The notes beneath the pieces were generated by a model. It was not told where the DNA came from. It saw only the letters and a list, made by a program, of their open reading frames with translations, and searched no databases. This document shows, piece after piece, positions 1-64,000 of a stretch of 64,000 nucleotides of DNA. The stretch spans positions 62,001 to 126,000 of the forward strand of contig NZ_JASZYF010000004.1 of assembly GCF_030317115.1 (NCBI RefSeq), in the 5' to 3' direction. The first letter of the stretch is position 1, and each line of letters starts with the position of its first letter. A program made the translations under genes and the position numbers. The stretch is from Variovorax gracilis (GTDB taxonomy: Bacteria; Pseudomonadota; Gammaproteobacteria; Burkholderiales; Burkholderiaceae_C).

Positions 1-972
1 GATCTCGGCCTTGAACTCGGCCGTCCACAGATGCGGGTTCTCGAGCTTGAGCTGGTTGATCAGGTCGATGCCGAAATTGCAGTGCATCGACTCGTCGCGC
101 AGGATGTACTGGTACTGCTCGGCGGCGCCGGTCATCTTGTTCTGGCGGCCCAGCGCGAGGATCTGCGTGAAGCCGACGTAGAAGAAGAGCCCCTCCATCA
201 GGCAGGCGAAGACGATCAGCGACTTGAGCAGGGTCTGGTCGTTCTCGTGCGTGCCGGTGTGGAAGTTCGGGTCGCTGATGGCGTCGATGAACGGGATCAG
301 GAACTGGTCCTTCTCGCGGATCGACGGCACTTCGTTGTAGGCGTTGAAGATTTCGCTCTCGTCCAGGCCGAGCGACTCGACGATGTACTGGTACGCGTGC
401 GTGTGGATCGCTTCCTCGAAGGCCTGGCGCAGCAGGAACTGGCGGCATTCGGGCGCCGTGATGTGGCGGTAGGTGCCCAGCACGATGTTGTTGGCGGCCA
501 GCGAGTCGGCCGTCACGAAGAAGCCGAGGTTGCGCTTGACGATGCGGCGCTCGTCGTCGGTCAGGCCGTTGGGGTCTTTCCAGAGCGCGATGTCGCGCGT
601 CATGTTCACTTCCTGCGGCATCCAGTGGTTGGCGCAGGTGGCGAGGTATTTTTCCCACGCCCACTTGTACTTGAACGGCACCAGCTGGTTGACGTCGGTC
701 TGGCCATTGATGATGCGCTTGTCGGCAGCCTTGACGCGATGCGCCACGGGTGCGACGGCCGTTGCTGCTTGCGCAGGCCGCACTGCTGCGCCGTCATCGA
801 GCGTGCGCGCGACGGGCGAAGCGGAAGAAGCAGATGAGAAGGGGGAGGCAATTTGCGAAGTCGGAAACTCCGTCGAGCGGCCGACTTGCGTGCCGCTGTT
901 CGATGTGTGCCGCAATCCTTGTTGCAGATCCTTTGGCAAGGAGGGCTTGACTTCTTCGTCCCAGGTCAACAT
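1..972 (-). CDS. nrdB: Ribonucleoside-diphosphate reductase, class Ia beta subunit (3' end outside window)
   Basis: Small subunit of aerobic ribonucleotide reductase, which houses the diiron-tyrosyl radical used by NrdA to reduce NDPs to dNDPs. The frame starts MLTWDEEV at 972 and is open to the window edge (324 residues seen). An Ala/Ser/Pro-rich N-terminal extension of about 80 residues precedes the conserved fold. The [11 protein letters not shown] stretch fits the family pattern of metal ligands Glu and His followed by the radical tyrosine, so this is a radical-bearing class Ia subunit. ESMHCNFGI supplies later Glu/His ligands. nrdA lies 150 bp upstream on the same strand. No clear Shine-Dalgarno precedes this start, so initiation may depend on transcription from the nrdA promoter or on a weak internal one. 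Function is very secure; only the C-terminus is missing. Confidence 0.95.
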
Positions 973-1122
973 AGAAAAATCCAATGCTCAAATTATGTGA
1001 GCAACGATGTGAGTTGCAAAGTGCTCCTTCACATCGCGCTCCAATTATGTTGTCGTTATGTTGTTCGCATGCATCGCAATTTGTCAGGCAATGCCGCGAA
1101 CGACCTCCACTTCATGCCGACA

Positions 1123-4038
1123 TCATTGGCATGCTTCGCACGTCGGATCGTCGACGCCGCAGAACGCGATGTCGGTTGCGGGGATCGCATTCAGCTGCGC
1201 TTGCGCTGCGCGTGCTGCGGCTTCGAGTGCGCTCATGCCTTGCGATGCATCGCTGCCGCCCGAGGACACGGCATTGAGCCGACCCGATTGAACAGTGGAC
1301 TTCTCGGCATGCGTGGCGCTCTGCGTGCGCAGGTAGTAGGTGGTCTTCAAGCCGCGCAGCCATGCGAGCTTGTAGGTGTCGTCGAGCTTCTTGCCTGACG
1401 CGCCGGCCATGTAGATGTTGAGCGACTGCGCCTGGTCGATCCACTTCTGGCGACGCGCAGCGGCCTCGACGAGCCACGTGGTCTCGATCTCGAACGCGGT
1501 GGCGTAGAGCGCCTTCACGTCTTGCGGCACGCGGTCGATGGGACGCAGCGAACCGTCGAAGTGCTTCAGGTCCATCACCATCACGTCGTCCCACAGGCCC
1601 AGGCGCTTGAGGTCGCGCACCAGGTAGTGGTTGATGACGGTGAACTCGCCGGACAGGTTGGACTTGACCGACAGGTTGCCGAAGCAGGGCTCGATCGAGG
1701 CATCCACGCCGATGATGTTCGAGATGGTCGCGGTCGGTGCGATGGCGACGCAGTTCGAATTGCGCATGCCGTCGGCCTTGATCTTCTGGCGCAGCGCGTC
1801 CCAGTCGAGCGTGGCGGAGCGGTCGACTTCGACGTAGCCGCCGCGTGCCTTCTCGAGCAGTTCGAGCGTGTCGGGCGGCAGCACGCCCTTGTCCCACAGC
1901 GAGCCCTTGTAGCTCGAGTACTTGCCGCGTTCGCGCGCCAGGTCGGTCGATGCCCAGTAGGCGTGATAGCAGATTGCTTCCATCGATTCGTCGGCGAACT
2001 GCACGGCTTCCTGCGAGGCGTAGGGAATGCGCAGTTCATACAGCGCGTCCTGGAAGCCCATCAGGCCGAGCCCGACCGGGCGATGGCGCAGGTTCGAGTC
2101 GCGCGCCTTCTTGACCGCGTAGTAGTTGATGTCGATCACGTTGTCGAGCATGCGCATCGCGGTCGAGATGGTGCGCTTAAGCTTTTCCTGGTCGACCTTG
2201 CCGTCCTTCAGGTGCTGCAGCAGGTTGACCGAGCCGAGGTTGCAGACGGCGGTCTCGGTGTCGCTGGTGTTCAGCGTGATCTCGGTGCAGAGGTTCGACG
2301 AGTGAACCACGCCGGCGTGCTGCTGGGGCGAGCGCACGTTGCAGGCGTCCTTGAAGGTGATCCACGGATGCCCGGTCTCGAACAGCATCGTGAGCATCTT
2401 GCGCCACAGGTCGGTGGCCGGCAGCGTACGGCTCGGCTTCAGGTCGCCGCGCGCGGCCTTCTCTTCATAGGCAACGTACGCGGCCTCGAAGTCCGCGCCG
2501 AACTTGTCGTGCAGGTCGGGCACGTTGGAAGGCGAGAACAGCGTCCAGTTGCCGTTTTCCATCACACGGCGCATGAACAGGTCGGGAATCCAGTTCGCCG
2601 TGTTCATGTCGTGCGTGCGGCGGCGGTCGTCGCCGGTGTTCTTGCGCAGTTCCAGGAATTCCTCGATGTCGAGGTGCCAGCTTTCCAGGTAGGTGCAGAC
2701 CGCGCCCTTGCGCTTGCCGCCCTGGTTCACCGCGACGGCGGTGTCGTTGACCACCTTGAGGAAGGGCACGACGCCCTGCGATTCGCCGTTGGTGCCCTTG
2801 ATGTGGCTGCCGAGGGCGCGCACGCGCGTCCAGTCGTTGCCCAGTCCGCCGGCGAACTTGGAGAGCAGCGCGTTTTCCTTGATCGACTCGTAGATGCCGT
2901 CGAGGTCGTCGGGCACGGTCGTCAGGTAGCAGCTCGACAGCTGCGAGCGCAGCGTGCCGCTGTTGAACAGCGTCGGCGTGCTGGACATGAAGTCGAAGGA
3001 GGACAGCACCTCGTAGAACTCGATCGCGCGGGCTTCGCGGTCGATCTCGTTGAGCGAGAGGCCCATCGCGACGCGCATGAAGAAGGCTTGCGGCAGCTCG
3101 ATGCGGGTCTTGCGCACGTGCAGGAAGTAGCGGTCGTAGAGCGTCTGCAGGCCGAGGTAGTCGAACTGCATGTCGCGCTCGGGCTTGAGCGCGGCGCCCA
3201 GGCGGGCCAGGTCGAACTGCAGCAGCTTCTCGTCGAGCAACTCGTTGTCGACGCCCTTCTTGATGAACTGCGGGAAGTAGTCGGCATAGGCCTGGGCCCG
3301 TTCGGCCGGCGGCACTTCGCGGCCGATCACTTCCTTGAAGATCGTGTGCAGCAGCAGGCGGGCGGTCGCGAAGGTGTAGTCGGGGTCCTTCTCGATCAGC
3401 GTGCGGGCGGCGAGGATCGAGGCCTTGTAGACCTCGTCGAGCGGAACGCCGTCGTACAGATTGCGCATCGTCTCGGCCACGATCGGGCCGGCGGTGATGT
3501 TGTCGCCCAGGCCGGTGCAGGCGGATTCGATCAGTTCCTTGAGCTCGTTCAGGTCAAGCGCCACGCGCTCGCCGCGGTCCAGCACGTGCAAGGTGGAGAC
3601 GGTCACCGGCGTGTCCGCATCGCCTTGCTTCGTGCGTTCTTGAGAACGGCGTTCGCGGTAGAGCACGTAGGCGCGGGCGATCTCGTGGTGGCCGCCGCGC
3701 ATCAGGCCGAGCTCGACCTGGTCCTGCACGTCCTCGATGTGGAAGGTGCCGCCGCCCGGACGCGAGCGGACCATGGCGCGCACTACGCCCTGGGTCAGGT
3801 TGTCGACCGTTTCGCGCACGCTGGCGGAAGCCGCGCCTTGCGTGCCATGCACCGCGAGGAAGGCTTTCATCATCGCGATGGCGATCTTGTTCGGCTCGAA
3901 AGGCACGACCGCGCCGTTGCGGCGAATGATCTGGTAGTGGGCGAGCGCGTTGCCGGCGGGCGAGCCGGCGACGTCGCGGTTTTGCGGCGTCGAGGGAACG
4001 GCGCGGGCAGTGGTAGGGGGGGTCAGGGCAGTTTGCAT
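1123..4038 (-). CDS. nrdA: Ribonucleoside-diphosphate reductase, class Ia alpha subunit
   Basis: Large catalytic subunit of ribonucleotide reductase (971 aa from MQTALTPP). The start at 4038 is preferred over an upstream ATG at 4149 because GAGGA sits just before it, and because the 4149 start would lie inside the NrdR-box region. An ATP-cone allosteric domain is visible at about residues 50-140 (IIRRNGAVVPFEPNK). The catalytic barrel carries SSCYLTT and the NLCTEI motif (Asn, radical Cys, Glu), and the C-terminus ends CEACQ, the shuttle cysteine pair that re-reduces the active site. The presence of an ATP cone implies dATP feedback inhibition. Two NrdR boxes lie 80-130 bp upstream. nrdB follows after 150 bp, consistent with an nrdAB operon. 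Confidence 0.97.
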   Translation of the reverse strand: MQTALTPPTTARAVPSTPQNRDVAGSPAGNALAHYQIIRRNGAVVPFEPNKIAIAMMKAFLAVHGTQGAASASVRETVDNLTQGVVRAMVRSRPGGGTFHIEDVQDQVELGLMRGGHHEIARAYVLYRERRSQERTKQGDADTPVTVSTLHVLDRGERVALDLNELKELIESACTGLGDNITAGPIVAETMRNLYDGVPLDEVYKASILAARTLIEKDPDYTFATARLLLHTIFKEVIGREVPPAERAQAYADYFPQFIKKGVDNELLDEKLLQFDLARLGAALKPERDMQFDYLGLQTLYDRYFLHVRKTRIELPQAFFMRVAMGLSLNEIDREARAIEFYEVLSSFDFMSSTPTLFNSGTLRSQLSSCYLTTVPDDLDGIYESIKENALLSKFAGGLGNDWTRVRALGSHIKGTNGESQGVVPFLKVVNDTAVAVNQGGKRKGAVCTYLESWHLDIEEFLELRKNTGDDRRRTHDMNTANWIPDLFMRRVMENGNWTLFSPSNVPDLHDKFGADFEAAYVAYEEKAARGDLKPSRTLPATDLWRKMLTMLFETGHPWITFKDACNVRSPQQHAGVVHSSNLCTEITLNTSDTETAVCNLGSVNLLQHLKDGKVDQEKLKRTISTAMRMLDNVIDINYYAVKKARDSNLRHRPVGLGLMGFQDALYELRIPYASQEAVQFADESMEAICYHAYWASTDLARERGKYSSYKGSLWDKGVLPPDTLELLEKARGGYVEVDRSATLDWDALRQKIKADGMRNSNCVAIAPTATISNIIGVDASIEPCFGNLSVKSNLSGEFTVINHYLVRDLKRLGLWDDVMVMDLKHFDGSLRPIDRVPQDVKALYATAFEIETTWLVEAAARRQKWIDQAQSLNIYMAGASGKKLDDTYKLAWLRGLKTTYYLRTQSATHAEKSTVQSGRLNAVSSGGSDASQGMSALEAAARAAQAQLNAIPATDIAFCGVDDPTCEACQ

Positions 4039-4118
4039 TCGATCCTCGTTGGCAATTCTTGTTGGGACGGCCGGTGCCGTGTTGGCCAATATTCCGGGCG
4101 GTAAGCGCCGGGCAGGGC

Positions 4119-4166
4119 ACACTATATCTGGGGTCCAAGGGGGCAACAAGCCACTAGATATAGTGT
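4119..4166 (-). promoter_or_regulatory. Tandem NrdR boxes upstream of nrdA
   Basis: Two 16-bp near-palindromes, 4119-4134 (ACACTATATCTGGGGT) and 4151-4166 (CCACTAGATATAGTGT), fit the NrdR-box consensus ACACWATATATWGTGT. Their start-to-start distance is 32 bp, about three helical turns, which is the family's typical spacing. The distal box is nearly perfect; the proximal one is degraded in one half. NrdR is an ATP-cone repressor of RNR operons. Its gene is not in this window. Confidence 0.88.
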
Positions 4167-4387
4167 TTTCGACAATCTACAACGACTGTGAATCTTGTTG
4201 ATGAACGCTGAAGGCACATTTATCCCGCATCACCAGTGCCCCACCTTAGCGGGGGCCGCGATCCACGGGGGTTTCCGAGGGATTTGGGCCTGAAAAGCGC
4301 ATGGTTGCTGCGCTTGCACCACCCGCAGGGATCATTTGCGGCGATGCACCAGGGACGCATCGCCCGTTGCTTTGCGATTGAAAAATT
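4167..4387. other. Intergenic region upstream of nrdA, no gene seen
   Basis: Between the NrdR boxes and the ampD stop codon. The few short open frames lack ribosome binding sites or recognisable products. A GC hairpin is possible around 4238-4256 (GCCCC/GGGGC arms) without a T tract. No riboswitch consensus was recognised. The nrdA promoter presumably overlaps the NrdR boxes. Confidence 0.5.
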
Positions 4388-4978
4388 TCAGCGGGTCGCG
4401 ACGCCCGGAGGAAACATCGCCGGATCCCACCCGAGTTCCTCGCGAAGAAGGGGCCAGTCGAAGCCGGCGCCCGGGTCTTCTTTTCGGCCCGGCGCAATAT
4501 GCTCGTGGCCGGCGACGAAGGCGATCGCGTAGCGCTGCGCAAGCGCCGGGCACAGGCTGGCCAGGCTTTCGTATTGCGCGCTTTCGAAGGGGTCGCCCTC
4601 CATTCCTTCCAGCTCGATGCCGATGGAATCGTCGTTGCAATTCGCGCGGCCGCGCCACGACGATGCGCCGGCGTGCCACGCGCGCTCGTCGCAGCTCACG
4701 AACTGCCACAGCTCGCCGTTGCGTCTTATATAGAAGTGAGCCGAAACCTCCAGGCCGCGGATGGCGGCGAAATAGGGATGCGCGTCCCAGTCGAGGCGAT
4801 TCGTGAAGAGCTGCTGCACCTCGTCGCCTCCATAGCGCCCTGGCGGCAGGCTGATCGAATGCAGGACGATGAGGTCGATCTTCGCGCCGTCCGGGCGCGG
4901 CCCGAAATTGGGGGAGCGCAACTGCCGGGCGAAGCGGTACCAGCCGGACTCCCAGAGTCCGGCGCCGGCTTCATTCAT
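4388..4978 (-). CDS. ampD: 1,6-anhydro-N-acetylmuramyl-L-alanine amidase AmpD
   Basis: Cytoplasmic zinc amidase that removes the peptide from anhydro-muropeptides during cell-wall recycling, and so lowers the AmpR-inducing signal for AmpC beta-lactamase where present. About 196 aa from MNEAGAG. The N-acetylmuramoyl-L-alanine amidase fold shows the zinc-ligand His in IVLHSISLPPG, the middle HFYIRRNGELWQFV segment, the second ligand in ERAWHAGASSW, and GHEHIAPGRKEDPG with the catalytic region near the C-terminus. The start at 4978 overlaps the pilR stop by 8 nt (ATGAATGA), suggesting translational coupling; an upstream ATG at 5005 inside pilR is possible but less likely. It is the last gene of the ccsA-PP0621-pilS-pilR-ampD run. 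No ampC or ampR is in the window. Confidence 0.93.
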   Translation of the reverse strand: MNEAGAGLWESGWYRFARQLRSPNFGPRPDGAKIDLIVLHSISLPPGRYGGDEVQQLFTNRLDWDAHPYFAAIRGLEVSAHFYIRRNGELWQFVSCDERAWHAGASSWRGRANCNDDSIGIELEGMEGDPFESAQYESLASLCPALAQRYAIAFVAGHEHIAPGRKEDPGAGFDWPLLREELGWDPAMFPPGVATR

Positions 4979-6485
4979 CGGCACCGGCATTGCCGTCGTC
5001 GCCATTCGGCGTCGCGATACCCAGGCGCGCGATGCGATAGCGGATCTGTCGAAGACTCAATCCAAGCCGCGCCGCGGCCGCCGTGCGATTGAAGCCGGTT
5101 TCCTGCAGCGCGCGAACGAGAATCTGGCGTTCTTGTTGATCGAGATAGCCTTGCAGATCGGTCGGCATCGCCGACGCCTGGCGCGTGGGCAACGGGGGCG
5201 CGGTCGCCGGGCCGGGTTCCGCGAGCATCACGGGCTCCGCCAGCACGGGTTCCGCGGGCATCACCGCGCTGTCCACGAAATCGAGATGCAGCATGTCGCC
5301 GTCGCTCAACGCCACGGCGCGATGCAGGAGGTTTTCCAGCTCGCGGACATTGCCGCGCAGCGGATGCTCGGACAGGCGCTGCAGCACATCGGCCGACAGC
5401 GTCGGCACCGGCATGCCGGCGTCGCGCGCGATGCGTTCGAGCAGTGCGGTGCACAGCGCGGGCAGGTCGCCGCGGCGCTCGCGCAAGGCCGGCACGGCGA
5501 TCTCGATCACGTTGAGGCGGTAGAACAGATCCTGCCGGAAGCGGCTGGCATGGACCTCCGCATGCAGGTCCTTGTGCGTGGCGCTCACGATCCGGACGTC
5601 GACCGAATCTTCCTGTGTCGAGCCGATGGGGCGCACGCTGCGTTCCTGGATGGCGCGCAGCAGCTTGGACTGCATCGCGAGCGGCAGGTCGCCGATCTCG
5701 TCGAGAAACAAAGTGCCGCCGCGTGCCGCCTGAAAGTAGCCGTCGCGGTCCTGCGACGAGCCGGTGTACGAACCCTTGCGGGCGCCGAAGAATTCGGCTT
5801 CGAGAAGATTCTCGGGAATGGCGCCGCAATTGACCGCGACGAAGGGCCCGTCGCTGCGCTGACTGCATGCATGCACCGCGCGCGCGACCAGTTCCTTGCC
5901 GGTGCCGGACTCGCCGCGCACCAGCACCGGGGCCATGCCGCGCGCCACCTTGGCGATGCGGGCCTTGACGAGGCGCATGGGTTCGGATTCGCCCACCAGC
6001 CGCTCGAGCGCGGCCACGCCGCTGCTGCCGATCGCCGATGCGGCCTTGCCGCTGTCATCGGCCGCGCGAACCGCCTTCGCCGTGGCGGGCTGCGCCGTCG
6101 CCAGCACGGCGGACGCGACGACCGAGCGGAACTGCTTCAGGTCGACCGGTTTGGTGAGGTAGTCGAAGGCGCCCGCCTTGAGGGCCTCGACCGCGTTCTC
6201 AGCCGAGCCGTAGGCCGTCATCACGACGCAGCGCTCGCTGCGCTGGTCCTGCTGGATGCGCTGGAGGATCTCCATGCCGAGGCCGTCGGGCAGCCGCATG
6301 TCGGTGATCACCGCATCGAAGCGGCCGGCCTCCAGGTGCTGCCAGGCCTCGGACACGCTGCCGGCGGCTTCGACGCGGTAGCCCTCTCGAAGCAGCGTGA
6401 GTTCATACAGAGTGCGCAGATCGGGTTCGTCGTCGACGACCAGGATCTGGGCGGGGCGCGGCGCGGACGGATGGAGGGTGCTCAC
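4971..6485 (-). CDS. pilR: Sigma-54-dependent response regulator, PilR-type
   Basis: NtrC-family transcription activator of 504 aa. The receiver domain (residues about 12-125; ILVVDDEPD, phospho-Asp in DAVITDMRLPDG, Lys in YLTKPVD) is followed by an AAA+ domain (Walker A GESGTGKE, Walker B LFLDEIGDLP) and a C-terminal Fis-type helix-turn-helix (RTAAAARLGLSLRQIRYRI). In known PilR systems it activates the sigma-54 promoter of the type IV pilin gene. It lies 4 nt downstream of the cognate kinase pilS, which supports PilR over other NtrC-like regulators. The sigma-54-contact loop reads GSYTGS rather than the canonical GAFTGA. This Phe-to-Tyr variant still matches the family pattern but is worth noting. 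The pilin gene itself is not present here. Confidence 0.9.
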   Translation of the reverse strand: MSTLHPSAPRPAQILVVDDEPDLRTLYELTLLREGYRVEAAGSVSEAWQHLEAGRFDAVITDMRLPDGLGMEILQRIQQDQRSERCVVMTAYGSAENAVEALKAGAFDYLTKPVDLKQFRSVVASAVLATAQPATAKAVRAADDSGKAASAIGSSGVAALERLVGESEPMRLVKARIAKVARGMAPVLVRGESGTGKELVARAVHACSQRSDGPFVAVNCGAIPENLLEAEFFGARKGSYTGSSQDRDGYFQAARGGTLFLDEIGDLPLAMQSKLLRAIQERSVRPIGSTQEDSVDVRIVSATHKDLHAEVHASRFRQDLFYRLNVIEIAVPALRERRGDLPALCTALLERIARDAGMPVPTLSADVLQRLSEHPLRGNVRELENLLHRAVALSDGDMLHLDFVDSAVMPAEPVLAEPVMLAEPGPATAPPLPTRQASAMPTDLQGYLDQQERQILVRALQETGFNRTAAAARLGLSLRQIRYRIARLGIATPNGDDGNAGADE

Positions 6486-6489
6486 GCCG

Positions 6490-8175
6490 CTATTGTGTCA
6501 GCCGGCTTTCGGCAGCGGCAAATGCCACGAAGAACTCGTTGCCCTCCGGCCCCCCTGGCGAGAGGGCGCGGCGCTCGTAGCCGATGGTCGCGCCGTGGCG
6601 CTCGCACAACTCGCGGCACAGGAAGAGGCCAAGGCCGCTTGATCGGCTTTCGGAGGAGAAGAAGGGCTCGAACAGATGGCGCTGCACCGCGGGTTCGAGC
6701 GGCGCACCGTCGCTCCAGATCTGGAGACAGGGGCGCCCGGCCGAGTTGATTCGCGTGGTCACCTGGATCGAACCCTCGCGATCCCCCGCATAGCGCGCCG
6801 CGTTGTCGAGCAGGTTGACGAGGATGCGGCGCAGGTGTTCGATGTCGAATCGCACGTCGCTGCCGGTCGCGTCCAGCGCGAGCAGGACGCCCTGCCGCTG
6901 CGCATGCTGCACCCATTCTTCGGCGAGCGTGCGCACGGTCGGGTCGAGGGCGACCTGTTCGCCCAGCGGGAGCACGCGCTGTTGCCGGGCCCGCGCCACA
7001 TCCAATACGTCATCGACGATGCGGGACAGGCGTTGCGCGTTCTGCTGGACCATGGTCGTGAGCTGGCGATGCGCGGGGTCGACCAGGTCCTCGCTGAGCA
7101 GCGCGCTGGCCTGGGTGATGGCGGCGAGCGGGTTGCGGATCTCGTGCGCGACCGCTGCCGACATGCGGCCCATGGCGGCCAGCTTCTCGGTGCGGATGCG
7201 CGCTTCGAGTTCGCGCAGGTCCTGCAGGAACATCACGCACAGGCTTTCGGTTTGGCGATCCCTCGTTTGCGTCAGCCTTGTGCGCACACGGACTTCGCGT
7301 GGCGCGCCCTGCGCTTGAGCAACGGGAATTTCCTTCGACTGCGGCGAGCGCCGCGTGAAGGTCTGGCGCGCGAGCGCCGCGAGCGGAGCCCATGCCGGAT
7401 GCGCATTCAGCGCAAACGGCAGTGCGAGTTCCGCGAGACCCTGTCCGAGGATGGCATCGGCGGCCGGGTTGGCGGCATGCACCCGGCCCTCGGCATCGAT
7501 CACCAGGACGCCTTCGCTCAGCGTTTCGATCACGAGGTCGTTGACCAGCGCGTGCATCTGCGCGGCGCTTCGGTTGCGCTGTGCCACCGCTTCCTCGCGG
7601 GTCAGCCGACGCGCCAGTTCGTGTGCGATCAAGGCCACCACGAAGAGTCCGGTGCCCGTCAGCGCGGCCTGGACGAATCGGGGCGAGGTGTCGGTGGGCT
7701 GTTCGAGCCAGAACCACACCGCATGGCCCAGCAGCAGCAAGGTGGCGACCGCGGTGGTGCCGAGGCCCACCGCGCTCGTGCCCAGCACCGCGCCCATCAA
7801 CACGGGCAGGGCGAACAGCGGTGTGTAGTTGATGCTGCCGACCTGCATCACTTGCAGCGCCGTGAAGGTGACGAGATCGACCCCGATGGTCGAGAGCCAC
7901 GCAGCGTCCACGCCCCGTATCGTCTTGAATGGCGCGAAACGCGCCGCCAGCAGCGCGGCGGCCACGTAGCCGGCCGACAGCGCAACGGCAACCGGCTGAG
8001 TCGGCTGCCCCAGCGCCATGGTCACGGCCTGCAACAGCAGCAGCACCGCCGCAACGAAGCATCGCCCGGCCATGAAGCCGCGCCACAGGCGCTGCAACGC
8101 CGTGCTTTCTCCGCTGAAATGTTCGAGCGAACTCCAGTCCGTGGCTGGATCGCCTCGCGACCACAAAGTGGTCAC
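6490..8175 (-). CDS. pilS: Membrane sensor histidine kinase, PilS-type
   Basis: Inner-membrane kinase of 561 aa that phosphorylates PilR. About six N-terminal membrane segments lie between residues 35 and 215. A PAS-like domain follows (about 230-330; EGVLVIDAEGRVHAANPAA), then a HisKA domain with phospho-accepting His in AVAHEIRNPLAAI, and a HATPase domain with an SGLGLFLCRELCERHG segment. In the type IV pilus system PilS monitors pilin levels in the membrane. The start codon is GTG at 8175 with only a weak ribosome binding site, so the exact start is uncertain. The stop is 4 nt before pilR, and 34 nt separate it from the preceding small gene. Confidence 0.9.
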   Translation of the reverse strand: MTTLWSRGDPATDWSSLEHFSGESTALQRLWRGFMAGRCFVAAVLLLLQAVTMALGQPTQPVAVALSAGYVAAALLAARFAPFKTIRGVDAAWLSTIGVDLVTFTALQVMQVGSINYTPLFALPVLMGAVLGTSAVGLGTTAVATLLLLGHAVWFWLEQPTDTSPRFVQAALTGTGLFVVALIAHELARRLTREEAVAQRNRSAAQMHALVNDLVIETLSEGVLVIDAEGRVHAANPAADAILGQGLAELALPFALNAHPAWAPLAALARQTFTRRSPQSKEIPVAQAQGAPREVRVRTRLTQTRDRQTESLCVMFLQDLRELEARIRTEKLAAMGRMSAAVAHEIRNPLAAITQASALLSEDLVDPAHRQLTTMVQQNAQRLSRIVDDVLDVARARQQRVLPLGEQVALDPTVRTLAEEWVQHAQRQGVLLALDATGSDVRFDIEHLRRILVNLLDNAARYAGDREGSIQVTTRINSAGRPCLQIWSDGAPLEPAVQRHLFEPFFSSESRSSGLGLFLCRELCERHGATIGYERRALSPGGPEGNEFFVAFAAAESRLTQ

Positions 8176-8209
8176 GAGGTTCGCGCCCAGGCTTCGCGCT
8201 GGGCGGGAG

Positions 8210-8449
8210 TCATTTCCCTCCCGCGGCTTGGCGGTGGGCCGCGCTGCAGTACACGCCTGCTGGACCGGTGATTGCGTCGGCCGCAGGCAAGTGGAGCCCG
8301 CAATGGGCGCAGCGGACCATCGCCTGGGGGGCGCCGACGGCCGGTGGCTTGGCGGGGGGCGGTGGGCGCGATTGCATTTCTTCGCGGCGGTTCTTGCGCC
8401 AGATCCAGATCGCGATGAAGACGACGGCGAGGACGAGAAGGTATTTCAT
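8210..8449 (-). CDS. Small PP0621-family membrane-anchored Cys protein
   Basis: 79-residue protein starting MKYLLVLAVV. One N-terminal membrane segment (residues 2-17) is followed by a basic stretch, a Pro-rich linker and a C-terminal module with CAHC and VYCS cysteines that could bind a metal such as zinc. The layout matches the uncharacterised PP0621 family, commonly found beside pilS and ccsA in beta-proteobacteria (recalled knowledge). The start overlaps the end of the ccsA-like gene by 4 nt (ATGA), so translation is probably coupled. Role unknown. The much longer in-frame extension upstream is a shadow of the genes on either side. Confidence 0.85.
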   Translation of the reverse strand: MKYLLVLAVVFIAIWIWRKNRREEMQSRPPPPAKPPAVGAPQAMVRCAHCGLHLPAADAITGPAGVYCSAAHRQAAGGK

Positions 8450-9255
8450 GCGGGGGCGCGCGAGAGGACGACTTCCAGGACGAAGCGCGAACCCACATAG
8501 GCCAGCACCAACAGGGCGGAACCCGCGTAGAGCACGCGGCGCGCGGTGCGCCCGCGCCAGCCGAAGCGGGCGCGTCCGATCAGCAGGACAGCGAAGGCGA
8601 GCCAGGCAAGGACAGAGAAGACGGTCTTGTGGTCCCACTTCCAGCCGCGAACGGCGGTGCCGTAGAGGGTCTCGCTGAACAGGAGTCCTGCGAGGAGCGT
8701 GGCCGAAAGGAGCACGAAGCCCGCAGCCACGAAGCGGAAGGTCAGACGCTCCATCGTGAGAAGCGGCACGCCGCCCTGCGGTTCGGCAGCGAGGCGGATC
8801 TGCTTTTCGGCGCGGGTCATGAGCCACGCGTGGATCACCGCCGCGCCGAACAGGCCGTAGGAGGCGATGCCGAGCGCCAAGTGCAGCGGCAACCAGGGCG
8901 AAGCGGTGACGTGCAGCGGTGTGCCCGGGAACAGCACGGCCAGCAGCACGGCAGCCGCGCCCAGCGCTGCGAGCGCGCGGCGCACCTGGAGTTGGGGATA
9001 CATCCGGCTCTCGATGGCGTAGACCGTCAGCACGAGCCAGGCCGTGACCGAGATCGCCGGCGCGAAGCCGAAGCGCGGGGTGCCGCCGACCAGCCCGCAG
9101 CCCAGCGCAAACGCATGCAGCAGCCACGCCAGCGCCAGCAGCGACTGTGTGGACGAGCGGCTGAGCCAGGAGGATGCTGCCGCGGTGAAGCCATAGGCTG
9201 CGGCGGTGGCGATGCCCAGTGCCACGCCGAGTGGGGAGGGGATCGCTAAAATCAT
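8446..9255 (-). CDS. CcsA/YpjD-type cytochrome c assembly membrane protein
   Basis: 269-aa polytopic protein with about eight hydrophobic segments. It carries a tryptophan-rich WKWDHKT loop followed by YVGSRFVLEVVL near the C-terminus, and HLALGIASYG in the middle, with histidines typical of the haem-handling CcsA/CcmC fold. Members of this subgroup (YpjD-like) sit next to ffh in many proteobacteria. They are annotated as cytochrome c biogenesis or inner-membrane haem-related proteins, but their exact role is less certain than that of true CcsA. It is divergent from ffh with about 157 bp between the starts, which includes one copy of a dispersed repeat, and it heads the run that continues through pilSR and ampD. 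Confidence 0.85.
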   Translation of the reverse strand: MILAIPSPLGVALGIATAAAYGFTAAASSWLSRSSTQSLLALAWLLHAFALGCGLVGGTPRFGFAPAISVTAWLVLTVYAIESRMYPQLQVRRALAALGAAAVLLAVLFPGTPLHVTASPWLPLHLALGIASYGLFGAAVIHAWLMTRAEKQIRLAAEPQGGVPLLTMERLTFRFVAAGFVLLSATLLAGLLFSETLYGTAVRGWKWDHKTVFSVLAWLAFAVLLIGRARFGWRGRTARRVLYAGSALLVLAYVGSRFVLEVVLSRAPA

Positions 9256-9274
9256 CGGTCGAGTTTAATGGCTT

Positions 9275-9364
9275 GCCCCCAGGCTTCGCGCACTTCGTGT
9301 CGCTTCGCCAACCTCCTGCCGGGGGCAACACCGGCGGACCGGCGGAGCCGGATCCGCGGTGTTC
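9275..9364. repeat. Dispersed GC-rich repeat, copy A
   Basis: Starts GCCCCCAGGCTTCGCGCAC, continues with CTTCGTGTCGC, then CCTGCCGGGGGCAACACC and a GGCGGAGCCGGATCCGCGG segment. The same order of blocks recurs at 10802-10873 and, inverted, at 18298-18382. It contains internal complementary blocks (CCCCCAGG with the later GGGGG) and could fold. This copy lies in the ccsA/ffh intergenic space. Confidence 0.85.
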
Positions 9365-9412
9365 AACGACTTTCTTTCGCTCTGCCTCAGCGGAGCAACA
9401 AGGTACCTCTTC

Positions 9413-10798
9413 ATGGCCACCGCGCTCACAGAAAAGTTCTCCCGCCTCGTCAAGACGATGAGCGGCCAGGCCCGGATCACCGAAAGCAACGTGCAGGACA
9501 TGCTGCGCGAGGTGCGCATGGCCCTGCTCGAAGCCGACGTGGCGCTGCCGGTGGTGCGCGACTTCGTCGCGCGCGTCAAGGAGAAGGCGCTCGGCCAGGA
9601 GGTGCTCGGTTCGCTGAAGCCCGGGCAGGCGCTGGTCGGCATCGTCAACCGCGAACTCGCCGCGACGATGGGCGAGGGCGTGGCGGATATCAACCTCGTT
9701 GCGCAGCCTCCGGCGGTGATCCTGATGGCCGGCCTGCAAGGCGCCGGCAAGACCACCACGACCGCCAAGCTGGCCAAGCACCTGATAGAGAAGCGCAAGA
9801 AGAAGGTGCTCACCGTCTCTGGCGACGTCTACCGTCCCGCGGCCATCGAGCAGCTCAAGACCGTCACCAGGCAGGCCGGGGCCGAATGGTTCCCGAGCAG
9901 CCCGGACCAGAAGCCGCTCGACATTGCCCGCGCCGCGCTCGACCATGCCAAGCGCCACTTCTTCGACGTGCTGCTGGTCGACACGGCCGGCCGGCTCGCG
10001 ATCGACGAAGTGCTGATGAACGAGATCCAGCAATTGCACGCTGCGCTCAATCCGATCGAGACGCTGTTCGTGGTCGATGCGATGCAGGGGCAGGATGCGA
10101 TCAACACCGCCAAGGCCTTCAAGGAAGCGCTGCCGTTGACCGGCATCATCCTGACCAAGACCGACGGCGACTCGCGCGGCGGCGCGGCCCTGTCGGTGCG
10201 GCAGGTCACGGGCGTGCCGATCAAGTTCGCGGGTGTCAGCGAGAAGATCGACGGCCTGGAAGTATTCGATGCCGAGCGCCATGCCGGCCGCATCCTGGGC
10301 ATGGGCGACATCGTCGCGCTGGTCGAACAGGTCACGGCCGGCGTCGATGTCGCCGCGGCGCAGAAGCTCGCGGCCAAGGTCAAGAGCGGCGCCGGTTTCG
10401 ACCTCAACGACTTCCTCGGCCAGTTGCAGCAGATGAAGCAGATGGGCGGCCTCTCCAGCATCATGGACAAGCTGCCCGCGCAGATGGCCGCCAAGGCCAC
10501 CGAGGCCGACATGACCCGCGCCGAACGCGACATTCGCCGCAAGGAAGGGATCATCAACAGCATGACGCCGCTGGAGCGTCGCAAGCCCGAACTCCTCAAG
10601 GCCACGCGCAAGCGGCGCATCGCGGCCGGTGCCGGGGTGCAGGTTCAGGAAGTGAACCGCCTGCTCAACGAGTTCGAGCAGATGCAGGGGATGATGAAGA
10701 AGATGAAGGGCGGCGGCCTCATGAAGATGATGAAGCGCATGGGCGGCATGAAGGGCATGCCGGGCATGGGCGGTGGCGGCGGGATGCCGAGGTTCTGA
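9413..10798 (+). CDS. ffh: Signal recognition particle protein Ffh
   Basis: GTPase of the signal recognition particle. It binds 4.5S RNA and signal sequences of nascent membrane proteins and docks with FtsY. 461 aa from MATALTEKF at 9413; an in-frame ATG at 9359 lies inside the dispersed repeat and is not favoured. Domain order is N (four-helix, 1-90), G (about 95-295: P-loop GLQGAGKTTT, DTAGRL, TKTDGDSRGG) and the methionine-rich M domain (about 325-461: MMKKMKGGGLMKMMKRMGG), which is the signal-sequence groove. AAGGT lies about 9 nt upstream of the start. It is followed by a further repeat copy and a strong terminator, so it is probably monocistronic. Confidence 0.97.
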   Translation: MATALTEKFSRLVKTMSGQARITESNVQDMLREVRMALLEADVALPVVRDFVARVKEKALGQEVLGSLKPGQALVGIVNRELAATMGEGVADINLVAQPPAVILMAGLQGAGKTTTTAKLAKHLIEKRKKKVLTVSGDVYRPAAIEQLKTVTRQAGAEWFPSSPDQKPLDIARAALDHAKRHFFDVLLVDTAGRLAIDEVLMNEIQQLHAALNPIETLFVVDAMQGQDAINTAKAFKEALPLTGIILTKTDGDSRGGAALSVRQVTGVPIKFAGVSEKIDGLEVFDAERHAGRILGMGDIVALVEQVTAGVDVAAAQKLAAKVKSGAGFDLNDFLGQLQQMKQMGGLSSIMDKLPAQMAAKATEADMTRAERDIRRKEGIINSMTPLERRKPELLKATRKRRIAAGAGVQVQEVNRLLNEFEQMQGMMKKMKGGGLMKMMKRMGGMKGMPGMGGGGGMPRF

Positions 10799-10801
10799 GT
10801 C

Positions 10802-10873
10802 ACCCCCAGGCTCGCGCACTTCGTGTCGCTCTCCAATACCGGCGGCCCGGCACAGCCGGTTCCGCGGTATTCC
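10802..10873. repeat. Dispersed GC-rich repeat, copy B (short form)
   Basis: Begins ACCCCCAGGCTCGCGCACT three bases after the ffh stop and ends GGTTCCGCGGTATTCC. Relative to copy A it lacks about 20 bp of the central block (the CCTGCCGGGGGC part). It has the same orientation as copy A, so ffh is bracketed by two direct copies. Confidence 0.85.
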
Positions 10874-10881
10874 AGGAAAAG

Positions 10882-10908
10882 AAAAAAGCCCGCGGATGCG
10901 GGCTTTTT
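10882..10908. terminator. Bidirectional Rho-independent terminator between ffh and opgH
   Basis: AAAAAAGCCCGC, loop GGAT, then GCGGGCTTTTT: a perfect GC stem flanked by A and T tracts, so it can act on both strands. It serves the convergent genes ffh (ends 10798) and opgH (ends 10926). Confidence 0.92.
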
Positions 10909-10925
10909 CTTGGTGGTGAGATGGC

Positions 10926-12923
10926 TTAGGCGCGGGCCAGTCGCACTGCGTGCATCCATGCACGCCGCAGCACGGCCGGCGAACGCGATTCTTCCGGAAT
11001 CAGCAGGAAGCCCTTGTCGCGCAGCGAGTTGCCCAGCGCGATCTGGCTGGTCAGCACCGTCAGCGGGATCGCCAGCAGCAGCGGAAGACCCACCGGCATC
11101 AGCCACGCCAGCGCGCTGGCGTCGATCAGTGCGATGCCCACGGCGAGCGCGGCAATCACCAGCGTCATCGGCGCCAGTTGGGCGACGGCAATGCGCCACG
11201 GCACGGCAGCGGCTTCACGCGGAGGCGACTTCCAGTCCAGCTTGATGCCGGTCAGGGCCACCACCACGAACAGCGAGTGGGCCAGCATGCGAACCGGCGC
11301 CTGCACGATGGCGAGGGCGCTTTCGAGGGCGGCGCTCTTCAGAAGGCCACCCACGCCGCCGAACTGGCGCTGCTCGCCGCGAATCATCACGGCGATGATC
11401 CCCAGCACGCGCGGCAGGAACAGCAGGCACAAGGTCCACAGCCACAGGCCGGCCAGTTCCATCGGCATCGCGAGCCAATGCTCGACCACGCTCGAACCGG
11501 TGAGCCACAGGGCGGTGCCCAGCGTCAGGAACGCCAGCCACAGGGGTGCGGACACATAGGCCATCGTGCCGGTGACGAACATCGCGCGGTGCACCGAGTG
11601 CAGGCCGGGCTCGGCCATCAGGCGGGCGTTCTGCAGGTTGCCCTGGCACCAGCGGCGGTCGCGCTGCAGCTCGGCCAGCAGATCCGGCGGTTGCTGCTCG
11701 TAGCTGCCGACCAGATCGGCCACCAGCCACACGTGATAACCAGCGCGGCGCATCAGCGCGGCCTCGACGAAGTCGTGCGACATGATGCCGCCGGACATGC
11801 CGCCCTTGCCCTTGATGGGCGCCAGCGCGCAGTGGTCCATGAAGGGCTGGACGCGGATGATCGCGTTGTGGCCCCAGTAGTGCGATTCGCCGAGCTGCCA
11901 GAACTGCATGCCGAGCGTGAACAGGCGGCCCGTCATGCGCGAGGCGAACTGCTGGGCGCGGGCGTGCAGCGTGACATGGCCGATGGCCTGCGTCGCGGTC
12001 TGGATGATGCCGGCCGTCGGGTTGGCTTCCATCAGCTTGACCATCGAGGTCAGGCAGTCGCCGCTCATGACGCTGTCGGCGTCGAGCACGACCATGTAGC
12101 GGTAATCCTTGCCCCAGCGGCGGCAGAAGTCGGCAACGTTGCCGGCCTTGCGGTGCGTGCGGCGGGTGCGCAGGCGGTAGTACACCTCGACTTGCGGCTG
12201 GTTGGGGCTGCTGGCCAGGGCGGCGCGCAGGTCTTCCCAGGCGGCACGCTCGGCGGCGGCGATCTCGGGCGTGTAGCTGTCCGACAGAACGAATACGTCG
12301 AACTGCTTGGCATGGCCGGTCGCGGCGACCGATTCGCACGTTGCGCGCAGGCCGGCGAACACGGTGGACACGTCCTCGTTGCAGATCGGCATGATGATCG
12401 CCGTCCGCGCCTCGGGGTTCATCGGGTGGTTGGCCACCTGCTTGGCAGACAGTGCGTGCTTGTCCCCGCGCACCGAGACGTAGAAGCCCATCAGCGCGGT
12501 CACGAAGCCGGTCACGACCCAGCCGGACAGCAGGCCGTACAGGGCGATCTGGCTGTATTCGAGCCAGAGGTTGTCGTAGTCGGGCTGCACGCGCGCAAAC
12601 AGCGTCGAGGCGATCACGGTGCTGAGCAGTGCCAGCGCCATGAAGGCGCAGCGGCGCTGCGTTGCCGCGCGCTGCCACGGTTGCTCGGCCTTGGGTGCCG
12701 CGCCTTGCTTCGAGGCCTTCGCGGCGCCGCCGGCGCCGAGCTTGACCAGCAGGGCCGTGCCGATGCTGTTCCAGAAGCCACGCCACGGGCGGGGCATCAT
12801 CGAGCCGCGGTTGATGGGGGGAGCGGTCACCGAGTTGGGATGGCGCTCTTCACGAAGGAGGCTCCGGTGCGAGAAATCGCCTTCCGTCAGGACCTTCATT
12901 TGGGAGAATTCATTGGGCTTCAT
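10926..12923 (-). CDS. opgH: Glucans biosynthesis glucosyltransferase OpgH (MdoH)
   Basis: Inner-membrane GT2 glycosyltransferase that polymerises the glucose backbone of osmoregulated periplasmic glucans from UDP-glucose. 665 aa from MKPNEFSQM. Membrane segments flank a large cytoplasmic catalytic domain with IIMPICNEDV, VLDADSVMSGD (the D-x-D type site), SHDFVEAALMRRAG and the RRWCQGNLQN motif. It is shorter than the E. coli enzyme (847 aa), mainly through a short C-terminal tail after LLIPEE. No opgG partner is adjacent, which is unusual. The ATG lies 9 bp after the stop of a 66-codon frame and has no good ribosome binding site. A sigma-54 promoter with an IHF site and GlrR-type sites lies 220-420 bp upstream. 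The same frame is open further upstream to 13163, but that start would precede the predicted transcription start. Confidence 0.93.
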   Translation of the reverse strand: MKPNEFSQMKVLTEGDFSHRSLLREERHPNSVTAPPINRGSMMPRPWRGFWNSIGTALLVKLGAGGAAKASKQGAAPKAEQPWQRAATQRRCAFMALALLSTVIASTLFARVQPDYDNLWLEYSQIALYGLLSGWVVTGFVTALMGFYVSVRGDKHALSAKQVANHPMNPEARTAIIMPICNEDVSTVFAGLRATCESVAATGHAKQFDVFVLSDSYTPEIAAAERAAWEDLRAALASSPNQPQVEVYYRLRTRRTHRKAGNVADFCRRWGKDYRYMVVLDADSVMSGDCLTSMVKLMEANPTAGIIQTATQAIGHVTLHARAQQFASRMTGRLFTLGMQFWQLGESHYWGHNAIIRVQPFMDHCALAPIKGKGGMSGGIMSHDFVEAALMRRAGYHVWLVADLVGSYEQQPPDLLAELQRDRRWCQGNLQNARLMAEPGLHSVHRAMFVTGTMAYVSAPLWLAFLTLGTALWLTGSSVVEHWLAMPMELAGLWLWTLCLLFLPRVLGIIAVMIRGEQRQFGGVGGLLKSAALESALAIVQAPVRMLAHSLFVVVALTGIKLDWKSPPREAAAVPWRIAVAQLAPMTLVIAALAVGIALIDASALAWLMPVGLPLLLAIPLTVLTSQIALGNSLRDKGFLLIPEESRSPAVLRRAWMHAVRLARA

Positions 12924-12931
12924 GTGTCGGC

Positions 12932-13132
12932 TCAACGTTGCTTCTGGACGGAGGGCGTGTCGCCAATAGCCGGAAAGCGCTTGAACACGCAATCCGGCGC
13001 GATGCCGCTGGAGGCTTCGAGCGCAGCCAGCGAATGTCCCGCGGCGCGGGGCCGCGAGAGGGAAAACTGCTTTTGACGCAGGCCGTCGCGCTGCGGACGC
13101 ATCGCGAAAGAGGGGCTGGTAAGTGCTGTCAT
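12932..13132 (-). CDS. Candidate 66-aa leader ORF upstream of opgH
   Basis: Open frame MTALTSPSF to the TGA at 12932-12934, ending 9 bp before the opgH ATG. It is Arg/Ser/Pro-rich with no recognised domain. Roughly three quarters of its codons end in G or C, compatible with real coding in this genome. The predicted sigma-54 transcription start (about 13133) falls right at its ATG, so it would have to be leaderless or start at the internal ATG at 13102. Stop-to-start proximity to opgH could allow reinitiation. Equally, this may just be an untranslated leader. Not confident. Confidence 0.3.
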   Translation of the reverse strand: MTALTSPSFAMRPQRDGLRQKQFSLSRPRAAGHSLAALEASSGIAPDCVFKRFPAIGDTPSVQKQR

Positions 13133-13144
13133 GCCTTAACAGGG

Positions 13145-13160
13145 GCAAACCCTGTGCCAG
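13145..13160 (-). promoter_or_regulatory. Sigma-54 (-24/-12) promoter for opgH
   Basis: On the minus strand the sequence reads C-TGGCAC-AGGGT-TTGC. This matches the sigma-54 consensus TGGCAC-N5-TTGC exactly, with invariant GG at -24 and GC at -12. The predicted transcription start is about 13133, some 210 nt before the opgH ATG. The upstream gene encodes the sigma-54-dependent activator GlrR, and IHF and GlrR-type sites lie upstream in the expected order. Confidence 0.85.
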
Positions 13161-13178
13161 CACGAAAAAACTATTTCA

Positions 13179-13191
13179 AATCAAGCACTTG
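13179..13191. promoter_or_regulatory. IHF-binding consensus upstream of the opgH sigma-54 promoter
   Basis: AATCAAGCACTTG matches the IHF core WATCAANNNNTTR without mismatch, next to an A/T-rich stretch (13165-13180). It lies between the -24/-12 element and the GlrR-type sites, where an IHF bend is normally needed to loop the activator onto sigma-54 polymerase. Confidence 0.72.
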
Positions 13192-13253
13192 GATCGATTC
13201 GAAGGGGGTTGGGCGAGGCGAGAGGCCGGAATTGGCCCCGAAACCCCCGAATC

Positions 13254-13271
13254 TGTCGCCGAATCCCGACA
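13254..13271. promoter_or_regulatory. GlrR-type activator site 1 (TGTC-N10-GACA)
   Basis: TGTC GCCGAATCCC GACA, a perfect match to the TGTC-N10-GACA motif known for E. coli GlrR at glmY. It is centred about 130 bp upstream of the predicted opgH transcription start, a usual enhancer distance. The gene for the GlrR homologue ends 59 bp further upstream. Confidence 0.78.
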
Positions 13272-13320
13272 AGCCGTCGAGCCTGACTACCAAAATCCAA
13301 TGAAATCAACGACTTAGGGG

Positions 13321-13338
13321 TGTCGCTGGTCAGCGACC
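13321..13338. promoter_or_regulatory. GlrR-type activator site 2 (one mismatch)
   Basis: TGTC GCTGGTCAGC GACC differs from TGTC-N10-GACA at the last base and overlaps the glrR stop codon. It contains the perfect inverted repeat GTCGCTG-GT-CAGCGAC. It is about 67 bp from site 1. Multiple sites are usual for this regulator class. Confidence 0.55.
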
Positions 13339-14769
13339 GGTTTCAGGACCCGGCGACACGCCTTCGGCTTTGAAGTGGCCGGGCGTGAGTTCGTGCTTTT
13401 GCAACAGCCGGTAGAACTCGGTCCGGTTGCGGTCGGCCAGGCGTGCCGCATCGGCGACATTCCCGTCGGTCAGCTTGAGCAGGCCGACGAGGTAGTCGCG
13501 CTCGAAGCGCTGCTTGGCCTCGGCATAGGTCTGCACTTCGACGCTCGGCACGCGCAGCGCGCGCTGCACCAGCGCCAGTGGGATCAGGGGTGAGCTCGAG
13601 AGCGCGCACACCTGCTCGACCACGTTGAACAGTTGGCGCACATTGCCCGGCCACGAGGCAGTGGTCAGGGCCTTCAACGCCTCGGGCGCGAAGCCGGACA
13701 GCCGCTTGCCGTACTTGGTCGACAGTCGCTGCAGGAAGTGGTTTGCCAGCAACGGAATGTCCTCCCGACGCGCCGAAAGGGGCGGAAGGCTCAGTGTCAC
13801 GACGTTGAGACGGTAGTACAGGTCCTCGCGGAACTGGCCGGCCTCCATCGCCGCATCCAGGTCACGGTGGGTGGCGGAGATGATCCGCACGTCGACCGCG
13901 ATGGACTGGCTGGCGCCCAGCGGTCGCACCGCGCGTTCCTGCAGCACCCGCAGCAGCTTGACCTGCAGCGCCGGTGGCATGTCCCCGATCTCGTCGAGCA
14001 GCAGCGTGCCGCCGTCGGCCTGCTGGAACAGCCCCTTGTGGTTGGCGACCGCATCGGTGAAGGCCCCCTTCATGTGGCCGAACAGCTCCGACTCCAGCAA
14101 GGCTTCCGGAATGGCGCCGCAATTGACGGCCACGAAGGGCTTGTCGGCCCGGGCGCTGGCGCGGTGGATCGCGCGGGCCAGGAGTTCCTTGCCGGCGCCG
14201 CTGTCCCCGCGCAGCAGCACGCTGGCGTCGGACTTGGCGACCATGCGGGCCTCGGCCAGCAGTTCGGACATGCGGTTGCTGCGGCTGACGATCTCCGCCC
14301 GCCAGCTTTCGTCCCCGCCCTTGCCGGGCGCCGCCGCGGGGGCGCCCAAAGCCAGCGCCTGCGCGATCTTTTCGAGCAGCTCACGCCCGTCGTAGGGCTT
14401 GGTCAGGTAGGTGAAGACGCCGCGCGCCGTGGCTTCGACCGCGTCGGGGATCGTGCCGTGCGCGGTCAGCAGGATCACCGGCAGCGTCGGGTGGCGCTTG
14501 CGGATCTCGTCGAACAGCGCGAGCCCGTCGCGCCCCGGTAGCCGGACATCGCTCAGCACCAGTTGCGGATGCTCGATCTCCAGTTGCGTGAGCGCCGATT
14601 CCGCTGAGGTCACGGCCGTGACCTGGTAGCCCGACGAGGTCAGCCGCATCGACAGCAGCCGCAGCATGTCCGGATCGTCGTCGACCACCAGCAGGCGCGC
14701 GCCACGCGCCTCGCCGACGCCTGCGACGGCGGGCTCCTTGGCGGGCGAGGGTGGTGCCGGATTGTTCAC
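13330..14769 (-). CDS. glrR: Sigma-54-dependent response regulator GlrR/QseF-type
   Basis: NtrC-family activator of 479 aa. The receiver domain (residues about 24-140; LLVVDDDPD, phospho-Asp in LVLSDVRLPGRDG, Lys in YLTKPYD) is followed by an AAA+ domain (Walker A GDSGAGKE, Walker B LLLDEIGDMP) and a C-terminal Fis-like helix-turn-helix (NVADAARLADRNRTEFYRLL). The operon order kinase, lipoprotein, regulator is that of E. coli glrK-qseG-glrR, which makes the GlrR assignment secure. The sigma-54 contact loop reads GAFTDA instead of GAFTGA. The start overlaps the qseG stop by 4 nt. In E. coli GlrR drives the glmY small RNA. Here the adjacent sigma-54 promoter faces opgH instead. Confidence 0.9.
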   Translation of the reverse strand: MNNPAPPSPAKEPAVAGVGEARGARLLVVDDDPDMLRLLSMRLTSSGYQVTAVTSAESALTQLEIEHPQLVLSDVRLPGRDGLALFDEIRKRHPTLPVILLTAHGTIPDAVEATARGVFTYLTKPYDGRELLEKIAQALALGAPAAAPGKGGDESWRAEIVSRSNRMSELLAEARMVAKSDASVLLRGDSGAGKELLARAIHRASARADKPFVAVNCGAIPEALLESELFGHMKGAFTDAVANHKGLFQQADGGTLLLDEIGDMPPALQVKLLRVLQERAVRPLGASQSIAVDVRIISATHRDLDAAMEAGQFREDLYYRLNVVTLSLPPLSARREDIPLLANHFLQRLSTKYGKRLSGFAPEALKALTTASWPGNVRQLFNVVEQVCALSSSPLIPLALVQRALRVPSVEVQTYAEAKQRFERDYLVGLLKLTDGNVADAARLADRNRTEFYRLLQKHELTPGHFKAEGVSPGPETGR

Positions 14770-15413
14770 GGTGCGGGTTTGGTGCTGTTGGTCGCCGGGG
14801 CCGCCGGTGGCGGATTGGGGCGCGTGAAGCTGCGCTCGATGGCCCGCAGCGCCTCGATGCGATCGTTGAGCTGGTCGATGCGGCGCTGGCTGTCGCGCAG
14901 TTGCTGCGCCTGCTTGTCGCGGTCGTCTTCGACCCGCCGCTGTTCCGCATAGCGCGCCCCGAGCACCCGGGCGAGCGGCTGCAGCGGCAGCGCATCGGCC
15001 GAGGGGTTCGTGGCCACGCGCTGCAGCAGTCCCTGCGCCTTGACGAGGTCGGCCGGCGCACGGGTCTGCGCCAGGACGATCGCGGTCTGCATCTGCGTCG
15101 TGGGCGTCTCGACGAGATCGCCGAGGCGGGACAACTCGTTCGCGAGTTCGGGCGGGCCGAGCTGGCGCACCTTGTCGGCGTAGGTGAGCATGGTGCCGAC
15201 CGGACCCTGCGGTTGTTGCGCGAAGATGCCGCCGGGCTGCGTCGCCGGCGCAACCGGTTCAGCCTCGACCGGCGTGACGGGCGGGGGCGGCGGTGGGACG
15301 ACCGCCACCGTCACCGGCTCGGCCGGCGGCTTCCGTGGCGTGGTGCAGCCGGCCAGCAGCGTCATGACGATCGTCATGGCGAGGACGGATCTGCGAAAGA
15401 TCGAAAAACACAT
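14766..15413 (-). CDS. QseG-like outer-membrane lipoprotein
   Basis: 215-aa lipoprotein from MCFSIFRRS. The signal peptide ends in the lipobox LLAGC (Cys at 23), followed by a Pro-rich linker, a helical region (about 70-160) and a C-terminal coiled-coil-like stretch (QLRDSQRRIDQLNDRIEALR). It sits between glrK and glrR exactly as qseG (yfhG) does in enterobacteria, where the lipoprotein is needed for kinase activity and virulence signalling. Sequence identity to QseG cannot be judged by eye, so the assignment rests on context plus architecture. The stop overlaps the glrR start (ATGA), and the start is 32 nt after the kinase stop. Confidence 0.8.
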   Translation of the reverse strand: MCFSIFRRSVLAMTIVMTLLAGCTTPRKPPAEPVTVAVVPPPPPPVTPVEAEPVAPATQPGGIFAQQPQGPVGTMLTYADKVRQLGPPELANELSRLGDLVETPTTQMQTAIVLAQTRAPADLVKAQGLLQRVATNPSADALPLQPLARVLGARYAEQRRVEDDRDKQAQQLRDSQRRIDQLNDRIEALRAIERSFTRPNPPPAAPATNSTKPAP

Positions 15414-15445
15414 GGGTCGGAAAATCGCGCGTGGGTCGGTGGGCT

Positions 15446-16873
15446 TCAGGTGGAACGCGGCAGTTCGACGCGGAATTGCGCACCCGGCCCACCCGGCAGC
15501 AGCGTGATGCGGCCACCATGGGCTGCAATGTACTCCTGCACGATGGACAAGCCGATGCCCGTTCCCTTGACCGAGTGCTGGGGTTGCTTCTCGCCGCGGA
15601 AGAAGGGTTCGAAGATGCGGTCGCGATCGCCTTCCGCGATGCCGGGGCCGGCGTCGCTGATGTCGATGTACGCCTTGTCGGCCGTGCTCGAGACCGCCAT
15701 GGTGATGGTGCCGCCGCGCGCCGAGAACCGGATCGCGTTCGACAGCAGGTTGGCGAGCGCGGTCCCGAGCTTGACCGGGTCCACCACGACGGCGATCGGT
15801 TCGCCCTCGGCCCGCACGGTCAGCCCGTTGGCCTGCCACTGGAGCCGCTGCGCCTCGATCTGGTCCTCGATCAGCGGCAGCAGCGGCGTGCGTTCGCGGT
15901 GCAACTGGCGTGCCTCGAAGGCCGCGGCGTTGAAGCGCAGCAGTGCCTCGATCTGGTTCTGAAGCGACACGGTGTTCTGCTGCAGGATCTGGGCGACCTC
16001 GCGCTGCGCGGGGTTGAGTGCGCCGGTCACGCCGTCTTCCAGCAGCGAGACCCCCTCGCGCAGGGCCGCCAGCGGTGTCTTGAGTTCATGCGAAACGTGC
16101 CGCAGGAAACGTGCCTTGTCCGCGTCCAGCTCGGTGAGGCGCAGGCGCAACCATTCGAGCTGCTGCGACACGCGGCGCACGTCGGAGGGACCATGGATGT
16201 CGATCGGCTCGTCGAGGCGGTTTTCGCCCAGCCCCACGATGGCCCGCTCCAGCCGCTTGAACGGCCGCGCCAGCCACACGCCGAAAGCCAGCGCCAGCGC
16301 GGCTGCCAGGGCGCTGGCGGCCACCACGAGCCGCATCAGCCGCGTGCGCGCCGTCTCGATGCGCTCCGCAAGCGCCTTGTTCTGCGTCTCGATCAGGAAC
16401 TGCACCTGCTGTGCGATGTTGGTGTTGAGCGCATCGAGGTCGCGAAACTGCATCGCCATGGAGCTTTCGCGCGCCAGCGCCGTCTCGGGGGCGCCGCTCA
16501 TCAGGCCCTGGATCACTTCGAGCTGCTCGCGCCATTTGTCGGGACCGTCGGTCGCCAGCCCGTTCGCGACCAGGCGTTCGAGCACCTGGCGGGCATCGCG
16601 CGCGGCGTCGTCGAAGCGGCGGCGCAGCACGGCGTCGTTGAGCACCAGCGACTGGCGACCGGCCCGCTCCATCGCGGCACTGCGCTCGGCCAGCGACTGC
16701 GCGGCCCCCGACAGCGTGAGGGCGCGCGCCGCCGCGTCGCGGCTTTCGGTCATCAGGAGGTCGTACTGGAAGACGGCGCGCAGCGCGACGCCCACCAGCA
16801 GCGCGGTGATCAGGAGAAAGGCGAACAGCAGCAGCTGCTGGAATGAACCGCGCGCCGAGGTCAGCTTCGCCAT
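15446..16873 (-). CDS. glrK: Sensor histidine kinase GlrK/QseE-type
   Basis: 475-aa inner-membrane kinase from MAKLTSARG. Membrane segments lie at about 13-35 and 180-205 and enclose a helical periplasmic sensor domain. A HAMP linker, HisKA (HVSHELKTPLAALREGV) and HATPase (LSNAIRFSARGG, KGTGIGLSIVQEYIAAHGG) follow. It phosphorylates GlrR; in enterobacteria the pathway responds to envelope state. The start codon overlaps the miaB stop by one base (TGATG), so it is coupled to miaB. The longer upstream reading in the same frame lies inside miaB and was discarded. Confidence 0.9.
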   Translation of the reverse strand: MAKLTSARGSFQQLLLFAFLLITALLVGVALRAVFQYDLLMTESRDAAARALTLSGAAQSLAERSAAMERAGRQSLVLNDAVLRRRFDDAARDARQVLERLVANGLATDGPDKWREQLEVIQGLMSGAPETALARESSMAMQFRDLDALNTNIAQQVQFLIETQNKALAERIETARTRLMRLVVAASALAAALALAFGVWLARPFKRLERAIVGLGENRLDEPIDIHGPSDVRRVSQQLEWLRLRLTELDADKARFLRHVSHELKTPLAALREGVSLLEDGVTGALNPAQREVAQILQQNTVSLQNQIEALLRFNAAAFEARQLHRERTPLLPLIEDQIEAQRLQWQANGLTVRAEGEPIAVVVDPVKLGTALANLLSNAIRFSARGGTITMAVSSTADKAYIDISDAGPGIAEGDRDRIFEPFFRGEKQPQHSVKGTGIGLSIVQEYIAAHGGRITLLPGGPGAQFRVELPRST

Positions 16874-18243
16874 CAGGCGACGGGCGCCGGTGCGGGCCGA
16901 CCGGCCACGTGCGTCGATTCGGCGGTCACGACCTCGCCGCGCAAGGTGTAGGCGAGCGAGCGCGTGATCCGCAGGTCGATCATCTGGCCGACCAGCCGCG
17001 TGTCGCCTTCGAAGTTGACGACGCGGTTGCACTCGGTGCGGCCCATCAGCTCGCGGGCGTTCTTGCGGGAGGCGCCCTCGACCAGCACGCGCTGCACGGT
17101 GCCGACGCGGCTTTCGCCGAAGCGCTTGACGTTGCCGTCGATGACAGCCTGCAACTTCTGCAGCCGCGCGAGCTTGACCGCATGCGGCGTATCGTCGTGC
17201 AGCGCCGCCGCGGGCGTGCCGGGGCGCGGGCTGAAGATGAAGCTGAAGCTCGCGTCGAATTCCAGGTCGTCGATGAGCTTCATCATCTTGGCGAAGTCCT
17301 CGTCGGTCTCGCCCGGGAAGCCGACGATGAAGTCGCTGCTGAGCGCCAGCCCGGGGCGGATCGCACGCAGCTTGCGCACCGTGCTCTTGTATTCCATCGC
17401 GGTGTAGCCGCGCTTCATCGCCATGAGGATGCGGTCGCTGCCGTGCTGGACCGGCAGGTGCAGGTGGCTCACCAGCTGCGGCACCTTGGCGTACGCCTCG
17501 ATCAGCCGCGGCGTGAACTCGTTGGGATGGCTGGTCGTGTAGCGGATGCGCTCGATGCCGGGGATCTCGGCGATGTATTCGATGAGGAGCGCGAAGTCGG
17601 CGATCTCGGCCGTGTCGCCCATACGCCCGCGGTAGGCGTTCACGTTCTGCCCCAGCAGCGTGACTTCGCGCACGCCCTGGTCGGCCAGCCCGGCGACCTC
17701 GACCAGCACGTCGTCGAGCGGGCGATTGATTTCCTCGCCGCGCGTGTACGGCACCACGCAGTAGCTGCAGTACTTGGAGCAGCCTTCCATGATCGAGACG
17801 AAGGCGGTGGCGCCTTCCACCCGCGCCGGCGGCAGGTGGTCGAACTTCTCGATCTCGGGAAAGCTGATGTCCACCTGCGGCCGGCCTTCGCGGTCGCGCT
17901 GGTTCAGCATGTCGGGCAGGCGGTGCAGCGTCTGCGGACCGAACACCACGTCCACGTAGGGCGCGCGCGCGATGATGGCCGCGCCTTCCTGGCTCGCGAC
18001 GCAGCCGCCGACGCCGATCTTCACGCCCTTGGCCTTGAGGTGCTTCACGCGACCGAGATCGGAGAACACCTTCTCCTGGGCCTTCTCGCGCACGGAGCAG
18101 GTGTTGAAGAGGATCAGGTCGGCTTCGTCGACATTGGTGGTCGGCTCATAGCCTTCGGCGGCGCGCAGCACGTCGGCCATCTTGTCCGAGTCGTACTCGT
18201 TCATCTGGCAGCCGAAGGTCTTGATGAAAACTTTGGGGGTCAT
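16873..18243 (-). CDS. miaB: tRNA-2-methylthio-N6-dimethylallyladenosine synthase MiaB
   Basis: 456-aa radical-SAM methylthiotransferase that adds the ms2 group to i6A37 of tRNAs reading UNN codons. The N-terminal UPF0004 domain carries the cluster cysteines ([34 protein letters not shown]). The radical SAM domain has [15 protein letters not shown] (CxxxCxxC) at about 155, and a C-terminal TRAM domain binds tRNA. Usual length. It is the first gene of the miaB-glrK-qseG-glrR run; joining miaB to a two-component system may be incidental or may link tRNA modification to envelope stress. A dispersed-repeat copy lies just upstream. Confidence 0.97.
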
Positions 18244-18297
18244 GGTTCTCTCCCGGAAATTCAGATATCGCCGACGGAAGGCCGGCGTGTTCGCGAG

Positions 18298-18382
18298 ACA
18301 CCGCGGAACTGGCTCCGCCAGGCCGCTGGGTGTCGCCCCCGGCAGGGGGTCGGCGGCTACACGAAGTGAGCAAGCCTGGGGG
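18298..18382. repeat. Dispersed GC-rich repeat, copy C (inverted)
   Basis: Inverted relative to copies A and B. Its minus strand reads GCCCCCAGGCTTGCTCACTT, CGTGTAGCCGCC, ACCCCCTGCCGGGGGCGACA, then GGCGGAGCCAGTTCCGCGG. It contains the full central block missing from copy B. It lies between miaB and the hypothetical gene downstream of it. Confidence 0.85.
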
Positions 18383-18388
18383 CGAGCT

Positions 18389-18892
18389 CTACTGGCCGTA
18401 CTTGGGCAGTTGGTCGAACGGCGTCTTGCCGTCGTCGCGCGGTCCGCTGTCGGCCACGAAGGGCCAGAAGTTCAGCAGCGGCTTCTCGGCCGATGCGCGC
18501 TTGGCCCGGGCTTCGTCAGGAGTGAGGATCCACACTTCGCGCACCAGGCCCGCGGCGTCGCGGGTGTAGTTCACGAGCAGGTTCTGGCCGGTGATGGAAG
18601 CCGGCATCACGAGCATGCGGTTGGGTCCGAGGATGCGTGCGCCTGGCGAGAGACGTTCGGCCTGGCCGTCAAGCTGGATCTCGGGCGCGTTCACCACCAT
18701 GAACTTGCCGCGCAGCGTGCCCGCCGGAAAGTTGCGGCCACCATTGGCCGCCTCGTTCTGCGTGGCGGAAGGATCGACGAGCTGCGCGGCTGCACTTGCC
18801 GAAAATAGAGCGGCAGCAGGCACCAGCGCTGTGCTCAGCGCTATTAAAATGAGAGCGTTCAGGGAGTTTTTGCAGCGATTCATGGGGTACAT
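18389..18892 (-). CDS. Conserved secreted hypothetical protein
   Basis: 167 aa with an N-terminal signal peptide (hydrophobic [18 protein letters not shown], likely cleavage after SASAAAQ). The mature part contains a beta-rich segment ([34 protein letters not shown]) and ends with a Pro/Gly-rich tail. No family was recognised. It is transcribed opposite to the RND operon, with about 200 bp between starts. Alternative start at the fourth codon (MNRCKNS). It probably acts in the periplasm; nothing more can be supported. Confidence 0.75.
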
Positions 18893-19094
18893 CCAGAGGC
18901 TGTGGGAGCGGCGATTCTAGCGGCCGCATTCCACCAGACGAAGCCGCGGAACGTGCCATCGTGCATGAACGCTTTACTTATCTTTACGGCAGCCAGGGGC
19001 TCTTTTTCGCTCTCGCTGCTCCAATAGTTGCCGCCGTGAAAATAGTGCCTGCGCGCAGGCCCGGCGAACCCCTTCGATCCAATAGCAAGGCCCC

Positions 19095-20351
19095 ATGAAG
19101 AAGAATCTCGTTCTCACCCTGTCGGGTGTGCTGGTCGTTGCCGCCGTCGCGGGCACCTGGTGGTGGTCCGGTGCCAAGACGCGTGGCGCGGCACAAGGCG
19201 GCGCCGCAGTCGAGGCCGGCAGTGGCAAGTCCGGCACGGGTGCAGCGGGGGCCGCGGCGCCGGCGCTGGTGACTCTGGCCGCCGCGAAGAAGCAGGACGT
19301 TCCGGTCACGGTCCAGGTCAACGGCAGCGTGGTATCTCTTAATAGTGTGGACCTGCGGCCCCAGGTGACGAACACGGTGCGGGAAGTGCACGTGAAGGAA
19401 GGCCAGTTCGTCAAGGCCGGCCAGTTGCTCTTCACGCTCGACGACCGCCCCGACCAGGCCAACCTCGCCAAGGCCAAGGCGCAGCAGCAGCGCGACGAGG
19501 CCATGCTGGCCGACCTGGAGCGTCAATACAAGCGCAGCCAGGATCTCGTGGCGCAGAACTTCATCGCCAAAAGCGCCGCCGACGCCACGCTGTCGCAACT
19601 CGAAGCGCAGCGCGCGGCGGTCGCGGCGGATCGTGCGGCGGTGCAGTCGGCGCAGGTCGCGCTGGGCTACGCCACCTTGCGCGCACCCATTGCGGGGCGC
19701 ATCGGCGCGGTCAACATCTATCCGGGCACGCTGGTACAGCCCAGCCTGTCGCTGGTGACCATCACCCAGCTCGATCCGATCGCGGTGAGCTTCCCGGTGC
19801 CTGAAGGCAAGCTGCAGGACCTGCTGGCGGCGGCGCGCTCGCACACGCCGGTCGAGGCGCTCGTGACCGGGCGCAAGGAACCGCTGAAAGGCTCGCTGAG
19901 CTTCGTGGACAACACGGTCGATCCGCTGATCGGCACCGTGCGCGCCAAGGCCGTGTTCGACAACGCCGACCAGAGCCTCTGGCCCGGCCAGTTCGTCGAG
20001 ACCCGTGTCACGGTCCGCACGATCAACGACGCCACCGTGCTGCCGGCTTCCGCGCTGATGATGCTGGCGGACGGCGTCTCGGTCTACGTGGTCGATGCCG
20101 ACAAGAAGGCGGCGCGACGCAAGGTCGAATCCATCTACACCTTCGGCACGCAGGTCGTCGTGCGCGGCGTCCAGCCGGGCGAGCAGGTGGTCATCGAGGG
20201 CAAGCAGAACGTGCGACCCGGCGGCAAGGTGCGCCTCGATGCGCCGGCCCAGCCGCAACAACGGCCGGGAGACGCGGCGCCCGGGCCCGGCAGCGCGGCA
20301 TCGGTCGCGCCCTCCAACGCGAGCATCGTCGCGGAGCGGGAGCGCACATGA
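19095..20351 (+). CDS. RND efflux periplasmic adaptor (membrane fusion protein)
   Basis: 418-aa MFP that bridges the inner-membrane pump and an outer-membrane channel. An N-terminal membrane anchor or signal (residues 3-25) is followed by a lipoyl/barrel-sandwich half (VNSVDLRPQVTNTVREVHVKEGQFVKAGQLL), an alpha-hairpin coiled coil (QANLAKAKAQQQRDEAML to LSQLEAQRAAVAADRAAVQ), the second lipoyl half (LRAPIAGRIGAVN), a beta-barrel and a membrane-proximal domain, ending in a Pro/Ala-rich tail. It is most like the MdtA group. Its stop overlaps the pump start by 4 nt. No outer-membrane factor or regulator gene is adjacent. A 14-bp palindrome (GCCTGCGCGCAGGC) at 19047 lies in the promoter region. 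Confidence 0.92.
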   Translation: MKKNLVLTLSGVLVVAAVAGTWWWSGAKTRGAAQGGAAVEAGSGKSGTGAAGAAAPALVTLAAAKKQDVPVTVQVNGSVVSLNSVDLRPQVTNTVREVHVKEGQFVKAGQLLFTLDDRPDQANLAKAKAQQQRDEAMLADLERQYKRSQDLVAQNFIAKSAADATLSQLEAQRAAVAADRAAVQSAQVALGYATLRAPIAGRIGAVNIYPGTLVQPSLSLVTITQLDPIAVSFPVPEGKLQDLLAAARSHTPVEALVTGRKEPLKGSLSFVDNTVDPLIGTVRAKAVFDNADQSLWPGQFVETRVTVRTINDATVLPASALMMLADGVSVYVVDADKKAARRKVESIYTFGTQVVVRGVQPGEQVVIEGKQNVRPGGKVRLDAPAQPQQRPGDAAPGPGSAASVAPSNASIVAERERT

Positions 20352-23300
20352 ACATCTCCGAGCTGTGCATCCGTCGTCCTGCGATGACGGTGCTGCTCTC
20401 CGCCGCGGTGGTGGTGATCGGCATCTTTGCCTATTTCCAGATTCCCGTCGCGGCGCTGCCCAGCTACAACACGCCGGTCATCAACGTCTCGGCGCAGTTG
20501 CCGGGCGCCAGCCCGGACACCATGGCCTCGTCGGTCGCGCTGCCGCTGGAGAAGCAGTTCTCGACCATTCCGGGCCTGCAGACGATCAGCTCGGTCAATA
20601 CGCAGGGCGTGACCTCGGTCACGCTCGAATTCGTGAGCTCGCGCGACATCGACGCGGCCGCCGTCGACGTGCAGGCCGCGCTGCTGCGCGCGCAGCGGCA
20701 ACTGCCGCAGGAGCTGACGCAGCTGCCTTCGTATCGCAAGGTCAATCCGGCGGACGCGCCGGTGCTGTTCATCGCGATGGTCTCGAACTCGATGACCCCG
20801 GCGGAACTGAACGACTACGCCGAGAACCTGATCTCGCCGAGCCTGTCGACCATCGACGGCGTGGCGCAGGTGGGCGTATACGGGCAGAAGCGCTTCGCGG
20901 TCCGCGTGAAGGCCGATGCCGACCTGCTCAACGCTCGCAACATCACGCTCGACGAGCTCGCCAACGCCGTACGGCAGGCCAACGCGAACACGCCGGTCGG
21001 CGTGCTGGACGGCCCGCGCCAGACGCTCACGATCCAGGCCAACGAGCAGATGCTGAAGGCGGCGGACTTCGCCAAGGTCATCGTCGGCCAGCGCAACGGC
21101 GCGCCGGTGCGGCTCGACGAGGTCGCGACCATCGAGGACAGCTTCGAGTCCGTCAAGACCGCGAGCAGCTTCAATGGCCAGAGTTCGATCCAGCTGGCCG
21201 TGCAGCGCCAGCCCAACGCCAATACGGTGCAGGTGGTCGATGCGGTGCGGGCGCTGATGCCGCGCTTCAAGGAGGAACTGCCGCAGTCGGTCGAGATCAA
21301 CATGGTCAACGACCGCTCGCTGTCCATCCGCGAGGCCGTGCACGACGTGCAACTCACGCTGCTGGGCACCATCCTGCTGGTGGTGCTGGTGATCTTCCTG
21401 TTCCTGCACCGGCTGGTGGCCACCCTGATCCCGGCGCTGACGATCCCGATCTCGCTGATCGGCGCGGTGGCGCTGCTCTATGCCTTCGGCTACAGCCTGG
21501 ACAACGTGTCGCTGCTCGGCATCACGCTGGCCGTGGGTCTGGTGGTGGACGACGCCATCGTCGTGCTCGAAAACATCATGCGCTACGTCGAGAAGGGCAT
21601 GGAGCCCTTTGCGGCCGCTTTGCGCGGCGCGCGCGAAGTGGGCTTCACCATCATCTCGATCTCGATCTCGCTGGTGGCGGTGTTCATTCCCATCTTCTTC
21701 ATGCCTGGCGTCATCGGCCTGCTGTTCCACGAATTCGCCGTGGTGGTGGGGTTGGCGGTGATGGTGTCGGCCATCGTCTCGCTCACGCTGGTGCCGATGC
21801 TCGCGAGCCGGCTGCTCAAGCACACGCCGCGCGAGGACGGCGCGGTCGATCATGAGGAAGAGCATCCCGAGCCCGGCACCGCCATCGGTCGGGCTTTCGA
21901 GCGCGGCTACCGCTGGGTGCACAGCAACTACATGCGTACGCTCGACTGGACGCTGCGACACCGGCCGGTCATGCTGGTTGTCGCTGCCTCCACCTTCGCG
22001 CTCACGGCGTGGATGTTCATCACCATCCCGAAAGGCTTCTTCCCCGAGGAGGACATCGGGCAGATCCAGATCACGACCGAAGCGGCCGAGGACATCTCCT
22101 TCCCCGCGATGAAGGCGCTGCAGGACCGCGTGGCCGACGCGCTCCAGGCCGATCCGAGCGTCGACTACGTCAATTCCTTCATCGGCGTCGGGGGTCCCAC
22201 CGCCACGCAGAACTCGGGCCGGCTGTTCGCTGTGCTCAAGTCCCGCAAGGAGCGCCCGCCCATGCCGCAGGTGCTCGAATCCCTGCGCAAGCGCTTCCGC
22301 GAGATCCCGGGCATCGCGGTCTACATGCAGCCCGTGCAGAACCTGCGCCTGGGCGGCCGCCAGAGCAAGGCGCGCTTCCAGTACACCCTGCAGAGCGTGA
22401 ATGCCGGCACCATGAACGTGTGGGCCGACAAGCTGATGGAGCGCATGCGTGCCGACCCGATCTTCCGCGACGTCACGAGCGACTCGCAAAACCGCGGCCT
22501 GCAGGCCACGCTCGACATCGACCGCGACAAGGCCGGCGTGCTCGGCGTTGCGGTTGGCGACCTGCGCACCGCGCTCTACAACGCCTATGGCGACCGCCAG
22601 ATCGGCAGCATCTACGGCGCGAGCAACACCTACCAGGTGATCCTCTCGGCGGCCGACAACGACCGCCAGTTCGAGGAAGACATGTCGCGCCTGTCCGTGC
22701 GCAACAAGGCGGGGCAGTTGGTGCCCCTCTCGGCCTTCTCGACAGTGAAGCGCACCGTGGGGCCGACCTCGGTCAACCACCAGGGCCAGCTCCAGGCCGT
22801 GACCGTGTCTTTCAACCTCGCGCCCGACGTGCCGCTGGGCAACGCCACAGGCAAGATCGACCAGTTCAAGGCCGAGCTGAAGATGCCGCCCTCGATCATC
22901 ACCAGCTACGGCGGCGATGCAGCCGTGTTCCAGAGTTCGCAATCGAGCCAGGCGGTGCTGCTCGTGCTGGCGGTGCTGGTGATCTACGTGCTGCTGGGCG
23001 TGCTCTACGAGAGCTACATCCATCCGCTGACCATCCTTGCCGGCCTGCCTTCGGCGGCGGTGGGCGCGCTGCTGTCGCTCAAGCTCTTCGGCTTCGACCT
23101 CACGCTGATCGCGACCATCGGCATCCTGCTGCTGATCGGCATCGTGAAGAAGAACGCGATCATGATGATCGACTTCGCCCTCGAAGCGCAGCGCACCGAG
23201 GGCATGAAGCCGATCGACGCCATCCGAGAGGCCTGCCGCCTGCGCTTCCGCCCGATCCTGATGACCACGCTGGCCGCGATGATGGGCGCGCTGCCGCTCG

Positions 23301-23500
23301 CGCTGGGCCTGGGCGCGGGCGCCGAACTGCGCCAGCCGCTGGGCGTGGCCGTGGTCGGCGGCCTGATCTTCTCGCAGGTGATCACGCTCTACATCACGCC
23401 CGCGATCTACCTCGCGCTCGACCGCTACAGCGGCAGCGGGCCGATGCAGGAACTGCCCGGAGAAAAGCTGGCGCATGCGGCGCCTGGCACGGCCGGCTGA
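20348..23500 (+). CDS. RND efflux pump permease (HAE1/MdtB-like)
   Basis: 1050-aa inner-membrane proton-driven exporter of the hydrophobic-amphiphilic RND family, expected to remove drugs or toxic compounds. It has the canonical duplicated topology: TM1 at the N-terminus (RRPAMTVLLSAAVVVIG), a large periplasmic porter loop (about 35-335), TM2-6, a second loop (about 560-860), and TM7-12 ending near residue 1030. The TM4 proton-relay region (GITLAVGLVVDDAIVVLENI) carries the two conserved aspartates. Length is normal. Translation is coupled to the adaptor (ATGA overlap). It converges on the NRPS cluster's last gene, with 29 bp between stops. Confidence 0.94.
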   Translation: MNISELCIRRPAMTVLLSAAVVVIGIFAYFQIPVAALPSYNTPVINVSAQLPGASPDTMASSVALPLEKQFSTIPGLQTISSVNTQGVTSVTLEFVSSRDIDAAAVDVQAALLRAQRQLPQELTQLPSYRKVNPADAPVLFIAMVSNSMTPAELNDYAENLISPSLSTIDGVAQVGVYGQKRFAVRVKADADLLNARNITLDELANAVRQANANTPVGVLDGPRQTLTIQANEQMLKAADFAKVIVGQRNGAPVRLDEVATIEDSFESVKTASSFNGQSSIQLAVQRQPNANTVQVVDAVRALMPRFKEELPQSVEINMVNDRSLSIREAVHDVQLTLLGTILLVVLVIFLFLHRLVATLIPALTIPISLIGAVALLYAFGYSLDNVSLLGITLAVGLVVDDAIVVLENIMRYVEKGMEPFAAALRGAREVGFTIISISISLVAVFIPIFFMPGVIGLLFHEFAVVVGLAVMVSAIVSLTLVPMLASRLLKHTPREDGAVDHEEEHPEPGTAIGRAFERGYRWVHSNYMRTLDWTLRHRPVMLVVAASTFALTAWMFITIPKGFFPEEDIGQIQITTEAAEDISFPAMKALQDRVADALQADPSVDYVNSFIGVGGPTATQNSGRLFAVLKSRKERPPMPQVLESLRKRFREIPGIAVYMQPVQNLRLGGRQSKARFQYTLQSVNAGTMNVWADKLMERMRADPIFRDVTSDSQNRGLQATLDIDRDKAGVLGVAVGDLRTALYNAYGDRQIGSIYGASNTYQVILSAADNDRQFEEDMSRLSVRNKAGQLVPLSAFSTVKRTVGPTSVNHQGQLQAVTVSFNLAPDVPLGNATGKIDQFKAELKMPPSIITSYGGDAAVFQSSQSSQAVLLVLAVLVIYVLLGVLYESYIHPLTILAGLPSAAVGALLSLKLFGFDLTLIATIGILLLIGIVKKNAIMMIDFALEAQRTEGMKPIDAIREACRLRFRPILMTTLAAMMGALPLALGLGAGAELRQPLGVAVVGGLIFSQVITLYITPAIYLALDRYSGSGPMQELPGEKLAHAAPGTAG

Positions 23501-23529
23501 GAAGCGGAGGGATCGCGCCCGGGTGGACC

Positions 23530-24477
23530 TCAGGCCACCGAATCGCGCTGCAGCGCCGCCGCGAGGCGGCTGCTGGTGAACGCTTCGGAACGCCCGAGCG
23601 TGGTCGTGGCATGAACCGGGGACGCCGCCGTCGCACCTTGCGTCACGCGCAGCGCCCAGTCGCACACCACCTCCATGAAGGTCTGCTGCGAAGCCATCGA
23701 GGTAAGGCTGTGATCGATGTTGCCGATGAACTGGTACTCGACGCGCTGCATGAAGGGCTCATTCGCGAAGGGCCCCAGCTGGTCGCGGCGGCGATCGGTC
23801 ACGTGCATGGTGCCGGTGTAGAGCATCAGCACCGAGACGTTGCGTTCCGCGATCTGCTTCATCGAGCGTCGGAAAAACGCGGCCACGACTTTCGGCGATT
23901 CTGGCTCATAGATGCTCGGCGCAGCCGCGGCAGCGGCCTTGGAGGAGAACTTGCGCTGCAGCCAGCGGATCGTCTTGCCGATCACCGCCGGGTTGGTCGG
24001 AACCGCCAGCGCGCGGCGAATGGCGCGCTCCACGAGCGCACGCCGGCTGGGGAAGGCGTGACCGTCAAACATCAGAAGGCCCACCACCCGCGAATCGACC
24101 ACGGTGAGCGACATGCCGTTGACCGCGCCCGAGCACAACCCGATCACGATGAAGCGGCGAACGCCGAGCATGGTCTGGATCAGGTTCATGGCTGCCTGCA
24201 TGTCCAGCACCGCCTGCGTCAGGAAGTTCTCGGAGCCGGCGGCCGGGCCGCTGTCGCCCAGGCCGGCGAGGTCGAGGCGGACCGAACTGATACCCCTTGC
24301 CGCCATCTGGCGCGCGAGCTTGACATTGATGCGCCGCGGCCCGATCCGGTAGTTGGCGCCCATGTTGAGCATGAGGCAGGCCACGGGCGCCAGCGGACCC
24401 TCGGCCGGAGTCGTGATGATGCCGATCAGCGACCCGTCGGGCCCGAACTGAACGGGTGTCTCCTTGTAGTCACTCAT
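23530..24477 (-). CDS. Alpha/beta hydrolase with a cysteine nucleophile elbow, last gene of the PKS-NRPS cluster
   Basis: 315 aa from MSDYKETPV. Alpha/beta-hydrolase fold with an oxyanion strand (LMLNMGANYRIGP), GLGDSGP and an elbow VIGLCSGAVNG, where the nucleophile position (G-x-Nuc-x-G) is Cys rather than Ser. A late NIDHSLTS segment offers the catalytic His. It resembles the hydrolases associated with exosortase A loci (from memory). The start overlaps the previous gene by 8 nt, so it is part of the cluster. Likely roles are product release or proofreading in trans, since no thioesterase domain exists in the megaenzymes; this is inference. The upstream in-frame extension overlaps the neighbour and is discarded. 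Confidence 0.82.
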   Translation of the reverse strand: MSDYKETPVQFGPDGSLIGIITTPAEGPLAPVACLMLNMGANYRIGPRRINVKLARQMAARGISSVRLDLAGLGDSGPAAGSENFLTQAVLDMQAAMNLIQTMLGVRRFIVIGLCSGAVNGMSLTVVDSRVVGLLMFDGHAFPSRRALVERAIRRALAVPTNPAVIGKTIRWLQRKFSSKAAAAAAPSIYEPESPKVVAAFFRRSMKQIAERNVSVLMLYTGTMHVTDRRRDQLGPFANEPFMQRVEYQFIGNIDHSLTSMASQQTFMEVVCDWALRVTQGATAASPVHATTTLGRSEAFTSSRLAAALQRDSVA

Positions 24478-25270
24478 GTACTTCCGCCAGCAATCGTTGC
24501 AGCGCCTCGGTGGGGACCATCGCGTTGTTGGGATGCGGATCGGACGTCCAGACCAAGGGATGCCGGAATGACGAGATCCGCAGGGGCATTTGTCGCGCGC
24601 TTTCCCTTTCCGCCCACTGATGGGCTGACTCGTCATCGGCGAGGACCACCGTCTCGTGCAGCGCGGTGAGCTGCAGGGATTCCGGTGTCAGCGCACGCAA
24701 TTGCTGGCGCATCAGCGGGGACATGCCAAAGCCGAAGAGCTCCTCGGTAAAGGCATCCGGGTCCCGGGCCAACTGGCGACGCCAGCCGGGGTCGGGCACG
24801 CAGAAGGAGCGTTCCAGTGCATCCACGTGACAGACGCGCAGCGCCTCCATGTAGCGCGCGCCGTCCACGATCGGATCCCACAGGATCAGCCGCATCGGAT
24901 CGCATCGCCCGCTCTTGGCTGCCGTCACCGCCAGCGCTGCGCCCAGGCGGGAGCCGATCCAGAAGATGCGCCGGCCGCCGGCACGGCGCCGCAGTTCCTC
25001 ATGCGCAGTGCAGACATCGCGCCGCCAGCCTTCGAGATCGGCGTCGGTGTCCTCGCCGGGCGAGTCGCCGCTGCCGTGGTAGTCGAAGCGCAACACGGCC
25101 ACGCCGGCGCGTGCGAGACGGTCGGACACCACGCGGAACAGCCGGTGTGCACGCACGGCCTCCTGACCCAGGGGCATGCATATCAGCACGGCGAGGTCGC
25201 CCTCGCGCTCGGGCGCGTGGAAGACCCCGAACAGCTGCCTGGAGGGCGGACCAAAGTGCATCGGTGTCAT
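24470..25270 (-). CDS. Alpha/beta hydrolase-like protein without a serine elbow, PKS-NRPS cluster
   Basis: 266 aa from MTPMHFGPPSR. An alpha/beta-hydrolase core is seen in LICMPLGQEAVRAHRLFR, VLRFDYHGSGDSPGE and LILWDPIVDG. The elbow reads WIGSRLGAAL; in the G-x-Nuc-x-G frame the nucleophile position is Arg. This resembles the second exosortase A-associated hydrolase subgroup (GLRLGA in my recollection), whose members may not be active esterases. It is coupled at both ends (4-nt overlap with the PPTase gene, 8-nt overlap with the next hydrolase). It may pair with the next protein as a heteromeric release or editing factor. Function unproven. Confidence 0.8.
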   Translation of the reverse strand: MTPMHFGPPSRQLFGVFHAPEREGDLAVLICMPLGQEAVRAHRLFRVVSDRLARAGVAVLRFDYHGSGDSPGEDTDADLEGWRRDVCTAHEELRRRAGGRRIFWIGSRLGAALAVTAAKSGRCDPMRLILWDPIVDGARYMEALRVCHVDALERSFCVPDPGWRRQLARDPDAFTEELFGFGMSPLMRQQLRALTPESLQLTALHETVVLADDESAHQWAERESARQMPLRISSFRHPLVWTSDPHPNNAMVPTEALQRLLAEVHE

Positions 25271-25986
25271 GCGAACATCTCGTTGTTGACCCGCAGCCTG
25301 CTGGGGACCGGGATCGCCTCGCGGTCCAGCACGTGCGCCACGGCGCACAGGGCACCCTGGACGCCGAGGAAAGAGCTTAGCGTGAGGTACACGATGCCGT
25401 CTTCGGAGTCGATTTTCACCTCGCGCACGTTCGGCAACACGCCCACTTCGAAGCTGCGGGTGTCCACTGACAGCCCCAGGCCTGTGGCCTTGAGGCAGGC
25501 TTCCTTGCGGGTCCAGCAGCAGAGGAAGCCGCGGTCGCGCTCCTCGGGCGGCAGCGCGGCCAGCGCGCGCCGCTCGGCCGCACTGAAGTGGTTGTCAGCG
25601 AGCGCCCAGGCATCGGGCATCGGCCGCAGCAACTCGATGTCGACGCCCACTTCGGCGTTCTCGCAAACGGCGATCAGGGCCAGCGACTGACTGTGGCTGA
25701 GGTTGAAGCGCAGCCCGATGTCCTCGGCCAGCGTCGGCTTGCCGAACGGGCCCAGCGCGAAATCCAACATGGAGGCGGGTATGCCGCATTGCGCGGAAAG
25801 CGTCTCGCGCAGGGCGGCATGGGCGGCAACGAAACGGTTGCGATCGCGTTTGAAGACGAAGCGCCTGGCTCGTTCCCACTCCGCTTCCGACAGGGCCGCG
25901 ACCGCTTGCGGCGCCGGGGTGGAATCGAGGTCGACCTGCCACAGGCGCCAGTGAGACGAGGAAGCGGGAAGTTGCGAGATCGTCAT
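25267..25986 (-). CDS. Sfp-type 4'-phosphopantetheinyl transferase
   Basis: 239 aa from MTISQLPASS at 25986. It transfers phosphopantetheine from CoA to the carrier-protein serines of the adjacent PKS and NRPS. Family motifs are seen: RFNLSHSQSLALIA, GVDIELL (magnesium ligands) and the WTRKEACLKATGLGL signature. Length is typical of two-lobed Sfp enzymes. The ATG follows the NRPS stop by 7 nt, and its stop overlaps the next gene (ATGA), so it belongs to the cluster and activates its four carrier domains. The upstream extension of the same frame runs into the NRPS gene and is rejected. Confidence 0.95.
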   Translation of the reverse strand: MTISQLPASSSHWRLWQVDLDSTPAPQAVAALSEAEWERARRFVFKRDRNRFVAAHAALRETLSAQCGIPASMLDFALGPFGKPTLAEDIGLRFNLSHSQSLALIAVCENAEVGVDIELLRPMPDAWALADNHFSAAERRALAALPPEERDRGFLCCWTRKEACLKATGLGLSVDTRSFEVGVLPNVREVKIDSEDGIVYLTLSSFLGVQGALCAVAHVLDREAIPVPSRLRVNNEMFA

Positions 25987-25993
25987 GGCGCGC

Positions 25994-28900
25994 TCAGGTT
26001 CTGCGACCCCAGCCCGAGAACACCCGGCGCAACAGGCCAGGTCGATTGCTCGGCATTGCGGCCTGCACGTCGTCTTCGGCGGCCGCCGGAGCGGACACGA
26101 GTTGCGCAAGGGTTTCGAACACGTAGCGGCGCGGCTGCACGCGAAAGCCGAACGTCTGCGCCGCCTGTTCGATCACGCCCATCACGCGCAGCGAATCGCC
26201 CCCGAGATCGAAGAAATTGTCGCGGGCGCGAATGTCATCGACATCGATGCCGAGGGCACTGGCCCAGATCTGGGCGAGGCGCGCCTGTTCGGGCGGCAGG
26301 AGCGCCATGGGCGCCGCCGGGGCCTGGTTCTTCTGTGCAAGCGTGGTGCGTGCCCAACCCGAGGAGAGATCCGCGAGTGTGGCGTTCGGATGGTTGGCGA
26401 CTGCAGCGAGCGTGTCCAGGAAGGCCTGCCGCAGCGCCAACGCCGTTTCGCGGGCATAGAGGGAGCTGTTGTAGACGAATGCGCCCTCCACTCCGGACGG
26501 GCGGTCGAGCAGCCACAGGCCGAGGTTGTCTGTCAGCCCCTTTTGGAGCAAGGGGATCATCTCGTGCATGAGCGGCCCCCACTTCCTTTGGCGCTCGTGC
26601 GTATCCTGGAAGGAGAAGGCGGCCTGGTATCCCCCGGCGCGCCGTTGCTCCGGACTGGCCTGCTCCATCACCTGCTCGAACGGCAGGTCCTGGTGTGCCA
26701 GCACGCCGATCAACTCCTGCTTGACTCCGAGGGCGAAGTCGAGGAATCGGAGCTCCTTCTTCGCGTCGAGCATCACCGGCGCCAGCCCGATGAAGAGGCC
26801 CATGATGTGTTCGAGCTCGGGAATCATCCGGCCGCGCACCGGCATGCCGAGTGAAACGGCGGGTTGCCCTACTGCGCCGGAGACGGTTGCCGCAAAGGCG
26901 GCCATGAGAAGCATGTTGAGCGTGACCCGATGCTGCTGGCCTATGCCGCGCAACTTTTCTGCCAGCGCGCCATCGATGCGGACCTCCTCGTGCATGCCCT
27001 GGCCCGGGACGCCGGGCAGCGCCGTCCTGTCGCGGGGCACGGGTGCCAGGACGGGCGCCTGGAGGAAGCGCTGCTTCCAGTAGGCGCGCTGCTTCTCTGC
27101 TTCCGAGCCTTCAAGCCACTGGCCATACCACTGCGCGTAGTCGCCATAGCTGATCGCCAGCTTCGGAAGAGGCTGCTTGCCGCTGTCGAGCAGCGCCTCG
27201 TATCCGGCGGCCATCTCGCGGTAGAGGATGTCGAAGGAATAGCCGTCCCAGATCAGGTGGTGCGCCATGAACAGGAAAACGTGCTCCCGGTCGCCCAGTT
27301 GATACAGGGCGCAGCGGAACAGCGGAGCAGGCGCGGCATGAATCGGCTCGTCGACGATGGCCTGCATCCGCCGAAGAAGCTCTGCTTCGCGGGCCTCGGC
27401 GGGTATCTCGCGCAAGTCTTCGAAGGGAAGGGTGAACTCGAGATCATCCGCGATGAACTGGACCCAGCCCGAGCCGTCGGGTGCCGGCACGATCGAGGTC
27501 CTCAGGACATCCTGGCGCCGCACGATTTCGCGAAAGGCCTGCTCGAACTTCGGTCGGTCCATGGGGCCGGTCAGGCGGTGTGCCGACGGCGTGTTGAAGG
27601 CCGTGTTCTCGGGATGCAGGTCTTCGGCAAAACGCATGCGCCGCTGCTCGAGGGTGATGGGGGCGGTAGTGCGGTCCAGCCGCCGCGGAATGACCACCGG
27701 CGCGCCGGCGTTCTGCGCCCGCGCGATCTCGATCGCCAGGCGCTCGGCCGTCGGCGCTTCGAACAGCTTGCTCAGAGGCATCTGGATGCCGAGCGTCTTG
27801 TTGAGCTGTGTGGTCAGGCGTGCCGCGAGCAGCGAATGCCCTCCCATCTCGAAGAAATCATCCAGGACGCTCATGGCGGGCAGATGCAGCAGCTCTTCCA
27901 TGGCGCTCAGCACGGTGCGTTCGTGTTCGCTGCGCGGTGCCAGCCGCGCCCTGGTTTCGCCTGAGGCGGCGCCGGCGTGAGGCGATGGCAGCGACTTGCG
28001 GTCCACCTTCCCGTTGGGCAGCATCGGCAGTGCAGGCAGGGCGATGACATGCTGCGGCAGCATGTAGTGCGGCAGCCGTGCGCGCAGATGCTCGCCCATG
28101 GCGGTCCGGTCGAGCACGGCGCCGGGTGTCATGGCGAGATAGGCCACGAGGCGCACGTCGCCCGGCTGGTCCTCGCGCGTGACGACGACGCTGCTCCCGA
28201 CGCCCGGCACCTCGTTGCACGACGCTTCGATCTCGCCGAGTTCGATCCGGTAGCCGCGCACCTTGACCTGGAAGTCGAAACGGCCCATGTGTTCCAGCAG
28301 GCCGTCGTTGCCCCAGCGGCCGCGATCGCCCGTGCGGTACATCCGGGCGCCCGCTGCACCCCACGGATCGGGGATGAAGCGGTCGGCCGTCAGCTCGGGG
28401 CGTTCCAGGTAGCCCAGGGTCACGCCGGTGCCGCCGATGACGATCTCGCCCGGCACGCCGATGGGGCAGCGCTGGTTGCGGGAGTCGACGATCCACACGG
28501 TCGTGTTGGCGATGGGTTGCCCGATCGAAACGCCGCGCTTCGCGAACCGCGTCGGCTCGACGCGCCAGAGCGTCGACCAGATCGTCGTTTCGGTCGGCCC
28601 GTACATGTTCCAGAGTTCGCCGCAGCGCTCCAGCAGCGAATGGGCCAGATGCGCGGGCAGGCCCTCGCCGCCGACCAGTGCCTTGAATTGGGGCGAGCCG
28701 GTCCACTGCGCATCGAGCAGCAGGCGCCAGCCGCCCGGCGTCGCCTGCATCATGGTCGCGCCGCTTTCTTCGATCAGCCTGCGCAGCGCATTGCCGTCCA
28801 TGGTCGTGTCGCGCGACACCAGGATCACTTCGGCGCCGACCGTCAGCGGCAACATCAGTTCGAGCACGGCGATGTCGAACGACAGCGTGGTCACGGCGGC

Positions 28901-30931
28901 CAGGCGATCGTCGGCGGTGATGCCGGGCGCTTCGCACATGCTCTGCAGGAAGTTCGCGACCGCGCCGTGCGGCACGCACACGCCCTTGGGTTTGCCGGTC
29001 GATCCCGAGGTGTAGATGACGTAGGCGGCATCGCCCGGCTGGGCGTCCTGCGCAGAGCGTGCGAGCGGCGTGGCGGGCTTGGTTGGCCATGCGGTGTCAC
29101 TGTCGAGCGCGAACACGCGCTGCGCCGCGTCGGGGCACCAGTTCGCGGGGGCCGCTTCGACCGTCGACGCGGTCAGCAGCAGGCCCAGCTGGGCGTCTTC
29201 GGCGTAGTAGTCGAGACGCGCCTGCGGGAAGGCCGGGTCGAGCGGGACGTAGGCGGCGCCCGCCTTGAGCACGGCCAGCAAGGCGACCATCATGTCCGCA
29301 TTGCGCTCCAGGCACAGGCCCACGCGCTGGCCGCGGCCCACGCCGCGCTCGCGAAGGGCGTGCGCCAGGCGGTTCGATTGTTCGTCGAGCTCGCGGTAGC
29401 TCCAGCGGCGGTCTCCGTCGCGCAGGGCGATCCGATCCGGACTGAGCGCCGCGCGTTCGACGAAACCGGCGTGCATCAGCTGCTCCCCGACGAGCGGCGT
29501 CGGCGCCGGCTGCAGCGCCTCGATCGCCCGCGCCTCTGCGTCGGAAAGCACATTGAGCTGGCCGACGGGCTGATTCGGATCGGAGACGGCGGCGCGAAGG
29601 AGGCACTCGTACATGCCGAGCCAGCGCTTGATCGTGGCATCGTCGTACAGGTCGGCGTTGTATTGCGCCTCGATCTGCATGCCCTTGGCGACCGGCGCCA
29701 TGTTGACGAACAGCTCGAAGTTCTCGTAGCGGCGCGCGATCGAGCTCTGTTCGGATTCGAGTCCGGGGAAGGTGCTCGTCGCCAGTGCGCCGCTGTCGAG
29801 GTTGAACAGCACGTTCACGAGCGGAAGGCGGCTCGGGTCTCGCGGCACCGGCAGCTTCCTGAGCAGTGCGCCGTAGGTCAGCGTCTGGTGCTCGAAGGCA
29901 TCGAGCAGCACGCCGCCCGACTGGCGCGCCAGCTGGTCGAAGGATGTCTGTGCATCGACCGCCAGGCGGATCGGCAGCAGGTTCACGCAGTGGCCCACGA
30001 GTTCCGGCATGTCGCTCGGCATCTGGCCTGCGGCGGCGATGCCGATCACGAGGTCATCCTGAGCCGTCAGCCGGTGGAGCGTTGCGGCAAAGGCGCTGAA
30101 CATCGTCGCGAAAAGGCTGGTGCCCATCCCCGAGCCGACCTTGCGCAGGCCGTCGATCAGGGACTGGTCGAGCACGTGGTCGATGCGGCGCGAGCTGAAA
30201 GTGCGCACGGCGGGCCGCGGATGGTCGAGCGGCAGCTCCAGCACCGGGAGGCTGCCTCCGGCGTACCGCGAGAGCCAGTAGTCGATATGCGTCTGCATGT
30301 CGGGCCTCGACGCTTCGTCGGCCTCCCACGCGGCGTAGTCGGAGTAGCGCGCGGCCGGGTCGAGCGCCGGGCCGGCGCCGGTCTGCTCCGCATAGAGCAG
30401 GCCGAGATCCCGGCTGATGACGCCCCAGGACCAGCCGTCGCAGATCGCGTGGTGCGCGGTCATCACCAGCATGTGGTCCGTCGGCGAGAGCTGGTACAGG
30501 GCGGCCCGGAAGAGCGGGCCCTTCTCCAGTAGGAAGGGGTCCTGCACGGCGGCCAGCCCGTCTTCCTCCAGCCGGCGCTGCTGGGCCGCCGCGTCGAGAT
30601 GCCGCAGGTCATGCTGGCGCATCTGCATCGGGGCGGCCTCGCCGATCAGCAACTGGGTGCCATCGGGCGAGATCGTCGAGCGCAGGGATTCGTGGCGTGC
30701 GACCAGCTGGTCCAGCGCCGCGCCCAGGGCGGGCGTGTCCAGCCTGCCCCTGAGGCGAAGTCGCAGCGACTCGTTGTAGGCCAGCGATGCCTCGGGGCTC
30801 AGCCGGTCGCCGAGCCAGACTTCGCGCTGCGCTTCGGTCGTCGCGACGATGCGCTCGATCAGACCAGCGGCGAACGGGTCGAACTCGTCCACGGCGCTGT
30901 CGTCGGAGGGGGTGAGGACGGCTGCGGTCAT
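25994..30931 (-). CDS. Non-ribosomal peptide synthetase, C-A-T-C-T
   Basis: 1645 aa from MTAAVLTPS. Domain order: C1 (HHAICDG near residue 162), A (YTSGSTGKPKG near 641; NMYGPTE), T1 (GGHSL near 1031), C2 (HHLIWDG near 1226), T2 (GGDSL near 1578), and a short basic tail. The specificity-pocket residues read by eye as D-I-L-Q-L-G-M-I-W, a glycine-type code. The second module has no A domain and the protein has no TE, so T2 must be loaded in trans, serve as a transfer station, or be vestigial. Its start overlaps the PKS-NRPS stop (ATGA). C1 is expected to accept the beta-amino acyl chain from the upstream aminotransferase module and join it to glycine. Confidence 0.93.
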   Translation of the reverse strand: MTAAVLTPSDDSAVDEFDPFAAGLIERIVATTEAQREVWLGDRLSPEASLAYNESLRLRLRGRLDTPALGAALDQLVARHESLRSTISPDGTQLLIGEAAPMQMRQHDLRHLDAAAQQRRLEEDGLAAVQDPFLLEKGPLFRAALYQLSPTDHMLVMTAHHAICDGWSWGVISRDLGLLYAEQTGAGPALDPAARYSDYAAWEADEASRPDMQTHIDYWLSRYAGGSLPVLELPLDHPRPAVRTFSSRRIDHVLDQSLIDGLRKVGSGMGTSLFATMFSAFAATLHRLTAQDDLVIGIAAAGQMPSDMPELVGHCVNLLPIRLAVDAQTSFDQLARQSGGVLLDAFEHQTLTYGALLRKLPVPRDPSRLPLVNVLFNLDSGALATSTFPGLESEQSSIARRYENFELFVNMAPVAKGMQIEAQYNADLYDDATIKRWLGMYECLLRAAVSDPNQPVGQLNVLSDAEARAIEALQPAPTPLVGEQLMHAGFVERAALSPDRIALRDGDRRWSYRELDEQSNRLAHALRERGVGRGQRVGLCLERNADMMVALLAVLKAGAAYVPLDPAFPQARLDYYAEDAQLGLLLTASTVEAAPANWCPDAAQRVFALDSDTAWPTKPATPLARSAQDAQPGDAAYVIYTSGSTGKPKGVCVPHGAVANFLQSMCEAPGITADDRLAAVTTLSFDIAVLELMLPLTVGAEVILVSRDTTMDGNALRRLIEESGATMMQATPGGWRLLLDAQWTGSPQFKALVGGEGLPAHLAHSLLERCGELWNMYGPTETTIWSTLWRVEPTRFAKRGVSIGQPIANTTVWIVDSRNQRCPIGVPGEIVIGGTGVTLGYLERPELTADRFIPDPWGAAGARMYRTGDRGRWGNDGLLEHMGRFDFQVKVRGYRIELGEIEASCNEVPGVGSSVVVTREDQPGDVRLVAYLAMTPGAVLDRTAMGEHLRARLPHYMLPQHVIALPALPMLPNGKVDRKSLPSPHAGAASGETRARLAPRSEHERTVLSAMEELLHLPAMSVLDDFFEMGGHSLLAARLTTQLNKTLGIQMPLSKLFEAPTAERLAIEIARAQNAGAPVVIPRRLDRTTAPITLEQRRMRFAEDLHPENTAFNTPSAHRLTGPMDRPKFEQAFREIVRRQDVLRTSIVPAPDGSGWVQFIADDLEFTLPFEDLREIPAEAREAELLRRMQAIVDEPIHAAPAPLFRCALYQLGDREHVFLFMAHHLIWDGYSFDILYREMAAGYEALLDSGKQPLPKLAISYGDYAQWYGQWLEGSEAEKQRAYWKQRFLQAPVLAPVPRDRTALPGVPGQGMHEEVRIDGALAEKLRGIGQQHRVTLNMLLMAAFAATVSGAVGQPAVSLGMPVRGRMIPELEHIMGLFIGLAPVMLDAKKELRFLDFALGVKQELIGVLAHQDLPFEQVMEQASPEQRRAGGYQAAFSFQDTHERQRKWGPLMHEMIPLLQKGLTDNLGLWLLDRPSGVEGAFVYNSSLYARETALALRQAFLDTLAAVANHPNATLADLSSGWARTTLAQKNQAPAAPMALLPPEQARLAQIWASALGIDVDDIRARDNFFDLGGDSLRVMGVIEQAAQTFGFRVQPRRYVFETLAQLVSAPAAAEDDVQAAMPSNRPGLLRRVFSGWGRRT

Positions 30932-33900
30932 GCTTGGAACTTCGTGAATTTGCCTTGGGCGGTTGGATCGGGAACGAACCATGCGGGCTGGCCGTCCTTG
31001 TCACGACCGAGCCGCGCATTCGGCACGGGCGGATTGGACGCGTCGAAGGCCGGCTTCGGCGCCGCGCGGCGCGGCAGCAGTTCGGCTTCCTGCATCTCGG
31101 CAATCGATTCCTTGAAGGCGGACTTGATGGTCGCGATGTCCTGCTGCGTGTGCGCGGTCGTCATGAAGCAGGGGAAGTTGTCCAGGATGTGCACGCCGCG
31201 GCTGCGCATCATGGCGAACAGCAGGTCCTGCAGCGGGTGGTCTTCCAGCCAGCTCACGCGCCATAGCGACGAGAAGTAGCGGATCTCGACCGGCGCGCCG
31301 ACCTCGCGGCAGAAGGCCGACAGCTCGTCGGCCATGGCCGCGGTGTGCAGGTTCAGCTGCGTCTGCAGCTTGTTGTTGTCCTTCTTCAGGAATTCAAGGG
31401 CGGCCTTGGATGCGGCGAGCGCCAGCGGATGCCGCACGAAGGTGCCGGCGAAATAGGTTACGCCCACGGTGGGCACCGAGTCGTCGCCGTACTGCCATGG
31501 GCCGCCGTCGAGCGCGTCCATGTAGGTGCGCTTGCCGGCGATCACGCCGACCGGGAAGCCGCCGCCGAGCACCTTGCCGTAGGTCGCGAGATCGGCGCGG
31601 ATGCCGAACACCGCCTGCGCGCCGCCCAGGTCGCAGCGGAAGCCGGTGATGACCTCGTCGAAGATCAGGCAGGTTTCGGACTTCTCCGTGATCGCGCGCA
31701 CCTCGCGCAGGAACTCGCGCGGCTGGAAGTCGGGCCGGCGGCTCTGCACCGGCTCGACCAGCACCGCGGCCAGGTCGTCGGCGTTGGCGCGAATGAATTC
31801 CAGCGCTTCCGGCGTGCCGTAGTCGAGCACCCGGACGTCGCCGAACATGCCCTGCAGAACGCCGGGCGCCGCCGACATGCCCTTGGCATTGCGGCCGGCG
31901 CGCACCAGCACTTCGTCGAAGGTCCCGTGGTAGGAACCGGTGAACAGCACGACCGTGCTGCGGCCGGTGACGGTGCGGGCGATGCGCAGCGCAGCCATCA
32001 CGGCCTCGGAGCCAGTGTTGCAAAGACCCGCGCGGTCGAAGCCCGTGAGGTCGCACAGCAATTGCGTGACGTCGGCCGCGAGCGGATGCTGCGGGCCGAT
32101 CTCGTAGCCGAGGTCGAGCTGCTTGCGTACCGCGTCGTTGATGAAATCCGGCGTCCAGCCGAAGAGGTTCATGCCGAAGCCGTTGAGCGTGTCGACGTAT
32201 TCGTTGCCGTCGATGTCCCAGAGCCGCGAGCCCTTGGAGCGATCGATGACGATCTGGTAGGTGATCTCCTTGGTCGCGGGGCGGAAGCCGTTGACCACGC
32301 GCGGGTCGGCCATGTGCGGGCGGTTGCGCTCGGTGAAGGCCTTGCTGCTGCGCGTGCGTTCCACGTAGCGGCGCATGAAGGCCGCCAGGCGCGCCTTCTG
32401 CCGCTCGGTCGGCTCCTTGCTCTGCGTGTGGATTCGCGCGATGGCGCCGAAGGCCTTCTTGACGTCGTACTTCTGCAGGGGCGCGGTCGGCTCCTCGGCA
32501 GCAGCCGGCGTGGGGGAAATGGACGCCGTGGCCGCGGCGGTGGCCATGGGCGTGGGTTGCTCCGCCACCGGTGCCGGCAGCGCAGGGCTGACCGGAACCA
32601 ACGGCGCCGCCGACAGCAATGCGAGCTGCTGTTGCATCAATTGCATCTGCTGCGCGATGACCTGCTGCATCAGGGTGCCGTTGCCGGCGGCCAAGCCGGC
32701 CACGGGCTGCATCGCCGGCATGGCGGGCATCGCGATGGGAGCTGCCTGTTGCGGCACGGCGGCCGCTGCGGGCACCGCCACAGGTGCCGCGACCGCTGCC
32801 ACCGGGTCGGGGGGCAGCGTGGCATCCAGGAACTCCGCCAGCGCGTCGAAGCTGCGATAGCTTTCCATCAACTGGCGGAAGGTGAGATTGACCTTGAAGT
32901 TCTTCTTGACCTGGAGCGCGGCCTGCGTGAGCGTGAGCGAGTCGAGCCCGATCTCGACGAAGGGCGCGGCGCCTTCGACGTCGGCCATGTCGACGCCGGA
33001 CAGGTTCTCGAACAGTTCGCGCAGACGCGTGACGAGGGATGCACGGCGCGCGGCGGGCGGCGCGGATGTGGCGACAGCAGCGACAGTCATTGTCAACTCC
33101 GGAATCGATGTGGGAAGGGAGACGGAAGAAGCAGAAGGGACGGAAGCGTCGAGAGCTGGCGCAGCAGCGGAAGCAGCCGGCACGCTGACCGGCTCGGGCA
33201 CGGCCGACGCGGCGGAAGCCGTCGCCATCTCGACCCAGAAGCGCTTGCGTTCGAAGGGATAGGTCGGCAGGCGCACGCGATGCTTGCGCTCGCGCGGGTC
33301 GAGTGCGCCGAGATCGATCTCGACGCCCTGCGCCCAGAGCCGCCCGGCGGCGAGCCGCCATGCGACGCTTTCGCCTTGCGCCGGGTCCGGCAGCAGCGAC
33401 GCGGCGGGGGCGGGCACTGCCTTCGTCGCGTGCTGGCGCACCAGCGTCGCGAGCGTGTTGCGAGGGCCGATCTCGATGAAGAGCGGATGCGCGAGCTGGG
33501 CCAGCACTTCGCGCACGGCGGGCGAGAAGCGCACGGTTTCGCGCAGGTGCCGTGCCCAGTAGTGCGGGTCGGTCGCCTCCTCGTCCGTCAGCAGGCGGCC
33601 CGTGAGCGTCGAATAGATCGGCAGGCTGGGCGTGGCGAGCGCTGTCTGGCGCACCAGCGCCTCGAAGGGGGCGACGGCCGCATCCATCATGGCGGAGTGG
33701 AAGGCGTGCGAGGTCTGCAGCGTCTTCGCGACGATGCCCTTGGCCTCCAGCGCGGCGCGCAGGCTCTCGATCGCGTCGCTCGGACCGGCGGCGACACAGA
33801 CGGCCGGACCGTTGTCGGCTGCCAGCGAAATGTCTTCGGGCAGGAGCGGCAGCAGCTCGGAGGCCGCGAGGCGCACCGACAGCATCGTGCCGGCGGGCAG

Positions 33901-36900
33901 GGCCTGCATCAGTGCGCCGCGCTGCGCCACGAGCCGCGCCGCGTCTTCGAGGCGCATCACGCCGGCCAGCACGGCAGCGGCGAATTCGCCCACGCTGTGG
34001 CCGATCATGGCCGCCGGCGTCACCTGCAGCGACATGAGCTGGCGCGCGAGCGAGTATTCGAGCGCGAAGGTGGCCGGCTGCGTCACCGACGTGGGGGTGA
34101 GCGCCGCGGCATCGTCCGAGAACATGCGTTCGCGGAGATCGAAGCCCAGCACGCCGTCGAAGGCGTGCAGGCAGTCGTCGAAGGCGGCGCGGAAGACGGC
34201 ATCGCCCGCGTAGAGCGTGCGGCCCATGCCGGCGTATTGCGCGCCCTGGCCCGGGAACATGAAGACGGGTTGCGGCACCCAGGCGCTCACCGAGCCGCCG
34301 GCGCGCGCAGCCGAGTCGGCGGTGCGCAGTGCGGCGACGGCCCCGTCGAAGGACTCGGCCACCACGCAGGCCCGATGCGCGAACTGCTTGCGGCCGACGC
34401 GCAGCGTGTGGGCGACGTCGGCCAGCGATGCATCGCGATGCATGTCGAGGTGATCGGCCAGCCGGGTCGCCGCGGCGGCCAGCGCTGCCGGCGATCGGGC
34501 CGACAGGGTCAGCAACTTCGGGCCGGTCGCGGGTTCGGAGGGCGCGCGCAGTGGCGCTTCCTCGATGATGACGTGCGCATTCGTGCCGCCGACACCGAAG
34601 CTGCTGACACCCGCGCGCCGCGGCGTGGCCTCGCGCGGCCAGGGGCGCAGCTGGTGATTGACCCGGAAGGGCGAGGCGTCGAAATCGATGGCCGGATTCG
34701 GCGATTCGTAATGCAGGCTGGCGGGAATCGCCTCGGCGTGCATCGAGAGGGCGGCCTTGATGAGGCCGGCCGCGCCGGCGGCCGTGACCATGTGGCCGAC
34801 ATTGCTCTTCAGCGAACCGATGGTGCAGAAGCCGGTATCGGCGGTGTGCGCTGCATAGGCCCGGGTGAGGCCCTCGACTTCGATCGGGTCGCCCATCGGC
34901 GTGGCCGTGCCGTGGGTCTCGACATACGAAATGCTGCGGGCCTCGACGCCGGCCGATGCCAGCGCGGCCTCGATCACGGCGGCCTGTCCGTCCACGCTCG
35001 GCGCGGTGAAGCTGGCCTTGGCGCCGCCGTCGTTGTTGATCGCCGCGCCACGCAGCACGGCATAGATGGTGTCGCCGTCCGCGATCGCGTCGGACAGGCG
35101 CTTGAGCAGCACGACCGTCGCGCCGTCGCTGAAGACCGTGCCCTTGGCCTTGGCGTCGAAGCTGCGCGTATGGCCGTCAGGCGACAGCATCGAGCCTTCG
35201 TTGTAGAGGTAGCCGCTGCGTGGCGGGCAGGTGACCGACGCGCCGCCCGCGAGCGCCATGCGGCACTGGCCGGTGCGCAGTGCATGGAAGGCCTGCGCCA
35301 CCGCCACCAGCGAGGTGGAGCAGGCGGTGTGCACGCTCACGGCGGGGCCAGTCAGGCTCAGCTTGTTCGCCACGCGGGTGGTGATGTAGTCCTTCTCGTT
35401 GCCGAGCATCACCTGGAAGTCGCCGACCATGTCGATCAGGTCCGGGTGTGCCGCCACATGGCGCTGGAAGTAGGTCGCGTTGTACATGCCGCCGTACACG
35501 CCCACAGGGCCGGGCGCCTGGTCGGGCACGTAGCCGCCGCGTTCGAGGCACTCCCAGCAGATCTCGAGGAACACGCGGTGCTGCGGGTCCATCAGTTCCG
35601 CTTCCTTCGGGTTGATGCCGAAGAAGGCCGCGTCGAACTGCTCGATGTCGTCGATCACGCCGCGTGCGCGCACGTAGGAGGGGTCGGCGCGCAAGGCGGC
35701 GCTGACGCCGGCGTCCAGCGTCGCATCGTCGAAGAAGGTGATCGACTCTCGGCCCGCCATCAGGTTGTCCCAGAACTGCTCGACGTCCGCGGCGCCCGGG
35801 AAGCGGCCGGCCATGGCGATCAGTGCCACCGGTTCCATGTCGTGCGTCGCTTGCGGCGCGGGCCTGGCGGCCTCGCGCGGCGCCATGGCGGTCTCGCTGT
35901 CCTGCATGCCGGCGGCCAGGGCCGCGGGCGTGGGCTGGCGGAAGAACAGGTTGGTCGACAGGCGGCGTTCGCTGCCGCGCTGGAGGTCCTTCAGCACCTT
36001 GAGCACCAGCAGCGAATCGCCGCCGAGGTCGAAGAAGTTGTCGTTGCGGCCGACCTGGTCGATGCCCAGGGCGCGCGCGAAGGCTGCACACACCGTGCGT
36101 TCTGCGTCGTCGCGCGCTTCCTCGAAGGTCTGCGCGAGCTCGGGCCGTTGCCTCGGGGGCTCGGGCAGCGCACGGCGGTCGAGCTTGCCGTTGGTCGTGA
36201 CCGGCAACTGCTCGAGCCACACCTGCGCCGCGGGGAGCATCGCTTCGGGCAGGCGCTCGGCGAGGTGCTGGCGCAGGGCCGTCCACGGCACTTCGGCGCC
36301 ACGCGCCACCAGGTAGGCCACCAGCCGGAGCCGGCCGGCCGCGTCGGCACGGGCGATGACCGCGCAGGACTTGATGCCCGGGTGCGCGAGCAGCGCGGCT
36401 TCGACTTCGCCGGTCTCGATGCGGTGGCCGCGGATCTTGACCTGCCCGTCGATGCGGCCGATGTATTCGATGGTGCCGTCGGGCAGCCAGCGCGCCTGGT
36501 CGCCGGTGCGGTAGAGGCGCTCGTCAGGTCCGCCGAAGGGGTCGCGCACGAAGCGCTCCGCGCTCAGGTCGGGCCGCTGCAGGTAGCCGCGTGCCAGGCC
36601 GCGTCCGCCGATGCAGAGTTCGCCGACGAGGCCGGCGGGCAGCATTGCCATCGTCGGACTCAGGACGCGCAGCGCCGTGTCGTTGATGGGCAGCCCGATC
36701 GGCACCGAGCGGGCGTCGGCCGGCAGGTCGCGCGGAATGCGGTGCGTGGCCGCGAAGGTCGTGCATTCGGTCGGCCCGTAGCCGTTGATCAGCGTGAGGG
36801 CAGGCAGGGCGGCCATCGCGCGGCGCACGTGGGGCACCGACAGCGCCTCGCCGCCGGTGAGCAACTGGCGCAGGCCCGCCAGTTGCGCGGGATCGTCGTC

Positions 36901-38301
36901 GACCACCGCATTGAAGAGCGCGGCCGTGAGCCATGCAGTCTTGACCGAGTGCTGGGCGATGGTGCGCGCCAGCCCGGCGCCGGTGGGCACCTGTTCGTCG
37001 TGGACCACGCAGATGCCGCCATTCAGCAGCGGGCCCCAGAGTTCGAGCGTGGAGGCATCGAAGCCCAGCGGCGCGGCGTGCAGCATGGCTTCGCCGGGCG
37101 GGAGTTCGACAAAGCGTGCGCCGACCACGAGGCGAAGGATCGAGCGATGGCAGATCTCGATGCCCTTCGGCGTGCCTGTCGAGCCCGAGGTGTACATCAC
37201 GTAGGCGACCGAGTCGCCGCTGGCCGGTGCGGGTGCGAGCGGTGCCGGCGAGGCGTCGTCGTCCCTCGACTCGTCGATCGACAGCAGCGCCCGTCCGGCG
37301 GGGACCAACTGGCGGTGGGCGGCCTGAGTCACGACCAGCACGGCATCGGAATGCGACAGCATGAACGCGATGCGTTCGGCCGGGAAGTCCGGCTGCACCG
37401 GAACGTAGACCGCGCCGGCCTTCAGGACGCCAAGCAGCACGACCACTGCCGCGCCCGACCGGTCGAGCATCACGCCCACTGCGTCTCCGGCGCGGACGCC
37501 GCGCGCTTGCAGCCTGCGCGCCATGCGCTCGGCCCGGTCGGCCAGTTCGCGGTAGCTCAGGGGGCCGTCCTCGCCGATCAGCGCGACGGCGTCGCCGCGT
37601 GCGGCGACCTGCCGGTCGAACATCGCTTGGACCGTGAGCGTCGGGTCGTAGTCGGTAGGCGGAACGTTCCAGACGTCCAGTTGCCGTTGCCGGTCGGATG
37701 CCGGCAGGGTGCGGATCTCGCGCAGCCTCGCCGTGGGCCGTTCCAGCAGATCGGATGCTGTATCTATGAGTGCGGCCAGCAGGCTTTCGACTGCTGCGCT
37801 TTCGAAGGCGGCGGCCGCGGCCGTCAGGTGGAGCGTGGCGCCGGCCGAAGCCGCGCCTAACTGAAGCACCGGGCCCGGGTCGCCGAAGGCGGGCGCGCCG
37901 TCGCGAAGCCACAGGGCAAAGGGTTGCGAATCGCCCGCCGCAACGGTGACAGCGTGGCGACGGGCCTGGTCGACATCCGAGAGCCAGCGGCCGGTGGTCG
38001 CGTCGCCGTCGCAATGGACTGCGACGCTGATCATCCCGGCGGGCGCCATGGACTCATGGAGCGCCACGGCCGTACTGCCCAGCCAGCGCGATTGCAGGAG
38101 GCACCACGCGGCGACGAAAAGCGTGTCCGGCAGCCATCCGGATGTCTGGGCTTCCTCCGACCATTTCGCGGCGAGGGTCGTGGGCAACGCGGCGCTCAGC
38201 GATTGACGGGCCTGCGGCGTGCTGCCGGACGGACGAACGAACAGGTCGATCAGCGAGAGCGCCGCTGCCTCGGGCAATGGTGGGGGAGGCTGTTGTTCCA
38301 T
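30928..38301 (-). CDS. Hybrid NRPS-PKS with aminotransferase: (C)-A-T-KS-AT-ACP-AMT
   Basis: 2457 aa. The first 200 residues look like a degenerate C-domain half without HHxxxDG. Then come A (YTSGSTGTPKG near 370, GYGPTE), T (GGDSL near 760), KS (TACSTS, Cys near 993; HGTAT, NVGH), AT (GHSVGE near 1434, with HAFH suggesting malonyl-CoA), ACP (GLDSL near 1785), an Ala/Pro linker with a Gln/Met stretch, and a GSA-type class III aminotransferase (SEAVMAALRIAR; PLP Lys in TYGKVLGGG near 2242). No KR or DH is present, so the AMT meets the beta-keto group, as in iturin-family synthases. The A-domain pocket reads D-A-L-W-L-G-G-T-F, an aliphatic-type code (tentative). GGAG lies 10 nt before the ATG. 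First gene of the cluster. Confidence 0.94.
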   Translation of the reverse strand: MEQQPPPPLPEAAALSLIDLFVRPSGSTPQARQSLSAALPTTLAAKWSEEAQTSGWLPDTLFVAAWCLLQSRWLGSTAVALHESMAPAGMISVAVHCDGDATTGRWLSDVDQARRHAVTVAAGDSQPFALWLRDGAPAFGDPGPVLQLGAASAGATLHLTAAAAAFESAAVESLLAALIDTASDLLERPTARLREIRTLPASDRQRQLDVWNVPPTDYDPTLTVQAMFDRQVAARGDAVALIGEDGPLSYRELADRAERMARRLQARGVRAGDAVGVMLDRSGAAVVVLLGVLKAGAVYVPVQPDFPAERIAFMLSHSDAVLVVTQAAHRQLVPAGRALLSIDESRDDDASPAPLAPAPASGDSVAYVMYTSGSTGTPKGIEICHRSILRLVVGARFVELPPGEAMLHAAPLGFDASTLELWGPLLNGGICVVHDEQVPTGAGLARTIAQHSVKTAWLTAALFNAVVDDDPAQLAGLRQLLTGGEALSVPHVRRAMAALPALTLINGYGPTECTTFAATHRIPRDLPADARSVPIGLPINDTALRVLSPTMAMLPAGLVGELCIGGRGLARGYLQRPDLSAERFVRDPFGGPDERLYRTGDQARWLPDGTIEYIGRIDGQVKIRGHRIETGEVEAALLAHPGIKSCAVIARADAAGRLRLVAYLVARGAEVPWTALRQHLAERLPEAMLPAAQVWLEQLPVTTNGKLDRRALPEPPRQRPELAQTFEEARDDAERTVCAAFARALGIDQVGRNDNFFDLGGDSLLVLKVLKDLQRGSERRLSTNLFFRQPTPAALAAGMQDSETAMAPREAARPAPQATHDMEPVALIAMAGRFPGAADVEQFWDNLMAGRESITFFDDATLDAGVSAALRADPSYVRARGVIDDIEQFDAAFFGINPKEAELMDPQHRVFLEICWECLERGGYVPDQAPGPVGVYGGMYNATYFQRHVAAHPDLIDMVGDFQVMLGNEKDYITTRVANKLSLTGPAVSVHTACSTSLVAVAQAFHALRTGQCRMALAGGASVTCPPRSGYLYNEGSMLSPDGHTRSFDAKAKGTVFSDGATVVLLKRLSDAIADGDTIYAVLRGAAINNDGGAKASFTAPSVDGQAAVIEAALASAGVEARSISYVETHGTATPMGDPIEVEGLTRAYAAHTADTGFCTIGSLKSNVGHMVTAAGAAGLIKAALSMHAEAIPASLHYESPNPAIDFDASPFRVNHQLRPWPREATPRRAGVSSFGVGGTNAHVIIEEAPLRAPSEPATGPKLLTLSARSPAALAAAATRLADHLDMHRDASLADVAHTLRVGRKQFAHRACVVAESFDGAVAALRTADSAARAGGSVSAWVPQPVFMFPGQGAQYAGMGRTLYAGDAVFRAAFDDCLHAFDGVLGFDLRERMFSDDAAALTPTSVTQPATFALEYSLARQLMSLQVTPAAMIGHSVGEFAAAVLAGVMRLEDAARLVAQRGALMQALPAGTMLSVRLAASELLPLLPEDISLAADNGPAVCVAAGPSDAIESLRAALEAKGIVAKTLQTSHAFHSAMMDAAVAPFEALVRQTALATPSLPIYSTLTGRLLTDEEATDPHYWARHLRETVRFSPAVREVLAQLAHPLFIEIGPRNTLATLVRQHATKAVPAPAASLLPDPAQGESVAWRLAAGRLWAQGVEIDLGALDPRERKHRVRLPTYPFERKRFWVEMATASAASAVPEPVSVPAASAAAPALDASVPSASSVSLPTSIPELTMTVAAVATSAPPAARRASLVTRLRELFENLSGVDMADVEGAAPFVEIGLDSLTLTQAALQVKKNFKVNLTFRQLMESYRSFDALAEFLDATLPPDPVAAVAAPVAVPAAAAVPQQAAPIAMPAMPAMQPVAGLAAGNGTLMQQVIAQQMQLMQQQLALLSAAPLVPVSPALPAPVAEQPTPMATAAATASISPTPAAAEEPTAPLQKYDVKKAFGAIARIHTQSKEPTERQKARLAAFMRRYVERTRSSKAFTERNRPHMADPRVVNGFRPATKEITYQIVIDRSKGSRLWDIDGNEYVDTLNGFGMNLFGWTPDFINDAVRKQLDLGYEIGPQHPLAADVTQLLCDLTGFDRAGLCNTGSEAVMAALRIARTVTGRSTVVLFTGSYHGTFDEVLVRAGRNAKGMSAAPGVLQGMFGDVRVLDYGTPEALEFIRANADDLAAVLVEPVQSRRPDFQPREFLREVRAITEKSETCLIFDEVITGFRCDLGGAQAVFGIRADLATYGKVLGGGFPVGVIAGKRTYMDALDGGPWQYGDDSVPTVGVTYFAGTFVRHPLALAASKAALEFLKKDNNKLQTQLNLHTAAMADELSAFCREVGAPVEIRYFSSLWRVSWLEDHPLQDLLFAMMRSRGVHILDNFPCFMTTAHTQQDIATIKSAFKESIAEMQEAELLPRRAAPKPAFDASNPPVPNARLGRDKDGQPAWFVPDPTAQGKFTKFQA

Positions 38302-38687
38302 GGACTGCTGACTCCGCGAATGAATGGGCCGATGCCCTTCAGGACCCCTGCTTGTTTCAACCGTTACTTCTTTTCGGCTCCAGATGTATCAGAGCGAAGA
38401 GTAGTCACAAAGCGCTCATTTTTCAGCCGAGGCTCCATATTGCCCTCTACAGCGCCCTTGCGCCACCGTACGAAAGCCATGTCAGCCAGCCTATGTCGTT
38501 TGGATGCTTTGCAACACTCGACGCACTTCGTTTCGTTTTCGTCTGCCTGATGCTCGAGAGGGATACGATTCTGCACTCATTTTTACAAAATGAGTACAAA
38601 CGACTGACGTCAATCCTCAGTCCAGATGAGGAAAACGTAGAGAAAAGCAGTAATTTTTCGCGCGATTCGGGCTTGCCTAGCCCGCGC
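38302..38687. other. AT-richer upstream region of the PKS-NRPS cluster
   Basis: 386 bp with lower GC than its surroundings and no convincing gene; the open frames here lack ribosome binding sites. It holds a perfect 9-3-9 palindrome at 38575-38595, and its CTCATTTTT half recurs at 38416-38424. It must contain the cluster promoter unless transcription reads through from the phosphatase gene. The lower GC may mark foreign origin or a silencing region. Confidence 0.6.
38575..38595. promoter_or_regulatory. Candidate operator: 9-bp palindrome arms, 3-bp spacer
   Basis: ACTCATTTT and AAAATGAGT separated by TAC. Perfect dyad symmetry in a 21-bp span, about 275 bp upstream of the PKS-NRPS start and 110 bp downstream of the phosphatase stop. 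It could bind a dimeric regulator. It could also act as a weak hairpin, but it lacks a GC stem. Confidence 0.5.
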
Positions 38688-39356
38688 TCAGGCGGTCGCT
38701 TCGTCCAGCGTCCCGTCGCCCTGCAGGTGGGCGGTGTCGGCCCAGCCGACCAGGGTGAAGCCCTGCGGCGTCCACAGCAGCCGGTTGATGGCCGCGTTGC
38801 CCAGGTGCCAGGTGCGTGGCGCCTGCAGCTCCTGTCTTGTGGCGGCGCGGTAGAGCACGTCCATGACCCCGCCGTGCGCAACCATGACGACGAGTTCGCC
38901 CGGATGCCGGGCCGCGAGCGTGGCCGCGGTGCTCGTCACGCGTTCGCGGAAGGCGAGCAAGGACTCACCTCCCTCGGGCGCGAATTCGGGATCGCGGGTT
39001 CGCCACAGGCGTGCCTGGTCCGGCAGCGCCGCGTCGATGTCGGCAAAGGTGCGGCCCTCGAAGAGGCCGAACGAGCGCTCGCGCAAGCCGGTATCCACCG
39101 TCACCTCGATGCCGTGGCTCCGCGCGATCTCCTCGGCTGTCTGCCGGGCCCGGGCGAGATCGCTGGCATAGATGGCGGTGAGGGGCTCGTCCTGCAGGGC
39201 CTGTGCCACTCGCCGGGCCTGCCACAGGCCGGTGTCGTTGAGCGAGATGTCGAGCTGGCCCTGAATGCGGCTGTCGACGTTCCAGGCGGTTTCTCCATGG
39301 CGGACGGCGATGACGCGGGTGAGCTGCATCCGGGGGATTTTAGGACTGTCGCCCAT
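38688..39356 (-). CDS. Histidine phosphatase family protein (phosphoglycerate mutase-like)
   Basis: 222 aa. The catalytic RHGE motif (VIAVRHGETAWN) and the later HGG (MVAHGGVMDVL) with Glu (LRERSFGLFEG) mark the histidine phosphatase superfamily of the GpmB/CobC type. The substrate cannot be told from sequence: a small phosphorylated metabolite or alpha-ribazole phosphate is possible. AAGG lies 4 nt before the ATG at 39356; a second ATG nine codons in (39329) would leave the family domain intact. It is transcribed toward the PKS-NRPS cluster but 386 bp away, so membership of that operon is doubtful. Confidence 0.88.
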   Translation of the reverse strand: MGDSPKIPRMQLTRVIAVRHGETAWNVDSRIQGQLDISLNDTGLWQARRVAQALQDEPLTAIYASDLARARQTAEEIARSHGIEVTVDTGLRERSFGLFEGRTFADIDAALPDQARLWRTRDPEFAPEGGESLLAFRERVTSTAATLAARHPGELVVMVAHGGVMDVLYRAATRQELQAPRTWHLGNAAINRLLWTPQGFTLVGWADTAHLQGDGTLDEATA

Positions 39357-39835
39357 CGGCCTTGCCGAAATCTGATCTGCGTCGAGAAAATTCGCCCAAA
39401 AAATGGAGAATTGTTTTGGGATTGATGAAATTATGGCCTTGTAGAATTTTCTTCTGATTTCGATGGAGGATTGACGATTTTTTGAAATTGCAATGCAAAA
39501 GAAAAAAGAAAAGAAACGACTGGGTGAGGATTTCTTGAGCGCTTGGCGGCGGGGTTCAAGCTGCTTGCTGCGTCGGAATCCGCGCGGCTGTGCGCTTCAA
39601 AAATCGCCGACGGCAGCCTTGGCCGCGCAGTAGATGGGCGTCTCCCATGTCAGAGGCATGGCTGCCGTGCCCTCAGGCCGGGTGGACCAGCCCGCTGCCT
39701 GAGCTGACGTCTCGTTCGCGGTTTTTCCGCCGCCTCGTCCGGCGGATCAATTCCAAGCCTGTCGAAACTCCAAAACCGTGTCTGGTTGCCTGGTGCATCC
39801 AGTCTCCATCCCTTTCTTAACTACTCGAGGTATTC
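39357..39835. other. Intergenic region before the Ig-like protein gene
   Basis: 479 bp. The first 150 bp are A/T-rich (39370-39520), the rest GC-rich. A 46-codon frame (39493-39633, lysine-rich start MQKKKEKKRL) has no ribosome binding site and is not called. It must carry divergent promoters for the phosphatase and the Ig-like protein genes; no -35/-10 pair is convincing by eye. Confidence 0.45.
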
Positions 39836-40909
39836 ATGTCTTCAAACAAGGCTTCCAATGGTGCAGGCGGAGCAAAAGCAGGTCGAAATGCGCAATTGAA
39901 AAAAGCGGATGCTGCATCGGCCAAAGGCGGAATCGCCGACCGCGGCAGAAAGCTGCGCAAGGTCGTGGATGACGACACGGCGCAGATGACGCCGGAAGAG
40001 GCCCTGCGTGTCTCGGCACAGCGCTCTGGTGCGAGTTTGGGTCCGACCCCGGGTGCGGCCCCCAGTCCGGACGCAAGCAGCAGCGAATTGACGGCCGATG
40101 CGGCCAGTGAAAAGGCTGGCAGTCCTCCCGAGGAACCTGCGCCCATCATGTCCAACCCGGCTGGCGTTGCGCCGGAGGTGGCCGCCGATTCTTCGCCCGG
40201 GAACAGCCCGGAAGGCGGCATCGGGTTCACGCCGCTGATGCTGCTGGGCGGTGTGGCAGCGATCGGGCTCGCCGCGAGTTCTTCAGGCTCCAGCTCTTCA
40301 GCGCCCTACCTTGCCCCGGCGCCGCAGCCCGAACCGACGGCAGCGCCATCCGGTTCGGGAGCGGAGTCCCTCACGCCCGAGCACGCCGAAGCTGCCGCCG
40401 CACGCGAGACCGGCGAGATGCATCTGGCGCTCCATGCGGTGCTGGACTTTGCGGGCGACATCCGGGGCAACATCGCGCGCGATGGCATCTCGGACGAGAG
40501 GCGTCCCGAGGTGCTGGGCACCGGCAAGCCCGGCAGCACTATCACGGTGTATGACGCCGGGGTGATGCTGGGCAGCACCACGGTGGATGCCGAAGGCAAC
40601 TGGACATTCCTGCCGGCAAGCGATCTGGCCGACGGCCAGCACCATCTCACGGCTGTCGCAACGGACTGGAACGGCTGGGCGGCCGGGCCGACCGAACCGT
40701 TCAGTTTCACGGTGGACAGTCCGACGGTCGAACCCGTCCTGTTCGGTGGCGGAGAAATGCCGATCGCTCTGCTGGCGCCTGCCCCGTCGGCACCGGGCGC
40801 CGATTCGGCTGCGCAAGCCGCGCCCGCGCCGAGCAGCAGCGTCTATTCGAACCTCGGCAGCCACACGGTGCCGCTGTTCGAGGAAAAGGGTGCGTTCGTT
40901 CTCCTCTGA
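39836..40909 (+). CDS. Orphan Ig-like (adhesin-type) domain protein
   Basis: 357 aa. A low-complexity, Lys/Ala/Ser-rich N-terminus (1-120) is followed by one hydrophobic segment (GFTPLMLLGGVAAIGLAA, about 128-147) and a Ser/Pro linker. A single bacterial Ig-like domain (about 220-300; GTGKPGSTITVYDAG, WTFLPASDLADGQHHLTA) resembles the repeats of large biofilm adhesins. It ends without RTX repeats or a type I secretion signal that I can recognise. Only one repeat is present, whereas such adhesins usually have many, so this may be a miniature or remnant adhesin. GAGGT lies 6 nt before the ATG, so it is likely expressed. A short hairpin separates it from the convergent DUF4136 gene. Confidence 0.8.
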   Translation: MSSNKASNGAGGAKAGRNAQLKKADAASAKGGIADRGRKLRKVVDDDTAQMTPEEALRVSAQRSGASLGPTPGAAPSPDASSSELTADAASEKAGSPPEEPAPIMSNPAGVAPEVAADSSPGNSPEGGIGFTPLMLLGGVAAIGLAASSSGSSSSAPYLAPAPQPEPTAAPSGSGAESLTPEHAEAAAARETGEMHLALHAVLDFAGDIRGNIARDGISDERRPEVLGTGKPGSTITVYDAGVMLGSTTVDAEGNWTFLPASDLADGQHHLTAVATDWNGWAAGPTEPFSFTVDSPTVEPVLFGGGEMPIALLAPAPSAPGADSAAQAAPAPSSSVYSNLGSHTVPLFEEKGAFVLL

Positions 40910-40932
40910 TAGAAGAGGGCCGCGAGCAGCGG

Positions 40933-40949
40933 GGGGACGGGGCGTCCCC
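40933..40949. terminator. Possible hairpin between convergent genes
   Basis: GGGGAC - loop GGGGC - GTCCCC in the 40-bp gap between the Ig-like protein stop (40909) and the DUF4136 stop (40950). Perfect 6-bp stem but no T tract, so intrinsic termination is uncertain. Confidence 0.4.
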
Positions 40950-41603
40950 TTACTGCTTCGCCGTCGGGATCTCGATGTTGACCCGCCGCAGCCCCTGCGG
41001 CGGATTCGGGAAGCCCTGCAGTGCCGCCTGGAACATGACGGGCAACACGGCCTCGCTCGATGTGTAGGGGCCGTCATTGCGCGCATGCGTTTCGTACACG
41101 ACGCGGTTGGATGGCAGCTCGCGCAGCACGATGCTGACTTCGCGTGCGTACCAAGGGGAGGGCGGCGGGAAGGCAGGCCCATACCAGCCGCTGCCGTACC
41201 AGCCACGGCCACCCCAGCCTCCCCAAGGTCCGCCACCCCAAGGTCCGCCGCCCCATCCGCCGAAGCGGGGGCCGGGTCCCCACCACGGCCCGCCGTAGAA
41301 CCAGGGGTCCGCCCATGGCGACAGTTCGGTCGTCACGCGCGCGTTGATCAGAGCGCTGTAGCGCGGATTCGCGTCGTCGCGCCGCAGGCCCGCACCGTCG
41401 AGCGCGGCGCCCGCCATCGCTTCGAGTTGCTGCTGCATCGCCTCCTCGTACTGCTGCGAAGGCAGGCGCTCGAAGCGATAGGTGGAGGTGGCCGGGACCG
41501 TCTCCATCTTCGAGAAGGTCCTCACGTCGCTGTCCACCACCCAGCGGGTCGCGCAGCCGGTCAGGCTGGCGGCCAGCACGACGGCGGCGAAGGCTAGTTT
41601 CAT
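40950..41603 (-). CDS. DUF4136 lipoprotein with a Gly/Trp/Pro-rich insert
   Basis: 217-aa lipoprotein: signal peptide ending in the lipobox LTGC (Cys at about 17), then the DUF4136 pattern (WVVDSDVRTFSKMETV, TYRFERLPS, and C-terminal VVYETHARNDGPYTS). Residues about 100-150 hold a low-complexity insert with repeated PWGGG/PWGGWGG units encoded by near-identical 15-18-bp DNA repeats, which may vary in copy number. Probably an envelope lipoprotein of unknown function. It follows ttcA by 4 nt on the same strand, so it is likely co-transcribed with the folM-folB-ttcA genes. Confidence 0.87.
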   Translation of the reverse strand: MKLAFAAVVLAASLTGCATRWVVDSDVRTFSKMETVPATSTYRFERLPSQQYEEAMQQQLEAMAGAALDGAGLRRDDANPRYSALINARVTTELSPWADPWFYGGPWWGPGPRFGGWGGGPWGGGPWGGWGGRGWYGSGWYGPAFPPPSPWYAREVSIVLRELPSNRVVYETHARNDGPYTSSEAVLPVMFQAALQGFPNPPQGLRRVNIEIPTAKQ

Positions 41604-41607
41604 GGCG

Positions 41608-42525
41608 TCAGAGTTGCACGATGCGCAGCGGCGAGGGCGTCGCCGGGAATTCGGGCGCGTCGAACGCCTTGTCCCCGTCCGCGTTGGCGATGCCCGTCGT
41701 CTTCAGACCCTTGAAGTCGAACGATGTTCCGTCCAGCAGGTGCGAGGGCACGACGTTCTGCAGCGCGCTGAACATGTTCTCGATGCGGCCCGGGAACTTC
41801 CGGTCCCACTCGCGCAGCATCTCGCCGACCTGCTTGCGCTGCAGGTTCTCCTGGCTGCCGCAGAGCGTGCACGGGATGATCGGGAATTCGCGGTGCTGCG
41901 CCCAGCGGATCAGGTCCTTCTCGGCCACGTAGGCGAGTGGTCGGATCACGATGTGCTTGCCGTCGTCGCTCACCAGCTTGGGCGGCATCGACTTGAGCTT
42001 GGCCGCGAAGAACATGTTGAGGAAGAAGGTCTGCAGCATGTCGTCGCGGTGATGGCCCAGCGCGACCTTGGTGGCGCCGAGTTCATCCGCCACGCGGTAC
42101 AGGATGCCGCGGCGCAGCCGGCTACACAGGCCACAGGTGGTCTTGCCCTCGGGGATGACGCGCTTGACGATCGAATAGGTGTCCTGCTCCTCGATGTGGA
42201 AGGGCACGCCCAGCGCCGTGAGGTAGTCCGGCAGCACGTCTTCCGGAAAACCGGGCTGTTTCTGGTCGAGGTTGACCGCGACGATGTCGAAGTGGATCGG
42301 CGCGCGGGCCCGCAGCTTGAGCAGGATGTCGAGCAGCCCGTAGCTGTCCTTCCCGCCGGAGACGCACACCATGACCTTGTCGCCTTCCTCGATCATGTTG
42401 TAGTCGACGATCGCACGGCCCACCTCGCGGCATAGCCGCTTTTCGAGCTTGTGGGTCTCGCGCTCGATCTTCAAGGTATTGGTGGAAGTGGACGAGGGCG
42501 TCTCGTCGATCCATACGGCACTCAT
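41608..42525 (-). CDS. ttcA: tRNA 2-thiocytidine(32) synthetase TtcA
   Basis: 305-aa PP-loop enzyme that thiolates cytidine 32 in certain tRNAs using an iron-sulfur cluster. The PP-loop [12 protein letters not shown] lies at about 56, the paired cluster cysteines in [13 protein letters not shown] at about 136, and a later CTLCGSQ supplies the third. Normal length. The start abuts the folB stop with no gap, and the DUF4136 gene follows after 4 nt. Operon order folM-folB-ttcA-DUF4136 is inferred from overlaps. Confidence 0.95.
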
Positions 42526-42915
42526 TCACTTGCTCCTGAATACTTCGACGCCCACTGCGTCGCAGTCGGGGTAGACGTCGGGTTTTGCGGTCGACACGCG
42601 CGCGGCCTGGACCTTTGGATGCGCCAGCACCTGCGTGAGGATGTCGTCGCACAGCGTTTCCTGCAAGTGGATGTGGCCCTTGCTCAGGCGCGTGGCGACG
42701 GTGCGGCGGATGAAGTCGTAGTCCACGACCTCGTCGAGTTCGTCCGCCTTCGGCGTCGAGACGTCGAGCGGCACGTAGAGGTCGACATTGATGATCACGC
42801 GCTGCTCGGCGCGCTTCTCGAATTCATGCACGCCGATGTTGATCCACACCTCGTAGTCGCGAAGGAAAACGCGCCGGCACGAGAGCAGCAGGGGGTCGAG
42901 GGCGGCAGTGGTCAT
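42526..42915 (-). CDS. folB: Dihydroneopterin aldolase FolB
   Basis: 129 aa from MTTAALDPLL. Folate pathway enzyme that converts 7,8-dihydroneopterin to 6-hydroxymethyl-7,8-dihydropterin and glycolaldehyde. Family features: VFLRDYEVWINIGVHEFEK (the pterin-binding strand), RVIINVDLYV, a DEVVDYDFIRR segment, and Lys/Glu residues near the C-terminus (KPDVYPDCDAVGVEV). Start ATGA overlaps the stop of the pteridine-reductase-like gene; a longer upstream reading in the same frame is a shadow of that gene. Confidence 0.92.
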   Translation of the reverse strand: MTTAALDPLLLSCRRVFLRDYEVWINIGVHEFEKRAEQRVIINVDLYVPLDVSTPKADELDEVVDYDFIRRTVATRLSKGHIHLQETLCDDILTQVLAHPKVQAARVSTAKPDVYPDCDAVGVEVFRSK

Positions 42916-43709
42916 GAGGCGGATGCTTTCAGCAGGTCGTCGACGACGAACATGATGTCGCGCGGCAGCGGCACCAGGTGCTGGCCGTTGTCGACGCAAA
43001 GGGTGGTGCCGGTCACGCTGGGCGTGCCGGCCAGGAAGACACAGGCATTCGCGACGTCGGCGGGATCGATGGGGCGGCGCAGCAGGTTGGCGCGCGAAGC
43101 CTGTGCGAAGTTGGCCTCGGTTTGCGGGCCGCTCCGGTAGAGGATGCCCGGCGCGACGCCGCACACGCGCACCGTCGGTGCCAGCGACTGTGCTTGCAGG
43201 GCAACCGCACGTTCCAGCGCGAGCTTGGACACGGTGTACGAGAAATAGTCGGGGTTCAGGTTGTAGACCTTCTGGTCCAGCACGTGGATCGCGCAGCGGT
43301 CGATGCCGTCGCCCGCCGTCGCGCTGCGCGCGAGCAGCCGCGCGAAGGAAAGCGGCGCGATCAGGTTCACGCCGATCTGGCGCATCGCCGCGTCGGCCTC
43401 GAAGTCGAGGCCGGTGTCGGGTTCGAAGGCAGAGGCGTTGTTGACGATGCACCCCAGCGCGCCCTTGGCCGAAATCTGCTCGACCAGCGCCCTGCGGTTG
43501 TCCTCGGCGGCGATGTCGGCTTCGATGGCGTTCGCGTCATGGCCTTCGTCGCGCAGGCGCGCGCACAATGCCAGCGCCTGGGTCCGCGATTCGCGGTACT
43601 GGCACCACACCCCCCAGCCCGCGCGCGCGAAAGCCTCGCAGACAGCGGCGCCGAGCCGCTGGCCGCCGCCCGTCACGAGCACGCCGAGACGCGGGGTCGA
43701 GTCAATCAT
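42912..43709 (-). CDS. Short-chain dehydrogenase, FolM/pteridine reductase-like
   Basis: 265-aa SDR. The cofactor motif TGGGQRLGAA (the TGxxxRxG form seen in pteridine reductases), NNAS and the catalytic FSYTVSKLALE (Tyr-x3-Lys) are all present. Together with its 4-nt overlap with folB this suggests a dihydromonapterin/dihydrofolate reductase of the FolM type, giving tetrahydropterin or a backup for FolA. It is divergent from the MidA methyltransferase gene with only 17 bp between the two start codons. Confidence 0.86.
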   Translation of the reverse strand: MIDSTPRLGVLVTGGGQRLGAAVCEAFARAGWGVWCQYRESRTQALALCARLRDEGHDANAIEADIAAEDNRRALVEQISAKGALGCIVNNASAFEPDTGLDFEADAAMRQIGVNLIAPLSFARLLARSATAGDGIDRCAIHVLDQKVYNLNPDYFSYTVSKLALERAVALQAQSLAPTVRVCGVAPGILYRSGPQTEANFAQASRANLLRRPIDPADVANACVFLAGTPSVTGTTLCVDNGQHLVPLPRDIMFVVDDLLKASAS

Positions 43710-43726
43710 CCTGATAAATTTCCGTA

Positions 43727-44824
43727 ATGAACCTGGAGCAAGGCGCCGATCGCGCCACCCCTTTGACCCGGATTATCGATGCCGCGCTGCAGCGCGCCGG
43801 TGGCTGGCTGCCGTTCGACCGCTTCATGGCCATGGCTCTGTACGCACCGGGACTGGGCTATTACGCCAACACCAGCCGCAAATTCGGGCAGATGCCGGAA
43901 TCGGGCAGCGACTTCGTGACCGCGCCCGAACTCACGCCGCTGTTCGGCCGAACGCTTGCAGTGCAGGTGGCCGAGGCACTGGAAAAGACCAACACGGAGG
44001 AGGTCTGGGAATTCGGCGCCGGATCGGGCGCACTCGCTCTCCAGCTGCTCGACGCGCTGGGCGACCGCGTGGCGCGCTACCGCATCGTCGACCTCTCCGG
44101 CACCCTGCGTGAGCGCCAGCAGCACACGCTGGCCAAGCATGCCGGCAAGGTCGAATGGCTGGCCGAACTGCCGGACACGATGCGCGGCGTGGTGGTCGGC
44201 AACGAGGTACTCGACGCGATGCCGGTGCAATTGCTGGTGCGGACGAAGGGCGAGTGGTTCGAGCGCGGCGTGGTGCGCCAAGGTGACGGCTTCGCGTGGG
44301 AAGACCGCCCCACCGAGCTTCGCCCACCGGTCGAGATACAGGGCGCGCACGACTACCTGACCGAGATCCACCCGCAGGCCGAGGCCTTCATCGCCACCCT
44401 GGCGGACCGCTTGAAACAGGGCTCGGCCTTCTTCATCGACTACGGTTTTCCCGAGTCCGAGTACTACCACCCGCAGCGCCACATGGGCACCGTGATGTGC
44501 CATCGCGGCCATCTGGCGGACCCCGACCCGCTGGCGGACGTGGGCGCCAAGGACATCACCGCGCACGTGAACTTCACCGGCGTGGCCGTGGCGGGGCAGG
44601 ACGCCGGCCTCGAGGTTCTGGGCTACTGCAGCCAGGCGAGGTTCCTGCTCAACGCCGGCATCCTGCCGATGCTGGAGCAGGCGTCGCTGGCAGAGCGAAC
44701 GCTGGCGGCGCGGCTGATCCACGAGCACGAGATGGGCGAACTGTTCAAGGTGATCGGCTTTGCCGTGGGCGAGCCCTGGGACGCGATCGGGTTCGCCGAA
44801 GGCGACCGCATGCACACCCTGTGA
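43727..44824 (+). CDS. MidA/NDUFAF7-family SAM-dependent methyltransferase
   Basis: 365 aa. Family features: LGYYANTSRKFGQMPESGSDFVTAPE at the N-terminus, motif I EFGAGSGALALQLLDALG, VVGNEVLDAMPVQLL, and YGFPESEYYHPQRHMGTVMCH. In mitochondria the homologue methylates an arginine of complex I; the bacterial role is less clear but may also concern respiratory complex assembly. Its ATG has no clear ribosome binding site and lies 17 bp from the divergent SDR start, hinting at leaderless or overlapping promoters. Confidence 0.88.
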   Translation: MNLEQGADRATPLTRIIDAALQRAGGWLPFDRFMAMALYAPGLGYYANTSRKFGQMPESGSDFVTAPELTPLFGRTLAVQVAEALEKTNTEEVWEFGAGSGALALQLLDALGDRVARYRIVDLSGTLRERQQHTLAKHAGKVEWLAELPDTMRGVVVGNEVLDAMPVQLLVRTKGEWFERGVVRQGDGFAWEDRPTELRPPVEIQGAHDYLTEIHPQAEAFIATLADRLKQGSAFFIDYGFPESEYYHPQRHMGTVMCHRGHLADPDPLADVGAKDITAHVNFTGVAVAGQDAGLEVLGYCSQARFLLNAGILPMLEQASLAERTLAARLIHEHEMGELFKVIGFAVGEPWDAIGFAEGDRMHTL

Positions 44825-44954
44825 GTCCCTGGGGCCGCAAGAGGCTCGAATAAGCTAGCAACAAACAATTCGTTGGAAATCCACGGACCCGCTTCTAAAG
44901 TGGCCGGTCGCTGCCCGCCATCCGGCCGGGCGAGCCTCACGATGGATTGTTTGG

Positions 44955-45854
44955 ATGACTGCTGTTCTCTCTTCTGACGCCGGTACGCGCAACGCGCCGC
45001 CCCAGCATTTCGAGGTGCGCCCTTTCGACGCGCCGGTGGGGGCCGAAATCGTCGGCCTCGATATCTCGAAACCGATCAACGACGCCGATTTCGCGCGCAT
45101 CCACCGCGCGCACCTCGACCATCACGTGGTCGTGTTCCGCGACCAGCAGGTCACGCCCGCGGACCACGTCGCGTTCAGCCGCCGATTCGGGCCGCTGGAA
45201 ATCCACGTGCTCCACCAGTTCCAGCTCAAGGGTCAGCCCGAGATCCTGATCGTCTCGAACATCAAGGAGAACGGCGAGCCCATCGGCCTGGGCGATGCCG
45301 GCGTCTACTGGCACTCCGACATTTCATACAAGCCCAAGCCCAGCCTCGGCTCGCTGCTGCACGCGCAGGAGCTGCCGAGCCAGGGCGGCGACACACTCTT
45401 CGCCGACCAGCACCTCGCATGGGAGGCGCTCAGTCCCGAGTTGCAGAAGCGCGTCCTGCCGCTGAAGGCGGAACACAGCTATCTTGCCAAGTACGAGGAA
45501 CTGCGTTCCAAGAATCCCTGGCGGCCCAAGCTCTCGCAGGCGCAGATCGACCAGGTCGCGCCTGCCATCCAGCCGGTGGTGCGCACCCATCCTGAAACCG
45601 GCCGCAAGGCGCTGTTCGTCAGTGAGCATTTCACGACGCGCATCGTCGGCCTGCCGCAGGACGAAAGCGATGCGTTGCTCGCCGAGCTGTTCGCGCACAG
45701 CGTGAAGCCGGAGTTCGTGTACCGCCATCAGTGGGCGCCGCACGACCTGGTGTTCTGGGACAACCGCTCGCTGATGCACCTGGCGGCAGGCACGCCCGAT
45801 GAACTCCGCCGCAAGCTCTACCGCACCACGATCGAAGGCGACACGCCGTTCTGA
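44955..45854 (+). CDS. TauD/TfdA-family Fe(II)/2-oxoglutarate dioxygenase
   Basis: 299 aa. It hydroxylates a substrate carbon, typically next to a sulfonate or ether group, with 2-oxoglutarate and oxygen. The iron triad is visible as WHSDIS (His, Asp) and LMHLAAG (distal His), and the 2-OG-binding Arg as RRKLYRTTIEG. It is followed by a NitT/TauT-type ABC importer on the same strand (43 bp gap to the binding protein), so it likely acts on a compound that the importer brings in. Taurine, other sulfonates or an aromatic acid are possible; the substrate is not determinable from sequence. Confidence 0.9.
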   Translation: MTAVLSSDAGTRNAPPQHFEVRPFDAPVGAEIVGLDISKPINDADFARIHRAHLDHHVVVFRDQQVTPADHVAFSRRFGPLEIHVLHQFQLKGQPEILIVSNIKENGEPIGLGDAGVYWHSDISYKPKPSLGSLLHAQELPSQGGDTLFADQHLAWEALSPELQKRVLPLKAEHSYLAKYEELRSKNPWRPKLSQAQIDQVAPAIQPVVRTHPETGRKALFVSEHFTTRIVGLPQDESDALLAELFAHSVKPEFVYRHQWAPHDLVFWDNRSLMHLAAGTPDELRRKLYRTTIEGDTPF

Positions 45855-45896
45855 TCGGACCCGCATCGCAACAAGCCAGACGCAACAAGAAGAACC

Positions 45897-46907
45897 ATGA
45901 ACCGTTTCACACGCAACACCGCCGCACTCATCGCCGGCATCGGCCTGACCCTTGGCAGCATCGCAGCGCATGCCGAAGGCCGCATCCGCATCGCCGAGCA
46001 GTTCGGCATCGTCTATCTGCTGCTCAACGTCGCGCAGGAACAGAAGCTCATCGAGAAGCACGCGAAGGCCGCGGGCGTCGATGCCAAGGTCGAGTGGGTC
46101 AAGCTCTCCGGCGGGTCTGCGGTCAACGATGCGCTGCTCTCGGGCAACATCGAGATCGCCGGTGCTGGTGTCGGGCCGCTGCTGACGCTCTGGGACCGCA
46201 CCTACGGCAAGCAGAACGTGCGCGGCGTGGCATCGCTCGGCAACTTTCCGTACTACCTGGTCAGCAACAACCCGAACGTGAAGACGCTGGGAGACTTCAC
46301 CGACAAGGACCGTATTGCCCTGCCGGCCGTCGGCGTCTCGGTGCAGTCGCGCGTGCTGCAACTGGCCTCCGCCAAGCTCTGGGGCGACAAGGAATTCAAC
46401 AAGCTCGACAAGATCAGCGTGGCGGTGCCGCATCCGGACGCGGCGGCGGCCATCATCAAGGGCGGCACGGAGATCAGCGCGCACTTCGGGAATCCGCCGT
46501 TCCAGGAGCAGGAACTGGCAGGCAATCCGAATGCCCACATCGTGCTCAACTCCTACCAGGTGCTGGGCGGGCCGGCCTCGGCCACGGTGCTCTACGCCAC
46601 CGAGAAGTTCCGCAACGAGAACCCGAAGACCTATCGCGCCTTCCTCGATGCGCTCAACGAGGCTGCGCAATTCGTCACCGCGAATCCGGAGAAGGCAGCG
46701 GACATCTACCTCAAGGTCGGCAACGCCAGGATCGACCGCGACCTGCTGCTGAAGATCATCAGGAACCCCGAGGTGCAGTTCAAGACCACGCCGCAGAACA
46801 CCTATGTGCTGGCCGAATTCATGCACCGGGTGGGCGCCATCAAGAACAAGCCGGCTTCGGTGAAGGACTACTTCTTCGACGACGCCCAGAACACGTCGGG
46901 AAACTGA
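45897..46907 (+). CDS. ABC transporter substrate-binding protein, NitT/TauT family
   Basis: 336-aa periplasmic protein with a signal peptide (cleavage after AAHA, residue about 24). The mature start RIRIAEQFGIVYLLLN, GGSAVNDALLSGNIEIAGAGVGPLLTL and later segments match the NMT1/SsuA-TauA group that binds sulfonates, taurine or related anions. It lies between the dioxygenase and the ATPase/permease genes. The GTG start of the ATPase follows its stop after 2 nt. Confidence 0.91.
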   Translation: MNRFTRNTAALIAGIGLTLGSIAAHAEGRIRIAEQFGIVYLLLNVAQEQKLIEKHAKAAGVDAKVEWVKLSGGSAVNDALLSGNIEIAGAGVGPLLTLWDRTYGKQNVRGVASLGNFPYYLVSNNPNVKTLGDFTDKDRIALPAVGVSVQSRVLQLASAKLWGDKEFNKLDKISVAVPHPDAAAAIIKGGTEISAHFGNPPFQEQELAGNPNAHIVLNSYQVLGGPASATVLYATEKFRNENPKTYRAFLDALNEAAQFVTANPEKAADIYLKVGNARIDRDLLLKIIRNPEVQFKTTPQNTYVLAEFMHRVGAIKNKPASVKDYFFDDAQNTSGN

Positions 46908-46909
46908 GC

Positions 46910-47806
46910 GTGGCCGTGTCGTCGACCTCGGCGGGAATCACCTTGCGCCGGACTTTCGCGGAGACCCCGCTGCGCCATCCGGCGCCCGCCCGATCGGCGT
47001 CCGCCGGGCAGCACGGTGGGCTCGATCCCTTGCTGCAGGTGGACAGCGTCAGTCTCGAATACCGCACGCCCGAACGCCTGGTGCGAGCCACGCACCGCGT
47101 GAGCTTCGACGTGCACGAGGCGGACCGCTTCGTGCTGCTCGGCCCCTCGGGCTGCGGCAAGTCCACGCTGCTGAAAGCGGTCGCCGGCTTCATCCCTCCG
47201 GTGGAAGGCGAGATACGCCTCGACGGCCGGCGCGTGACACAGCCGGGGCCGGACCGCATCGTCGTCTTCCAGGAGTTCGACCAGTTGCCGCCCTGGAAGA
47301 CCGTGCGGCAGAACGTGATGTTTCCGCTGCGCGCCTCCGGCACGCTCGGTCGGAAAGAAGCCGAGGAGCGCGCCTTGCACTACCTCGACAAGGTCGGCCT
47401 CGCCAAATTCGCCGACGTGCATCCGCACCAGCTTTCGGGAGGCATGAAGCAGCGCGTGGCCATTGCGCGCGCGCTGGCGATGCAGCCGCGCGTGCTGCTG
47501 ATGGACGAGCCGTTCGCCGCGCTCGACGCGCTCACCCGCCGCAAGATGCAGGAGGAACTGCTCGCGCTGTGGGAGGAGGTGCGCTTCACGCTCCTGTTCG
47601 TGACGCATTCGATCGAGGAAGCGCTGGTGGTCGGCAACCGCGTGGCGCTGTTGTCGCCGCATCCGGGCCGCATGCGTGCCGAGATCAACAGCCACGGCTT
47701 CAACCAGGACAGCCTGGGCGCGGGTGACTTCCAGGCCACGGCGCAGCGCATCCACCGCCTGCTGTTCGAAGAGGCGGAACCTGCGCAAGAGGCGACCACT
47801 GCATGA
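46910..47806 (+). CDS. ABC transporter ATP-binding protein (SsuB/TauB-like)
   Basis: 298 aa with a GTG start at 46910, 2 nt after the binding-protein stop. Walker A GPSGCGKST near residue 78, a Q-loop region around VVFQEFDQLPPW, the signature LSGGMKQRVAIARAL, Walker B LLMDEPFAALD and switch His FVTHSIEEAL. An N-terminal Ala/Arg-rich stretch of about 40 residues precedes the core; a later start is possible. It powers the permease encoded next. The longer in-frame reading that begins inside the binding-protein gene is a shadow. Confidence 0.93.
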   Translation: MAVSSTSAGITLRRTFAETPLRHPAPARSASAGQHGGLDPLLQVDSVSLEYRTPERLVRATHRVSFDVHEADRFVLLGPSGCGKSTLLKAVAGFIPPVEGEIRLDGRRVTQPGPDRIVVFQEFDQLPPWKTVRQNVMFPLRASGTLGRKEAEERALHYLDKVGLAKFADVHPHQLSGGMKQRVAIARALAMQPRVLLMDEPFAALDALTRRKMQEELLALWEEVRFTLLFVTHSIEEALVVGNRVALLSPHPGRMRAEINSHGFNQDSLGAGDFQATAQRIHRLLFEEAEPAQEATTA

Positions 47807-48672
47807 CGAGCGCCAATCCACCCATCCGGGCCGAGTACGAACTGCCGCTCGAGCCCTTCACCGCCTTGCCCGTCGAGAGGCCGCTGCCGGCCGCCTCGCG
47901 CCTCTGGGCGCAGGGCTGGTTGCGCAAGGGCCTGATCCTGTGCGTGCTGGCGGCCCTCTGGGAGCTTGCCGCACGCTGGCAGGACAACGATCTCCTGCTG
48001 CCCACCTTTACCGCCACCGTGCAGGCGCTGGTCCAGGGGCTGGCCAGCGGTGAGCTGATCGACAAGGTCCGCATCTCGCTGGTCGTGCTGCTGCAAGGCT
48101 ATGTCGCGGGTGTGGTGCTGGCCTTTGCGCTGACCACGCTCGCGGTGTCGACGCGCATCGGCCGCGACCTGCTGGATACGCTGACCTCGATGTTCAACCC
48201 GCTGCCGGCCATCGCGCTGCTGCCGCTGGCGCTGCTGTGGTTCGGCCTGGGCCGCGGCAGCCTGGTCTTCGTGCTGATCCATTCGGTGCTGTGGCCGCTG
48301 GCACTCAACACCTACGCCGGGTTCCAGGGCGTACCGGAGACCTTGCGCATGGCCGGCCGCAACTACGGCCTGACGGGGCTGCGCTACGTGCTGCAGATCC
48401 TCGTGCCGGCGGCGCTGCCGTCGATCCTGTCGGGGCTCAAGATCGGCTGGGCCTTTGCCTGGCGCACGCTGATCGCGGCCGAACTCGTGTTCGGCGCTTC
48501 GTCGGGGCAGGGCGGGCTGGGCTGGTACATCTTCCAGAACCGCAACGAGCTCTACACCGACCGTGTGTTTGCCGGCCTGGCGATGGTCGTGCTGATCGGT
48601 CTGCTGGTGGAGAACCTGGGATTTGCCACCCTGGAGCGCCTGACCGTCCGGCGCTGGGGTCAACAACGCTAG
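47803..48672 (+). CDS. ABC transporter permease (SsuC/TauC-like)
   Basis: 289-aa membrane protein with about six transmembrane helices. The EAA-type loop is seen in PETLRMAGRNYGLTGLRYVLQILVPAALP. The start overlaps the ATPase stop by 4 nt. It completes the dioxygenase-binding protein-ATPase-permease operon. A single permease gene in this class normally works as a homodimer. Confidence 0.92.
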   Translation: MTSANPPIRAEYELPLEPFTALPVERPLPAASRLWAQGWLRKGLILCVLAALWELAARWQDNDLLLPTFTATVQALVQGLASGELIDKVRISLVVLLQGYVAGVVLAFALTTLAVSTRIGRDLLDTLTSMFNPLPAIALLPLALLWFGLGRGSLVFVLIHSVLWPLALNTYAGFQGVPETLRMAGRNYGLTGLRYVLQILVPAALPSILSGLKIGWAFAWRTLIAAELVFGASSGQGGLGWYIFQNRNELYTDRVFAGLAMVVLIGLLVENLGFATLERLTVRRWGQQR

Positions 48673-48712
48673 TGCATGGGCGAGCCGTGGGGGTGGGTTC
48701 TAATCCCTCCCC

Positions 48713-49495
48713 ATGAGCCTCCACTTTTCGCCCGAAGAAGACCTGCGCGTCGCCCACGCGCTGGCCGATGGGGCGGCAGCGCATTCGCTGCGCCTCTTCC
48801 GCACCCCGCTCGACATCATCGCCAAGGCCGACGAAAGCCCGGTCACGCAGGCCGACCGCGCCGCCGAGACCGCGATGCGCGAGATCCTCACCGCCGAACG
48901 CCCGGCCGACGGCATCTTCGGCGAGGAACATGGCCAGGAGCGCATCGACTCTGAGCGCATCTGGGTGCTCGACCCCATCGACGGCACGCGCAGCTTCATC
49001 ACCGGCTCGCCGCTGTGGGGCACGCTGATCGCGCTGGTTCGCGGCGGCCGTGTCGAGCTGGGCATGGTCGACATGCCGGTGCTCGGCGAGCGTTGGATCG
49101 GCCAGGCCGGCATCGGCGCGCAGCGCAACGGGCAGCCCGTGCGCGTGCGGGACTGCAAGACGATCGCGGAGGCGCGCATCGTCACCACCTCGCCGGACAT
49201 CTTCAACGCAGCCGACTGGCAGGCCTTCGACCGGCTGAGCCGCCAGTGTGCGATGCGCCGTTTCGGCGGCGACTGCTACGGCTACGCCCAACTGGCCGGC
49301 GGCACCATCGACCTGGTGGTCGAGACCGGCCTGCAGCCCTACGACTACCTCGGTCCAACCGGCTTGATCGAGGCCGCGGGCGGCGTCGTGACCGACTGGG
49401 AAGGCCGCCCGCTCGGCCTGGAAGCCAACGCGCGCGTGGTCGCGGCCGCAACCCCCGAACTTCACCGACAGGCGCTGGCCCTTCTTGCGGCCTAA
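48713..49495 (+). CDS. hisN: Histidinol-phosphatase, inositol-monophosphatase fold (HisN)
   Basis: 260 aa. IMPase-family metal site: GEEHGQE, LDPIDGTRSFITG and YDYLGPTGLIEAAGGVVTDW. The DGTRSFITGSPLWGTLIAL form is the HisN subgroup, which dephosphorylates histidinol phosphate in histidine synthesis; related members act on inositol or other phosphates, so the assignment is probable rather than certain. It is 9 nt upstream of the DUF2905 gene on the same strand, and a ROK kinase follows. Confidence 0.88.
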   Translation: MSLHFSPEEDLRVAHALADGAAAHSLRLFRTPLDIIAKADESPVTQADRAAETAMREILTAERPADGIFGEEHGQERIDSERIWVLDPIDGTRSFITGSPLWGTLIALVRGGRVELGMVDMPVLGERWIGQAGIGAQRNGQPVRVRDCKTIAEARIVTTSPDIFNAADWQAFDRLSRQCAMRRFGGDCYGYAQLAGGTIDLVVETGLQPYDYLGPTGLIEAAGGVVTDWEGRPLGLEANARVVAAATPELHRQALALLAA

Positions 49496-49504
49496 ACTGC
49501 ACCC

Positions 49505-49699
49505 ATGATTCGCTGGCTGATCGTCGTTGTTCTGGCCCTGGTGCTGATGAGCGGGCTCACTGCCTGGTTGCGGCGTTTCGGCTTCGGGCGGCTGCCCGGC
49601 GATTTCGAGTTTCGTGCCTTCGGGCGCGAATGGCAGCTGCCGATCGCGAGTACCGTCGTGCTCAGCATGATCGCGGCACTGATTGCACGATGGATCTGA
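49505..49699 (+). CDS. DUF2905 small membrane protein
   Basis: 64 aa. A hydrophobic N-terminal helix (residues 3-20), the conserved FGRLPGDFEF centre and a second membrane helix (IASTVVLSMIAALIARW) match the DUF2905 family. Function unknown. It is packed between hisN and the ROK kinase with gaps of 9 and 4 nt. Confidence 0.88.
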   Translation: MIRWLIVVVLALVLMSGLTAWLRRFGFGRLPGDFEFRAFGREWQLPIASTVVLSMIAALIARWI

Positions 49700-49703
49700 C
49701 CGG

Positions 49704-50630
49704 ATGAGAGCCTGCGTCGATATCGGCGGCACCAAGGTGGCCGTGAGCCTTTCCGCCGACAGCGCGTCGCCGCTGATCGGTCGCCGCAGCGAGCCGACCG
49801 CCAAGACCGGGGACAACGATGCGGTCGCGGTGCAGATCATGCGGCTGGTCGACGAGATCTGTGCGGAGCAGCACATCGACAGCGCCACGATCGATCGCGT
49901 CGGTGTGTCGTCCGCCGGCCCTTTCGAACTGCGCGACGGCCTCGTCGAACTCGCCACCCCCAACATCTGCGGCGGCATCGCCGGCCCCGCGCGCGGCCTT
50001 CCCAACGAGTGGATGACCGCGCTGCTGGAAGCGCCGCTGGCACGCCGGTTCGCCCATGTGCGGGTCGAGAACGACGCCGTCGCCGCGCTCGAAGCCGAGC
50101 GGCGCTGGGGTGCGCTCCAGGGAAGCGACCACTGCGCCTACGTCACCTGGAGCACGGGCGTCGGCGTCGGGCTGTGCGTCGAAGGGCGGGTGCTGCGCGG
50201 CAAGAACGGCAATGCCGGGCACGCGGGCCACAGCTTCGTCGTCGACGGTGATGCCAATGCGTTGTGCGGCTGCGGCAACGTGGGCGACGTCGAAGGGCTG
50301 GCCGCAGGCAATGCGATCGCCCGGCGTTTCGGCCATCCCGCGGCCCACCTGTTCGCAGGCGCGGCGCGCGGCGACCCGGAAGCCCTGGCGACGACCGATG
50401 CGTTGTGCCGGGTGATGGGCCGCATGCTCTACAACCTGATCGCGACGCTGGACCTCGAGCGCATCAGCCTCGGTGGCAGCGTGTTCTGGAACAACCGCGA
50501 TTTCCTTCTGCCCCGGCTGCAGGCGCAGATCGACGGCAAGCTCACGGCGCTCACCCGTGGCGCGGTGCTCGTGCCCGCTGGTTTGGGCGACACGGTCGGC
50601 GACTACGGCGCACTGGCCCTGCTGGACTGA
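49704..50630 (+). CDS. ROK-family sugar kinase
   Basis: 308 aa from MRACVDIGGTK. N-terminal phosphate-binding DIGGTKVAVSL, the catalytic-site region VRVENDAVAALEAE, a TWSTGVGVGLCVEGRVLRG strand, and the zinc-binding cluster in GHAGHSFVVDGDANALCGCGN mark it as a ROK hexose or N-acetylhexosamine kinase. The exact sugar (glucose, fructose, GlcNAc or ManNAc) is not clear. It ends 8 bp before the convergent MocR gene. Confidence 0.88.
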   Translation: MRACVDIGGTKVAVSLSADSASPLIGRRSEPTAKTGDNDAVAVQIMRLVDEICAEQHIDSATIDRVGVSSAGPFELRDGLVELATPNICGGIAGPARGLPNEWMTALLEAPLARRFAHVRVENDAVAALEAERRWGALQGSDHCAYVTWSTGVGVGLCVEGRVLRGKNGNAGHAGHSFVVDGDANALCGCGNVGDVEGLAAGNAIARRFGHPAAHLFAGAARGDPEALATTDALCRVMGRMLYNLIATLDLERISLGGSVFWNNRDFLLPRLQAQIDGKLTALTRGAVLVPAGLGDTVGDYGALALLD

Positions 50631-50637
50631 GGCCGGC

Positions 50638-52116
50638 TCAGGCCGCCTTGCGTTCCGGCGTGGTGTCCTTGGGCTGCGCCGCGGTGCATTCCCCGACGAT
50701 CGCCCCCAGCCTTCGCAGGCCCGCATCGATCGCATCGTCGTAAGGCCAGCCGCAGTTGATGCGCAGGAAGTGGTCGAAGCGCGAGGAGTTGGAAAAGAGA
50801 GTCCCCGGCGCCACCAGGATCCGCTCGCGCAGGGCGGCATCGAACACCGTGGCAGATGACAGCCGCTCCGGCAGTTCCACCCATAGTTGCAGGCCGCCGG
50901 GCGGCAGGTTCAGCCGCGTACCGGCAGGAAAGTGCGCCGCAATCGCATCTGCCGTGCGCTCGCGCTGCACCTGAAGCCGTTCGCGCAGGCGGCGCAAATG
51001 CCGGTCGTAGGCGCCGGTGCCCATGTACTCGCCGGCCGCGCATTGCGCGAGTTCCTCGTTGCTGCGCGTCTGGGTGTACTTGAGCATCTCGACCCGCCCG
51101 TGCCAGCGGCCGGCCGAGATCCAGCCGAGCCGCAGCCCTGGCGCCAGCACCTTGTGCAGCGAGGCGCAGTGGATCACGTTGCCCGTGCGGTCCCATGACT
51201 TGACCGCCCGCGGCGGCGCATCGGCATCGAGCAGTTCGCTGTAGGTATCGTCCTCGATGAGCGCGATGGCGTGCCGCTCGCACAGTTCCACCAGCCGCTG
51301 CTTGTGAGCGTCGGGCATCACGCTGCCCAGCGGGTTCTGCAGATGCGGCACGACGACCACCGCCTTGATGTGGCCGTAGGCCTCGATCGCCATCTCCAGC
51401 GCCTCGACCGACAGGCCGGTCTGCGGGCTGGTCGGGATCTCGAGCGCGCGCATGCCCAGGCTTTCGAGCACCTGGAGCAAGCCGTAGAAGGTCGGCGATT
51501 CGACGGCCACCGTGTCGCCCGGCTGGGCCACTGCGCGCAACGCGAGGTTCAGGGCCTCGATGCAGCCGTTGGTCACCAGCACTTCTTCAGGCGCGAGGGT
51601 CATGCCCACGCGCAGGCCGCGCCGCGCTGCGGCTTCGCGCAAGGGCGTGCGGGCGCGCGAAGGCGCCGCCGTGGTCAGCAGGTTGGGTCGCTGACGCAGC
51701 ATGCGCACCATGACGGCGCGCAGGGCTTCTGCGGGATAAAGCTCCGGTGCGCCGCGTGCCATCGAAAAGTCGACTTGCACCTCGCCTTGGCGCCGGCGGG
51801 CCACGAAGTCCGAGACCTTGGAGTGAATGCCGACGTACTGCGCCGGGTCGGGCGCCACATCGGCGACGGGTTCGTCCATGGTCGCGATCGCGAGCCGGCG
51901 CGGCCGCCGCACGAAGTAGCCCGAGCGGTCGCGCGCTTCCACCCAGCCTTCGCTTTCCAGGGCGCGGCAGAACTGCAGCGCGGTCGAGAGACTGATGCCG
52001 TGCTGGCGCATCAGGCTGCGCAGCGAGGGCAGCTTGTCACCTGGCTTGAGCGAGCCCGCCCGGATCGCGTCCAGGTAGTGCGTGGCCAGTTGCCGGTAGA
52101 GCGGTGGCGAGTCCAT
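50638..52116 (-). CDS. MocR-type regulator (GntR DNA-binding plus aminotransferase-like domain)
   Basis: 492 aa. An N-terminal winged helix of the GntR type (residues 1-75; YLDAIRAGSLKPGDKLPSLR, STALQFCRALESEGWVEAR) is fused to a fold-type-I PLP aminotransferase domain (about 120-480; NGCIEALNLALRAV, IEDDTYSELLDAD, and the Lys in CASLHKVLAPGLRLGW). Such proteins sense PLP or amines and amino acids and regulate neighbouring genes. Direct and inverted repeats of a CAGATGCA element lie in the 180-bp region shared with the divergent DUF2917 gene. Confidence 0.92.
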   Translation of the reverse strand: MDSPPLYRQLATHYLDAIRAGSLKPGDKLPSLRSLMRQHGISLSTALQFCRALESEGWVEARDRSGYFVRRPRRLAIATMDEPVADVAPDPAQYVGIHSKVSDFVARRRQGEVQVDFSMARGAPELYPAEALRAVMVRMLRQRPNLLTTAAPSRARTPLREAAARRGLRVGMTLAPEEVLVTNGCIEALNLALRAVAQPGDTVAVESPTFYGLLQVLESLGMRALEIPTSPQTGLSVEALEMAIEAYGHIKAVVVVPHLQNPLGSVMPDAHKQRLVELCERHAIALIEDDTYSELLDADAPPRAVKSWDRTGNVIHCASLHKVLAPGLRLGWISAGRWHGRVEMLKYTQTRSNEELAQCAAGEYMGTGAYDRHLRRLRERLQVQRERTADAIAAHFPAGTRLNLPPGGLQLWVELPERLSSATVFDAALRERILVAPGTLFSNSSRFDHFLRINCGWPYDDAIDAGLRRLGAIVGECTAAQPKDTTPERKAA

Positions 52117-52148
52117 GCGGTCGATGCTCCCCCAGCCGGAGCGGCGAA

Positions 52149-52193
52149 AACAGATGCAGATAGAAGGAAAAAGACCATAACAGATGCATCTGT
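52149..52193. promoter_or_regulatory. Candidate MocR operator: direct repeats and a palindrome
   Basis: AACAGATGCA occurs at 52149-52158 and 52179-52188, exactly 30 bp (about three helical turns) apart in the same orientation. The second copy is part of the perfect palindrome ACAGATGCATCTGT (52180-52193). In addition ATAACAG (52177) and CTGTTAT (52201) are inverted. Such repeats are typical MocR operators, and the site lies 33-77 bp upstream of the regulator start. Confidence 0.72.
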
Positions 52194-52295
52194 GGCGCGA
52201 CTGTTATGCCTGCAAATGCCCATTGTTGTGCCTGTTTTCAAGACAGTCGACTGCCTACGATGAAGTCATCCCGACCAGTCCAAAGAGGTGTTCCG

Positions 52296-52619
52296 ATGAC
52301 GACCGAGCTTCCTGAAATCACATGCCTTCAACCGGGCCAGAGCCTGCGCGTGGCCGTCGACGCGGGCTCCGCGCTGCTCGTCGCGCGAGGCTGCGTGAGC
52401 GTGGTGTCGCCGCCCTCGTGGTTCGGCGAGACGGTGTTCACCGCCAGGGCCACGCTGGACGAGGGCGAGGTCTACGTGTCCGAGCATGGCGGCTGGGTGG
52501 AGGTCTCGGCCCTGTCGCCCGCGCAGGTGCGCGGCCTGCCCCGCGCCGCGACCGTGGCGCCGACGGCCCCTTCCCGCATCGCGCGGCTCGTGCAACTCCT
52601 CGTCGGCAACGCGGCCTGA
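52296..52619 (+). CDS. DUF2917 family protein
   Basis: 107 aa from MTTELPEITC at 52296, with AGAGG 7 nt upstream. Cupin-like short beta pattern: CLQPGQSLRVAVDAGSALLVARGCVSVV, then EGEVYVSEHGGWVEV, as in DUF2917 proteins of beta-proteobacteria. Function unknown. It is divergent from the MocR gene and shares its repeat-bearing promoter region, making it the obvious candidate target of that regulator. Confidence 0.83.
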   Translation: MTTELPEITCLQPGQSLRVAVDAGSALLVARGCVSVVSPPSWFGETVFTARATLDEGEVYVSEHGGWVEVSALSPAQVRGLPRAATVAPTAPSRIARLVQLLVGNAA

Positions 52620-52749
52620 CGGAGCGTGTGAACTGCGTCACATCGGGGACGCGAACTGCTTACTCGTCGCCAGCGAGGTCAGTGCCTACATTCAGGGTCA
52701 TGGGGCGCGTGAACCTGCCGGGCGCCCCGGACCCAAGTGGAGCCCGCTC

Positions 52750-53145
52750 ATGACCCGCTTCTTCGTTCACGTGATCTACCTCATCTCCGTGGTGGCTGCC
52801 GTCGCGGCGCTGCTGAACCCGAGTGCGGCTGCCGCGGCCGATCGGGTCTACCTGAGCCGGGCCGACATCGAAGCCGGCCTGGTCGGCAAGCCGGTGATGT
52901 CGAAGAACCTGTCGAGCGGCTCGATGTCGCACTGGGAATTTCGTTCTGACGGCACCGTCGAGGCCAGCCGTACGGGGCTCGGACGGGCATCGGGCACCTG
53001 GGTGATCCATGACGACGGACGGATGTGCGTCACGATGGTGAATCGCACGGTGTGCCGTTACTGGTTCCGCACCGCGACTTCGCTGGCCAACGCCGACACG
53101 ATGTCGCCGGATGCGCCGACCGTTGCGGAAGTCCGCTTCGACTAG
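52750..53145 (+). CDS. Secreted hypothetical protein (DUF995-like)
   Basis: 131 aa from MTRFFVHVI. The signal peptide (residues 5-30, likely cut after AAAA) is followed by a small beta-rich domain: VGKPVMSKNLSSGSMSHWEFRSDG, SGTWVIHDDGRMCVTM and two cysteines (CVTMVNRTVCRYWF) that may form a disulfide. The FRSDGT...GTW...DGRMCV pattern resembles DUF995 periplasmic proteins. A self-complementary stretch (AGCGCGC/GCGCGCT) follows the stop. Role unknown. Confidence 0.7.
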   Translation: MTRFFVHVIYLISVVAAVAALLNPSAAAAADRVYLSRADIEAGLVGKPVMSKNLSSGSMSHWEFRSDGTVEASRTGLGRASGTWVIHDDGRMCVTMVNRTVCRYWFRTATSLANADTMSPDAPTVAEVRFD

Positions 53146-53238
53146 CGCGCGACGGCGCGCTGCGGTCTGAAGGCCGGCAACAGTTCCCCGTCATCCTCCA
53201 GGGCATCCGTCGCTTGACTGAGAGCTAGCCGTCAACAT

Positions 53239-53553
53239 TCAACTTCCGTTCACGACCGCGCACGCAGCCTTTATGGCACGGCGATGCTCGTCGGATAGCG
53301 CATCGAGACTGTTGAGATACGCACGGTCCACCGACTCACAACGCACGTGCACTGACGCACCATCGGAACCATCGGCGGGCTTGGCGTAGGCGGCAAACAA
53401 CTCCTCTGCGCAGCGTAGCGCCGCCATTAACTGGGCCCCATCGAAAAGGCGACCGTCCATCGCGAAATGGAAGCCCCCCGAGGCCGGGTGGGATGCTAGG
53501 GGTGCCGCAGGCAGAGATGTGCTGAGAAGATCGAGAGCCGGATCGGCCGTCAT
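53239..53553 (-). CDS. Hypothetical protein
   Basis: 104 aa from MTADPALD; GAGAGG lies 8 nt before this ATG, so it is preferred over an upstream TTG. An Ala/Pro-rich N-terminus precedes a helical part (GAQLMAALRCAEELFAAYAKP) and ends SVDRAYLNSLDALSDEHRRAIKAACAVV. No signal peptide and no known family recognised. It stands between a normal-GC block and the lower-GC region that carries the IS element. Reality as a gene is fairly likely from the ribosome binding site and codon use. Confidence 0.6.
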   Translation of the reverse strand: MTADPALDLLSTSLPAAPLASHPASGGFHFAMDGRLFDGAQLMAALRCAEELFAAYAKPADGSDGASVHVRCESVDRAYLNSLDALSDEHRRAIKAACAVVNGS

Positions 53554-53837
53554 GATTTTTCCTCTCAAAGGAGAGCTACCGAGGAGTAAGCATCAAATTG
53601 TCAAATCAATCATCAATTGGGAGATGAATTGACGCATGAAGACAGATCGTTCGCGTGCCAATCTCATCCCAACCTCCGTCATCATTTCATCTTCTAAGCG
53701 CAATAGCTTCTCGTGAAAATGACTTACGACGGATGATGTTTCACGGCATATCGACCGCGTGCGGATCGGCCGCTTTTAGGCGACCCCTGTGTTTACGAAG
53801 AAAAGTAGGGCGAGAATCTGAGGAAGACAGCTCGCCA
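53554..53837. other. Low-GC spacer before the IS256 element
   Basis: About 285 bp, clearly poorer in GC than the genome average, with no gene or repeat recognised apart from the ribosome binding site of the hypothetical gene. The lower GC and neighbouring transposase remnant suggest an insertion hot spot. Confidence 0.5.
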
Positions 53838-53845
53838 GCTCTAAA
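53838..53845. repeat. Left target-site duplication GCTCTAAA
   Basis: Direct repeat GCTCTAAA, identical to 55276-55283, immediately outside the IS ends. Eight bases is the usual duplication length for IS256-family elements. Confidence 0.85.
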
Positions 53846-53882
53846 GTTGATGTCCCAGCAAGTGGTGTAAGTCTTCCTTCAC

Positions 53883-53937
53883 TCGCTGCGCGGCAAGGCG
53901 CGTAGGGCGTAGCCCGAAGCGGCTTGCCGCGCAGCGA
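53883..53937 (+). repeat. Perfect 15-bp stem in the transposase leader
   Basis: TCGCTGCGCGGCAAG (53883-53897) and its complement (53923-53937) around a 25-nt loop, located between the left terminal repeat and the transposase start. In mRNA this very stable hairpin could stop read-through transcription from outside or limit transposase translation, as protective leader structures do in some other IS elements. Confidence 0.75.
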
Positions 53938-54018
53938 CCGCTCTCTTCGGGGGGGCCATCGTGAAGACCGGATAAGTTTGAGGTGCGACCCACCAAACTT
54001 GTCTTGAAGGAAATCACG

Positions 54019-55215
54019 ATGACCAACCCAACTATGGCATTGGCCGAGCTCGCTGAGAAGGGAGCCGATGTCGACGTCCTGCGCCAGATGGTGCAGTTCA
54101 TGGCCCAACGCCTCATGGAACTCGATGTCGAAGGACGCTGTGGCGCCGCCTACGATGAGAAGAATCCCGAGCGCCTCAACAGCCGCAATGGCTACCGCGA
54201 GCGCACCTGGGACACCCGAGCCGGCAGTGTCGAGCTGAAGATTCCCAGGTTGCGCCAAGGCAGCTACTTCCCCGAGTTCCTCGAGCCTCGGCGCACCGCA
54301 GAGAAGGCGCTCACGGCCGTCATCCAGGAGGCCTACGTGCAAGGCATCTCCACCCGTTCGGTGGACGACCTGGTCAAGTCGCTTGGCATGAGCGGCGTCT
54401 CCAAGAGCCAGGTCAGCCGGTTGTGCGGGGAGCTCGACGAGCGCGTCAACGCCTTCCTTGGAAGGCAGATCGAGGGCGACTGGCCCTACCTGTGGATCGA
54501 TGCCACCTACGTGAAGACGCGCGAAGCCGGGCGCATCGTGAGCGTGGCCGTCATAGTGGCTGTCGGCGTGAACACCGACGGCCAGCGCGAGGTGCTGGGC
54601 TTGAAGGTCGGGGCCTCCGAGGCCGAGCCGTTCTGGACCGAGTTCCTGCGCAGCCTGAACCGCCGGGGCCTTCGCGGTGTGAAGCTTGTGATCAGCGACA
54701 GCCACGAGGGCATCAAGGCAGCGGCTGCGAAGGTGCTCAAGGCCACCTGGCAGCGTTGCCGGGTGCACTTCATGCGAAACGCTCTGGCGCACGCCGGCAA
54801 GACGCAGCGGCGCATGGTCTCGGCTGCCATCGGAACCGTGTTCGTTCAGGACTCGGCCGATGCAGCTCGAACGCAATGGCGATCTGTTGCCGATCAACTC
54901 CGAGACAAGTTCCCCAAGCTCGGCACCCTGATGGACGACGCGGAGAACGACGTGCTGGCCTTCATGACCTTCCCGCGAGCGCACTGGACGCAGATCTACA
55001 GCACAAACCCATTGGAGCGGCTGAACGCGGAGATCAAGCGGCGCACGAACGTCGTGGGCATCTTCCCCAACGACGCCTCGATCACGCGCCTTGTCGGAGC
55101 AATGATGCTCGAGCAGAACGACGAGTGGTCGCTCAACCGGCGCTACATGCAGTTGGAGGGCCTGCAGACCCTCAGCGATACTGCACCCACTCGGCTGTCC
55201 GCAGTGGCACGCTGA
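54019..55215 (+). CDS. IS256-family transposase (Mutator-like DDE)
   Basis: 398 aa from [16 protein letters not shown] lies 8 nt before the ATG. The DDE catalytic residues appear as [10 protein letters not shown] (Asp), [13 protein letters not shown] (Asp) and [16 protein letters not shown] (Glu), with the family C-(2)-H stretch [16 protein letters not shown]. Length is normal for IS256 transposases and no frameshift is seen, so the element is probably active. Confidence 0.96.
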
Positions 55216-55275
55216 GTACCGTGCATCTCAGCCCTGTCCGGGCTGAAGACTTACACCATGCGCTGGGACGTGACC

Positions 55276-55283
55276 GCTCTAAA
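55276..55283. repeat. Right target-site duplication GCTCTAAA
   Basis: Partner of the copy at 53838-53845. Immediately follows the right terminal repeat. Confidence 0.85.
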
Positions 55284-55556
55284 TCAATTCGCGGCCGAAT
55301 AGCCGAGCGTTCTCGGCGCTCAACGACTGCCTCTTAGCCCAATAGCGCGCCCATGGGTCTTCCGTCTGGAACGACAGGTGCTCGCACGCCGTCGCGATCG
55401 TTCATTGAGAACCGCTCATGAGCTTGGCTAAGGAGACTCTGATCAGGCGCTGATTTCAGGCTGAACGCGCGCGAGTCATGCCCTCTGGCCTGCAATCGAT
55501 GTGGATTTGGCTCTGGTCGGGTCTGTGGGCGCGCAATAGTGCCCATCCAGGCGCAC
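55284..55556. other. Non-coding or degraded stretch between mobile elements
   Basis: About 270 bp after the IS256 element. The open frames are short, without ribosome binding sites, and show no similarity I recognise. Probably degraded mobile DNA together with the IS5-type fragment that follows. Confidence 0.45.
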
Positions 55557-55811
55557 CTAGGCCCGAAGGGCATCCAGTAGTGGTCGGCGGACGATGAGAG
55601 GTTGATCAAGCTGGCGACCACGAACAGGCGGTTGCCGCTCTTGGCCAGCGCTGGGGTAGTGTGGCTCGATCAGCGCACACAACTGCGCCCACGGCACAAC
55701 GCGATCCATCTCGGCCAGAAAGGCCGCGCGCTTGGTCGTCTTGCCGTACTGATCGAACCCACCGCGAACCAACCTGATCTGCTTTATCCGCAGTCGCCTA
55801 CTGCGCATCAA
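55557..55811 (-). pseudogene. IS5-type transposase N-terminal remnant
   Basis: 84 codons. The segment GKTTKRAAFLAEMDRVVPWAQLCALIEPHYPSAGQ is read by eye as the start of IS5-family transposases (usual form: R/K-rich stretch, FLAEMD-VVPW-LxALIEPHYP). After SAGQE the reading becomes unrelated (PPVRGRQLDQPL) and ends, so the catalytic DDE part is missing. A frameshift or deletion, followed by decay, is likely. No terminal repeats identified. Confidence 0.78.
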
Positions 55812-55843
55812 ATCTCACAGCGGTGGACTTGATCAGAGGCTCC

Positions 55844-57235
55844 CTAGCGCTCGCGCACGCTCTCCGCCTCGCGCAGCGCATTCAGAAAGCCTTCCCGCCA
55901 CCAGTGCACATCCTGCTCGCGAATGCGCGCCAGCAGCTTCTGGTGGCGCTCGCGGCGTTCGTCCAGCGGCATCTGCAGTGCCTGCTGCACCGTCTCCGCC
56001 GTGCCGTGCGTGTCGTAGGGGTTCACCAGCAGCGCCTCCCTCAATTGCTCGGCAGCGCCTGCAAAGCGTGACAGCACCAACACCCCCGGGTCCGCGGGGT
56101 CCTGCGCCGCGATGTATTCCTTCGCGACCAGGTTCATGCCGTCACGCAGCGGCGTGACGAGGCCGACGGCGGCCGCGCGACACAGGCCCGGCACGCGTTT
56201 GCGCGCCACCATGCGGTGGATGTAGCGCACCGGCATCCAGTCGAGTTCGCCGTAGTCGCCGTTGATGGCGCCGCACAGCGATTCGAGTTCGCGCCGGATG
56301 TCTGCATAGGCATCGACCGTCTCGCGCGTCGGCGATGCGATCTGGATCAGCGTCGCGCTGCGGCGGTTCTCGGGGTAGTTGGCGAGCAGCTCGCGGAACG
56401 AGCGCACCCGCTGCGGGATGCCCTTTGAATAGTCGAGCCGGTCGATGCCCAGCAGCAGGCGGCGGCTCGAGTATTCGCGCCGCATGGTCTCGAACATGTC
56501 GCGCGATTCCTTGGCGTGCGTGAGCGCGGCGAACTCGTCGACGTCGATGCCGATCGGGAAGGCGTTGCAGCGCACCGTCTGGCCGTAGGCGCGATAGCGC
56601 TGGTCGCCCAGGCTCTCGCCGTGAGCCTCGTTCTGCACGTAGTGCTCGAAGTGCTGCACGTCCTGGCGGGACTGGAAGCCGATCAGGTCATAGGCGAAGA
56701 GCGAGCGCATCAGCCACTCGTGCTGCGGGATCGCCGCCATGATGATCTGCGGCGGCAGCGGAATGTGCAGGAAGAAGCCGATGCGCTGCCTGCACCCCAT
56801 CGCACGCAGTTCGGCCGCCAACGGGATCAGGTGGTAGTCGTGCACCCAGATGATGTCGTCTTCCTGGAGCAGCGGCATCAGCTTGCGGGCGAAGAGCTGG
56901 TTCACGCGCCGGTAGCCGCCGATGAAGGCGGCCTCGAAATGCGCGAGATCCAGCCGGTCGTGGAACACCGGCCAGAGGACGTCGTTGCTGTAGCCGAGGT
57001 AGTAGCTGTCGTGGTCGTCGCGGCTCAGGTCGATGGTCGCGAGCGTGACCTTGCCGGCCTGCTGCTTGTGCATCTCGCCTTCGCCGGTGGGTCCTTCCTC
57101 GACGATGGCACCGCTCCAGCCGAACCACAGGCCGCCGCTTTGCTGCAGGCTTTCGCCGAGCGCGACGGCGAGTCCGCCCGCAGCGGGCTTCCGCGGATCG
57201 GCCACGCGGTTCGAAACCACGACCAGCCGGCTCAT
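55844..57235 (-). CDS. otsA: Trehalose-6-phosphate synthase OtsA
   Basis: 463-aa GT20 enzyme that joins UDP-glucose and glucose-6-phosphate. Start [12 protein letters not shown] at 57235. Family motifs: [60 protein letters not shown] and [19 protein letters not shown]. The start overlaps the GH15 stop by 4 nt (ATGA). With OtsB it makes trehalose, an osmoprotectant. The reading that extends further upstream in this frame is a shadow. Confidence 0.96.
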
Positions 57236-59157
57236 ATGCAGGAGTCCCAGGGCGCGGAAAGTCTCACCGCGGCATTGATGATGCCCACCATCGAATAGGT
57301 CTGCGGAAAGTTGCCCCACATCTCGCCGGTGACGGGGTGCGTGTCCTCGGAAAGCAGTCCGAGCGGATTGCGCGCCGCGAGCATGGTCTCGAAGATCTGC
57401 CGCGCCTCGGCCTTGCGGCCGATCTTGGCCAGCGCATCGATGCGCCAGAAGGTGCAGATGTTGAAGGCCGTTTCGGGCTTGCCGAAGTCGTCGGCGGCTT
57501 CGTAGCGCCGCATGTACGGTCCGTCGCAGAGCGACTTCTCCATCGCCTCGACGGTGGAGACGAAGCGCGGGTCGCGCGCGTCGATCAGGCCCACTTCGAC
57601 CATCAGCAGGATGCTCGCGTCGAGTTCGTGGCCGCCGAAGCTCTCGGCGAAGGCCTGGCGCTCCTCGCACCAGGACTTGGCGAGGATCTCCTCCCGCATG
57701 CGCGACGAGTGCCCGTGCCAGTAGGCCGCGCGCTCCGCCAGACCGAGCGTGCGGGCGATCTTCGCAAGGCGGTCGCAGGCGGCCCAGCTCATCAACGCCG
57801 AGCTGGTGTGCACCCGGGCGCGTGTGCGCAGCTCCCACATGCCGGCGTCCGGCGTTCCATAGACGCGGATCGCCTGCTCCCCGACGGCCTCCAGGTATGG
57901 AAACTCCGCCTCGCCGCCCCGGCTCAGCAACCGGTGATCGTGAAAGGCCTGCGCCGCGCCGAGCACGATGTTGCCGTAGACGTCATGCTGGAAGTGCTCC
58001 TGCGCCTGGTTGCCCACGCGCACGGGTCCCATGCCGCGGTAGCCGCTGAGCCCTTCGACCAAGGATTCCGGCAGGTCGCCTTCCAGCCCGATGCCGTAGA
58101 GCGGCTGGATGTGTTCGCCGCGCGAGCCGATCACCACGTTGGACAGCCATCGGAGGTAATCCTCCATCGTTCCCACTTCCGAGAGGCTGTTGAGCGCGCG
58201 CACCACGAAGAAGGCATCGCGAAGCCAGCAGTAGCGGTAGTCCCAGTTGCGCTGGCTGCCCGGCGCCTCGGGGATGCTGGTGGTCATCGCGGCGACGATC
58301 GCGCCGGTGTCTTCGTAGAGCGAGAGCTTGAGCGTGATGGCCGCGCGGATCACCGCCTCCTGGTACTCGAAGGGGATCGCGAGCCGCTTGCTCCAGGTGC
58401 GCCAGTAGGCGATGGTCTCCTGCTCGAAATGCCTGGCTGTGTCGGCGATGCCGTCGGTGAGCGTCTCGTCCGCACCCAGCACGAAGTTGTATTCGCGCGA
58501 GAGGACGAAGGGCTGGTGCGAAAGGATGTGCGAAACCGATGCGTCGGTGTTCAGCCGCAAGGTGAACTCGGGCCCCACGAAGCGGATATGGTTGCTGCCG
58601 CGCGTGATGGTCGGGGCCGTGGCGCCCCACTGGAAGCGCGGCATGAGCGTGACGCGGATGCGTGGCGTGCCCTTGATCGGTTTCACGCGGCGCACCATCG
58701 TGAGCGGCCGGAAGTAGCGCGAGCGGCTGTGGAAGCGTGGTGCCAGGTCGGTGATCTCGATGCCCTGACCCGCCGAATCGAAGAGCTGGGTACGCAGCAC
58801 GGCCGTGTTCGGCTCGTACCACTGCCTGGACGATGCGAAGTCCTCGATCTCGATCGCCCAGGCGCTTGCATCCTCGCCCGTGTGCAGCAGCGCGTTGAAG
58901 ACGGGGTCGCCGTCGAAGCGCGGCAGGCAACTCCACACGACGCGGCCGCGCTCGTCGACCAGGGCGCTGTAGGCGCAGTTGCCGATGACGCCGACGTTGA
59001 GCGAGGCCTTGGCCGGCGAACCGAAGCCGGTTCGCGCCGAGGGGTCGGTGATGGCCTCGGGATGCGTGCGCGGCTTGTCGCTGGCGCTTGCCGCGCCCGC
59101 GATGGACTGGCCGGCGCGGTCTTCAGGCGCGTCGACCTCTTTCTGGACAGTGCTCAT
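57232..59157 (-). CDS. Glycoside hydrolase family 15 protein (glucoamylase/trehalase-like)
   Basis: 641 aa from MSTVQKEVD at 59157. An N-terminal beta-sandwich (SLNVGVIGNCAYSALVDERGRVVWSCLPRFDGDP) is followed by an (alpha/alpha)6 barrel with the GH15 signature NWDYRYCWLRDAFF (about 330) and a C-terminal GEMWGNFPQTYSMVG segment. GH15 proteins in bacteria include glucoamylases and trehalases. Position between otsB and otsA, overlapping both by 4 nt, suggests that it degrades or trims an alpha-glucoside in trehalose metabolism. The exact substrate is not settled by sequence. Confidence 0.9.
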   Translation of the reverse strand: MSTVQKEVDAPEDRAGQSIAGAASASDKPRTHPEAITDPSARTGFGSPAKASLNVGVIGNCAYSALVDERGRVVWSCLPRFDGDPVFNALLHTGEDASAWAIEIEDFASSRQWYEPNTAVLRTQLFDSAGQGIEITDLAPRFHSRSRYFRPLTMVRRVKPIKGTPRIRVTLMPRFQWGATAPTITRGSNHIRFVGPEFTLRLNTDASVSHILSHQPFVLSREYNFVLGADETLTDGIADTARHFEQETIAYWRTWSKRLAIPFEYQEAVIRAAITLKLSLYEDTGAIVAAMTTSIPEAPGSQRNWDYRYCWLRDAFFVVRALNSLSEVGTMEDYLRWLSNVVIGSRGEHIQPLYGIGLEGDLPESLVEGLSGYRGMGPVRVGNQAQEHFQHDVYGNIVLGAAQAFHDHRLLSRGGEAEFPYLEAVGEQAIRVYGTPDAGMWELRTRARVHTSSALMSWAACDRLAKIARTLGLAERAAYWHGHSSRMREEILAKSWCEERQAFAESFGGHELDASILLMVEVGLIDARDPRFVSTVEAMEKSLCDGPYMRRYEAADDFGKPETAFNICTFWRIDALAKIGRKAEARQIFETMLAARNPLGLLSEDTHPVTGEMWGNFPQTYSMVGIINAAVRLSAPWDSCI

Positions 59158-59918
59158 TCCGGCTTCCTCGGGGTTGCGGGCGGCGGTGCAGCGAGCAAGT
59201 CTCGCGCCGCCACCAGCCATTCGAACACCGCACGCGGTGAATCGAGCCGGTGCAGCGCCAGGCTGGGCCCGGAGCCCACCTTGATCGCCACGCCGCCGCG
59301 CGGCTGCACGATGGCGAAGCCGCTTTCATCGGTGGTGTCGTCGCCGGCAAACACGGGAACGCGGCCCGCGAAGGGCGCTTCGCGCAGGAAAGCGTCGATG
59401 GCGACGCCCTTGTTGATGCCCGCAGGCTTGACCTCGAACACGAACTTGCCGTGCAGCAACTCGAACTGCGGCTGGCCGTCGATCGCGCGCGTCATGGCAT
59501 CGCGGCACACGGCCTCGAGTTGCGGCGCAAGCCGGTAGTGCAGCGCGATGGCGGCGTGCTTGCGCTCGACCAGCAGCCCTTCGTAGACGCGGGCGAGCTC
59601 GTTCGCAGCTGCAAGCACCGCCGTGAGATCGAGTGCGCGCTGCTCCTGCATGCGGCCTTCGGCGTCTCGGCGCTGCACGCCGTGCTCGCCGGCGGCCGGC
59701 AGGCGCAGGGGTGCGAGAAAGCGGTCGAGCACGTCGATCTGCCGGCCGGAGACGACCGCCAGCGCGCCGCCCAGCAGATCGTGCAGGTCGCCGAGCAGCG
59801 GGACCATGGCGGCGGGGACGTGGACGGCCTCCGGCGTCTCGGCGATCGCCACCAGCGTGCCGTCGAAGTCGAGGAACAGGGCCGCGTCGGGCGTGAGTCG
59901 GGGGGGCGTCTGCAGCAT
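59154..59918 (-). CDS. otsB: Trehalose-6-phosphate phosphatase OtsB
   Basis: 254-aa HAD-family phosphatase. Motif I LFLDFDGTLVAIAETPE, ALAVVSGRQIDVLDRF, ALHYRLAPQLE, EVKPAGINKGVAIDAFL and the metal-binding FAGDDTTDESGF are in place. It dephosphorylates the OtsA product to trehalose. First gene of the otsB-GH15-otsA operon (4-nt overlap with GH15), 62 bp after cca. Confidence 0.96.
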   Translation of the reverse strand: MLQTPPRLTPDAALFLDFDGTLVAIAETPEAVHVPAAMVPLLGDLHDLLGGALAVVSGRQIDVLDRFLAPLRLPAAGEHGVQRRDAEGRMQEQRALDLTAVLAAANELARVYEGLLVERKHAAIALHYRLAPQLEAVCRDAMTRAIDGQPQFELLHGKFVFEVKPAGINKGVAIDAFLREAPFAGRVPVFAGDDTTDESGFAIVQPRGGVAIKVGSGPSLALHRLDSPRAVFEWLVAARDLLAAPPPATPRKPE

Positions 59919-59980
59919 GGAGGGAAAACCATAGCAGACTCGCGCCGCGCGGCGCGTCGGCCAAAGCCGTCAATCCACCT

Positions 59981-61249
59981 TCAAGAGGAGGGTTGCAAGG
60001 CTGCGTTCACCGCGGCAACGCGCGCGCGGGCGATGGCCTCGCCGATCTTCGGTCCTGACGCGCCGGCCTCTTTCGCCTCGCGAGCGATGGGTTCGGTGGC
60101 GACGGACTGCGCGGCGGCCAGGGCCGAGAGCAGGCGCGTGCGCTGCGGATAAGGCGCATCTTCGAGGCCGAGGCGGCCCCGAGCATCGCATTCGCAGGCC
60201 AGCAGCGCCTCGTCGAATCGCTCCGGCTTGCGGAAGGCATCGCAGCGCTCCAGCAGGCGGACGACCGCCGCGGCGTTGAGCTCGCTGCTGCGGTGGATGT
60301 TGCCGTGCTCGCGTGCCACCACGTCGGCGAGCTCGCGGACATCGACGGGCACGCGCCAGCGGTCGCACAGTGCGCGCAGCAGCTTCGCGCTGCGCTGCTC
60401 GTGGCCGATGTGGCGCGGCAGTACGTCGGCCGGCGTCGTGCCCTTGCCCAGGTCGTGCACCAGGCAGGCGAAGCGCACCGCCAGCGGCGCGTGAAGGTGC
60501 GCTGCCATGTCGAGCACCATCATCAGGTGTACGCCGGTATCGACTTCGGGGTGATGGGCTTCCGGCTGGGGCACGCCCCAGAGGCGGTCGACCTCGGGCA
60601 GCAGCACGGCCAGCGCGCCGCATTGGCGCAGCAGGTCGAACATGCGCGAGGGCTTGACTTCCATCAGGCCGCGCGCGAGTTCCTGCCAGACGCGCTCGGG
60701 TACCAGCGCATCGGCTTCGCCGGCCTCGACCATCTCGCGCATCAGCACCATCGTTTCGGGCGCGACCTGGAAGTCGGCGAAGCGCGCGGCGAAACGCGCC
60801 ACGCGGAGGATGCGCACCGGGTCTTCGCGGAAAGCGTCGGTCACGTGGCGCAGCTGCCTCTGCTGCAGGTCACGCTGGCCGTGGAAGGGGTCGATCAGGT
60901 CGGCCGGGTCCAGGTCGAGGCGGTCGGACGCGTTGATCCGTGCCTCGGGCAGCGCGATGGCGTTGATGGTCAGATCGCGCCGGGCGAGGTCCTGTTCGAG
61001 CGTGACGTCCGGCGCCGCATGGACGATGAAGCCGCGGTAGCCCGGCGCGCTCTTGCGCTCGGTGCGCGCCAGCGCGTACTCCTCGCGGGTTTCGGGGTGC
61101 AGGAAGACGGGGAAGTCGCGCCCCACGGGGAGGAAGCCGCGCGCCACCATCTGTTCGGGTGTGGCGCCGACCACGACCCAGTCGTGGTCGCTGCCCGGCA
61201 GTCCCAGCAGCACATCGCGGATCGCGCCGCCGACGAGATAGGTTTGCAT
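59981..61249 (-). CDS. cca: CCA-adding tRNA nucleotidyltransferase (multifunctional, with HD domain)
   Basis: 422 aa. The head domain has YLVGGAIRDVLLGLPGSDHDWVVVG (nucleotidyltransferase core and DxD), the ERK/R segment RTERK and RDLTINAIAL. The C-terminal half bears an HD phosphohydrolase domain (CLVHDLGKGTTP; GHEQRSAKLL), the type found in E. coli Cca, which adds 2',3'-cyclic phosphodiesterase and phosphatase activity. It builds and repairs the CCA end of tRNAs. It ends GSGPKIGEAIARARVAAVNAAL, typical of the family. Confidence 0.95.
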   Translation of the reverse strand: MQTYLVGGAIRDVLLGLPGSDHDWVVVGATPEQMVARGFLPVGRDFPVFLHPETREEYALARTERKSAPGYRGFIVHAAPDVTLEQDLARRDLTINAIALPEARINASDRLDLDPADLIDPFHGQRDLQQRQLRHVTDAFREDPVRILRVARFAARFADFQVAPETMVLMREMVEAGEADALVPERVWQELARGLMEVKPSRMFDLLRQCGALAVLLPEVDRLWGVPQPEAHHPEVDTGVHLMMVLDMAAHLHAPLAVRFACLVHDLGKGTTPADVLPRHIGHEQRSAKLLRALCDRWRVPVDVRELADVVAREHGNIHRSSELNAAAVVRLLERCDAFRKPERFDEALLACECDARGRLGLEDAPYPQRTRLLSALAAAQSVATEPIAREAKEAGASGPKIGEAIARARVAAVNAALQPSS

Positions 61250-61303
61250 GGGCGCAGTGTAGGGCGGCGAGACGTCGCCGCAGCTCCTGCGCCCGGGGCC
61301 GGC

Positions 61304-61987
61304 TCAGCGCTCCAGCCGGTACGGTTCGTCCATGAGGACGAAGTCCTTCTCCACCAGTGCTTCGGCAATCCAGGCCTTGACGCCCGGCAATGCCAGCACG
61401 CGCTCGATATAGGCCGAGATCGCGGCAGGCACCGGCAGGGCGAAGGTCTTGATGCGCGTGCAGACAGGCGCAAAGTAGGCGTCGGCGATGCTGAATTCGC
61501 CGAAGAGCATCGGCCCGCCATGGGCATCGAGCAGGCCGCTCCACAACTGCACGATGCGGTCGAGGTCGGCGCGCACGGCGGGCTGGTCCCGGAGGATCAG
61601 CCGGCCTTGCTGGCTCAGGTCGGCTTCGAGGTTCATGCCGCAGTGGCTGCGCAGCGCGCGGAAGCCCGCGTGCATCTCGGCGCATGCGCTGCGTGCCTGC
61701 GCGCGCCGGGCCTTGTCGGCGGGCCAGAGCTTCTTGTCGGGATGCGTCTCGGCAAGGTATTCGCAGATGGCGAGCGTGTCATAGACGACGATGTCGCCGT
61801 CCTGCAGCACCGGCACCGTGCCCGTCGGATTGATCGGCAGGATGGTGTGCTTGAACTTCGAGTGCTCGTCGAAGGAGTCGAAGCGCACCATCACTTCCTC
61901 GAAGGAGATGCCGGCCTGCTTCAGGAGCACCCAGGGTCGCATCGACCAGGACGAGTAGTTCTTGTTGCCGATGTAGAGCTTGATCAT
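61304..61987 (-). CDS. Glutathione S-transferase
   Basis: 227 aa from MIKLYIGNKNY at 61987. The thioredoxin-like N-domain carries the YSSWSMRPW loop (catalytic Ser region) and PTGTVPVLQDGDIVVYDTLAICEYL (glutathione binding), followed by the all-helical C-domain. Bacterial GST of the YfcF-like or zeta-like sort; substrate unknown. The longer in-frame reading upstream belongs to the mgtC shadow. It is 54 bp upstream of cca on the same strand. Confidence 0.92.
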   Translation of the reverse strand: MIKLYIGNKNYSSWSMRPWVLLKQAGISFEEVMVRFDSFDEHSKFKHTILPINPTGTVPVLQDGDIVVYDTLAICEYLAETHPDKKLWPADKARRAQARSACAEMHAGFRALRSHCGMNLEADLSQQGRLILRDQPAVRADLDRIVQLWSGLLDAHGGPMLFGEFSIADAYFAPVCTRIKTFALPVPAAISAYIERVLALPGVKAWIAEALVEKDFVLMDEPYRLER

Positions 61988-62073
61988 GCGGGCCTCTCGG
62001 AAGTGATGCAAAGCCTTCGATCCTAGCGGCGGCGACCCGGGCGATTGATGCGATCGGGGACCGGAATTGATGC

Positions 62074-62634
62074 TCAGCGCGGAGGGGCGTCGTCCGGGTG
62101 GGTGATCACCCGCTGCGGCGGCGCTTCCGGTGCTGGCGGGCCGACCAGCCGCTCGATGAGCGACACCAGCCGAGGCACGAGCGCCAGGACCGCCAGAGCC
62201 AGCAGGGCGCTGAGCACAGCAGTCACTTCGCGCCCGAGTCCGCAGGCCATGCCGATCGCTGCGGTCATCCAGAGGCCGGCGGCGGTGGTCAGGCCCTGCA
62301 CGTTCTGCTCGTCCTTGCCCTGCTTGAGGATGGTGCCGGCACACAGGAAGCCCACGCCTGCCACGAGGCCCTGGATGACCCGGCTCATGTCGGCCGGCTG
62401 GATGCCGGCTTGCTGCGGCACGAGCACGAAGAGGGCCGAGCCGATCGCGACCAGCATGTGGGTGCGCACGCCCGCAGCCTTGCCCTGATGCTCGCGCTCG
62501 AAGCCGAGCATGAAGCCCAGGATCGCGGCCAGCAGCAGGCGCACGAGGATGCGCAGCACTTGCGGGAGGTCGGGAACGTCGGAGAACTCGGCAGCGAGCA
62601 CCTCGGTGGTCGCGGCCCAGACTGATGCGGCCAT
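62074..62634 (-). CDS. MgtC/SapB family membrane protein
   Basis: 186 aa with four to five membrane segments. The family core is LGFMLGFEREHQGKAAGVRTHMLVAIGSALF, then VGFLCAGTILKQ and TTAAGLWMTAAIGMACGLG. MgtC proteins help survival in low magnesium or inside hosts and can inhibit the F1F0 ATPase; many environmental homologues have no known role. The C-terminal cytoplasmic domain of true MgtC is missing, so it is of the short SapB kind. Confidence 0.92.
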   Translation of the reverse strand: MAASVWAATTEVLAAEFSDVPDLPQVLRILVRLLLAAILGFMLGFEREHQGKAAGVRTHMLVAIGSALFVLVPQQAGIQPADMSRVIQGLVAGVGFLCAGTILKQGKDEQNVQGLTTAAGLWMTAAIGMACGLGREVTAVLSALLALAVLALVPRLVSLIERLVGPPAPEAPPQRVITHPDDAPPR

Positions 62635-62718
62635 GCTTGGGCGGGAAGTGAGGAGGGCAGCAGTGTGGCCCGTGCACCGCGCGGCCGACTGTAGGACAAG
62701 GACGCCGGCTGCGGACGA

Positions 62719-63351
62719 TCAGCGGGGCGGGGCGTCGGCGGAGGGCGGTCCGGCCAGGTCCAACGTACGCGGCAGCGCGGGGCGGCTGCCGTGCCAGCGG
62801 CGCACGGCGCGCTGGAAGAACATGCTGTTGGGGATCTTCAGCGTCGTGCCTTCCTGGGCGCTGCCGCTTTCCTCCAGCGTGGTGTAGACGAGGTTGATGT
62901 CCAGCACGCGGCCCTTGAGGCCGGGCTTATCTCCGTTTTCGAGCACTTCGACCGTGTCGCCGGGCCAGAACATTCGCGTGGTGTAGATCAGCATGGCGCA
63001 GAAGATGTTCGACAGCACGCTCCAGGCGGCGAAGAAGGCCACCGCGCCGACAGCGGCAAAGCTCGTGAAGGCGGTCCACAGCACGCCGCCCGAGACGCCC
63101 AGCCGTTCCAGGCCCCACAGCACTGCGCCGCCATAGATCAGGAAGGCGGCCGTGCGGCGTGTGATCTGGGCGACGTTGCCGGGCATGGCGTAGCCCGCGG
63201 TCACGCGCAGGATCAGGCGGCGGACGAAGCGATACACCAGCCAGGCCGCCAGCAGGATCAGCGCCACCTGTGCCAAGGGGATGGCGATGTCCAGCGTTTC
63301 GTTGGCCCAGTCGGGCAGCCGGGCGCGCAGGTTCTGCAGGATGCGGCTCAG
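62719..63351 (-). CDS. MscS-family mechanosensitive channel (short), probable CTG start
   Basis: 210 aa if started at the CTG at 63351, or 185 aa from the TTG at 63276. The core is TM3-like (LWTAFTSFAAVGAVAFFAAWSVLSNIFCAMLI), then FWPGDTVEV and the beta domain with a NSMFFQRAVRRW end. The CTG is favoured: AAGGA lies 6 nt upstream, the CTG overlaps the slt stop (CTGA), and no ATG, GTG or TTG occurs between the last upstream in-frame stop and 63276, which itself has no ribosome binding site. Short MscS channels relieve hypo-osmotic stress. Confidence 0.87.
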   Translation of the reverse strand: MSRILQNLRARLPDWANETLDIAIPLAQVALILLAAWLVYRFVRRLILRVTAGYAMPGNVAQITRRTAAFLIYGGAVLWGLERLGVSGGVLWTAFTSFAAVGAVAFFAAWSVLSNIFCAMLIYTTRMFWPGDTVEVLENGDKPGLKGRVLDINLVYTTLEESGSAQEGTTLKIPNSMFFQRAVRRWHGSRPALPRTLDLAGPPSADAPPR

Positions 63352-64000
63352 GGCAGGTCCTTGTTGGGTTCCGGCTCCGCGGAGTCACGCGGGCCCACGC
63401 GTCCCAGGCGGTCCTTGAGCGACTGCGGCCGGCCCGAGATCAGCGCTGCATAGTTGGTCGTGTTCGCGAGCACCTTCTTGACGTAGTCGCGCGTCTCGGT
63501 GAAGGGCACGTTCTCGGCCCAGATCGCCGCGTCCATCACCGGCCCGTTGCGCCAGTTGCGCGGCCGGCCCGGGCCGGCGTTGTAGGCGGCGGCGGCCAGC
63601 GCCATCGAGCCGTCGAAATCGTCGAGCGCGAGCTTCAGGTAATTGGTGCCGATGGTGATGTTGGTTTCGCGGTCATTGATCTGGCCGGGCGTGAAGTCGG
63701 CCATGCCGATCTTCTTGGCGGTCCAGCGCGCGGTGGCGGGCATCACCTGCATGAGCCCGGAAGCGCCGACGCCGGAGCGCGCGTCCATGATGAAGCGACT
63801 TTCCTGGCGGATCAGGCCGTAGACGTAGGCCGGGTCGAGCCCGATCTCCTGGCTCTTGCGCACCACGGTGTCCCGGAAGGGCATCGGGAAGCGCTGGTCG
63901 ATGTCGATCACGCCCTTGGTGCGTTCGCTGGTATTGATGCAGCGGTCCCACACCTCGCGCTGGCAGGCGAGGTCGGCGGCGGCGAGCAGTTCGCGGTCGC
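63348..64000 (-). CDS. Soluble lytic murein transglycosylase (5' end outside window)
   Basis: The last 217 codons of a larger Slt-type protein, with the frame still open at the window edge. Catalytic domain: YGLIRQESRFIMDARSGVGASGLMQVMPATA (catalytic Glu) and AAAAYNAGPGRPRNW, the family signature. It cleaves the MurNAc-GlcNAc bond to give 1,6-anhydro muropeptides, the kind of substrate that AmpD (same window) later processes. The stop overlaps the probable mscS start. Confidence 0.92.
   Translation of the reverse strand, partial: DRELLAAADLACQREVWDRCINTSERTKGVIDIDQRFPMPFRDTVVRKSQEIGLDPAYVYGLIRQESRFIMDARSGVGASGLMQVMPATARWTAKKIGMADFTPGQINDRETNITIGTNYLKLALDDFDGSMALAAAAYNAGPGRPRNWRNGPVMDAAIWAENVPFTETRDYVKKVLANTTNYAALISGRPQSLKDRLGRVGPRDSAEPEPNKDLP

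Follow-up and report, generated by a model that had tools for sequence, protein, structure and literature searches.

The aminotransferase (AMT) modules of the mycosubtilin and microcystin assembly lines work on a fatty or aromatic polyketide chain. We take microcystin McyE to carry a class III AMT between its ACP and a C domain, so that the acyl chain gains a beta-amine. Mycosubtilin MycA has an AMT of the same class and position and makes the same kind of chain, the enzyme acting on an ACP-bound beta-ketothioester, as set out in the parts of PMC3870968 that deal with it. Within Variovorax, the variochelin (var) line joins an amino acid to one PKS module to give a gamma-amino-beta-hydroxy acid; it differs from the locus reported here in having a KR, in using arginine and methylmalonate and in making a siderophore, and the sections of PMC10999976 on this line name no AMT. 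Vacidobactins, variobactins and variochelins, which comprise depsipeptides, a lipopeptide and siderophores, were considered as products and, from their descriptions, appear to be distinct (sections of PMC4598715 and PMC10999976). The closest architecture is that of Pedobacter heparinus C6XWU5, tabulated in 2013 as A-CP-KS-AT-CP-PLP1 with the prediction 'Nrp-Mal-Gly-Pk', which shares with our locus an identical domain order and a GSA-type aminotransferase; in the relevant pages of that survey the protein is only catalogued, with no isolated product for this order (PMC3870968).

The 64,000-nucleotide stretch of Variovorax gracilis DNA analysed here (the window), from a soil bacterium, holds an intact cluster of five PKS-NRPS genes on the minus strand at 23530-38301. 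Gene A (30928..38301) encodes a hybrid NRPS-PKS of 2457 aa, with an N-terminal region followed by A-T-KS-AT-ACP-AMT, and gene B (25994..30931) an NRPS with C-A-T-C-T; a 4'-phosphopantetheinyl transferase (PPTase, 25267..25986) and two proteins of alpha/beta-hydrolase fold, HydD (24470..25270) and HydE (23530..24477), complete the set. With the starts that we infer (30931 for gene B, and likewise for the PPTase), genes A and B overlap by 4 nt, gene B and the PPTase are 7 nt apart, the PPTase overlaps HydD by 4 nt and HydD overlaps HydE by 8 nt. The genes, their domain string and their close coupling had all been proposed in a first-pass annotation, and Pfam and the coordinates bear them out, as they do its claim that no KR or DH lies between KS-AT and the AMT: neither family is found in the gene A protein (Pfam, E<=0.001). 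Compared with seven relatives, dN/dS is 0.14-0.22 for gene A and does not exceed 0.46 in any of the five genes. No Rfam family at gathering score and no tRNA was found across the window.

The active-site motifs of gene A are intact. Its AT domain (33385..34266; GHSVG) is of the malonyl type, of which HAFH is presumably the mark, and the lysine of GKVLGGG, which we take to be the PLP-binding residue, is kept in the class III, GSA-type AMT (31183..32259; PF00202 at 1.3e-46) fused behind KS-AT-ACP. The KS (34705..35838) has intact Cys-His motifs (TACSTS, HGTAT), and the carrier domains T1 (35911..36096) and ACP (32827..33039, limits approximate) have GGDSL and LDSL. The valine-like code of A1 (36184..37620), DALWLGGTF, shows one I-to-L difference from DALWIGGTFK, which a portion of PMC12283262 lists with the most frequent codes for Leu/Ile/Val and sets beside domains that activate valine. 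Some 205 residues ahead of A1 are without a Pfam match, and a condensation-domain remnant was rejected there as a weak match only (E=0.22 in the window, 0.0004 in the relative L085).

In gene B, C1 (29522..30856, HHAICDG), within which a mosaic breakpoint falls, is followed by A2 (28007..29458), whose DILQLGMIW agrees with the glycine code DILQLGMIWK (PMC12283262, in the part on codes), and by T2 (27707..27904, GGHSL, limits approximate). C2 (26333..27640, HHLIWDG) and T3 (26096..26281, GGDSL) then end the protein with no A domain after C2. Both HHxxxDG motifs of the gene B C domains and all three T-domain serine motifs of the cluster are thus intact. What a terminal C-T module lacking its own A domain might mean had been passed over in the earlier annotation. 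Two of the three A domains found in the genome at E<=1e-80 (38 of 76 first-look candidates scored) belong to the cluster, and a third A domain, with the glycine-like code DILQLGMVW, is kept in two relatives, L085 and L105.

From these domains and codes the core is best predicted as 3,4-diamino-5-methylhexanoyl-glycine, in agreement with the earlier proposal, in which an amino-acyl starter gains one malonyl unit, its beta-keto group is aminated and glycine is added. A1 would load the valine-like starter and KS-AT-ACP would extend it by one malonyl unit; since KR and DH are absent, the beta-keto group would meet the AMT and be turned into a beta-amine, yielding a 3,4-diamino-5-methylhexanoyl thioester to which C1-A2-T2 would append glycine. 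The amino-acid starter, unlike the chains of mycosubtilin and microcystin, would thus place two amines on neighbouring carbons, and the cluster may provide a route to vicinal diamino acids, themselves rare units, that lends itself to genetic work. C2-T3 probably contributes one more unit, which may be a second glycine supplied in trans by A2, as the third A domain retained in the two relatives suggests. HydE, together with a nucleophile-less HydD, would then release the chain or hand it to an acceptor.

The earlier annotation listed these two proteins simply as hydrolases. Both do have the alpha/beta-hydrolase fold, but they are unequal: HydE, a probable release or transfer enzyme, has invariant Cys, Asp and His, the Cys being present in 57 of 57 rows, while HydD has Arg at the nucleophile position (56 of 57 rows) and is probably a pseudoenzyme. 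In this they resemble the exosortase A-associated hydrolases 1 and 2 (TIGR03100 and TIGR03101), which likewise form an adjacent pair with one Cys nucleophile and one Arg; HydE is hydr1-like and HydD hydr2-like. They differ in following a PKS-NRPS and in scoring far below the curated cut-offs (HydE 57.5 bits against 168.45 for TIGR03100, HydD 91.1 against 202.75 for TIGR03101). The same Cys/Arg signature occurs in four exosortase-type pairs, each including a TIGR03101 protein over cut-off, with the hydr1 partner taken to be the neighbouring frame. We propose that Cys in one partner and Arg in the other is family-defining for hydr1/hydr2.

The cluster had been thought to match no known order, and this does not hold. 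Seventy of the 80 best named loci, from Variovorax to Pedobacter, have the same domain order in one reading frame, and the order already stands in the 2013 table (PMC3870968, as far as its entries on this order go), so that a unique cluster is ruled out. Among the same-genus genomes sampled it is nearly universal (35 of 37), which makes its product worth seeking even if it is secreted. The ends vary: the Pedobacter relative L113 closes with C-A-T-TE where the window cluster has C-A-T-C-T and two hydrolases. What had seemed a MOX domain in a long Pedobacter A2 (L117) is actually a methyltransferase. Comparison of the A codes shows starter A domains to have been exchanged between family members, the codes varying by lineage; Val-like ones are among them, and some of the others we take to be Thr, Pro, Gly and Ser codes. 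Parts of gene B have also been exchanged among relatives.

It is the surroundings of the relatives that suggest a role. Of 68 related clusters, 28 have a priming sugar transferase (Bac_transf) no more than 25 kb away, against 1.74 expected by random placement, although these 28 are not independent, since 11 are V. paradoxus-type copies from one ancestor. Either Bac_transf or Wzz, the latter sought in all but 17 of the 67 genome entries, lies within this distance in 31 clusters, and neither in 37. A methyltransferase of TIGR04325, presumably a family of O-antigen loci, is within 25 kb in 15 of 51 clusters (0.55 expected). As a control, of 37 other NRPS loci listed for 34 of these genomes, 2 were near a priming sugar transferase, a comparison for which the Fisher test was set aside because most of these genomes had been picked for being linked. 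In several relatives polysaccharide genes directly follow the cluster on the same strand. In V. paradoxus VAI-C the last cluster gene is followed after 26 nt by a polysaccharide export gene, and then by an autokinase, a sugar transferase and others; in Luteibacter a GT2 and a polysaccharide deacetylase come after gene B, and in Ideonella and Mucilaginibacter the cluster and polysaccharide genes are operon-like. The linkage is repeated in Rhodanobacter, Dokdonella and Lysobacteraceae. Neither these loci nor the inequality of the hydrolase pair had been noticed in the first-pass annotation.

We therefore read the cluster as belonging to a widespread PKS-NRPS family. Its members would assemble a short pseudo-peptide whose most likely use is to acylate, and so decorate, a surface polysaccharide; we put the probability of this at roughly one in two. 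The acceptor in the relatives would be an amino sugar of the surrounding Wzx/Wzy-type polysaccharide; no acyltransferase to the sugar was identified. The window clade stands apart from such genes, probably after a move. The window cluster has a gpmA-like gene on one side and an RND pump on the other; tblastn with 23 seeds over the surrounding 32 kb gave no polysaccharide genes, none of the five Bac_transf matches of the genome is on the cluster contig, and no Bac_transf or Wzz lies near any member of the 14-row clade of the window in the AMT tree, so the role of this copy is read from its relatives. Two-component genes near the cluster were considered as PEP-CTERM regulators and rejected, the regulator falling below the PEP-CTERM cut-off and scoring best as GlrR (itself below cut-off). 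A bolder generalisation, which we hold tentatively and at slightly less than even odds, is that of an assembly-line class over Burkholderiales, Xanthomonadales and Bacteroidota dedicated to beta,gamma-diamino-acyl-glycine blocks for surface polysaccharides; as its starter A domains vary by lineage, domain swapping in such a class would lend variety to the chemistry of the cell coat. If the polysaccharide reading is true, multimodular natural-product machinery would serve to decorate polysaccharides, a role without precedent in the literature searched, which also contained neither a product nor any paper that places the family in EPS loci; what the hydr1/hydr2 pair does would then become testable.

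One might argue instead for an ordinary secreted diamino pseudo-peptide, such as an aminostatine-type protease inhibitor, an antibiotic or a signal. Foreign genes tend to collect in polysaccharide loci, which are variable, and nearness to them could reflect no more than a shared region. The isolation of the window clade fits this, as do the swapping of starter A domains and gene B parts, common to many natural-product lines, and the free isolation of vacidobactins, variobactins and variochelins from Variovorax (as described in sections of PMC4598715 and PMC10999976). The pump, of the Mdt multidrug type and a possible exporter, is the next gene and is found beside many copies, yet pump and cluster are arranged tail to tail, and at several copies (e.g. 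L040 and L074-L077) no pump adjoins the cluster. Against this reading stand the scarcity of other NRPS loci near priming sugar transferases, the recurrence of the linkage across so many lineages, and the likeness of HydD and HydE to an EPS-associated pair, and we consider the secreted molecule a serious but less probable reading, with odds of about two to one against it.

Vicinal diamines chelate copper, and with the glycine amide they might bind it or a similar metal, either free or on the polysaccharide. Some plasmid copies do have copper genes in the neighbourhood. In Variovorax sp. RA8 and WDL1 these encode a copper oxidase, a cupredoxin and copper-binding proteins, roughly 8 kb past the end of gene B; pSLIN02 of Spirosoma linguale carries a gene A (the stretch shown has no gene B) with DUF305 genes on one side and, on the other, a multicopper oxidase and two copper P-type ATPases. 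These are three plasmid records only, however, the two from Variovorax sharing much of their neighbourhood; no metal receptor or importer is among the flanking proteins scanned, and the RND pump is below the CusA/CzcA cut-off and scores much better as Mdt-type, all of which makes metal binding improbable. Least probable of all, in our judgement, is that the aminotransferase or the third module behaves differently and that the product is not the linear diamino-acyl-glycine but, for example, a gamma-amine lactam. The terminal C-T without its own A domain leaves room for this, and many Variovorax copies have other module-2 codes, e.g. DMPQWGLVW; against it, the motifs of the simple route are all intact, and a gene starting with C-A-T comes after gene A in most family loci examined.

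The five-gene PKS-NRPS cluster on the minus strand of the window (23530-38301) was borne out as the first-pass annotation had described it, in its genes, its domain strings (Pfam domains) and its joints. Gene A (A-T-KS-AT-ACP-AMT) and gene B (C-A-T-C-T) are followed by a phosphopantetheinyl transferase (PPTase) and two alpha/beta hydrolases, HydD (24470-25270) and HydE (23530-24477). From starts inferred at 38301, 30931, 25986, 25270 and 24477, genes A and B overlap by 4 nt, a gap of 7 nt separates gene B from the PPTase, and the PPTase overlaps HydD by 4 nt and HydD overlaps HydE by 8 nt. The active-site motifs were intact in all catalytic and carrier domains checked. Against seven relatives, gene A gave dN/dS ratios of 0.14-0.22 and gene B 0.33-0.44; the ranges for the smaller genes were 0.27-0.46 (PPTase), 0.13-0.21 (HydD) and 0.21-0.41 (HydE). 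Gene B (25994-30931) is a mosaic with a breakpoint within C1, its A2-T2-C2 part being unlike the nearest relative, L028: among 29 loci compared, residues 1 to ~310 match L028 at 92-94%, residues ~600-920 match L034/L035 at 85-89%, and beyond ~920 the best-scoring match is L036 (~54-72%). This mosaicism probably explains the higher dN/dS of gene B.

The domain order had also been claimed to match nothing known, and this did not hold. A-(T)-KS-AT-(ACP)-AMT lies within one reading frame in 70 of the best 80 named loci, and a 2013 table lists this order for Pedobacter heparinus (PMC3870968). Eight of the remaining ten loci begin or stop at a contig end near the AMT; in L101 and L102 the order was not seen within one frame. 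Among the same 80 loci, gene B is C-A-T-C-T in 33 and C-A-T in 27, the latter string being capped by a thioesterase in the Pedobacter locus L113 and in the metagenome-assembled L112. The L112 assembly is titled Bordetella parapertussis, yet it carries the cluster and adjoining polysaccharide genes, and its label may be wrong. Starter codes vary (DA[LF]WxGGTF type, 27/71; DVQFMAQV, 21/71), with others that we take to be Thr-, Ser-, Gly- and Pro-like. An extra A-domain frame of ~890 codons lies 11-17 kb from the AMT in Mucilaginibacter loci L123, L124, L126, L129, L130 and L134. The window's genome falls in the Variovorax group, the best named AMT match among those listed being Variovorax sp. 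J22P240 (99% identity over the AMT). Counting the window's own genome each time, 35 of 37 genomes of the same genus have a close AMT match (partial only in G023, missing from G022 and G032), as do 16 of 299 genomes of the wider family sample and 9 of 398 of the phylum sample.

The chief new result concerns the surroundings of the cluster, which in many relatives sits inside surface-polysaccharide loci. A priming sugar transferase (Bac_transf) lies within 25 kb of the cluster in 28 of 68 cluster rows, versus 1.74 expected by random placement, and Bac_transf or Wzz in 31 of 68. The 68 rows come from 67 genome entries, Wzz having been sought in 50 of them, and one genome was counted twice (G131 = G740), unlinked each time. 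As a control set, the other NRPS loci listed for 34 of these genomes had Bac_transf this close in 2 of 37 cases, both in one genus (G109, G303). A TIGR04325 methyltransferase, of a family associated with O-antigen loci, lies within 25 kb of 15 of 51 clusters (0.55 expected). In V. paradoxus VAI-C only 26 nt separate the last cluster gene from a polysaccharide export gene, which is followed on one strand by an autokinase, a sugar transferase, a GDP-L-fucose synthase, glycosyltransferases, a "polysaccharide biosynthesis protein" and some hypotheticals. In Ideonella oryzae a Bac_transf gene stands ahead of gene A, and GT2, WecG, Wzz, Wzy_C, Polysacc_synt_3 and more glycosyltransferases follow the PPTase. 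Five Pedobacter loci, unlinked by the strict count, have GT2-GT2-DegT genes just past the cluster. In Luteibacter L108, gene B is followed by genes for a GT2 and for a polysaccharide deacetylase; such a deacetylase could lay sugar amines bare for acylation. Our literature searches found no paper placing this cluster family in polysaccharide loci.

The window's copy is an exception to this setting. It is flanked by a gpmA-like and a MiaB-like gene, and by an Mdt-type RND pump that stands tail to tail with it; 23 polysaccharide-locus seeds gave no match in the 32 kb around the cluster, and no Bac_transf was found on its contig, the five matches of the genome all being on other contigs. A Mutator-family transposase (53983-55212) lies in a lower-G+C stretch. 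A tree of 67 AMT rows pairs the window clade (14 rows) with a V. paradoxus-type clade of 11 rows, all of them linked; the branch that joins these sister clades has modest support (85), and both fall within a larger group of 33 rows that has strong support and contains 15 linked rows. The linkage label requires 10 changes on this tree versus 22.5 in shuffles, a difference that near-copies alone could partly explain. The window clade probably became detached from an ancestral polysaccharide setting, although the change count is blind to gain versus loss. A secreted bioactive compound is a possible alternative, given that no polysaccharide link is seen in the window clade itself. A metal-binding role for the product is also possible, because copper genes lie near plasmid copies (L174, L177, L175): two Variovorax plasmids (sp. 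RA8, WDL1) carry copper-resistance genes ~8 kb past gene B, and in Spirosoma linguale pSLIN02 gene A is near copper genes including copper ATPases, with no gene B in the stretch shown.

The hydrolase pair would provide a release or transfer step. Structure models show an alpha/beta-hydrolase fold for both HydE and HydD (mean pLDDT 82 and 90). In alignments of 57 rows each, some being the same strain twice, HydE keeps Cys116, Asp139 and His257 in all rows, whereas HydD has Arg at the nucleophile position in 56 and none of its His positions reaches 90% conservation. Within NCBIfam they come closest to exosortase A-associated hydrolases 1 and 2, with which they share this Cys/Arg split, although their scores fall below the curated cut-offs. 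In the four loci aligned that have a TIGR03101 protein above cut-off (L165 and L167, also above it, were left out), the same positions hold Arg in that protein and Cys in the hydr1-like frame next to it. In genome G045, hydr2-like genes at ~264797 and ~422198 of contig C2 have Wzz and Bac_transf matches close by, and the PKS-NRPS is on a different contig, so the pair may serve polysaccharide loci independently.

The AT domain of gene A carries HAFH and is, we assume, malonyl-type. The chemistry of the assembly line can be inferred from the codes of the starter A domain (A1, DALWLGGTF) and the second (A2, DILQLGMIW). In PMC12283262, DILQLGMIWK is a glycine code, and DALWIGGTFK is among the commonest Leu/Ile/Val codes, set beside valine-activating domains. 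A valine starter, malonyl extension and amination would give a 3,4-diamino-5-methylhexanoyl thioester, because the Pfam domain search found no KR or DH in gene A, leaving the beta-keto group for amination; A2 would add glycine to this diamino-acyl chain. The terminal C-T pair of gene B has no A domain, and at E<=1e-80 the window's genome has one A domain outside the cluster and three in all. A third A domain is present, whole or partial, in L085, L105, L106 and L110, and missing from many other loci; in L085 and L105 it is part of the third module and carries a glycine-like code, and in L110 it is a partial Pfam match only. The pattern across loci looks as if this domain were in the course of loss, and it is plausible that the carrier domain of the terminal pair (T3) is loaded by A2.
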